Positions 1 through 64,000 of a stretch of 64,000 nucleotides of DNA are shown here, piece by piece. The position numbers and the translations under genes were made by a program. Under the pieces are notes generated by a model. That model saw only the letters and a program-made list of their open reading frames with translations. It was not told where the DNA came from and made no database searches. Origin of the DNA: Aptenodytes patagonicus (taxonomy: Eukaryota > Chordata > Aves > Sphenisciformes > Spheniscidae); contig NC_134949.1 in NCBI RefSeq assembly GCF_965638725.1, forward strand, positions 81,374,017-81,438,016, read 5' to 3'. Within the stretch, counting starts at the first letter, position 1, and the number at the start of each line of letters is the position of its first letter.

Positions 1-2615
1 TCTGGACACTGGAATGCCACAAACTCCCTGTGCAAAACCACTGTTCTCTACCTAAGCAGCATACTCAACACTGCTATGGCAAAATAACTATTAATGCTGT
101 GATTTCGTCTGTCCGAGCTTCACAGTCTACCACAAGCCAGCCTGAAAAAACAGGTAGTTCACAAGACAGATTCTAAGAACCATCTTTAAGATACTTTGGA
201 AAACAGAACTTCAGAAAGAAAAACACTTAAAAGCCACAGTCCCAGAGGATATGCTTAATGTTTACATTACACACGTTCCCTCAAAAAGTTGAATGTAAAG
301 CGTACTTTGAAAGTCGGAAAAGTGGATGGTGTTCGTGGTGGGGGCAAATATTGGGGGGGGGGGGGGGGGGGGAGAAGAAGAAGAAAGGCACAATTAGATA
401 ATCTTGGTAAATATATGTTTTTTAAAAAGTCTCATCTTCCTCCACTTCAAAATGCAAATATTTGCTTCTAACTATCATTTTTAATGCAGAAACTTTACTG
501 AGTGCAACTATTTTCAGAATATTACTGACTTTTCCATTAGTACAAAATGATTTTTTTTTTTCCAAATATATTCACGCCATAAATTTACTTTATAGCTAAC
601 TGGCTCTGCAGATTCTTTCATTGGCACAAAGAAATTTTTTTTCTTACTTGAGCAGGCAATTGTGAATTCAGGAATGACAATCTCCAAACAAACTCAGTCT
701 TGGAAATCAACAATAGAAGAGTCTTACGCCAAATCATTCATGAGCAGGAGCCTAAGATTAAACTTCTTAATCTGTAATATGACAGGCAGCACTCAAGTCA
801 AGGTTTAAGTATCAAGTAACTACTGTAGATGACCTTCTACTTTATTTCATGAGTGTTCTCTTTAAGCCTATTTAATTTTTCAGGGTCGCTTTCTTTCCTT
901 TTGTCTAGTTTTAAATATAGGACTTCTGCTAGTCTATAAAAGAACTGTCAGGCAGCTTTCCTCAATATGACAAATTTTACTTCTCATTTTCATAAAGTTA
1001 CTTTTAGAGTATCTTAAGAAGTTTCTCTCTCCTCCATCTTTTCATCCTTCCAAAAATACTGATAGCTACTTCAGTCTTAGCTCCAGGACCACAAACTGCT
1101 AAGTATTCAGCCTGGGTCCTGCAAAACGTTCAAGTACATTTTTAATTTTAAATGAGCAGTCCTGTCAAGATCAACAGAGCAGTCACAAGTAGCACATCCT
1201 TATGAGGGTCACCAGACAAAAGTCTGAAGGCTTTAGCCTCTGAAAGACCTATACCCGAACCATGTATTTCTGTAACTCCATTCAGCTTTTAATGGGTCAA
1301 CTTCTGTAAGATTTCAGGCACTTCTTATTTGTAGATCGTTTGGTGTATGTACTGTTAATATTTACACTGGTGAACTCTACAGATAAAATACGCATACACA
1401 CACTTACATATGTCAACAGCCACGTGCATGCATGTGTCAGCAAACAATATAGTCCACCATCTTCACAAAGTCACATCTCTTCAAAATTTTGGCTGAGGTT
1501 ATGTATTTCTAGGGTGCCACATGTCAAATTCTCTAAGGGAGCTTTTAACATGTCATTTATAAGGAGGATGAAGGGAATGGGCAAGATGCTTTGGGAGATT
1601 TTACAAACCATGCAGGTGGGTGGGGGGAAGAGACCCAAACTACACAAATCCACGGTCTGTCTCATGTTGTGTGTTTTGAAGAATCATGGAAGACAACTAA
1701 TACTTTCACAGCCACACATGAGAAATTCAGCTCATAAGATTTCAACTTTAGATTACTAGCAGTTGTTTGCAGAGGGCCAGGCTTCAAAAGGAGAATAGTG
1801 ACAGAGACAAAGAACTTAAATAGGAACCAGAGCTCAAAAATCTTCATCTTCCCACCCTGTTGCACGGGTGGCCCTTTGGCATCTGCAATCCTATTCTCAC
1901 TGAAGAAAATGGGAAGACTTCTGTCTCTGTGTCTGTACAGCCCCTGGATGACCATAAAGTCCACCAAAACTCAAAAATCACTGAGCCTTTCTCCTAGTCA
2001 CTGCTTGGCTCCATTTCAGGTATGTCCTGCTGGACAATTAAAAGCTGGTGCATAGAAATCCTCTACATTCTGACCTGGATTTTCTTTTTTTAACCTTCAC
2101 TAGTTAATTGTCTGTGTGAGACCAGCTGATAGCATACATTTTATATGAAAGGGTATACAGAGAACACAGAACATGCAACAATAGGGCCATGGGCCACAGT
2201 TTATAGGGAATCTGCTCCAGACAGGGCAACTTGGGACTGGGAACCAAGAGCGTCTCTTTATGTTTCACAGTTATCAACAAGACTGCCTTTCAGCTACTTA
2301 CTAACAGTGGGCAAAATGCTCTGCTTACATAAGCTGATGAGATTTCACTCATTTTAATGAGGCTAAAACAAATATATTAATATAAAGAACTCTGTTTAGG
2401 AACTCACAGTATTCCGAGTCTCATTTCTGCCTTGAAATAGAAGAACATTTTTATCTTCTCTAGTTAAGTAACAAATTTCTGTCAAACCTCAAGAACACAT
2501 TGTACTTTCATGCTTTCATAGTATCCATCTCTTTAAATCCAAGTTTGGTTTGTAGCTATAAAACGTTGATTAGGACTATATAATTTATTTAATGCTAAAG
2601 CTTTTAGTGGTTATG
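1..2615 (-). other. LRP6: LRP6 intron 2, distal part seen here
   Basis: This AT-rich sequence lies downstream of the LRP6 exon 2 donor, so it is taken as intron 2 sequence; exon 3 is not in the window. It contains a 20-base G run at 353-372 and no open reading frame that I recognise. The longest frames (for example 1340-1759 plus) have no domain, no homology I know and ordinary non-coding composition. Confidence 0.7.
353..372. repeat. Poly-G run, 20 bases
   Basis: Twenty consecutive G on the plus strand, followed by AGAAGAAGAAG. The length may be uncertain in the assembly, since such tracts are hard to sequence. Confidence 0.9.
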
Positions 2616-2945
2616 AATCATAGAATCAAAGAATCACAGAATGGTTTGGGTTGGAAGGGACCTTAAGATCATCTAGTTCCAACCCTCCTGCCATGGGCAG
2701 GGACATCTTTGATCAGGCTGCTCAAAGCCCCAGCCAACCTGGCCTCGAACACTTCCAATGATAGGGCATCTTCAACTTCTCTGGGCAATGTTCCAGTGCC
2801 TCACCACCCTCAAAGTGAAGAACTTCTTCCTTATATCTAATCTAAACCTACCCTCTTTCAGTTTAAAGCCATTACCCCTTGCCCTATCACTACATGCCCT
2901 TGTAAAAAGTCCCTCTCCAGCTTTCTTGGAGGCCCCCTTCAGGTA

Positions 2946-4579
2946 CTAGAAGGCTGCAATAAGGTCCCCCCAAAGCCTTCTCTTCTCCAGGCTGAACAAC
3001 CCCAACTCTCTCAGCCTTTCTTCATAGGAGAGGTGTTCCAGCCCTTTGACCATTTTTGTGGCCCTCTTCTGGACGTGCTCCAACAGGTCCGTGTCTTTCC
3101 TGTGCTGGGGGCTCCAGAGCTGGACACAGTGCTCCAGGTAGGGTCTCACCAGAGCAGAGCAGAAGGGGAGAATCACCTCCCTCGACCTGCTGGTCACACT
3201 GCTTTTGATGCAGCCCAGGATACAGTTGGCCTTCTGGGCTGCAAGTGCACATTGCCAGGTCATGTTGAGCTTCTCATCAGCCAACACCCCCAAGTCCTTC
3301 TCGGCAGGGCTGCTCTCAATCCATTCTCCACCCAGCCTGTATTTGTGCTTGGGATTGCCCCGACCCATGTGCAAGACCTTGCACTTGGCCTTGTTGAACT
3401 TCATGAGGTTCGCACAGGCCCACCCCTCAAGCCTGTCACGGTCCCTCTGGACGGCATCCCTTCTCTCCAGCGTGTCAACCACACCACACAGCTTGGTGTC
3501 ATGGGCAAACTTGCTGAGGGTGCACTCAATCCCACTGTCCCTGTCGCCAACAAAGATGTTAAACAGTGCCGGTCCCAATAGCAACCCCTGAGGAACACCA
3601 CTCGTCACTGGTCTCCACTTGGACATCGAGACGTTGACCGCAACTCTGAGTGTGACCATCCAGCCAATTCCTTATCCACCGAGTGGTCCATGCATCAAAT
3701 CCATACCTCTCCAATTTAGAGACAAGGATGTTGTACAAAGTATTTGACACTGTCCCACATAAGTCCAGGTAGATGACACCAGTTGCTCTTCCCTTATCCA
3801 CCAATGCTGTAACCCTGTCGTAGAAGGCCACCAAATTTGTCAGGCATGATTTGCCCTTCGTGAAGCCATGTTGGCTTATTTTCCATGTGCCTTAGCATAG
3901 CTTCCAGGAGGATCTGCTCCATGATCTTCCCAGGCACAGAGGTGAGACTGACTGGCCTGTAGTTCCCTGGGTCTTCCTTTTTTCCCTTTTTAAAAATGGG
4001 GGTTATGTTTCCCCTTTTCCAGTCAGTGGGAACTTCACCGGACTGCCGCAACTTCTCAAATACGATGGATAGTGGCTTAGCAACTTCATCCGCCAGTTCC
4101 TTCAGGACCCGTGGATGGATCTCATCAGGTCCCATGGACTTGTGCACCTTCAGGTGTCTTAGATGGTCTCGAACCTGACGTCCTCCCACAGTGGGCGGCT
4201 CTTCATTCTCCCAGTCCCTGCCTTTGCCTTCTGCGGCTTGGGCGGTGAGGCTCGAGCACTTGCCGGTGAAGACTGAGGCAAAAAAGTCATTGAGTACCTC
4301 CACCTTCTCCATATCCCGGGTAACCAGGTCTCCTGTTTCATTGAGAGGGCCCACATTTTCCCTAGTCTTCCTTTTACCTCCAACGTACCTATAGAATCTT
4401 TTCTTGTTGCCTTTGATGTCCCTGGACAGATTTAATTCTATCAGGGCTTTAGTTTTCCTGACCTGATCCCTGGCTGCTTGGACAATTTCTCTGTTTTCCT
4501 CCCAGGCTACCTGTCCTTGCTTCCACCCTCTGTAGGCTTCCTTTTTGTGTTTGAGTTTGTCCAGGAGCTCCTTGTTCAT
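2946..4579 (-). pseudogene. CR1 ORF2 reverse transcriptase, broken
   Basis: Two overlapping minus-strand frames carry the RT. The upstream part (3794-4579) includes [14 protein letters not shown] and [17 protein letters not shown], the conserved fingers region of CR1 RT. The downstream part (2946-3659) includes TSGVPQG, the degenerate catalytic motif FAHD, and the C-terminal [14 protein letters not shown] and [13 protein letters not shown] blocks. Frame changes between them, plus the Asp-to-His change in the catalytic motif, mean it cannot make an active enzyme. It sits in LRP6 intron 2, in the same orientation as LRP6. Confidence 0.9.
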
Positions 4580-4630
4580 CCATGCAGGCCTCCTGGCATT
4601 TTTGCCTGACTTCCTCTCAGTTGGGATGCA

Positions 4631-5342
4631 TCACTCCTGAGCTTGGAGGAGGTGATCCTTGAATATTACCCAGCTTTCTTGGGCCCCTCTTCCCTCCAGG
4701 GCTTTGTCCCATGGCACTCTACCAAGCAGATCCCTGAAGAGGCCGAAGTCTGCTCTCCTGAAGTCCAGGGTAGTGAGCTTGCTGTGCGCCCTCCTTGGTG
4801 CCCTAAGGATCTTGAACTCCACCATTTCATGGTCACTGCAGCTCAGGCTGCCCTCAAGCTTCACATTCCCCACCAGCCCCTCCTTGTTGGTGAGAACAAG
4901 GTCCAGCATAGCACCGCTCCTCATTGGCTCCTCTACTGCTTGGAGAAGGAAGTTATCATCGACGCATTCCAGGAACCTCCCGGATTGCTTATGCCCTGCC
5001 GTATTGTCCCTCCAACAGATGTCGAGGTGGTTGAAGTCTCCCATGAGGACCAGGGCTTGTGAGCATGAGACTGCTCCTATTAGAGGGCCTCATCCACTCT
5101 GTCTTCCTGGTCGGGCAGCCTGTAGCAGACCCCCACTATAATGTCACCTGTCCCTGCCCTCCCTTTAATCCTGACCCATAAGCTCTTGGTCAGCTCCTCA
5201 TCCATCCCCAGGCAGAGCTCCATGCACTCCAGCTGGTCATTGACCTAGAGGGCAACACCCCCTCCTTGTCTCTCCTGCCTGTCCTTCCTAAAGAGCCTGT
5301 ATCCTTCCATTCCAACACTCCAGTCATAGGAACAGCGATCAG
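4631..5342 (-). pseudogene. CR1 ORF2 endonuclease fragment
   Basis: The minus-strand frame at 4631-5044 contains GDFNHLDICWRDN and SCSDHEMVEF, the C-terminal motifs of the APE-type endonuclease of CR1. Further upstream, to about 5342, another frame gives RKDRQERQGGGVAL and KSLWVRIKG, earlier endonuclease blocks. The N-terminal part is missing through 5' truncation, and there are stops between the pieces. Confidence 0.85.
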
Positions 5343-6649
5343 ACCTTTACTAAAGCAAATCTCTGGTTTCACTATTTACTACTTAGCCAAGCCGTTCTGC
5401 GCCTGCCAGCTCAATGATGAGTGCTGGTTTGAACACCACATCCAGCAATCCTTCTCCTCAGTCAAGCGACTACTTTTATGCATGTCTAGAGGCCAACAGA
5501 AATTCTCAGTCAGAACCTCCAGCCATCACTTCTGGCCACAATAAGCACATTATTAAATGCTGGTTAAAATAGCATGTCAGGCTATCGCAATAAAACAACA
5601 AATTGTTTAATCAGGAAAGCACAGTAAAATCAACACACAACCCGCGCTTTATACAGTTAACAGAACATTTCTGTGAGATCTCATGATCAGGTGAAGCACC
5701 AGTTTACCAACATATTCTGGATTGTTACCAACTGCTCAAGATCCATCATATTTCAAGTGTTTACAGTACGAAATAGGTGAGTTTTGTTTTACACATCTGA
5801 AAGCATTCTTCCAGGATCTTCTTATGGTTTGAGACCTACCGGAGCCCACTACTTTATAAACCACATATACCTCTTGAGCAATTTTTTCTCCCCCTTAATT
5901 TTTACCTCAGACTAACCATGCTTATATCTAGATCTAAACATGTACTTCACAGAAACATTTTTTTAATGTACACAAGGAAAATGCATGCTGAAAATAAAAA
6001 ATCAAAATAGCATCTTTTATTTCAGCTTACTCAGAAGTTTGCCAGAGTTTAACCTAAAATTTAGACAATGATATAAGATACAGTTTTATTCTACAACAAA
6101 TAAATGCATTTTTAGTAAAGAACCTTTTCCTTAAGAATTGAAGATATTTCTATGTATCACTACAATACACAGCAAAAGAATCATGCAAGCTTAATTTGCA
6201 AGATAGCTTGCTTTAATTTTAGGATAATTTCTAACAACCTGCTACAGCAGAGATAATGCTTATCCTTTAAATAAGAAAAAAAATTTTCACAGACATAGAT
6301 TTATTTAGGAAAAAAGCTCTCTGACTTAACACTGCTCTTAGTTGCATAATCTCCTATCTTTACCACTTCTTGCTTGAAGTGACAGAGAAAAGTTAATACA
6401 AGTAATACTTTATGCTGAAACACGGAATTAAGATGTAAAACTGAGAAATGACAAGGTTCCCATGAGAAATGAAAATGTAAAGTATGTGTTAAACAACCCT
6501 GGGGAAAGAAAGGAGGCCGGGGGGGGGGGGGGGCGTGGTGCAGAAGAGAGAGACCCAGAATGGATGCTGACTTTAAAAAAAAGGGTGGTGTTAGAAGGAT
6601 TCTAATTAAAGCATTAAGGTCCAGAAAATGTGTTACTATTCTTTGTATT
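5343..6649 (-). other. LRP6: LRP6 intron 2 between CR1 copies 1 and 2
   Basis: AT-rich unique-looking sequence with no gene. The only local feature is a 15-base G run at 6519-6533. Confidence 0.6.
6519..6533. repeat. Poly-G run, 15 bases
   Basis: Fifteen consecutive G on the plus strand, just upstream of CR1 copy 2. Confidence 0.85.
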
Positions 6650-8108
6650 TCATAGAATCATAGAATAGTCTGGGTTGGAAGGAACCTTTAAAGGTCATCT
6701 AGTCCAACCCCCCTGCAATGAGCAGGGACATCTTCAACTAGATCACGTTGCTCAGAGCCCCAGCCAACCTGACCTTGAATGTTTCCAGGGATGGGGCATC
6801 CACCACCTCTCTGGGCAACCTGTGCCAGTGCTTCACCACACTCAGCGTAAAAAATGTCTTCCTTCTATCTAGTCTAAATCTACCCTCTTTTAGTTTAAAG
6901 CCATTCCGCCTCGTCCTGTCGCAACAGGCCCTGCTAAAAAGTTTGTCCCCATCTTTTTTATAAGCCCCCTTTAAGTACTGATAGGCTGCAATAAGGTCCC
7001 CCCAAAGCCTTCTCTTCTCCAGGCTGAACAACCCCAACTCTCTCAGCCTTTCTTCATAGGAGAGGTGTTCCAGCCCTTTGACCATTTTTGTGGCCCTCTT
7101 CTGGACGTGCTCCAACAGGTCCGTGTCTTTCCTGTGCTGGGGGCTCCAGAGCTGGACACAGTGCTCCAGGTAGGGTCTCACCAGAGCAGAGCAGAAGGGG
7201 AGAATCACCTCCCTCGACCTGCTGGTCACACTGCTTTTGATGCAGCCCAGGATACAGTTGGCCTTCTGGGCTGCAAGTGCACATTGCCAGGTCATGTTGA
7301 GCTTCTCATCAGCCAACACCCCCAAGTCCTTCTCGGCAGGGCTGCTCTCAATCCATTCTCCACCCAGCCTGTATTTGTGCTTGGGATTGCCCCGACCCAT
7401 GTGCAAGACCTTGCACTTGGCCTTGTTGAACTTCATGAGGTTCGCACAGGCCCACCCCTCAGGCCTGTCACGGTCCCTCTGGACGGCATCCCTTCTCTCC
7501 AGCGTGTCAACCACACCACACAGCTTGGTGTCATGGGCAAACTTGCTGAGGGTGCACTCAAACCCACTATGTCATTGATGAAGATATTAAACAGTACCGG
7601 TCCCAATATGGGCCCCTGCGGGACGCCACTTGTCACCGATCTCCATCTGGACATTGAGCTGCTGACCACTACCCTCTGGATGCGACCATCCAACTAATTC
7701 CTCACCCACCAGACAGTCCACCCATCAAATCCATACCTCTCCAGTTTAGAGAGAAGGATGTTGTGGTGGACCATGTCAAAGGCCTTACAGAAGTCCAGAT
7801 AGACGACATCTGTAGCCCTTCCCGTGTCCACTGATGTAGTCACGCCATCACAGAAGGCCACTAGGTTGGTCAGGCAGGACTTGCCCTTGGTGAAGCCATG
7901 TCAGCTGACTCAAATCACCTCCCTGTCCTCCATGTGCCTTAGCATAGCTTCTAGAAGGATCTGTTCCATGATCTTCCCAGGCACAGAGGTGAGACTGACT
8001 GGCCTGTAGTTCCCCGGGTCCTCCTTTTTTCCCTTTTTAAAAATGGGGGTTATGCTTCCCCTTTTCCAGTCAGTTTGGAGGAGGTGATCCTTGAATATTA
8101 GCCAATTT
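6650..8108 (-). mobile_element. CR1 LINE copy 2 (5'-truncated, internal deletion)
   Basis: The 3' end lies at 6650 (plus strand CATAGAATCATAGAATAG, then GGGTTGGAAGG). The minus strand encodes the RT C-terminal half in one long frame (6738-7514, 258 residues, ending in the CR1-typical [18 protein letters not shown]). Outside 6983-7560 it differs clearly from copy 1. Relative to copy 1 it lacks the segment equivalent to 4028-4642: at 8074/8075 the RT block TDWKRG is joined directly to the endonuclease-side block IFKDHLLQ. Only about 35 bp of sequence follow before homology stops near 8108. The RT catalytic motif is FAHD, as in copy 1. Confidence 0.93.
6738..7514 (-). pseudogene. CR1 ORF2 reverse transcriptase C-terminal fragment
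   Basis: An open frame of 258 codons covers the RT thumb/connection and C-terminal tail: [50 protein letters not shown], and a final [17 protein letters not shown] block. There is no in-frame upstream continuation through the catalytic motif, and the element is 5'-truncated, so this is a relic rather than a host gene. Confidence 0.9.
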
Positions 8109-11100
8109 CTACTCATCAGTCCAAGGGAAAAAAGTTTTCCACATTTATGGGGGTTTGGGTGGTTGTTTGTTTGGGTTTTTTTGGGGGGGAGAGATGTTTT
8201 TGGGGTTGATTTGTTTTTTAGATTTTAAGGTACAACACAATTAGCATGTTTCAAGTATAATATACAACTAACTAGACACAGACACCACAAATACGTATTA
8301 CATATACATTCTCACCCACACATACGCATTTAAAGCACACAATTTAAAATCTAGAGTATTACTGTGGAACAGCATCACTGGCCCATATGAAGTGACTCTG
8401 CTCCCACAGACAAGGCTCAGGTTTTTCTATTGCTTTCTTTTATTATGAAACACCCACAACTGGGCCACATGTTTTAAAAACAGCCTGGAAGGGGGCATCC
8501 CATACCGAAGAAACAGACAGACCAGAAACTCGACAGAGAGGCTACAGTAATACAACAAACAGTTAAAAGGAGTAATTCTCCAAGCATCAAGCAGAAATCC
8601 AAAGCACTAAATTTTGCTTTGCTCAGCTCATTTTCAGGTCTTTTATACACAGAGCCTGAAACGGTAGAATTGTACCGCCCAACTAACAACCCTGGCACAC
8701 TGACTGTAACGTGAACCATCTCCTCCTGTCCTGGGGTCACTGCACAAGTTCTAGAAACCTTATTTAGATATTTTATTAGGTCACCTCACAATTTATGTCC
8801 CTGGTATGTCCTCCTTTCTTACTAGCTGCACTGTAAAAGCTGCATTTGCTCGATGTTCTCTGTACAATGTATTATCCTGTGACACTTTATCTGACCACTC
8901 TACAGAGAAGACAGTACTGAAATACACTTATTCTCCACAGGGATAGTCTTATTTTTTCCAGGAACGCAGCCAAATAAAGATGGTTCTTCTATAGACTTTT
9001 TTTCTTTGTTAATCAATGCCAAACTTTCATATAGCTGAGTGCTATGATTTTCATTTTTTAAACAAACTTAATCCATCGTTTATTTAAAGAATATTATCGG
9101 TCTGTTTCAAATCATGCTAGCAAGTGGATTTACCAGCTTTCTTCAAGAAATGAGCCATAAATCCATCTTTTTTGTCAACAACATAAATCCAACGATCAAC
9201 TTCCTCCAGAGGAACAAAGGCGACTTTCTGCTCCATTTTCTACAACGCAGATCAAAACCTTTGGTCTAAGGTTTGGACCAAACTTTAAACTCTAAAATGG
9301 ACACATTTCAGTCACTCCCCAAAACACTGGGGGGGAGTGACTGAACTCCCCCAACCAACCAACCCACCCTATCTTGATTTTAAACAAAGAAAACATAAGA
9401 TTTTTTTCCTCCAGCACTCGTCCTTCCATCTGCACACTCCACAAGCCCATGAACAAGCAGACTCATTAATGATAAGGCCAGACACTACCACGCTCCTCTT
9501 ATCCACTGTGACTCAGGCTGAATCTACATTATATGTTTCTGCTGCAAATGCACTTGTCAGGTGCACAATGTGTTGGCCGATACATCACAGCAAGAACTGT
9601 GAGTATAATCTCAGCTTATGGCAGAAAGTGTGTTTTTGACAGTGAAGCTTACTTAGAAAGGGAAGAAGATGGTTGCAGGATGAGCAAAGAAAGTTTAAAC
9701 CACACTGCAATGAGCTGTATTCGCTAAAGGCTAATTTTGCCAATAAATTTCTTCTGGTGCAGATCTGCTTTAACACATGTTGTCTGTAAGGCTCATCATC
9801 ATTTCTGAAAAAATCCCCTCTAAAATATCCTGCCTTGAAATAGTAAAGAGATTACAAACAAAACTTTTCCCTAAGATGAAATATAAAAATAATTTCTTGC
9901 AGCAATTTGCAATTATTAAGCTGAGTCAGCTGCAACAGTTTTAGTGAGCAATTGAAAGCTCTCTCCTACAAGTCTTATTAGATGTCATGGATTCTGAAGT
10001 AATGATTTCCTGACAAACACCACCAAGTTATGTAAGTTATATTTGGGGGGAGAGAAGGATTACTTCTTTTGGTTTGTTTTTTAACTCTGGCCCCTTCCCC
10101 AGAAATACCACGAATGTTCCTTTAAAGCCACTCTGTTCCTTTAACAGCAATGCTACTTTGAAATTCTCAAGCAAGAACGCAGAATGAACAATATATCAGA
10201 TTATAACTCTGCTGTAAATTAGATATGGCCCCTTTGAGTTGCTGTGAATAGTTATTAAAAGTTGTCTTAGGATTATTTTAATTTTTAGAAGTGTGTGAAC
10301 AAACATTTTTAATTAACATCTAGCTAGTAATGCTACCAGAAGTCTAAAATCATGATTTTAAAAATCATTTTCCTTGTGTTCACTCAGCATAAAGCTTCAT
10401 TCAAAATGTTGTTAGTGAAAACTTGTTTGTTCACAATTTATTTTTTTAAATACAACAGGTCTTCATAGTCTAGACTTAGATGCTAAGTTATAATTGCAGG
10501 GACTGAAAATGCAGATAAACAGAACCATGCCCAAAGACTCATCACTAGAGATTATTCACACAGACCAGAAATTACTACCTCAGTTTAAATACTTAGTTCT
10601 AACTTATTAAACAAACACTGCATGCAAATATCTGAAGTATACATTGATACTTTACAGCAAGTTGTATAAAGTTTACTAATTCTTACCACCTTTATCCCTG
10701 CAGCACTGGGGTACGCATTAAGGGACAGGCCAAATCATCCTCTTGAATGTTACCTTAAATTGTCAACAGACTATCGTTTAACATACTATATTCACATGCC
10801 TCACCAGAACAAGTCCAAAACTGAAGACACAAAGTGAAAAAAAGCCAATGAACTTAGTGTTTTGACAAACTCTACAGTGTTTCAAGATGCTACTAGCTTA
10901 CTCACAGGAAAGCTGGCAGAAGGGAAAGCACAGCCCTCAACTGATCCAGTGCAGTCTTGTTTTCTAGCCCAAGCACTGAACGAAGGAGGTAGGGATGAAA
11001 GGCTATTTTCAAACTTGCCTACAGCTAAAAGCATCTACAACTTTAAGATATCTGAGTCTATAAGAAAAATGTTTGTCCTGCACAAATCAATTCTGTGCAC

Positions 11101-11596
11101 TCTAGTTTGATTTCTAACAAGCCATATCTCTCCCATCTCCTTCCACAAAGAGAAAACTAGGTAAAACGCCTGAAAATTAAAGAAAATATATTAGTGAATA
11201 TGTTCCTCTGAGTTCCTGGCAACCTCTGGCAGTAGGGTGAGGATAGACAGTCAATGGCAGTAACATCTAAAACCAGCACAGCAAGATTTACAAGAGAGGT
11301 CACCTCTCCAAGCCTTCACTCTGTTTTAAATATGTGGGTTTCTGGTTACCTTCCTTCACCTCCTCCTTCAGATGAGGCGAAAAGAGAGGAGGAAAAAGAA
11401 ATTAACATTTTGAACTGTGCAATAAAATGACACCTTTACAATTTTAGCATCTGTCCGCATGGAAATATCCTAGCATTGGACTGGAAACCAGCATCACATG
11501 ACCCATACATGACAAATCTCAAACAAACCTTGCAAAGTTTTGTGAAAGAACCTTTCAAAATGAACAGACTGTCAATGAGATTAAAACAAACCAACA

Positions 11597-11611
11597 CCCC
11601 CCCCCCCCCCC
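11597..11611. repeat. Poly-C run, 15 bases
   Basis: Fifteen C on the plus strand, followed by an A/C-rich tract of short CAAA and CACA units. Confidence 0.85.
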
Positions 11612-14600
11612 AAAACCCCAAACAAACACACAAACACACACAAAACCAAACTAGAGCTAATATTCAACACTATTACAGTAGGTGAATAGTGTCTGATCTT
11701 GTTCCCAGAAGCCACAAAGATCTTCATAGGACCAAGAGCCAAACCCCAAACACCTTATACTTCAGAAGCAGAGGGAGTTATAGTAGTTCTGGGGCAGAAG
11801 ATGGCAAGGACATTCAGATGCCATGCTAGCTTCTTGCAGGATGAAGCACTGCTTTGCATGCTGTTGGGTTTTGAATCACGCAGTATAATCCTGGCCTAGG
11901 CAATCTTCTCCGATTTGTAGTCTCCCATGCCTAGAGATTCAGGTCACCCAACAGTCCCTGTGTGCCAGGATCATCCAGCTACTAGCGACACTGGTGTTGC
12001 ATTTTAGATCTTTCATGGGTTACATGCAGTTGAAGAGCCAAGGCAGGCCACTTCTGATGCAGTGACATCAGGACAACCTGTGCAATACTACTGCAATCTT
12101 TTGTGTTAGCTTAATTATCTTTAAGTCACCAAAAAATACCTTTTGGTTTGTTTAATATCCTAGCTGTTACCAGAATTTAGTGATATATTTGCAACCAACA
12201 TCATCTTCTGATCAACAGAGCCTCCTTAGGTGAAGAAAGGTTAAGTACACCTTATAAACCTATGCGCCCACACCACAGCAGTCTGCAGATTTCGTATCAG
12301 CTTAACACTTGCATATAAGTCACCTAATAAAACCTCAAAATTAACTCCTTACTGCACAGGCCAGGCTATACAGCAAACAATTACCTGAGTGCACTAATGT
12401 GCTGCCTGTGAAATATGTTAGTATCAGCAGAGGAGCAGCAGAAAGATTTTCAGCCAGAAGCAATCTGCTCAAGGGAGAAGTGGCATCAAACAAGAGAAGA
12501 AGCTATGAAGCACAGCCTTCAGTTATTTGCATTATTTTGGGAATTTACATCTAAGGTACCATTTTATATAATACTAACTTGCATGCAAACAAAAAACCCT
12601 TCACTGAACAGGTGAATTTACAAAGAAGTTCTGAATTTTTTCGTTTTTCCCCAAATCAAAGATACTGTAACTGTTATTAGAACCGTCCATTTTCCTTTCC
12701 TTATATTGTTGTATAACATCTATCACTTGGCCACAAATGCTACCAGTTCCCATGAATCTTTTGTTATGATGTGCAGATGTAAGGCCTGTACTACAATTGC
12801 TTTTGTGCTTGACGTGCTCAGACGCAAGTTTCCAACTTTCAAAGAAACAAAAGAAGTAGGTCCATAAAGAAAGAAAGTATGTGTATTCCCTGCAAAGGTT
12901 TTGCATGAAAAAAATAAGAGAAAAGTCTGCTGGGGGAGGGGTATGTGTTAAATCTGAAGATCTTCCCCAACATGCAAACTACTTCATCTAGAAATCAACT
13001 TCAGCTGTCATAAAAAGTGTTGTAGCTCTTTGTACTCTAATTCCATCCATTAACTGAAAACCTTTACAACCCAAAAGCTTTAAAAGAGTTTAACAATTAA
13101 GGTAACTCTATAGAGTCACTTGATTTAAAACATGTCCTGAAAAGTAAGCAATTAGTCAGCACTTCTAGGAGGCACTTAACATTCCCTTTGTGGTGAACAA
13201 TACATCTAGAAATGAGAAAAGCCAGTTCATTTTGATAGTGCTTCTATCAGAAAGCTGATCAAGTTGTCTAAACGGTAATTTTTGGGGAACTGTAACGATG
13301 ATAATGAAGTCTTTTCCCTGAGGACAAAAGGGCTGTACAAATTAAAAAAATAACAAGAAAACAGCAGTACAAATATACAATACTGCATTTTCAAGCAGTA
13401 CTTGCTCAAGAATCTGAATAGATACGGCTTTTTTTTTTTTTTCCATCTTGAGTGCTGAAGCAGAAAAACCTCTTTTCCCCTTGCTCAACTTTCATGTGAG
13501 CAGTTCCTAAATCTGGTGCTCTCCTGCACTTGGTGGTCTAACACCTGGTCTTCCCCTGGCAAAGAGTCAACATTAAAGTGTCAGAGTATGTGTTATTCCC
13601 AGCTGCTGATCTTATTAAGAGGGTCACATGTTTAACACAGGTCAGGAATACACAGTTTCAGAAAGGATGACTAGGACCAAGAAGCCTTCCTGAAACTGCC
13701 CTGAAACCCCCCGACTCACTTCACAAGCACCCCATTCCCTTCTTCTTCATCTGAGGTCCCCTCTCCTCTCTCCTGGTATACACACAATATTTTATTGAGT
13801 AGCAAGACAACTAAAATAGAAAAAAGTGAAGTAAGTTGTAGCGTATGAACATGAGAAATGAGAAGCTCAAACCTCAAAATGTACATAGGAGATGGCCAGT
13901 AAGGAGTCTAGACATTTTAGATTCTGATGGCTTCCTAGACAAAAATACCAGAGTAAAAATTAGACTTGGCTGCTGTGTCTCAGTTAGCAACTGAGAAATA
14001 TTTTCCATTAGTAAATGTATTGCATTTCTCATTATTGATAACAGACATGGGAACCAAGTCTAACTTCTACTCCGGTATTTCAGTTATACATATAACCTCA
14101 CACACAATTAACAGATGGTTTTGGCAGCGGTAGCAAAGGCTACCCAAACCAGTTATTCTTTAATCGCCACCACTGTTGCTGTAACACGCTCTGAAAGGGC
14201 CCAATCATATTCCTCCGAACTATCACAACGGCACTGAGTAGTGACGTTCAGAGAACGACTGTTCAGTATCCTATGACAGGTTGCTAAAAAGACCAGAGTG
14301 TTGGCAAAACATTTGATTTTTTTCTACATGGGACACTGCCAATAAAATGCATTATTCATGACTACGTATTTGTGCTAGCTTATACTGTTCTTAACATTCC
14401 ATTTCAAAGTAGGCAATTCTCATGTTTTCAGTAAGATAGATACATATAATAAATATACGTGTACACACGAGCACAGAACAGATGAGTAGTTTGGTACTTA
14501 AATCAACTTGATCATTAAATACGTGATGTATCCTACTTTAGATCAACTACACTTGACAAGTAAACTTTAGTGAAAAATTGAACTTGTGGGTAATGATGAC

Positions 14601-14891
14601 CTTAGCGTAAATTTTGCTGCTAAATCATTTCTTTTCATGAATTGCAAGAGTTTATAAAACTGTATCTGGAATAACCATCAACTGAGCATAATAGGAGACA
14701 GATTAGACTGCAGGAAAATGAGAGGGGTTTTGCTTTTCCACGTTTCAGATTTTATTAACTGTTCTTAGATCCTTTTATGGCTTATTCCTACCACTGTCTG
14801 CCAGGCAACAGTGTGAAACCAAAAGACATTTACATGGCTAAAAAATGTAAATATTAGTGAAAGAAGCATGCATACAAGAACAGTTTGGGGA

Positions 14892-14915
14892 TTTTTTTTT
14901 TTTTTTTTTTTTTTT
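14892..14915. repeat. Poly-T run, 24 bases
   Basis: Uninterrupted T tract on the plus strand. No LINE or SINE body adjoins it, so I call it a simple repeat only. Confidence 0.85.
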
Positions 14916-15195
14916 AATTTATATCCCTGTGCTGATGCCACCCTTCCACCTATATTTCAAGCTTTGGAGGAAGTTCTGAAATGTAACCAGATTTATTAAA
15001 AGCTGAGAGGTTTTCTGTCATAAAACTGTGTAAGAGAATTGCAATTTTTGCAACTGCAATATGGTAAGACAGAAAGTGAATATATTACTGTATTACCTTC
15101 CTAAAACATACCCTTCATATAACAACTTAGAAAGTGACCTCTAACAAAGATTTACAAGAAAAAAAGTATTTTGTCCTTTAGTTACAGTTGTTGGA

Positions 15196-15289
15196 GTGTT
15201 TTTTTGTTTTGGTTGGGATTTTTTGTTTGTTTTGGGGAAGGGGGAGTTGGTGTTTGGGTTTTTTGTTTGAGTTGTTTTGTTTTGTTTTA
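15196..15289. repeat. T/G-rich low-complexity tract
   Basis: Plus strand is built of TTTTGTTTG, GGTTGGG and TTTTGTTTTG blocks with almost no C or A. Similar shorter tracts occur at 8150-8220. Confidence 0.7.
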
Positions 15290-16969
15290 AATCTAGGCAT
15301 ATTGAAGTGTTTACTCCCACTGCTTTAACAGATCATCAGTATGGAAAAAGTTATGAGTTCACTTTACCTTTGATCTATTTCATTTTTCTTCTTGCAGTTT
15401 CCTCTTCATGTAAAGTATTATGAAAGAGTGCAAAAGTACATAATCATCTAGTTTTGATCACTGAGCATATTACTGTGCATATTCGGAAAATACAAATACT
15501 CTTCTAAAAAAGACCAACTGGCCTGACAACAGTGCATTATTCCTAACTAATGAGAATCTCTGTCTCTCTGGCTACAAGCCAAATCAAAAACATTTTGATT
15601 GCGTTTTTCCTCCCTTTTCTCTCTGTTTTGGGATGGTGGGTGGAAGGGACATGAGCGTTACATCTTTTTTTACATTCTTAAATGCTTTTAGAATCTAATA
15701 AAATGAAACTAATGCTATCATTGGCTCCAATTTATAAGTTGTAAAGAGATAGGAAAAGCATAAATCCATCCTTTTGTTATTTCCAAAGCTGGAAATATAA
15801 GTAATGCAAAAGAAACATCTTTCCTGTTTATATGTTGTCAAAGGCCCATTGAAACTGTGGAAGAAAATATTCAAGATACGGTATTTCTATGAAGTTCAGG
15901 AAAGAAGCCATGTTTCACAAAGAGACTTTTTTTCTTTTGGAGGAAAAGACCCAAACATGCAAGTTCAACAGATTATATTATAAAGAAGCTGCAAGCAGCT
16001 AAAACAGTCCTCATCTTTCCAAAGAAACAATGCATTGATTTCTCACCTCAAAAAACTGACTGAAAAAAGTATGTGAAATGGCAGTACAATAGATTCATTT
16101 TCTTGCTTGTTCAGGGAAAAAAGATAGTATAAATAAGATCTACACTACAGATCAAAAAAAACTATCAAAAGATTACACAGCGTCAAGGATATTCCATTAG
16201 TCTTTCACTTCAGGAGACCAGTCTCTTTATCACAGATGACTACCTACAGGGTAACCTCAAGCTAGCCATTTATGTAACATCACCAAAACCACCACTGAAC
16301 TTAGCATTTCTGGCAACCACAGCTTTGTCCCAAGAACAGAACAAAAAGGTTATACAGTAAGTCACATCCAGGGACTGAAATGAGAGCTGAGAAAAATTAG
16401 ACCTGTTCTAGAATGGGCTAAGGCAAAACAGGACTTTTTAAAACAAAAGTTCCCTGAAGGGTGGGGAGAGGAACCCTTCTGTAAATTTTCTGGTTAAGTG
16501 CTAAAACATGTCTCAAATTGTTATTAATACAGCGTATTGATTTCTCTCATTTCTGCTTCAATAAAGCATAAATATCAACAATGAACAAAGCTCCAGAAAA
16601 CTCTGCTACTTGACACTGTAGAGAGGCACAAGCCTGTCCACAGCCAGCTGATAGCCTTTCACGCAGATTATAAGAGATTTTACATTACAACTTCTCCATC
16701 TCTCTTCATCTTCTGCACTACTGCCAAAATAAGTTTCTAGTACTTTTTTTTAAACATCTGACAATTCCTAGTTGTTCACAAACCAATATGAATGCAATTT
16801 CAGAAGTGCAAATTGTTTTCAAATCACACTAATAGAAAGAGAAGCAAATAATGCAAAATGGCTTAGGATAACATCGATAACAATACCATCGCTTATTTAA
16901 AATCATTCAATAAACAAAAACTAGCAGAAATTTTAATATTTGTAATTATTTTGTCTTAACAAAGACTTA

Positions 16970-20487
<3,518 letters not shown>

Positions 20488-20614
20488 TGTTGTGGTTTAA
20501 CCTGGCAGGCGGCTAAATACCACACAGCTCTTTGCTCGCTCCCCCCGCCCCACAGTGGGATGGGGGAGAGAATCAGGGAAAAAGAGTAAAATTCATGGGT
20601 TGAGATAAAGACAG

Positions 20615-20620
20615 TTTAAT
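20615..20620 (-). promoter_or_regulatory. LTR polyadenylation signal ATTAAA
   Basis: ATTAAA on the minus strand, about 150 bases downstream of the TATA box, is consistent with the R-region poly(A) signal of the LTR. It is sense to LRP6. Confidence 0.55.
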
Positions 20621-20766
20621 AGGACAGAAAAGGAAGGGAAAATAGTCATAATGATAATAGAATATACAAAGCAAGTGATGCACAATGCAATTGCTCACCA
20701 CCCGCCGACCGATGCCCAGCCAGTTCCCGAGCAGCAGTCACTGCCCCCCAGCCAACTCCCTCCAGT

Positions 20767-20788
20767 TTATATACTGAGCATGACGTCA
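20767..20788 (-). promoter_or_regulatory. LTR promoter elements: TATA box and CRE
   Basis: On the minus strand the perfect palindrome TGACGTCA (20788-20781) precedes TATATAAA (20774-20767), the layout of a U3 promoter. It points the same way as LRP6 and lies about 3.4 kb upstream of exon 2. Whether it is active cannot be read from sequence. Confidence 0.65.
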
Positions 20789-21023
20789 TATGGTACGGAA
20801 TAGCTCTGTGGCCAGTTTAGGTCAGCTGTCCTGGCTGTGCCCCCTCCCAGCTTCTCGCTGGCAGGGCATGGGAAGCTGAAAAGTCCTTGACTAGTGCAAG
20901 CACTACTTAGCAAAAACAAAAACATCAGTGTGTTATCACATCATTCTCATCCTAAATCCAAAACACAGCACTATGCCAGCTACTAGGAAGAAAATTAACT
21001 CTATCCCAGCCGAAACCAGGACA

Positions 21024-22798
21024 ATGTAGTTTATTCTTCTAATTAAAGTACCCAATACAGTGTAAAAGCTATGCTTAGTTATAAAATAAGCTTTTTTTGT
21101 ATCCACCAGCAGGAGCAAACATTTGCTCAGAGAACACAAAAGTTACAAAAACTAAAGTTTAAGACATTTGAACTGCAACAAAAATAATTTAAATCATAAG
21201 AAACTCTTGCCAATAGCGGGATCACTGAGCCTGCTTCTTAAGTCCAACATTCACATAACACCTTCCCTAAGCTTACTACATTCAATATTAAAATCCAGCC
21301 ACTGCCTTTTTTGCCCTACCTTTACAACTAGAATTCTTCATCAGCATCCTTCTCCTCACCACCGAACTTCAGTTCTTGTACCAAATATTTCTCTTGGCTA
21401 CAGCTCTTGTTTCTCTCCCTAGCATACTGAAAGCTGCTAATCCCCAAGATACTTAAGTCCGGTTTCCCTAACACTTGTTTACTTAAGTCTTGCTTTGTAC
21501 ATCTGATTTGCAAGCGTCTGATACTGGCTTAAAAATGCTGCAGCCCACAGGATGCAAAGTGATGAACCAACATAAAAAGACCACTTTACCAGAATTTTTT
21601 TGTGTTTAAGTGGCTACATTAAGCTGTCAGAATTTGTCCCGTTTTTCTTTAACTAGTCCAGTGGCCTTTTCCACAAGTTCCCGCTTACTCCCTTTCTACT
21701 TTCAATGATCCATGACACCTCTGCATGCCACGAGGTCAGTGTTACCTTCATCATGCTCATTCTCTTTCACTGACATGGAATTTAGCCTGGTTAAAGCAAT
21801 TAACATCATCACATTTTCCTCAAGCCCTTTTTTCTCATTCCCAACCCCCAGCAATGCTGTTTTACCCCCTCACTTAGTTAAGGGCCCCTCCCCAAGCTGA
21901 TTCAAATCATTACGTCAGTGAAAGGTTTGACTGGGTTAGCAAGTTGAATCAACTCAAGAAGTGGTCCAGCAAACTCCAAAACTAACATAAGGCAAGCAGC
22001 AGGGAGTTGGAAGGGGGAGCAGCTCTCCCCCCTTTCACTGGCAGCCTGCTAGATCTGCTCAAGACGCAACTGCAGCCACATCCTTTCTCCCCGGCTCCAC
22101 TTTCAGCCGTCGGTTCCCCATCTCTCTTTTACATTGGCACTAGCACTTGTCCCATACCACAGCAAGACAATGCTGGGAGCTAAACCAGCAGAAGGCTACC
22201 ATGCTCTCCCCCCACCTGCCAAAAAAGTAGTTTTTAGCCAGCCATCATCCAGAACCAGTTCAGAACAAAATCAGATAAACATAAGTACTAGCACACCAGG
22301 GAAAGGGAAGACTGCATCAGCTTTGACAAATTAGTTGAACGAGTTGCTTGTAAACCTCCAATTTAGCAACAGGACCCTCCAGACTAGAGGTGGCCACCTA
22401 AGTTGTGGCAACCTGCCCCAGAATCCCACTGTGGCCCAGCCAGTAATACTGGGCAGCTGCTCACATTGTGGAAAGTAATATCCATGCAGGAGTCCACTGG
22501 TAAGAAACCCATGGATTGTTACATTGGAAGAAGACATTATTGAGCTGGGAAGAGAAAACTCCCCGTCTCCTAAAAGTCTTGCTGAAGAACGCTGAGCATC
22601 TAAAGGTGAATTGATACTGCCAAGCACACTGCCACAAGGATGGCAAATATGAGGACTGGAAAACAGGAGATGCGGTGATGAGATGTGCCAAGTGAATACA
22701 CACTGTCCTGGATGAGGCACAGTAAGCATGAAGGATTTGCCAGACACCTTGACGGAATGACATGCACCCACATTCAGTCCACAAGAGAAGGAAAAGCA
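21024..22798 (-). other. LRP6: LRP6 intron 1 between the LTR and CR1 copy 3
   Basis: No gene found. The minus-strand frames between 22331 and 22991 are partly antisense to the CR1 at 22799 and partly chance; none shows a known domain. Confidence 0.6.
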
Positions 22799-23743
22799 GA
22801 TACTGAGGCCAGCTCTGTTTAATATCTTTACCAATGATCTGGACAAGGGGATCGAGTGCACCCTCACTAAGTTTGCAGATGACACCAAGTTGGGTGGGAA
22901 TGCTGATCTGCTTGAGGAAGCCTCTACAGGGGGATCTGGACAGGCTGGATCGATGGGCCGAGGCCAACTGTATGAGATTCAAGAAGGCCAAGTGCCGGGT
23001 CCTGCAATTGGGTCACAACAACCCTTGGGTTGGGAAAGAGTGGCTGGAAAGCTGCCTGGCAGAAAAGGACCTGGGGGTGTTGGTCAACAGCCGGCTGAAT
23101 ACAAGCCCACAGTGTACCCAAGTGGCCAAGAAGGCCAATAGCATCCTGGCTTGTATCAGAAATAGTGTGGCCAGCAGGACTAGGGAAGTGATCGTGCCCC
23201 TGTACTCGGCACTGGTGAGGCCACACCTTGAATACTGTGTTCAGTTTTGGGCCCCTCACTACAAGAAGGACGTTGAGGTGCTGGAGCATGTCCAGAGAAG
23301 GGCAACAAAGCTGGTGAAGGGTCTAGAGCACAAGTCTGATGAGGAGTGGCTGAGGGAACTGGGGTGGTTTAGCCTGGAGGAAAGAAGGCTGAGGGGAGAC
23401 CTTATCGCTCTCTACAACTACCTGAAAGGAGGTTGCGGCCAGGTGGGTGTTGGTCTGTTTTCCCAGGTAACAAGCAATAGGACAAGAGGAAATGGCCTCA
23501 AGTTGCGCCAGGGGAGGTTGAGATTGGTTATTGGGAAAAATTTCTTCACCAAAAGGGTTGTCAAGCATTGGAACAGGCTGCCCAGGGAAGTGGTTGGGTC
23601 ACCATCCCTGGAGGTATTTAAAAGACATGTAGATGTGGTGCTTAGGGACATGGTTTAGTGGTGGACTTGGTAGTGCTAGGTTAACGGTTGGACTTGATGA
23701 TCTTAAAGGTCTTTTCCAATCTAAACGACTCTATGATTCTACG
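22799..23743 (+). mobile_element. CR1 LINE copy 3 (5'-truncated, about 0.95 kb)
   Basis: Plus-strand CR1 starting inside the RT domain at the [17 protein letters not shown] block and ending with the CR1 3' terminus CTATGATTCTACG at 23731-23743. The RT catalytic motif FADD is intact (about 22877-22888, frame of [10 protein letters not shown]). A frameshift near 22920 moves the remainder into the frame of 22834-23658, which reads [17 protein letters not shown] through [17 protein letters not shown]. It is opposite in orientation to LRP6 and to the other four CR1 copies here. Confidence 0.95.
22834..23658 (+). pseudogene. CR1 reverse transcriptase C-terminal fragment
   Basis: The frame is open for 274 codons, but the first 25 or so residues are out of the RT frame and only the part from about 22920 is RT-derived ([59 protein letters not shown]). 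It is a 5'-truncated relic, not a host gene. Confidence 0.9.
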
Positions 23744-26700
23744 AAATGGGCATAGATAACCAGCAAAGAGCATTAATTGCAACCTCCTCAAAAACATTCT
23801 ATACACAAAACTCCTTGTATGTAATACAATGCTCCCCACTCCCAAGATGTCCCACAGAGAGCCAACACAAGAACATAAGAAAAACTCTTCTTGACAGACA
23901 CAAGGGTCAGGGTACAGTCAGTTGTGAGGACTCTCCCTTCACACCCCAGGTTTCAGATATCTTCACCTGCTGCTTATAAGAAATTCTGTATATTTGTATT
24001 TTTCATTGCTCAGTTTAGAGGAGCAAGAAGGAAAAGATTTGTCAACAGTTTTGACTTTTGGTTCCTACCCCTCATGTGGGAGCAGAGGTAGAGCTGCAAT
24101 AAGAACTTGAGACTTCGTCAGTCTTTGGAAAACTGTAAATGAATGCCATGTTTATAGTGAATTAGTGTTGTCATGGACAGTTGAGGTAGCATTAGGAATA
24201 AAAGCCTGGGAGACTTGTATCAAATCAGAAGAGAGGCAAATTGCAAATGAAAATAAACTTCCCAAAAAAGCAGGGACCCAGCCTCAAAAAAACTTACAGA
24301 GAGTTGGTTTATATTTTCAAACAAACAAAAAAACTACCGGGAAATACATAAGAGTTTCAGCACAGCAAGCAGCAGGCCAGGATTTTGCACCAAGTGCTCC
24401 ATCACAGCACCTTTCCTGACTTATTCTACACAAATTTTTTTACGCAAACTAATGAACTGACATACCAGTAGCCCCCATTCCACCTTCACTGTGAATGGAG
24501 AGCTCTCTTCTCTCTCTGAACCTCCTTGTTCTCACAAACATACTTGCAGGACACAGCAGGCAACCAGGACTTTACTAAACAAGCACAAGGCAGCCCAAGC
24601 TTGTCAGAGAGGACCTTTTCTCCTCTTTTCAGCTAACCTAAAGTGTATTCCACATGCTAAAGCCACCCAAGGGCTGTTCGGATGGCAACTCAAAAGGTCA
24701 CAGGAACAGTCAGGCTTGCCAGTGAATGAAATGAGTAAAAACATCAGTGCAAAAGGAAAGACACCAAGCAGCAACAACGGCACTTGGATTCTGCGCCAAG
24801 CCTCTACTGTTAGTTTTGCAGGCCTTTGGCCAGATAGGAGCTGTGGAGACCAAGACATTCTGCAAGACTAGCTGGTACAAAGGCTGTAAGTCATCCTTTA
24901 GCCTGCTGAATAACGGGAAAAAAATTCTATTACTAAAGAGCTAGATGGATGGAGGCAAGAGAACAAGAGGAGGGAAAAAATGGAGTACAGGGAAGGAAAG
25001 AAATACCAGGTCCAGGCATAAAAAGTCAACAGACCTGGCAGAGTATAGCAAAAGCACACATGACTGAAGTACACCAAATACTCCAGCATATCACAGGCAA
25101 ATAACTTTCTGAATGGCACGACTTGCCCATCAAATCATCCTGTTGGCAACAGAGCCATAGAACCAGCAGCTGATGATTTCCAAATTATCACAGCATGTCT
25201 CTCTTCAGTGTGAGGTAGAACACTCACACTGATCCACTGTCTCAGCAAGGGAAAGGTGACTCGGCTCATCTTTCCATAACACTGACTCTCCTACTCTGAA
25301 GTTCTTTCCTTTGCAAGCTCATGGGGATAAAACACACCACTTTGACTGGCAGTTGGTATCTTTATAACTTAATATGCTGAATCTCTCTTGCTGACAACAG
25401 CCTAGGATGAGCAGAGAGCTATGCTCCCTGGTCAGGCATCTGCTTGCAGCTGCATCGCCATGTAACACTACCACCTTCTTCCATTACCCTGCTGCTTACA
25501 AGAGGGAGCCACAAAGTGGCAAGAAAATAAAGGTGACCTGGCAGCAGCACAGTACACTTTCCTGGACCAACAGCAGACTCTGGAAAGCAGGAAGGCTCAA
25601 AGGGATGCGTGACCAAGTAGCACCACAATCCATACTAATGTCTGCATAACCTCAACATTACACTTCCCGTTTCCTCAGGTGTCCTCGTAACCTTCCTTCA
25701 ACACTCTCCCAGTTTCTCAAACAGTTGTCAGAATAACACACAGCACTGCAGATGAAGTCATTCTAGTTCCACGCGCATTGGCAATACTCTAGTTCTACTG
25801 GAAATACCCATGCTTAAAGCAACACAATCTATTTAATGAAAAAGTTAGTATGCATGTAGACTGCTGCAAAGCATCTCCTGTCTGCAAGGTATGTTTCCGA
25901 CAGTTCTCCCAAGCACGCGCCTTCGCGACTGCAGAAAAAGAAATCTTGTTTTGCTATACTGCACCAATTAGAGTCCCACATCTGAACAGGGATGATATCC
26001 CAATTCGAAGCCGTATGATGACAGGTAAGACGACCTGATCACACTGAAACAAAACACTACCCTTCACACCTTCTGGCATCATCATTTCCTACAGAGCTTC
26101 TAACAGTAAGAAAACAAACCAAAAGCCTCTATCATATCCCTCATGAAGCTGCTGCAAGACTGTGTATTGCTTAAGGCCCTCCACTGAATTAGAGCACCAA
26201 GACACAATGTTGTGATGCTGTGACAGAGGCAGCCCATTTCCCAAAGCCTAGGAAGGCTAAAGGCTGCAAGATACACCTTGTACACCCTGGCAAGCCGAGA
26301 CGGGAATGCTCCAAAGTTTGTTGCTACTCTGGAGCAATCACAGTTCATGAGCTGCTCCAGCCTGGACAGCACACGTGTTTGGGGGTGCACATCCCCAGCA
26401 TGTCAAGAGTGGCCTGGGAGCATTTGCCCTCAATCACCACTCGCCTCCATAGCTGGAAGATCCTAGTTATACTGGCAGACACCGTGTGGGAATAGCCCCA
26501 GCCAAGGGGTTTCACCCAGATTGCTAATAGTTCCACATGGACCAAAAAAAATCCACACCCTGAGCAGCAGCACACTGGTTTACCTTCAAACTAACAAAGC
26601 CTTTTTCCATATTGACAAGAAGTTCATAGACACTGAGCTACCCTTAGATGACTTTCAGCAATTTAGCCAAACTGGCTAAAAATATTTAAGTCTGTCAGTT

Positions 26701-29700
26701 TGTCTCATCAGGTAAAAACCAAAACAAACGAACTTTTTAATTTATTTATTCTGTTTTGTGGTTGGGTTTTTTTGTTTGTTTAGATTTTTGAAGCACTATC
26801 AGGAAGTTGCTGTAAAGCATGATTTAGCACAAAAGACTCCAACTGGAGGACAGAACGATCGACAAAACAGAAAAACTTGCCAGCACTGATGAGTACACCA
26901 CAAAAGCGACAGCCCTCAGCTGGGATATAACAGTGGAACCAACTTGGGGTGGAGGGGGTGGGGAGAGCGGCCGTAGTGCCTCGAAGGCTTATCACATTTT
27001 TATCCCCACTTCTCTGTAATTCTTCAACAAAGAACGTATCAGCTATCCAATGATTTCTCTGTGGCGTACTTTCCAGACCAAGCTTGGTGAATGAGGCATC
27101 TTCGTCAGTTCATCCATCATAGCAAATATTGAGAATAAAATAAACCATACCTCCAACTAGTAAAATAATTTCACAGATTTTGTTTCTCATGCAGGTAAAA
27201 TACTTTCTTCAAGACAAGACAGTATCACAATTTTGCAAAAATATGAAGGATTCACACTGAACTAGAAAATAATTTTATAAGAAAATTGGAAGAAAATACT
27301 CACAATGCAAGTTTAAAACAACTTTCCATTAGCCAAAGGAAAAAAAGTTCTCAAACCAAAATTACACTTTAAACAGTCAAATTCTTAAGACTATTAAGTT
27401 TACTACAGATTAATATAATAAATAACAATTCCAGTTCAAATGAGCAGTTAGGGACTGTTTTTAAAGGATAAGGAAAGATGTGCACAAACTTCAAGAATTT
27501 TGAAAATTATTGCACATTTGATTTTTTTGGAAACACAGTTGGACCTACGCGTTTTGTTTTATTTTATTTTTTTAACCCTCAAAATCACTCACATCCTAGC
27601 ACTATTAATATCAAATCTTCAACAGGCTTACACTAGATGTAGTAACACAAGGAAAAAAAACCAACAACAACAAAAAAACCAAAACAAAAACACACACACA
27701 TCCAGAGTCCCTTGAAAAAGGTGAACAAACTGGTCTTTTTCGTATTGAATATGACTCATTTCTGGTAATCCAAGAGAAAAACAAACCAACCCATAAACAC
27801 AAAACCACCCAACTTAGAATTATTTTACTTATGAATGTTATCATTTACCTACAGGGTAAAGGCTAACCCTTGAGCCTCAGTTAAATTTCTGAGTTATTAG
27901 AACACCAGTGCATTTTCCAAATGGACCTAATAAGAGTCACTACAAGGTTTACAAATTCCTACTCTTCTATTACTCTTAATAGTCCTACTCTATTAATCCA
28001 TGTGTGGACAAGAGGATTCTTGGATTTCCAAAGTGCTAACATTTTAATTAACACTATTACTATGAGTACAAGGAAGAGTTTTATTCACTGCCTTGACAGT
28101 ACAACAAAGGAAAAACATCCGAAATGCTATGACACCTGACGTTTCTGTTACCTTCCACATACTCTTAACTTCCAGAATTCAAGCGAACACATCGGCCACC
28201 TTCCAGAAGCCTGAACTCTTTGACCACGGACAGGGGAAAATGCTTATTATTGAGGAGTTCTGGAGGCATAAACAGTTTTAATAAAACCAAACAAACAAAA
28301 CAAAAAAAAAACCACCACCAAAAAACCCCAAAACATATGAACTATGTTTTTCCTCTGGGAACAGATCGGGGGGAGGGAAGAGTCAGAGGAAAAATATAAA
28401 GGAGCAAATTACATTTTGGTATCATAGAGAAGGAAAACAAACAATTTTTGATTAAGCAAAATTATATAGCTAGTTGATTAAGATTTTCTGTCTCAAATAT
28501 GATTACTTTTCAAATCTGACATCAAGAGCTCACACATGGCCCTCATAAACAGAATTAAAACTATAATCCCATTTCTGCCACACTGATTATATCACGAGGG
28601 AGTAATTCTATTTAGGTAATGTGATCCTGTAACAAGATACCAAAAAAATCTGTACAAATGTTGCCATTTTCCATGTCTGTTTATATTAAAAACATTTTCT
28701 TATTGTTCTCTCTGTATAAATAATGAAGCTCAGAAAGCATTCCATCTTTTAAACTGACATGCTTCTTTCTCCAAATAGTTTATAACATTTTGCAAAGGAA
28801 ACAAAGTATTACTAACTAAACCATCGCCTCTTTTAACCTACACTTTGAATGGTATGTACTTAAAACTGTATTATAAATCAAATGGGAAAAGGTATTACAG
28901 TATTCCCATTCTGTTATAGACTAGTAGGTTTGACTCCATTTCAAAACTGGTGGGGGACTGTGCCAATTACATTAAAATAGAAAGGTCTGTAGCAAGATAA
29001 TCACCAGGAGACAAAAAACCCACCCTATTTTCAAAACTGTCTCACAGGAGAACGTAAGGAGAAACAACGACAAGCTCATTTCTACTTGCAAACACCATCA
29101 CTGTTCAGACCAAGTTCTGTCCATGTGGAGCAAATATCAAGCCTGTTCACACTGTCAATCTCTTGCCATAAATATTTATAAACTACAAGAATATCTAGAG
29201 AGCTTAATGAAGGCTCTTTCTGTCGGCTTCCCTGCCAAATATATAAATAGGAAAAAGTTACTTAATATTTAGGGTTTAGCATTTGTGTACAATCCATTAG
29301 AGATGCAATGCTTTCCCCTTCCAAGCCTTGGACAATTACCACAAAAGAATGACACAGCTTCTTTGTTTAGAGTGCTGTGTATTCTATAACTCTGCAAATG
29401 GTATACTCTGAAACTACAAAAGTGAGGTGTAAGTTGAAAAAATAAAGGTTATTATTAGAGACTGTATTTCTTTCAACTAACACAAATTACCCTCTAGAAG
29501 AGCCATCACTACAAAGCGCTTGGCACAGAAGAAGTAGACGTACTCACTGCATGCTCATCCTAAACCTCATGTCCACACACCAACAGTCACCCTTGGTGAG
29601 CCATAGCGTTTAGGTTCAAGGGCTCAACTTTTAAGCGAGCAATGCCAACTGCTTTATATGAACGTGAACAGACCGTCCCTGAAGTCTGCAAGGCAGCTGC

Positions 29701-32700
29701 ATTCCCCCATGTCTTTCTAAGCAACTTATATCACTTACCAGTAAAAGCCCATCTGTGGGAAATTCCCTACCAACGTAAATTCTGCTTCACTAGCAACAAC
29801 TGCCTTCAAAGTACAAACGGCCCTCACGTGCCATTAAAGAAGCGGGTGACAGCAAAGAATTTCAGCAGCCAGGTGTAGTTTACTAACCAAACCTCTCTCA
29901 GGTGAGCTGGCTGAAGCGTGAGGGCTCCCCAACAGGAGAACTGGGAGAGGAGCTGAGCACGCTCCCAGGCACGGCAGAGACACCAGCTCAGCCAGAAGCG
30001 GGAGCATGCAACAAAACTTTAGTAACAACTGCATTTCTGGTGCCATTCAACAATAACATGTACCCCTCCCCATAGTACAAGGAAGTGGACTCTTCTGAAG
30101 AAGCCACCAGCAAAGCAACCCAAGTATTTAGCATTTCATAGGAGATTAATGAGGTTAAATATGCTGAGGACAAAGAATATAGTGTTTAAGTCTGCAGACT
30201 GGCTGCCAGAGGAAATGAATAGTGACAGATCAGAAACTGAGACCTGTTTCTCCCTGTTTTCTTCCCCTACCCCACTCCCTCAGAAGGAAAAAAAAAAAAT
30301 TATCTTTGCTCTACTTGATTTGAACTAAAAAGTAAATCCCATATTACGTGCACTGCAGCAAATATTTTTGAAGCTGGCATTTTTGAGATGCGACATCATC
30401 ATAAAGGTGGATTACAGATGTCCAAAGGAATCAGATTTCTCCAGCTCCCAAAGCCACAGAGTTTAAAAGGTTCCTATGCTCCAGATCCTGACCTATCTTC
30501 CTGCAAAAAAAAAAAACAAACCTCTACCCATTCTACAGCTTCTAGCCAAATTCCTTACCTAGAACTCAGGGAATGCAGATGTAATCAATTCACTAGGGAA
30601 AAAGGAAACATGAATATGGTTAATGCCCCTCTAACCAGTATTGGTGTGAAACAGGAACAAAGCTTTTCACCTAAATATCTTTATATAACTCCCACTGAAG
30701 GATACAAGAAGCCCATCATCTGCTTACACCTCTGACCGGATATACACAGCTTCACCCATATACCCAGAACTTCCCCATATCTTCAGTGCACCTTGCCAAA
30801 AATGCTACTTCACCTTACCTCCAAGACATAGCAAAAAATTCCATCAAACTTTCTAAGTCCTAATTTTTCAGTTTTAAAGAAAAGCTAAAACAATCTGATG
30901 ATAAGTGAACTATATCACAGAGATGCAATTGCAAAAACTATTAAAGTAATGCTGGATTTTGTAACACCTTAGATCACGCTCATTTTAGACTGTTCTATGG
31001 AGAGATGAAAGAGGAAAATGCATTGGAAATCACGTCAGACAAAGGCACACTGATTTCTGAAGAATCATACAGTGAAAAAACATGACTAGAATATGGTTGA
31101 TTCAAGCTTGGGTGAAAAAATAGACCATGATGATTACAAAAAAAAAAATATTTCCAAGTCTCATTGTCAAAACTTAAGTATTGTACAGTCCTAGGTGAAG
31201 AGACCCTTTGCCTGAAGGCAAAAACATAGCTCCAGCTGGAAATGCCACACTTCATCTCCAACCTCAGTGCTTCAGAAGTAAAAAGCCTATTCCTTGTCCC
31301 CTTCTCTGACTTCTAGTAGAAAAATACGTGCAAACACCTCCAGTTACAGCTTAGCAAGTCTTGAACATTAAGCTCTTCTAAACTACACGCAAACAAGTCT
31401 ATCTAAAAAGATACAAAAAAGCAAAGATGATCTGTTTATCAAAAACAAGTAACAACCGATTAAAACCAGTCAGAACAGTAACAATAGTAAAACAATAACA
31501 ACAGATTAAAACAAACCCTCTTCTGAACGCGTAAGAGGGAAGCAGTAGTTTTAAAATGCCCATTACCAAACAGGCATTTTCATTTCTTCACTGACTGACC
31601 TTAAGCACAGAGGTCTGCAACGTTCAGTATGTCTGCACAAACATAATTTACAAGATTCCTATTCAAACAAGAGCTTTATGCACTGTCTGCGTGATCAGGG
31701 TTTAAAACCAAAACAAAACAGCAATTGCACACTGACTGGAGAGTTGCTTCTGGAAGAAAAGTAAGCCATGAATACTTGTGGAGAAAGAATTCTCTCTTTA
31801 TCACTTATTAAAAAGTTGAAACCTCAGTTTCACACTTATCTGTAGCTTCCTGACAGATGTGATGCCACTGCTATTGCCTCTTTGCAACTGTCAATTATCT
31901 AACAAGATCCTGATTGGTTTCACAGCTGTCATGAAGAACACAGCAAAGCTGCCATGAAGGAGCTCTAACCCACTCCTCCGTATGTACCCTCAGGGAGAGG
32001 CTTCAAGAAGCACTGTTGATGGTCAGAGAGGAGAAAGCCAAATCCCCCAAATCAAACCAGGGGCTGAGAGACGAGAACAGAGACCGGACTGTGATGAGGG
32101 TCAAGAGGTTCCAGGAAAGTGATTCCTTTCTTCCATCAGCCAGAATATGAAAAAAAAAAACCCAACCCCAAACCACAGAACCTCCACAGCAAGCTGTCAT
32201 GACAGTAACCTCCTGCCTCTTAGAAATCCAAATACGTGCCCTGAAAACGTCAGTAGGATCTGGTTTATCACAGTCCTTGGACCACTTTGAAAGATGGATG
32301 CCTTGCCCTGTGCATCCATTTCTGGCTAGTAACAGCCTGGTACTTCTTCAAGTCCTTATTAGTTTACAGGGCACTGCACTTCCAGGTTACCAATTTTGTT
32401 CCTTTCCAGATCGGTAAACTAGTCTACCATAGTTTCCTCAGTCTAATGATCACAGTTCAGTTGTTGTAAACCTCTGTCCATTTGGGTTTTTTAAGTCAAT
32501 GAGAACAGGGAGGCTAGTTCTGTAAGCAGAGAGGATGCTGCAATCCACAAATACACACTGTTACATTTTCTGAGTTTCAGTCTCCAGCACTGTTGGCTTG
32601 GCATCCTTCACAGCACTGAATTCACAAACCAAACACTGAACTTTGTAAGTTCACCTCTACTTTCACGTATAAAGGTATTCATACTCATGCTGGCACTGCC

Positions 32701-34615
32701 TCTGCCTCATTAAGGAACTGCTGACACCTCTTCTGAACTCAATACCTCTTATTCAAACCAATTCTATTTGCATAGATGTTGTTTATTAGGGAGGATGCAT
32801 GCATTAAAATTTGATTTTTGTTTTTTCAGAGTTCAGCTGTTCCTGCTGTTTATCTTTATCTAAGGTAACAATTAGCCAGTAGGAAAATTACTATCGTGTC
32901 ACAAACAGAAGATTATGACTTCAGGTAGGTGATCAAACAGGAGGAGACCATGAACACAGAAGAAACAAAAACGCTGTTCAGATACAAATGTCCTTGGCAA
33001 TAGACAAAGATGAGAGATGAGAAAAGAAATGACAGTCAGGATGGTTTATAAACTGAATGTTTCTTTGAAGTGTCTTATTAAGCATCATCAAGTATACAAA
33101 AATTTGCAAAAGCACACATCACTATTTCAAGATTAATTTGAAGAAGTTACAGTGACAATATTATATGACATTACATATGACAGCGATTTCTGTGCTGTCA
33201 TTTGAACTAAGTTGAACAGCAAGTTAGAGCCAAATGAATGGTTTATTAAGAACAGGTATGATCATTATTTAATAAAATGAACTAATCGGGAAACACTTTC
33301 TCTCGATACTACAGACCCAACTTAACTTTTGAAAATTGGGGTTTAACCACCACAATAGGAGTATGAAATGTTACACAGCCCATTTAAATAAGTATACTTG
33401 TATCTTTTGCAAACAGGATACAATATGGCAAACAGATGCATAGAAAAAAAAAAAAGGGTATGGAGGAGAGGAAAATTTTTGTTTTCCAGAACACTGAGCC
33501 ACTGGAGACTGAGTAGTTACTTCAACCTAAACCACCTTTACTCTAGCTTTAATCGAAACACACTTGTGTTGATGGAATTTTCTAAATCAAAGTGTGGTTG
33601 ATTAACTGTTAGCAATTAACCTCTTCCCCCACCTAGTGTGAAAGAATACAAGTAAACAGCAAAACGATGGATGCAAACACCACAGGTGATTTCTTCCCAG
33701 AAAGACTGAACACAGAGAAATAGTTACTGTAGTTAAGTTCACAGCGTTAAGAAAAAAAAAATCCTCGGTTTTCTTACCAGTTGTGCTCTGTAAGACAAGA
33801 AATTTTGTTGGAGAGGGGAAGTGGAATAAAAATTCTCAGCTACTCTAAGTGACATCCCCTTGTAAGGCACTCGACTGCTGATTTAAAGCTGTATGAACAG
33901 CCGTGGCAGTTCACCAGTGAAACACAAACTTCTCTCAAGTCCCAGCGCAGAGCCTGCACAGCTGAGAGCAGCATTCGTTCCTCTTCTCGCCAGCTCCGCA
34001 CGCTCACTTCGCTGCGAGGAGGCTTTCAGGGAAACACTAATTCCCAGGCGCTTTCCAACACCACCACCACCCCACCCCCCCCCCACCCCCCCCCGCTGAA
34101 TAGGTGAGGCTCTGCGCTCCCCCCCGCACCCGGCAGGACAAAACCCCGCTCTCCGGGGGGAAACGAGAGGAGCCCGGCGATAGTAACAGCGGTGTCGGCC
34201 TGACACCGGCGCGGCCGAGCTGCTGCCCCGAGAGCTGCCTGCCGCCCACGGCCAGCTTGGGGGTGCGGGAGAGAGATGGGGGGGCGTGTGCTGTTTTGGG
34301 GGGCTTGTTTTTGTTTTTTTTGTTAGAAACAAACTTGAAAACAACAATGGGGCGGCGAGAGAAGCGGCCGGTGCCCGCCTGGCAGGGCGGGCTGCTCCCA
34401 AGCGCGGCTCGGGGCGCCGGACCGGGCCGGGCCGGCGGGGAAGTTGGTCGGGAGCCGGGGAGGCCGTGGCGGCGGCTGGGCGAGAGCGCTGCCCCCGCGC
34501 CGGGCCCCGCGCCCTGCCGGCAGCCAGGCCTCTCCCCTCCCGCACGCCCAAACATGGCCCCTCGCCACCAACCCTGCAACTTTTCCCCCTGCCCCCCCGC
34601 CGCCGCCCCGCTCAC
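23744..34615 (-). other. LRP6: LRP6 intron 1, part nearest exon 1
   Basis: About 10.9 kb with no gene I can support. It contains short A-rich and CA-rich tracts (27650-27700, 28285-28330) and many small frames without recognisable domains. With 17365-23743 it makes an intron of 17,251 bp. Confidence 0.65.
34066..34095. repeat. C-rich low-complexity tract
   Basis: Plus strand is almost pure C with a few A (CACCACCCCACCCC-like), at the edge of the LRP6 CpG island in intron 1. The minus strand is G-rich and could form a quadruplex. Confidence 0.7.
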
Positions 34616-34670
34616 CTCTCATCAGGGAACAAAAACTGCAGGCAAGTAGGCTGCGCAGGACGGCCCCCAT
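34616..34670 (-). CDS. LRP6: LRP6 exon 1, signal peptide
   Basis: The minus-strand ATG at 34670-34668 begins MGAVLRSLLACSFCSLMR, which I recognise as the LRP6 signal peptide; from memory the human protein starts with the same 14 residues and differs at two or three of the next four. The coding part is 55 nt and ends with a phase-1 G before a GTGAGC donor at 34615-34610. Joined to exon 2 it gives ...[16 protein letters not shown], as expected. The hydrophobic stretch targets LRP6 to the ER. The exon sits in a strong CpG island, and the 5' UTR and transcription start lie upstream (higher coordinates) but cannot be placed exactly. Confidence 0.96.
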
Positions 34671-35630
34671 CTTCCTTCCCTCCTCGCTCTCACCGGCGGG
34701 GAGGCGGCGGCGGGGAGCAGCACCTCCGCTGCCAGTTCATGCTTCCAGGCGGGCGGGGGAGGTGGCGGGGAAGGGGGGGGGGAAGGCGGGGAAGGGCGGC
34801 CGCGGAGACTCCCCCTCGCCGGTCCCTAGCAGGCCACTTGCCCCGCCACGCCGCCGCGGGAGCGGGCGCTACCCTCCATGCCGGCCGCCGCCGTCTCACC
34901 GCAACCGCCGCGGCCGTTCCCCCATCCACCCCTCCGCTCGCTCGCCCGGCCTCCACCTCCGCCGGGCGCGCACAGGCGCAGGGATACAGTCCTCCTCCTC
35001 CTCCTCCCCCGGCCCGGCCTCGCCTCCGCCTCCCGGCGCCGCGCCCGGACGGCTCCTGGCTCCCGGTGCAGCGCCCGCCCCCCCAGCACCTCTCCCGTCA
35101 GGCAGGGAGCGGGCGGGCGGAGGGGCGGGGACGCCCGCGCGCGCGGCAGCCTCTCACACACGGACAGTCTCATGCACAAACGCCCGGCCGCCCCGCGGCT
35201 GACAAAAGCCCGGCGGGGTCCGCACCCCGGTGGGGCCAGGGCCGCTGGCAGGGGAGAGGGCGGGCGGGGTCGCGGCGCCCCCGGAGGTGCCCGCCCGCGG
35301 GCAGGGTGAGGGGACGCGGCGGGGGGCGGCCGCCGCTGTCGCATTCCAGCGGGACTACTTGCCGTCCCTCACCCCCTCCGCCGCCTGCGATGTGATCCGC
35401 GGAGCAACACCGGACCGGGAGGGACGGGACTACTTTCTGCCACAGAGCAGGAGCGGCGGCGCCGGCAGCAGCACAAAGGCGGCGGCCGCTCCTCCGCTAG
35501 GTGAAGGTGGCCGCGGCTCGGCCGGGCAGCGCGGGGCATCTCAGGGACACCGGTTCCTTCCTCCTGCCTTGAGGGTTGCCCGCCCGCGCTTCGGGAGGGG
35601 CACGCTGGCACCTCCGAGGCGAAGGCTGTG

Positions 35631-35676
35631 GGGCCGGGCCGGGCCGGGCCGGGCCGGGTTGGGTTGGGTTGGGTTG
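35631..35676. repeat. GGGCC / GGGTT pentamer array
   Basis: About five GGGCC units pass directly into about four GGGTT units. Every unit supplies a run of three G on the plus strand, so it has strong G-quadruplex potential about 1 kb upstream of the LRP6 start codon. Confidence 0.9.
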
Positions 35677-38273
35677 CGGCGGCCCTTCGGCCTTTCCCTA
35701 GGGCCAGCTGCGGGGTCACGCCGGCGTTTAAATATTTATCGGCTTGCACTGCCCCGCCGATTGAATTAGAAACAAAACTGGGGGGAATGGGCTGTAGTAT
35801 TAGAGTATCGCTCTGGGGGGAAAAAAAAATTAAGCAATATGGTAAAATTAAGTTACAATTAATACCCCCAGTGTGGAGATTCAAGAGCAGTAATCTTGAT
35901 CTTTCCCAGAGCAGACCTCACAGGCATTCCTTACCAGTAGGAGTTGCTGCTTGGGTGATGTAATGGGGTGTGTTTTATTTCCCAGCAATTTTTGGGGGTG
36001 GTTTGGGTTTTTGTCCCCCTTGCTAAACTAAATGTAGTAGGCTGCTGCTTGGAGCAATAGTTAGCAATAAAATGAGTGGCCAATGTGCTGTGTTTAAATG
36101 TAACTTACCCTTTTCCCCTATTGCATGCATGTAAACACACCCTTTTCGTTCTGAAGAAGCTAAAAAGTTACAATTTTGTAGTACAGCCTCACTTAAAAAA
36201 AGCTTCCCTCCTCACCTACTTTGTTCATTCCTAATAAACAATACAAAATGCAGCTTTCTTGCATTTCTTCTAGATTAGAAAATCTACTTCAGGATTTCTA
36301 CAAGGAACATCAAGTCTAAATGTCTACATCACATTCTCCCTCCCTCATAGAGGATGACAGCTGGTTAGTAGGATAATGATATGAGGCAGAACAACTTACA
36401 GCAAAATTTTATATCCTTGCATTCAGAAGTCTGTATTATTTTCAGGATTATTAGAAACTTACAGAAACATTTAACTTTTAATTTCATATCTGTTGAACAT
36501 ATATTTTCATAGCTTTTCTTGGGATTACAGTAGGAGATAACATCTGGGCCAGATTAAAGGCCTGGGCATTGTAAACTGACTCTTAACATCAGGCTCCTGG
36601 AGTCATATGATAATATCAGACTCTCAGCTTTTACTGGGGAAAAACAACAAAAACCCAGAGCTTTTTACAAAAAGAAGTATATTTCCAACCTTCAAGGTTG
36701 CAGAAAAACATTTTGAAAATGTAAACAGTGCGACTCAACAGCAATACTTGCCCGAGGCCAGGTCTACGTTACAAAACGTCCTTGACTCTCAGCCGGATGA
36801 AATAGCCTCCTCTGTTACTGCACTGTCAGCTGGGAGGATTAGCAAACTCGAGCAAGATCCACATGGATAATGGAGGGGAAGGACTTCCCATGCAAAAATG
36901 TACCTAGGCAGTAGATAACCCGCATCTAACCCTTGTTGTCACCACTAGATTTTGCAGGAGCCGGCAGAAGGAACACACCGTTACATTTATTTTCACTATT
37001 TAATTGGAATCGGAGAAGAAAAAGAGGTTTGCGGGTTTATTTTCCTTATACTGTATACTCATAATGTTGCACAATCTGTGATTAACCTCTTATGAAGTAT
37101 GGGAGATCTGTAATGAATTCTTCATATCTTAATCGCACAGTGCACAGGTAAGGAAAACCTCAAGCCTGAAGCCCTGCATCACAGAACGCATTTGTTACAT
37201 GCCGTTCCCTCTCGCATCTCATCTGTTTTGCTGGAAACACTCTGGTGTTTTGACTATCTCCCTTGGGAGCCTGATCCCCTGCCTGGTTGCTCTTGCTCTC
37301 AAAGATGTCTTCCCTGCTGTCCAGGCTGACTGGTTTTATTTTTAGCTTTTGAACATTATATGCTGTCACCCCTCACACTGGTGCATAATTTGAGCCCTTT
37401 CCTTTCCTGCTAGGATTTCCTCTGAGCCATTTAATGATTATTGGCTTCACCTCCCTCAGCCTAGCCCCTTTCCCCCACAGCCTGCATATTCCAGCCCAGG
37501 TAGCCTTTTTTGAACCCATTTTTCCATCAATACTTAGGATTCAAGACCAAGCCTGTGTCATTAACTGTTTCTTAGCTTTACTTCTAATTCATACACGTAG
37601 AATTAACTCCATGGCAGGGGTTTTTACAAAGTAAAGTAGAAAGCAAGATTACCGCACACAGAAAAGCCTCTGACAGGCAAGGTTTCTCTGAGATGATTAT
37701 GTTCCTTTATTTGAGCTTAAAGTCAAAGCAAATGGGAGCGAAGAGGAAATGTGTCTTTTATTTTAGTAAGAGGCTCCCCTTGTTGGATACAGTTATTTTC
37801 ATTAACTTTAGAAAGACAAACCTCGGTTTGCCGGCTCAAATCCAGTCTGAGGCTCCAACTGCTGAGAAACCTGCACAGCCTTACCCTTACCTCCGGACTT
37901 AGATGGTGGCTCAATGATACAAGAGCTTTCAAAGGTTTTGTTTTTAATACTCGGCTTAGTTCCCTGGTTTGGTTGGCGGCCCAGCCTCACAAGAAGTTGT
38001 GTCAGCACACAGGAGAGCAAGGGATGGCAGCTGGAGCTCCTGAAACCAGCAGCAACTGCCACAGGCACTCTCTCTTTGAACTGTGCCCTGAGCTCCAGTG
38101 GAGTCAATGGGATCTTTTGTAGGACAGGGACCGAAGTCCCTAATGAGCAAAAGCTTTTAGGAGAAGATGGCTGCTCAGCAAATGAATTTGTGGCTGCCCA
38201 CATCACAGAAACCACTATCATAATTAGCTCTCTTGCTGAATGTCTCAACAAGAATTAATGGGCATGGTGTGGT

Positions 38274-38337
38274 GAAATCCTGGTCCCTCTGAAGTCAACG
38301 GCAAAACTCTCACCGACTTCAAAAGGCCCAAGGTTTC
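38274..38337. repeat. Imperfect 64-bp palindrome, likely ancient repeat relic
   Basis: The arms GAAATCCTGGTCCCTCTGAA... and ...GACTTCAAAAGGCCCAAG... are inverted copies of each other with several mismatches, around a short spacer. The GAAATCCTGG...GAAGTCAA...GACTTC pattern resembles an old dispersed repeat I remember from reptile and bird genomes, but I cannot name the family. Confidence 0.5.
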
Positions 38338-40160
38338 ATACTGAAACTCTAGCTCAAGTCCTCTCTTGCCCCCAGCAGGAAGATCTGCAGCACCGTAGCT
38401 TAGGAAATGGGACGTGAAGTAATGATGACTTCACCAATGGTGCCTGTTACAACCATTTCGCAGATAAAATAGGACACCCTGACTTGTGGCATCATCACCT
38501 TGCCACTTTGCCTAGGTCATACAGTTTATAAAGAAAAATGCTTCATCCAACTCTTCCCCAAAACAAGGTCAGCTCTAATAAATGTGATAGATATGCCTGA
38601 CAAGGTTTATCCTGTTCCGAGAGTGCATTGGGTTCATCATGGCGTTCCTCCTTCAATGAATAGAGTACAACATCCTCTGTTCCTTCCTAAAGTTCAATAA
38701 CAAGCAGACATATTTTTTCCCCTGCTTTTACTCCCATACCGTATGAACTGTAGCTTTTCAACAGGACATACGCAGCTTGCGAGCAGATTTCCTTGGACTG
38801 ATAGTCATGTCTCTAGTCCAGAAATTTTCTCCAGGCCATGAGAGGTCATTTGTCTTTGCGGTTACTGTCTGCAGGGTTCCCCCCACAGTCTGTCAAACCA
38901 CAGCAAAAACTAGCACTCCCGCTACTTCTGTGTCAGTTTTCCCATCAAACATCGCATCAAGTTCCTTTTTGATCACATACAGAGTTGCCTCTTCTCCTTG
39001 TGTTTCAGTACTACCTTATTTTTCCCCCCGTTAAGTATAATACCCATTCTTTCTTTCCCATCTCCTCTACCAGAAGAGGTTGCTTGGTGCCCAGGATGAG
39101 AACTGCGTTTCTTTGTGGCTAAAGAAAAATCCTTACAGCAAAAATTTCACAGAGGAGAAGGTGCTCAAGTTCAGCAGCCCATACAGGCAAGCTAGTCTAA
39201 CAGGAATCTGGTGATATCCCCAAGGGGAAATATGAAATAAGATGACCTGAAAGGCTTGGGCATTTTCTTTATGCCTTTGGAGGAGCGTTTGGACTCCTGC
39301 TGATGGTGCATCCAAGGTCAGGCTGTCTACCTACTACCTCTTTTCTCCTCTTCCATCTCCCAGGGAGTTGAAAACAGCACCGCCTCAGGATACGCTTCTT
39401 CAGCGGTCGCATTTTCAGTGTGAACCATGCAGGATTCTGATTTTAATTTGGCACGGCCCACCAGACCACAGGGCAAGTCCAAGACTTTCCTTATGAATAT
39501 TTAGTCGTGGCTACATTTCAAAGCCAAATTATAAAAATGGCATTTAAGAAAGTTACAGTTCTAAAATTTGTAAAGTACTTTAATGCTAGGTCGATACAGC
39601 AAAAACATCCTTTCAAAAGAGCTCACATTTCAGGCTGACAGACACCAAAACACTATTTTGTTTTAGTTTGCTCAAATTTTCAAAACCAGGCAGCATCTGG
39701 GCTCTATTAACCATAACGTGCGTGCCTTTTAAGCAACAACAATTTAAGAATATTTCCTTTTCAAACCCCTTTCATGGAGTTCAGCGTTTTGCAATATGCA
39801 TCCATAATATTTAACAATTCTGCTTTGCACTGCAGCCTTTGAAGTTTAAAAATTAATTACTGGTAAAGCATTGTACATTTGCTCTCCCTCTTTTAGACAC
39901 AGGGATTAATGACTAGAATTTATGCCTATGGTCGAGAAAGGTAAGTCACTGTGTCATAGTAATTAGCAATCTTTCCTACAACAATTTTCAATCTTTATGT
40001 AAGTAAAGTACACGGTGTGACACACCATCTGTGTGTAGGAAAGAGCTCATTTGCAACTTGAAATAGCCACTTCTGGGCTGAAGTGCTGTACCATGGAAGT
40101 GCAGTTTATGGCAAGTAAAGAGACTCATTGCTCTCCAGTTCAACCTCTGGAAGAAAGATT

Positions 40161-40275
40161 CATATTTATATTTCATATTTATATTTTGTATTTGTGGTTA
40201 TATCCATGTTCATGTTCATATTTTATTTATACTTATGCTTTATATTTATATTTATATTATTTATATTCATATACA
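40161..40275. repeat. AT-rich low-complexity (CATATTTATATTT units)
   Basis: Irregular units of TTTATATTT, TTCATATT and TTATTTATA fill about 115 bp, giving spurious Tyr/Phe/Ile-rich frames. Confidence 0.8.
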
Positions 40276-42249
40276 AATTAGTCTGCAATTCAGCCAAGAC
40301 ACTAAGCACCTCAAGAATATGGCTACGGATCATCAACCGTGATACCTCTTCAGGGGTGGTGTTTTTATTAGCTGTTAGGTAAGTTCTCAAAATAGGCTAG
40401 AAAAGCAAGATGAGTTCCTCAGAGCAGAAAAGAGTGCCCTCTAATGGTTAATCTTTAGGTTTAACGTCTGCGATGTTTTATGAAGCCCTTTTCTTTTAGG
40501 AGATTTGTAAGGTAAGGTCACACAAATGCAAGATGTTGGAACAATTTATTATTTCAAGGAAAACTCCAGTCTTTTTTTACCCTCTTAATTGCTTTATAGG
40601 TAGTAATTAAAAGTAAGAATGGAGGCATATGCTTGGTAACATTTTCATTAAATTACCATTACCCAGAATTTCTCAGAGAAAAATCGATGCCTCTGTCTAT
40701 TCAGAACTATTACTCGTACTCGATTCGATAAGTTTTATGTTTCACTGTGGGAAGCATGTTTCAACGCCTGGAAACGCAGCATGCAGGACACGTGTAAGTC
40801 CCCAGTTTATTTCAGAATCATAGAAATGATTGTGAATGCCCTAGAGCATGATACCACTCTTGAATGAGTAAACTTCAAGGACAAAATCCTTACCTTTCTT
40901 TTTTTTTTAATCTTTAAATCAACTAATCACAATGCAGATAACAGTTTTAATTAGTCCTTGCTCACTTCTCAACTAATGAAATCCCAAGATAGCTGACAGT
41001 GGCTGATTCTACAGTGTATCCTTTTTTAAACAGCCCTTGTCAGTAATTTAGTTAGTGAATTTCTGGTTTATTAGAAACACGGTGATCTTTGCATCAAAGC
41101 TATAGGACTCGGAGGGAGTGGCTGAAGTGGAAACAGAGTGCCAAATTCTGCCCCCTGCCCCGCTATCAACGCAGCAGCACTAAGTACAGGGTGTGCTGTA
41201 ACCACCCATGCCTCCACAAAAGGTACCTGAAATACAGGCACAGGACAGCAAAAAGCTTGGCACACGTTAGGCCGTTAGCTAAAGTGTCTCCCATTGATTT
41301 CATTGCCTGTTAGGGCAGGGATGATTGTGGGTCCTTAAGCTTGCACTGGCTCTGTATAGAAAGGTTTCCGTGGCTTATGGCCTGTAACTCGTTCTCCATG
41401 TGGTGAGGCGATGGAAGAGGCAATTATATATGGTTGAAGTCTCATTCACTGCTTTTCCATCTCCATTAGTTCTTTGAATAACTTCCTTACAGTGTGGACC
41501 TTGATAAAGACTCTTCCAGTACAGCTGGCAACTAAATGTGGATGTGACAAAGGAAAACACAGAGAAAGACAGGCCCACTCCCCAAATAGATTTGTTAAAA
41601 GAGTTGTGCCTGCTATAAAGATATTATTGAAGGATGATCATATTCCATTTTGGAATAATTAGATTATATTTTCTCCTCTCAAGAAAAAAATAGTGATTAG
41701 AGTGAGGCTATCCAATCCATTCCTCATCCTTCCTTCTTCCACCCCCTCCCCAGTCAAACCCACAAAGACAGTATTTGGTCACATGGATCTTTGAATAAAA
41801 GACAGGGAATTGTGTCTGAATAGCCCTGACTCATAAAGCTCCTTCTAATGCCTTTTTCAGTGTCGGAGCTTTGCAGTTAATGCAACTCCTACTAATTTTT
41901 TTCCTTACTACAATTGTGAAAAATCTAATACCTTTAGAATGATCTGAAAAGAGCTTACACAGAACAAAATCCCTGTTTAATCTTGGCATATTAAGAAATC
42001 TTTTCTTTGAACAATACATTTAAAATGCTATTTTCCCCAAACACTTTTTTTTTTTTTTTAAGATAAGTAAAGCTCTAAGTGTTGAAAGAAATGATGACTT
42101 AGAGTCCTACCTTCATTTGTGGTTTAGGAATCCTGGTACTTTAACTGGAGGAAAAATTAGTGAGGATATGTGCATCCTATGGTACACTGTGGCGGTAAAT
42201 CATGAATTCAGTATATCAAAAGGTGTTCCAGTCACCATGTTAAAAAAAG

Positions 42250-42580
42250 CCTGTCAAGGTCCTTCTGGATGGCATCCCGACCCTCAAGCGTATCAACTGC
42301 ACCACTCACCTTGTTGTCACCCACAAACTTGCTGAGGGTGCACTCGGTCCCACTGTGTACGTCATTAATGAAGATATTGAACAGTATCGGTCCAAATATG
42401 GACCCCTGAGGGACACCACTTTTTACTGATCTCCATTTGGACATTTAGCCATTCACTGCAACTCTCTGGATTCAGCCATCCAGCAAATTCCTCATCCATC
42501 AAATAGTCCATCCATCAAACCCTTATCTCTCCAATTAAGCAACAAGGACATTCTGCACATTCTATAGCTTTTACAAAACA
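42250..42580 (-). mobile_element. CR1 LINE copy 4, internal RT fragment
   Basis: The minus strand encodes [40 protein letters not shown] in pieces (42232-42444), matching the RT palm. The catalytic motif has decayed (FVGDNKV in place of FADDTKL). It lacks the usual CR1 3' end (no CATAGAATC terminus) as well as the 5' end, so it is an internal remnant. Both boundaries are approximate. Confidence 0.88.
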
Positions 42581-43602
42581 GCAAGGTTTGGGCAACCTGC
42601 ACTTGCTCTCACTTTATTTATTTGATTTACCCCACTGAGTCATCACAGTGTACAAGCAGAAGAGCTGTAGCTCTTGGTCTCTTTCAGTGCCCCAGCAGCT
42701 CCCCCAGGTTCTGCACAGAAAGTTTAGAGTATCTGCCAGTTCTTTTTATTATTCTTTCCATTAAATACATGCCATGCTTTAGACTTGCATGAACACAAAA
42801 TGTTTGACGCTCGTGCCTATGGTGTAGCTGGAATACTTGTCATGGCTCTTTGAGACAAATGAAGGACAAAATCTGTTTTTTCTGAGATACTGTTTTTTAT
42901 TTCAAGAGATTCAGAAGGAATCTCTGAAAGGAAGCTTTTTGCTTCATGAGCAAAAAGCACTCAACGTTATGCAGCCCTGGATCCTTGATATATGCATCAC
43001 CCAGTAATTATTTTGCTAGATAGATACCATTTCAAAAGAAAGTTTAGAACATCAAAATTTGATGTAAACAGGAAGATCTGAAAACTAAAGCAAAACGCAA
43101 CCTAGCAAATACAAAGGCAAATTCCCATTTTCTTTCTTTGTGCAAAACCTCCACTCTTGAGCAACGTTGGATAGACCATGAAACGGCTGTGCAGAAAAAG
43201 AAGGTAGAGGATAGATACTGAGTTGTCACAACTGATGGTAATAGGGTAAAACAAATGTAAGTTGAGCTAAGTTAAAGACTGAAACAAGATTTGTTAAATC
43301 TTAGGTCAAAAGTCAAATAAGAAATATGCAAAGTCTTTCCTGGAGAGACCTATCTTGTTTTACCAGGTCCATTATGAGACCTGCAACCAAGGTCGTTTCT
43401 AATTAGGACTTAATCAACATTCAATCAGACGAAAATTAACTAAAGGAAAAAAAATAATCTGGGTCAGTTACAAAGTTATAAACTTTACCCCAAAACCAAG
43501 ACTCATCTTTTGAAGTCACCTTTCAAGCCTACTTTCCTTCTACAGTCTCAGCTGGCACGTAGGTGTCAGCCGGCAGCAGAACAGGTACAAGAACCAGTGT
43601 GT

Positions 43603-43640
43603 CACTTGCCAGCTGACGCACCACTTGCCAGCTGACGCAC
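43603..43640. repeat. 19-bp perfect tandem duplication
   Basis: CACTTGCCAGCTGACGCAC occurs twice head to tail (43603-43621 and 43622-43640) with no mismatch. Confidence 0.95.
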
Positions 43641-44660
43641 GGTGACTTGCTGTTGTGCAAGGCCACGGACCCCAGCTGCTGTATCTGCCCACTTTAACTC
43701 CATCTGGGCTGCTGCCCAGGATAACCTTCTGTGTTCCGAACGCCTGATGTTTTACAAAGTCAGGAGATGCTCCAGACACGAGGAAGTAAGCTGCACTGTA
43801 ACTGCTTGTAGCACGTATGCACTTTATTGGTTGCTCTTTTTGCTATTGCTGGTGTATGCAGACTGAGTTCCTGGAAATCACTTTCATTACCGATTGATGG
43901 GGTAGCCATTGGAGATGTCTGCTGTCACCAGTGATAGCCATTTTTGGTGACCGCAAAACCATCGTGGCACTTGAACTACCCTCAAACTCACCCTTGAGAT
44001 GGCGTCTCCAACGTATTTCTGGGAAAGCTTACACTCTCTCTGCTAGACGTAGCACATGGATAGACTTCAACATTCAGGCCTGTCATTTTTCAAACTCTAC
44101 CATCCTTTACAACGTCCACCTGAATGGGGTATACCCTTGCTTTATGTATTTGTCGGTGTAGGAAAGCCACATGTGTATCTTGTTAGGTTTAGTAGTGAGC
44201 AGCATAGCGCGAGCTGTTCTCATTTGTTTAGAACCATACCTCACAAACAAATTATTTTTTGCCCTTTCTAAAACGGAGTGCTCCGTAAAGGCAATATATA
44301 GCATGTGCCAAATCTGGAGTCTTTCCAGAAATAGTGCCTGAGTTATCACATGGTGGAAAAACATTTGAACTCCTTATTTCGTGCCCTGAAACAAAACAAG
44401 GACAACATTGTCATAGTTAAATAATCAGAAGCAGCTGGGGAAATGGTCTTCAGAGTCTTTCAGAAATTTTACCTCTGGGCTGAGAAGTCCTGTCATCCTA
44501 TAAGGCAATTCTTTTGGAAAGTTATGAGCCACTAAGTGGGAGGACTTGACTTATAGCCATGAACTATGTGCTTGAGGACCTCCCACTGACGCCAATGGGA
44601 GTTGCACGCACAAAGACAGAGCAGCACATGGCCACTGAAGTAAAGGAATCATCTCATTCA

Positions 44661-44752
44661 TAACTTAATTGGAGGATCCAAACTTAATTGGATCCTTACT
44701 CGGAGGATCCAGATAACTTACTTGAAGGATCTAAATCCTTACACAGAAGGAC
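44661..44752. repeat. Degenerate array with ACTTAATTGGA and GGATCC units
   Basis: AACTTAATTGG occurs twice 18 bases apart, and GGATCC or GGATCT occurs four times in about 60 bases with TCCTTAC spacers. It looks like local duplication followed by decay. Confidence 0.65.
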
Positions 44753-47700
44753 TTCAGTAGTGGCAGTGAACTTGGATTTAGGGGAAGGGAAAAAAGGCTC
44801 TTTCATAAAAGCAAACAGAAAAACTTACTCAGAAACTAACTGAACAGCAAGCAAGCCTATAGGAAATCCATGTCATAGCGTGGGTTTTTCTACCATCTTC
44901 TTAGCACAAGAATAAATGTTTGAACTTTGTGCAGATTTTCAGTCTAGGTGTTGTTGAGAAGAGCTGCAAAAGTCACAGTGTCAAAGTCTAAGCACCACTG
45001 ATCACATCCTTCTTTCAGTGTAAGTGGGGGCACAGAGAAAACCTGGTGCTGCTCCTGGTGGCTTTTGAACGTTCAGCTAGAACTCAGCTGCTTCTCTGCT
45101 GTGGCAAGTACCAAAGCACCTTATAAGTACTTATACCTTATATAGCCATCCTTACCATCCTAGCATTTTGAAGGAACACCTTTGTGGTCTTCAGAGTGAC
45201 TGCTCAAATCAGCAAATGTTTCAAAACATGCCTATGGTTTAGCCAGTCTAATCTACAACATCTTGAAGTTGTTCTGGATGTTAACTGCTTGTTAAATTTC
45301 TTTGAGAAAATACAGGCTGCACAAATTATCTGATGACTATTCCTGGGTGTTGTCAGTATGATGGACTTTCCAATTTTCTATTAAAAACAAAGCAAACCAA
45401 AAAGAAGAGGGATCAGAACACCTTGGGCATGGCATATCTAAACTCTTTTGCCACTGAAGACAATGACATTTTATAGGTTGGAAGGAGAGAAGTAACAGAA
45501 CAGAAGTTAATGCACAACCCTCAGTGTTTTTTTCATGAAGTGAGTCAATATACAGGAAACAGTGATCCAGCGTAGTTGTACTGAAACTTAAAAATACATT
45601 TATTCATTGTTTATAATATCTACCAAACACAAAGAGGACAAAGAGCAGCAGTTTTATGCTTTGCACTTTGATATCCTCAAGAAGTGTAGAGACCTAGAAG
45701 AAAAAAGCAAATTTAGACTGTGAGATTAAGAGTGAGCGTAGGCATCCTGAAGATGAAGAAAAATTTTCAATATATACCAATCCTTCGGGGACCTACCCAT
45801 CAAGAGGCTGGTAAAGCATCTGGGAATAGCACATACACTCCTGAAGGGATGTGCAACACTTTTGAACGATGAGGGGATGCAGCTATCCCGTAACTACCAA
45901 TGAACAGGGAAGTAGAGAAGTATATTACCTATATGAGAGAATGAGTAATGCATAGGAAGGGCCCAGCAGTCTAGGCCAATTTCAGGAGTGTGACAGAGCA
46001 CAAAGTGTAGCCCTTCTATATGAAGGGATACTGGGTGGAAACTGTTGATTGCGATAACGGCACTTTAAACTCTATCAGCATGGATGGTGGGATCAAAGTA
46101 GTATCTAATGGTGTCACCAGATTCAAATCCACTAAGATGGTTTTGTAGGAGGAAGGAAAATAAGATTCAGTTTTGAAACTGTCTTCTCATGTAATTATTT
46201 TTTGGTTTTTTGTTTCTGTTGGTTGGCTAGTAATTTACTTGAAAGATTCCTGAGTATAAGCATGTCCTACTCTTACAGGAATTACAATACACTGAAGCAC
46301 TATTTGAAGAGAACATGCCATACTGAGTTTGCAGCCCTCTGAGGCAGGGACTATGCGCTCTTCTCATCCATCTCAAATAGATCTGCAATTTATTTATTTA
46401 TGATTGTTTGCAGTGGTTATAAAACTTGGGCTTTCTATTTGGCTTACTGTACAATACCACAAAACAGTTTTGTTCATGACAGTCTGTATTTACACACCTT
46501 ATGTTTGCTCAGCACTATAAAGCAACAACATGAAAACAAGCAGCTACAGCATTTATTACACTCTCCAGGTGATTAAAGTCAATCAGCTTTTGGCCTCGAG
46601 CCATAACATAACTGGTTACCTTCAGAAAGAGCCACCCCAAGTGCACAGGTTGTCATATCGTGATGGCTTATGATCCAGTGACATGAGTGTGGTGCACAGT
46701 TAAGACCATAGGAGATGTCAATGGAAAAATAGAAGAATGCATAGAAATTTTAGATAAACAGTGTTGAAAAGCATAAAAAACTGTATGGATTTTATACAGG
46801 TACTCTGTCTCACTCCTTTCTGTTTCATGACACAAGAGCATTATCCAGACAAATAAATAAGCTCCAAAAATGCATATAATTAAGCAGCATAGTTGAAAGA
46901 ATTATGATAGAGAATCTCTCTCTCCTGCTCTGTTAACTGGCAATGCCAATACGTGACTAATAATGCAATCTGATTAAACATTATTAAAATGGAGAAGATA
47001 ATATGCTTAGTTTTGTTGTCTTCTACAGCTGTTCACTACCACTATATGATACAGTATAGTGGTATAGTAAGAAGTTTTAAAAGTGTGCGTATATAACCCT
47101 CCACCCAGAACCTTCCAATAAACAAACCCGCTTTCCTATAAAATGTTTTTGCAATGAAATAGCCGTTGATTGGAAAGTTAAAAACCGAGCTAATGAAAAC
47201 AATTTCAAATTGGCATCCTCTAACCTCGTCCATTCTATTTAATAAACTGTTGTTGCCCTCTAGTGTTCAAACACAGCTTGTAAATGCCCCTCCAGAAAGA
47301 TCCAAACTGGTCACCTAATAATTCCCCGTTTGCTCTTAATCCAACAAGACAAATGGATGGGGAAAAAAAAAAAAAGTGTTTCAGTACACCTGCCTAGAAC
47401 CTACTTTTCTTTGCTCAAGCATAAAAAAGGATTTTTAATGTAAGAACATTGTTGTTTGATTCACTCAAAAATTGTGAAAGGCCACTCTGCTCCGTATCCT
47501 CACCAAATTAGTCATGGTACCCATGCACCTCTCTGCTTTACTTCTGCCATTCACCGTGCTTGATATATGTTGCTGTTTGGGTTGCAGGGTGATGTTTCTA
47601 ATGATACCAGCCAAATACATGCCCAGTGCTCTGAACGACCCTGAGATATGTCTGCCTGCCGCCTCTTGAATGTATCTCTACTGTACTGGACCGTATCGAT

Positions 47701-49639
47701 TAATACCAACCATCTCTCCCTCCAACAAATTTGTTATTACGGCAGAAATGCACAGTGAGGATTCAGGGGTTGTTCTCAGCACCTCTCCTGCAATAAGCTG
47801 CCACGATGGCATCGGCAATGTAGAAGGCTTCTCACAAAGTTGTAGCTCTTTTGAGAAGATTACAGTCAACCTCAGATCTGCGCCTGCATTTTTACAGCCC
47901 ACAACTGGGCCTAGTACTTATCATTTTATTAACTCATTTCCCAGAAATGTTATTCCCCTTCGTCATGTTCCTTGACCAGAAACCTCTGAAAATAACTATT
48001 AAAAAAAACCCCAAAAAACCTGAGGTTAAACAAAGTGCAGTCAACAGACAAACTGATGAGATACTTTTCTTTTGTAGTTTTGTTCACTTTTAAGAGGTTA
48101 TCCAGAATGTTTTTCATTTAAGCATTGTCAGACTTAAGCAGTATAGAAGACAGCTGGTTTTGTACCTATAAAGCAATTTGCAGCCCCCATATAGTAAGAA
48201 TTCAACTTCTTGACATAGGGAACACTGACTTTTCTTTGATCTTTGAATAATGGAATTTTCAGAGAATTTTCTGCATGAAGTTATTGTTAGAGCTCTCAGA
48301 AAACTTGCCTCGAGGCCATTTTTGGATCACACCTGCTTCCCACTGCACTGAGCTTGACAGATCTAAGAACCTCTTGGACGTGAGTCACGTTTCGTATTTT
48401 GTAATAGAATTATTTCCTTGTATTCATGAGGCACCCTTCCTTCTCTGTCTTGATGTTTGCTGTTGATTATGCCGCCTGCCACATGGATACTTTGAAATCT
48501 AGTCTTTCATTCTAAAAACAGGTTTAGACTGGGTGTATGTGAAGGGAAATGTCACTAATACGAACTGGAAATTGTGTAGCGAGCAGCAGATGCTCACACG
48601 TGCTCTCACTCATCTCATGTTCCAGAGGCGGGGAAACATATAGAGCAGCTATGCTTATTACCTGTCACATGAAGATGACCCTAGAAGTGAAGAGGGTGTG
48701 CTTTGAGAGCCGGTAAGAGCTCTGTGTGTTCAGGAGGGACAGCGAGTCCTGCACTGTTGCGAGCAGCCTGGTGAGGGAAGTAGGAGAACGCCAGAAACCT
48801 GAAGATAATGCAACCTTATTCATCCTCTCCTGCTGACTGCAGGAAACTTCTTCGAGGTTGGCACCCTCCTACATAGCCACCATTTTCCTTTAAAACTTTC
48901 TTACTTCTCTTCAATCCCTCTAGATGTTCAGCAAATGGAGACCACACCTTTTCTGTGTCTTCTGCCGATAATACAGCTGTCATCTTTGCTAAGCCCCCTC
49001 ACAAGTTTCTGCCTGCTCTGTGATCAGGTGTTGAGTCTCAGCTGTTAGGGATTTAGGTGTATTGGAACAGATTCTCTCTCGTGCATGTGCCAAGTCACTT
49101 GGTCATGATGTTTGTCACAAAAGACCTTGATTGCAGCTTGCTTTACTTTGATATGATAAAAACTCTTTCTCTCTGATACATACCGCAAAAACCCAATGTG
49201 CTACAGGGTGGCGAGCTCTTTGGAAAAGGCAAACTCAAATTTGCAGCACGTGGTTTTAAGGATAGCTTGCGATGTATGCAGAAAAAAGCATTAAAGATAC
49301 ATATATATCCGTAAACTACGTGTAGCTAGGGAAAATTAAGCCAACTATGTTATGTGTACTACAATTTTTACTGTTTGTACCTAAAACCATTTGGACGCAA
49401 AGCTCTACTACTAAATACTCCTTTAAGGCTACAGACAGAGTAAACAGAATTGCTAGACAGTCGTGTCACACTAGGGCATTTGGGTGCAAATAGCATTGAA
49501 AACACTCACACACTGCACAGGTACTCAATTTATTAGGTGTACTTCTATTCCACTGATCTTGTCACAGTACAGATTAAGCTCTTCAAATGTTTTTCCTCCT
49601 TAAATATAAGACCTTCTTAGCTTAACTTGGATTTTAGTG

Positions 49640-49645
49640 TTTATT
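49640..49645 (-). promoter_or_regulatory. MANSC1: Candidate MANSC1 poly(A) signal AATAAA
   Basis: AATAAA on the minus strand about 210 bases after the MANSC1 stop codon. A second AATAAA lies at 49534-49529. Either could end a short 3' UTR; a longer UTR is also possible. Confidence 0.4.
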
Positions 49646-49857
49646 TTCCAGATTTAGTAATAAATCAAAAATGATAGACATTACAGTTCAGCATAGAAAA
49701 AGCAGTTCTCTTCTCCACCAAAGCCATCTGCCACTGTCCCATTAGTGGCCAAAAAAGGAATCCATCCTATTCTGAGATTTCAATATCTACTGTTCCATTT
49801 CAGAGTTGTCCTCTCAAAGATGAGAGCTGCTCCTCACTATCTTATTCCCTCTCCCCA

Positions 49858-55855
<5,998 letters not shown>

Positions 55856-56420
55856 GGTCACTCGGGTGGGGTCTTCGCGGGGCTGGGATGACGCCGGCCT
55901 CGGGGCACCCCTTACCACAGACGTACCGGACCCTCCTCGGCCAGGAACCGGATTTCGCGGCGAGCTTCCCGAAGCGCTGGTAGCCGGGGAAGCCGCCGCC
56001 GAGATGCCTCCTCCTCTGCTCCCGGGGCGAGGACGCGTTTCTGAGGGCACCTTCGGGCCGCCCCCTCCCCGCCGCCCGTCGGCGGGAAAACAGCGGCCGG
56101 GCCGGGCCGGACCGGGCCGGGCTCCGCTCCGCGGCCGGGGCGGGAAAGCAGCGCAGGGGAACGGCGGGCGCCCCGGCCCGCCGGCACGTCCGGGAGGAGG
56201 GGCCGCGGGGGAGGCGGGCCCGGGCTGCCCTCTCTCACTCCCTCACTCCTGCCTGCCCGGCGGGGCTGCGGTGGTGCTCCCGCTCCTCCAGCCGCTCGCC
56301 GGCCCCCGGGGCTCGTCCCGAGCGTCAGGCGCAAAAGAAAACCCACCCGCTGAAACTCCTCGGGTGGAGGCGGCGGTGGTGGCGGTGATGTGGGTTCGCT
56401 CGCAGCCTGACCTGTCTCTT

Positions 56421-59400
56421 CTCCGACTGAGATCCGCTTTTGGAGGCTGTAATGAAAGCGATTAATATGCATATCCTGGGCTAAATGGAGATGTGCATAT
56501 TTCGATGTCTGCGTAAGGGTCTCTCTGCTACCTGAGTAATCCTGTTGAAATCATCGCCAAGCACAGGGTGCTTGCTGAATGGGAGTTGTATGGGCAAGCA
56601 CGTCTACTGGGAGCACGGGCTGGCCTTAGCCATTCTTCCCTCAACAGCCTTAGTGCAATTGCTTGCTTAAGTAATGTTTTTCCTTGGAAATTTTCCATTT
56701 CCTCTTTTTAATTTTTTTTTTCCTTATTATTTTTTGGGCAGTATTTAGGAGTAAAAGTGGCCCAGAGAGTAGGGAGTGCAAGGAATAAAAAGATTGTAAG
56801 ATACGTCACTTCTTTTTCAGGTCTCTCATCCTTAAAGAGAAGGATGAGAATACTGTGAGTACTTAGAATAATGCAGTTGTCTGTAAATAAAAGACATTTT
56901 CTTTTTAGGGGTGGTCCATTACCTGAAGAGATAGCAAAGGGCAGGTTATTTTACACATTGTAATGGTTAGGGTAAATAATGAAAATAGGGAGTCTGGTCG
57001 CGTCTCTGGCAGACATCTGCTGCCTACTTAAAGAAAGAAACTTAATTTGAGGTGAGATTTCTTGCTTCTCTGAGATCCTTCCCTGGAAGGGGCACAGTGC
57101 CGGCAGCAGCAGCGGGGGCACATCCTGCTTCACGCTGCCCTGCTGCCTGCCCTGCGCTGTGCCTAACACCATGGACCCACGCCAAGGGACGGGTGGCTGA
57201 CTTGTTCTTCATGCCCAGTCAGCTCCCGTCGCCTTTGTTAATACAGCTGGGTGTTGGCTTTTATTTGGATGTAAGTGTTGTAAGAGGCTGAGCCCATCAT
57301 CTCATTTCACATCAAATGGCCGATGTGGGGCAATTCCTAATGTTTCGTTGTGATTCTTGAACGCTTGGTGCTTTTTTCTGAAATTTTCAGCTGCACTTGT
57401 TTAAGAAAATGTTTATTTCTAGCCAGGTTTCCCTCTTTTAGTAAACTGGTAAAATTATTTTCAATGTTAAAAGAAAAAGCTGTAAGAGAATGTGAGCATT
57501 TAAGGTGTCACCTATTAACTGTATCACACGGTGATGCACACTATGGGAATGAATACTAAAAGCAAGCACAAATATTACCTGTGCTATGCATTAGGCAAAG
57601 TCCCAGCTGCCACCTGCCTTTGCTTACATAGTGGTGGTAGAAGCAGTCGAGCTGAAAGAAGCTCAAAAAAAAGACTGAAGGTCTGGCTGGGTTGGTCATA
57701 ACTGGAGGGTGAAGAAAATGGTTCTTCAAGCAGGACTGTTAGAATAGTGTTAAGGGTTAGGGGTGTCGGGGTACTGGAATGATAGTGAATGTGGAGACCT
57801 GCACAGAGACTACTGTGGTGAGACAGGCATAGATGATTATGGGAATATGAGAAGGGCTGATGTGATATTAATATGAGCAGGGCAGAAGAGAGAATATGGG
57901 ATTGCTTCTTTCCCCCCTTCCTACCTCTTCTTTGTAGGGTGGGCACCCAGCCTCCCTGGAGAGAGGAGATGCAACTCAGCCAGGCTGATGAGGTACAGGG
58001 AAGCCAAGGCCCATCAAAAGCCATGCAGAAACCACTGCTGCTGGCTAGGAGAGAGCCAGCCTTGCCCAGCGGCTGCTGTGCTCCCCTCCCCACTGAAATG
58101 GGAAGGAAGGGAGGCCAAGAGAGGGGAGGACGGCTGGACCCCATCAGCGTCACGGTGTTAAGTTGCTAAAGGTGTTTTCCTCCCTCTGTAGAGCACCTCT
58201 CTGCTTGGGACCTATCGCCCTACTGGGTGAAACACCTGGGTGCAGATAAGAGGAACTAAAAATATATATATGTAAGTACATTTGTGGGTATTCACACTCA
58301 CAATGCACTCACATATAGTTAAATCCCTTGCTCCCAAACTAGTCATCGTAAACCAGTCTTGGAGGGTCCAGGAGCGTGGTTCCTGACCCACCTGTCTTGG
58401 TGGCAGCAATGAGGCCAAGGGGACTGCCCCCATCTAATCGGGACTGCACACCAATGTGACGCGATGCAGGGGCAGGTGGGTCAGGGCTATTCCTGTGCCG
58501 TGCTACCCCCATGCACAGCTTCTGCCTTAAGCCCCAGCCAGGCCCTTCTGAGGAACTGCAGCTACATATTTAATATACCAGACAGTTTCAAATAATCCGC
58601 TTATGTCAAGCATTGAATATACAGAGTAAGTCATAAAGGAAAAGCAAAACTGGTAAGAAACTATATAAAATATTTGCCAAGGCCCATAAGTTGCTTGGGT
58701 CATGCTAACACAAACATCAGATTTATATATTCTAATGTAGATACGTACAACTGCACACTGTTTTGGGTACATTAATTTAGTTACTGGCTACAGGACATTA
58801 CAGAGGACTTGTGTTATGTCCACATTACAGGCAAAATATTCACTTACACAACTAACACATTAAAATATACCTTTATTTTAATAATGTTTTCAATGATAAA
58901 ATTCCGTGTGGTAGGCACATATGTTGGTTGAAAGGTAAATATAGGTGATATACTGCAAATTCACACTTTCACAATAATAAATGAAAACACTTCAGAGAGG
59001 AGCAAGAAGTCCGTCACACAGAAGTGGAAAGGATGCGAATTGAAGTTAAATGTGCTGATCCAATGGAGCTAATTTTAAAATTTGTCCGAGACTGATGGAT
59101 AATGTCAAATGACATTATGGCAAGCGCTGGTCAGGCTGTAGTCCTACGGACACGATGCACTTTATCTTTAAACACGGCATTTATCTTTAAACACTGCCAG
59201 TCCTTCCTTAAAAGCCACTGAGACTACTCACGGGTGTGACTTCAATCCTGTGTGTTGCAGATTAGGTACTCAAGTTTATAAACCGGATTGTGCCAACAAT
59301 AGTTTGTTCTTCCCCAAAAATAATTACAGTGCTTTCATACTATTTACTTGTTATTTTGGCAGCAATCAAGCAGTTGTTCGGGTAGTTGAAAGAAAGGTCT

Positions 59401-60060
59401 ATTATTATTAGGTTACAAAAGCACACGGTACAGCCTACAGCCGGCGAAAGGTGGTGTTGGATTGGGATTGTCTTCCCATAGCCTTGGTCTCGGTAACAGT
59501 TGTGAGGCATGGTTCCCACGAGATAGGAGCATTATTTTTGTGCTAAACTGAATCTTGGTGGCAATTAGCAAAGGCAGCCAAGAGAAACGACGCTCAGTTC
59601 AGTGCAAAGCTTGTTCGGAAGCTAGCACACACCAGCACTGTTTCATATTTAGACAATTCTTCTGTCAGAGACAATTGCGTGGCTTCTTTGCTGATTTGAC
59701 TGTCAAATAAGAAAATAAGCCTGAAATCTCAAAGTATGTTTCCTTCTCTTTTTCACTTTTTTTTTTTTCCTTAACCTGAGTCACCTGTAAACTTTTGGTC
59801 CGGGCTGCGTTTACCTTGCTCCTGGCACAAGGATAAAGGCAGCCGGTGATGGCCGTTTCCCGCGTGTGACTCACTGCTCGGTGCCCTGCCGTGGACAAGG
59901 GGCTGCAGTTTTGGGGGCTCCCATGTCTGCGAGCCCACCAAGCAAGCCACGGGAGAACAGCGTGGCCCTGCCGGGGGTAGCGTTATTGGGCAGTCTGGGA
60001 CGCAGACCCGGCACTTCGGGGTTTGGCGGGCTTGCCTTAGGACAGAAAAATTAATATCCG
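56421..60060. other. Spacer between divergent MANSC1 and BORCS5
   Basis: About 3.6 kb with no gene or transposon that I recognise. The frames at 57584-58153 (minus) and 57873-58169 (plus) overlap each other and lack domains. The two start codons are 4.6 kb apart. Confidence 0.6.
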
Positions 60061-60446
60061 TAATTAAAAAAAACAGATGAGCGCTGTTTTGCCCCCCCAG
60101 TCCTCCGTGCGCGCTCGCCGCCACTCTGGCGGGGCAGCTTCCAGGAGGGCTGAGGCGAGGGCCGGGCCGGGCCCCGCCGCCGCCCAGGCGCCTGCAGGCC
60201 GCGGGGTGGAGGGGAGAGGCCTCCGGCCTGACGGCCGCCGTCGCCTCAGCTCCCTTCCCTTCCCGGCCGCCTCGGCCTCGGCCTCTAAGCGGAGCCCCGC
60301 CCGCCGCGCCGCGCCGGGCGGGGCCTGCCCGTGACCCGGGCGCAGACGCCGGCCGGTGCAGCCGGAAGCCCCGTCGGCGGGCGGCGGTGGCGGCCGCGGG
60401 AGCGGTGCTGCCCCCCGCGCTGCAGGGGGGGGAGGCTGCCGCCGCC

Positions 60447-60504
60447 ATGGGAGCAGAGCACAGCGCGGAGGGCGAGAGCCGCCCGGGCGAGCTCAGCGCC
60501 TCAG
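60447..60504 (+). CDS. BORCS5: BORCS5 exon 1, N-myristoylation region
   Basis: BORCS5 (also called loh12cr1, myrlysin) is the N-myristoylated subunit of BORC, the lysosome-surface complex that recruits ARL8 and kinesin to move lysosomes outward. The ATG has an optimal context (GCCGCCATGG) and gives MGAEHSAEGESRPGELSAS, close to the mammalian N terminus as I recall it (MGSEQSSEAESRP). Gly2 and Ser6 fit the myristoylation rule. The 58-nt coding part ends at a phase-1 G before a GTCGGT donor (60505). The open frame upstream has no ATG. Confidence 0.93.
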
Positions 60505-63723
<3,219 letters not shown>

Positions 63724-64000
63724 CATAGAATCATAGAATAGAATAGTTTGGGTTGGAAGGGACCTCTAAAGGTCATCTAGTCCAACCCCCCTGCCGTGGG
63801 CAGGGACATCTTCAACTAAATCAGGTTGCTCAGAGCCCCAGCCAACCTGACCTTGAATGTTTCCAGGGATGGGGCATCCACCACCTCTCTGGGCAACCTG
63901 TGCCAGTGTTTCACCACACTCAGCGTAAAAAAAAAAAGTCTTCCTTATATCTAGTCTAAGTCTACCCCCCTTTAGTTTAAAGCAATTCCCCCTTGTCCTG
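63724..64000 (-). mobile_element. CR1 LINE copy 5, 3' end (continues past window)
   Basis: CATAGAATCATAGAATAGAA at 63724 marks the CR1 3' terminus, followed by GGGTTGGAAGGGACC and text closely matching the 3' region of copy 2 (6650-6930), so it is probably the same CR1 subfamily. An A run of 11 at about 63927-63937 interrupts it. It lies in BORCS5 intron 2, antisense to the gene. Confidence 0.93.

Follow-up and report, generated by a model that had tools for sequence, protein, structure and literature searches.

Ectopic gene conversion is already well known for Alu elements. As described in passages of two papers (PMC8230782, PMC6598467), non-allelic conversion takes place there between neighboring repeats, mostly within ~10 kb of each other, and leaves mosaics of diagnostic sites together with shared non-diagnostic mutations. 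Interlocus conversion tracts, in the part of a further source that treats them, measure ~50 to several hundred bp in yeast and ~290 bp in hamster cells (PMC3924818). The two CR1 copies considered here, from a 64,000-nucleotide stretch of the genome of the penguin Aptenodytes patagonicus (the window), are very probably a case of this known type of event. They share with primate Alu conversion, as those passages present it, the proximity of the repeats, the mosaic of diagnostic sites, and the shared non-diagnostic mutations. The case differs from Alu in that CR1 belongs to the LINEs of birds, that divergence within the pair is ~14% in the patch (estimated from the two subfamilies) and 23% outside it, and that the tract exceeds the length of a whole Alu and draws on both subfamilies. 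Its length is of the usual order for interlocus conversion between duplicated genes, to judge from the tract lengths just quoted; unlike duplicated genes, the partners are separate retrotransposon insertions, and their homology stops at the end of the element. Source elements that recombine or switch template can likewise found chimeric LINE subfamilies, with halves from different subfamilies, but such an origin would not give two old neighboring insertions one private near-identical patch. No report of conversion between CR1 copies was found in the titles and opening abstract lines of the papers searched, which came from outside subscription journals and preprints. Counts of the phrase "gene conversion" are 0 in each of three CR1 papers (PMC8665684, PMC4316615, and PMC2169234) and 18 in PMC9214253, passages of which concern biased conversion and not CR1 pairs.

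Copy 1, a type 1 element delimited by self-comparison and reading of the sequence, occupies approximately 2616-5340, with its 3′ end at the low coordinate and its 5′ end truncated. Copy 2 belongs to the type 2 subfamily and occupies 6650-8103, with ~570-600 bp missing inside the element at 8074. The first-pass annotation had described nearby repeats in the same orientation, and both copies do lie on the minus strand, 4 kb apart; of the two reasons that it offered for divergence of the flanks, different subfamilies or old insertions, both hold. The non-repeat spacer between them (5600-6500, 901 bp) is single-copy in the host genome, where its one match is itself. Segmental duplication was rejected, as self-comparison shows no homology beyond the CR1 copies and the spacer is single-copy. 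A Pfam search gave an RVT_1 match in copy 1 (2949-3659; E = 3.6e-7, 30.5 bits, just above the cut-off of 29.6), which we take to be the CR1-type reverse transcriptase, and no family for the copy 2 open reading frame at 6741-7514. The 3′ ends carry short octamer-like repeats, here resembling TTCTATGA, and 5′ truncation can be read in the sequence; the CR1 3′ octamer is given in part of one source as TTCTGTGA (PMC2612034). The pair appears to sit within an intron of LRP6. Neither the patch, searched against plasmids, nor the window, scanned with Rfam, gave a match.

Base-by-base comparison bears out the reported identity of 577/578 positions at a constant offset of 4,032 (2951-3528 against 6983-7560), as well as its single mismatch, A3430 against G7462. 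The left edge at 2951/6983 stands, whereas the right edge at 3528/7560 was placed one base short, 3529/7561 being also matched; the first mismatch to the right is T3530 against A7562. The corrected patch thus spans 2951-3529 in copy 1 and 6983-7561 in copy 2, both on the minus strand, with 578/579 sites the same. At its only difference, A is found in 56/56 other CR1 copies read there, and G7462 is therefore the new base; provided that the assembly is right, the sole later mutation sits in copy 2. The flanks are strongly diverged and the edges sharp, as had been claimed, with 157/672 aligned flank sites differing. By segment, identity was 84.5% (2626-2800) and 76.7% (2801-2950) to the left and 76.1% (3529-3720) and 73.3% (3776-3880) to the right, a range of 73.3-84.5% that is far below the ~99% that would contradict a bounded patch. 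The chance of at most one difference in 578 sites is ~3e-65 at the flank difference rate and 1.4e-9 at a rate of 4%, approximately that of the most conserved block. A Sawyer-type run test found 373 consecutive concordant polymorphic columns, compared with at most 81 in 20,000 shuffles. Near-identity is therefore confined to a sharply bounded block of two homologous elements that have otherwise diverged, as in a conversion tract. A further candidate tract, 3920-4019 against 7967-8066 (97/100), was rejected because this block is conserved between subfamilies generally, positions 3881-4030 of copy 1 having 96.0-98.7% identity to the type 2 copies L032-L060, and it is not counted as part of the patch.

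Near-identical copies of the patch in the host genome are confined to these two: of 6,958 candidates, 40 were scored, and the next best of these reached 91%. Rare bases, defined by a limit of 3% over 89 reference copies, tell the same story of a bounded exchange: 11 are shared and 1 is unshared in the patch, against 1 shared and 31 unshared in the flanks (p = 1.8e-8), a count that omits 3730-3775 (16 unshared) and 3881-4030 (5 unshared). An earlier tally had put the shared bases at 15 in the patch, with 1 unshared, and at 1 in the flanks, with 52 unshared; the shared bases at 3100 and 3131, at first counted as rare, occur in 7/12 and 2/12 further type 2 copies. The reference set L003-L030 consisted of the closest matches to the patch itself and so carries a bias; the added references were picked on the copy 1 flanks only (L061-L079) or on the left half only (L084-L095), and L080, fetched for the copy 1 flank, proved to be type 2 and was placed in that group. 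Over the 89 copies, shared derived bases fall inside the patch and unshared ones outside it, the pattern looked for in a conversion tract.

The subfamily make-up of the patch is more complex than that of a simple transfer. At sites diagnostic of subfamily, the two copies differ in type at 33/38 in the left flank, 0/39 in the patch, and 42/48 in the right flank, with 3730-3775, which looks inverted and where 4/8 sites differ, set aside. The left half (2951-3235; 6983-7267 in copy 2) is type 2-like in both copies: 8/12 diagnostic sites are type 2, 3/12 type 1, and 1/12 neither, and its close relatives, sought genome-wide, are type 2 in 12/12 of those fetched from 38 listed, at 92.3-93.7% identity. 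The right half (3236-3528; 7268-7560) is type 1 in both, with 25/27 diagnostic sites of that type and a mean identity of 91.0% with type 1 copies against 83.6% with type 2 copies; 0/28 type 2 copies have a type 1 right half. The switch zone at 3232-3242 (7264-7274) lies between the last type 2 site, 3231, and the first type 1 site, 3243; beyond it, the neighboring sites 3303 and 3304 are again type 2. Trees of the left and of the right flank put copy 1 with the type 1 copies and copy 2 inside the type 2 clade (support 100), whereas in the right-half tree both copies are within type 1 (100) as sisters (99). In the left-half tree, the nearest neighbors of the pair are a few type 1 copies (supports of 53, 50, and 76), and this set adjoins the type 2 clade (70) without being inside it. 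The patch tree thus disagrees with the flank trees, strongly for the right half and with a weakly supported placement for the left. Changes in the right half show no GC bias (16 weak-to-strong against 18 strong-to-weak), on which ground GC-biased conversion was rejected; the density of departures from the agreed base was abandoned as a guide to the donor, since the copies are too alike.

Rare bases, diagnostic sites, and trees together support the original claim of ectopic conversion between direct repeats. The patch is not simply the sequence of one donor, as its halves belong to different subfamilies. We consider ectopic gene conversion between the two CR1 copies to be by far the best reading, with a probability of roughly 0.9. 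Given a correct assembly, two different elements hold, in the patch, a recent copy of one common sequence, and the right half of the patch carries the subfamily of copy 1 in both. The near-identity would follow from one copy having recently overwritten part of the other. Because the right half is type 1 in both copies, we infer that it moved from copy 1 to copy 2, overwriting it there; the type 2-like left half would have come from the side of copy 2, hence movement in two directions. Probably, then, the exchange ran both ways or the donor was chimeric beforehand. In the mechanism that we propose, the two CR1 insertions are old, belong to different subfamilies, and point the same way at a distance of 4 kb; a recent break or stalled fork in one copy would then have been repaired on the other as template, such that 579 bp became alike in both. 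Two-way transfer could reflect one mosaic repair event or two events; in an alternative order, copy 1 would already have been chimeric when it acted as donor. The neutral rate in birds is ~1.9e-9 per site per year, and at this rate one difference in 578 bp corresponds to ~0.5 million years (95% Poisson range, ~0.01-2.5). Identity between the subfamilies is ~86% across the tract, ~70% just to the left, and ~79% just to the right, and the tract appears to sit where they are most alike, as expected if strand exchange needs homology. The expected natural difference between the copies in the patch, ~14% as estimated from subfamilies, is high for efficient recombination; the optimum similarity is given as 89-100% in part of one paper (PMC8230782).

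A one-way variant, in which a chimeric copy 1 with a type 2-like left half overwrote 579 bp of copy 2 once, is somewhat less than an even bet. It is a sub-case of the gene conversion reading. A single event is simpler than two, and there are type 1 copies whose left half carries stretches of type 2 states: among 46, two carry at least 6/11 such states (L025, 8/11; L075, 7/11) and six others carry 4 or 5, and two-way exchange is for this reason not proved. The left half is, however, nearer to type 2 copies, with a best match of 93.7% and a mean of 91.2%; no type 1 copy read, chimeras included, exceeds 90.1%, and the two type 1 copies with at least six type 2 states reach only 89.5 and 87.4% identity to it.

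Apart from conversion, one of the two patches may be a duplicate of the other introduced by misassembly or by consensus polishing, since short-read polishing could err where similar repeats lie only 4 kb apart. We regard this as improbable: the window contains no N, the contig is 227 Mb long, the spacer is single-copy, a later single-base change exists in the patch, and scoring of 40 of the 6,958 candidates gave no third near-identical copy. Moreover, plain overwriting of one copy would not yield halves from different subfamilies unless copy 1 was chimeric, and a second CR1 pair on another contig has the same sign, although polishing could act there too. The presence of CR1 chimeras in the host genome lends some plausibility to a young chimeric subfamily that inserted twice, or that converted both copies from elsewhere; yet the flanks differ within the same element in both copies, and across the patch the other copies stay at or below 91% (40 scored of 6,958 candidates), making this most improbable and, to the extent that the assembly is complete and the best matches are among those 40, refuted. 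Scarcely credible is purifying selection on the 192-codon reverse-transcriptase frame, which runs uninterrupted across both patches, with in-frame stops outside at 2946-2948 and 3672-3674 (copy 1) and at 6738-6740 and 7572-7574 (copy 2). The same frame is open in 32/67 other copies with a near full-length patch, and its openness was rejected as a sign of selection; selection would, moreover, give neither rare bases confined to this pair nor sharp edges, and the other copies scored (40 of 6,958 candidates) reach at most 91%.

The second pair, L076/L077, bears the sign of conversion over ~2.9 kb, and the 3′ edge of its tract lies at most 10 bp from an edge of the patch in the window. A third copy, L083 (on C34), is 96-100% identical to L077 in most of the 3′ 500 bp and less so beyond. 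Clean conversion-like pairs number two among 79 aligned rows (3,081 pairs), which are best matches and not a random sample. The window pair, L076/L077, L083, and the chimeric type 1 copies are possible signs of regular exchange. We tentatively suggest, at slightly under even odds, that conversion between neighboring CR1 copies may be a regular process in birds, which runs both ways, operates even between subfamilies ~14% apart, and leaves tracts whose ends lie where homology fades, and that many chimeric CR1 copies may have been made in this way and not only by the history of source elements. The two clean pairs suggest that a genome-wide count is feasible and worthwhile. CR1 copies serve as phylogenetic markers in birds, and their ages and subfamily trees assume that each copy evolves independently. 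Where two old copies have recently exchanged sequence, that assumption fails over part of the CR1 element.

Direct comparison of the two CR1 elements, copy 1 (2616-5340) and copy 2 (6650-8103), bears out the 577/578 identity that the first-pass annotation had claimed for a patch at a constant offset of 4,032, the sole exception being A3430 versus G7462. G7462 is the new base, with A present in all 56 other copies read at that site; an age estimate for the patch is based on a mutation rate assumed as background. The flanks are diverged, as had also been proposed, with 157 of 672 aligned sites differing (2626-2950 plus 3529-3880). The left edge of the patch (2951/6983) stands, and alignment and column counts move the right edge by one base, to 3529/7561. 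The first differences outside the patch are A2950 versus T6982 on the left and T3530 versus A7562 on the right.

CR1 copies fetched from elsewhere in the host genome, the best 40 candidates being scored in each search, provide the context for this patch. Those chosen as most like the upstream flank of copy 2 (L032-L060, 94-95%) and those chosen as most like the flanks of copy 1 (L061-L079) fall into two types, and the best matches to the whole patch (L003-L030) are, with few exceptions, type 1 wherever they extend into the flanks, the 3' flank of L025 being intermediate. Mean identities were taken over 89 reference copies, which are best matches rather than a random sample. For the 3' flank they are 90.6% to type 1 and 80.4% to type 2 in copy 1, and 83.0% and 92.3% in copy 2; for the upstream flank (3529-3720) the corresponding values are 89.5% and 77.5%, and 75.1% and 93.1%. 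The left half of the patch (2951-3235) gives 87.5% to type 1 and 91.2% to type 2 in both copies, and the right half (3236-3528) gives 91.0% and 83.6% in copy 1, and 90.7% and 83.3% in copy 2.

At diagnostic sites, defined between L061-L079 and L032-L060 as at least 75% fixed in each, the copies are of differing type at 33 of 38 positions in the left flank and, leaving aside 3730-3775, at 42 of 48 in the right. None of the 12 sites in the left half of the patch differs (both copies are type 2 at eight, type 1 at three and neither at one), nor does any of the 27 in the right half (25 type 1; 3303 and 3304 type 2). Bases carried by no more than 3% of the 89 references are shared in 11 cases and unshared in one (G7462) within the patch, as against 1 shared and 31 unshared in the two flanks combined (Fisher p = 1.8e-8), a count that omits 3730-3775 (16 unshared, 0 shared) and 3881-4030 (5 unshared, 0 shared). 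Within 3730-3775, the copies are of differing type at 4 of 8 diagnostic sites, and ~28-40 bp of copy 1 resembles the reverse complement of other copies, with 15 of 34 agreed sites departing; this reads like a small in-place inversion. At 8066-8103, copy 2 is missing ~570-600 bp of CR1 sequence, and past the gap some 30 bp from farther upstream in the element remains.

Trees of the flanks and patch halves were built by a quick method. In the left-flank tree, copy 1 lies among type 1 copies and copy 2 in the type 2 clade (support 100), where the one type 1 row would be L076, judging by its 3' flank; the right-flank tree places both copies in the same way (supports 100 and 100). In the right-half tree, the two copies pair (99) inside type 1, the types being split at 100. 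The left-half tree is weakly supported: the copies pair beside a few type 1 copies (53, 50, 76), and this set adjoins 27 type 2 copies (70).

Among the best 40 of 6,958 candidates for the patch, only the two window copies match above 91%, and the spacer (5600-6500) occurs once in the host genome. On these grounds, neither the patch search nor the spacer search points to a third donor in the assembly, to a larger duplication or to a contig from an alternate haplotype.

The halves appear to differ in origin. The left half alone matches 38 other places at 92-94% (best 40 of 5,143), of which 12 were fetched, the ten best plus two more. Each of the 12 has the type 2 state at all, or at most, of the left-half sites; those long enough to cover the right half are type 2 there as well. 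Their flanks are nearer copy 2 than copy 1. They match the left half at 92.3-93.7%, much like the copy 2 flanks (3', 89.1-93.7%, 11 copies; upstream, 86.2-94.6%, 6 copies), which suggests that the left half is native to the subfamily of copy 2 and the right half to that of copy 1. Two type 1 states of the left half also occur among these relatives (3041 in 5 of 12, 3045 in 2 of 12) and are thus weaker as evidence for type 1. Transfer of the right half from copy 1 to copy 2 is well supported, and copy 2 would be the simplest source of the left half of copy 1. A serious alternative is that copy 1 was chimeric beforehand and itself supplied the left half. Such chimeras exist, 2 of 46 type 1 copies carrying at least 6 of 11 type 2 left-half states, whereas a type 1 right half occurs in 0 of 28 type 2 copies; the direction is therefore supported for the right half and less settled for the left. 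Eight type 1 copies (L025, L075, L010, L012, L005, L004, L009 and L073) have at least 4 of the 11 type 2 states in the left-half region, possibly through further conversion or source-element recombination.

A scan of 79 aligned rows (3,081 pairs) for a block of at least 99% together with one of at most 88% in the same pair returned two, the window pair and L076/L077. The latter lie ~36 kb apart in opposite orientation on contig C34 (L076/L082 at ~58.13 Mb, L077/L081 at ~58.09 Mb). Their match (769-4046 of L081 versus 2144-5421 of L082) is limited to the element, with no further match across the 6.0 and 6.5 kb retrieved. Some 2.9 kb is near-identical (>99.8%; 4 mismatches across 29 windows, each of 100 columns, starting at 400). 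The preceding windows, on the 3' side, are at 74-84%, and the boundary on that side, which corresponds to 2959/2960 in copy 1 coordinates, is at most 10 bp from that of the window pair. When 1,001 bp of L082 was searched (best 40 of 9,133), only this pair was near 100%, followed by a C34 copy at 94% and then others at or below 90%. That third C34 copy, L083 (57.6 Mb, ~490-530 kb away), shares 96-100% identity with L077 across five windows in the 3' part and mostly 81-97% farther on, a pattern that looks like an older partial exchange. Neighbours on contig C33 (L026/L027, L035/L036, L055/L056, L058/L059) are at least 96.7% alike in all comparable blocks, as duplications would be, and were excluded as conversion pairs. 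CR1 places at ~4.5, 5.3 and 8.6 Mb correspond between C33 (48 Mb) and C34 (90 Mb), which may be W and Z.

The window lies on contig C1 (81374017-81438016) of an assembly of 618 contigs and 1.35 Gb. An ORF at 16967-17353 (-), the same strand as both CR1 copies, aligns end to end with LRP6 (412 bits for LRP6 chains). Total scores are higher for some larger LRP2 and LRP4 chains, in which 8 or 9 stretches match. The ORF includes an LDL-receptor class B repeat. We take it to be LRP6 exon 2, which would place the CR1 pair in the next intron. A 338-aa ORF at 49858-50874 (-) has a weak DUF5585 match and resembles MANSC1, which would suit an LRP6 neighbourhood.

Mean similarity between types 1 and 2 across the reference copies rises from 69.5% (2900-2950) to 89.6% (2951-3000), a clear cliff at the left edge, and falls in a milder step from 87.2% (3479-3528) to 78.7% (3529-3578) at the right. 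It is 86.2% over the whole patch, dipping to 77-81% at 3250-3349, and the tract occupies most of the stretch with the highest subfamily similarity, a position that fits recombination dependent on homology. Published work describes gene conversion among Alus as established, mostly within ~10 kb (PMC8230782; PMC6598467), with an optimum similarity of 89-100% (PMC8230782) and usual tracts of ~50 to several hundred bp (PMC3924818). The window case fits this background, although its partners are unusually diverged.
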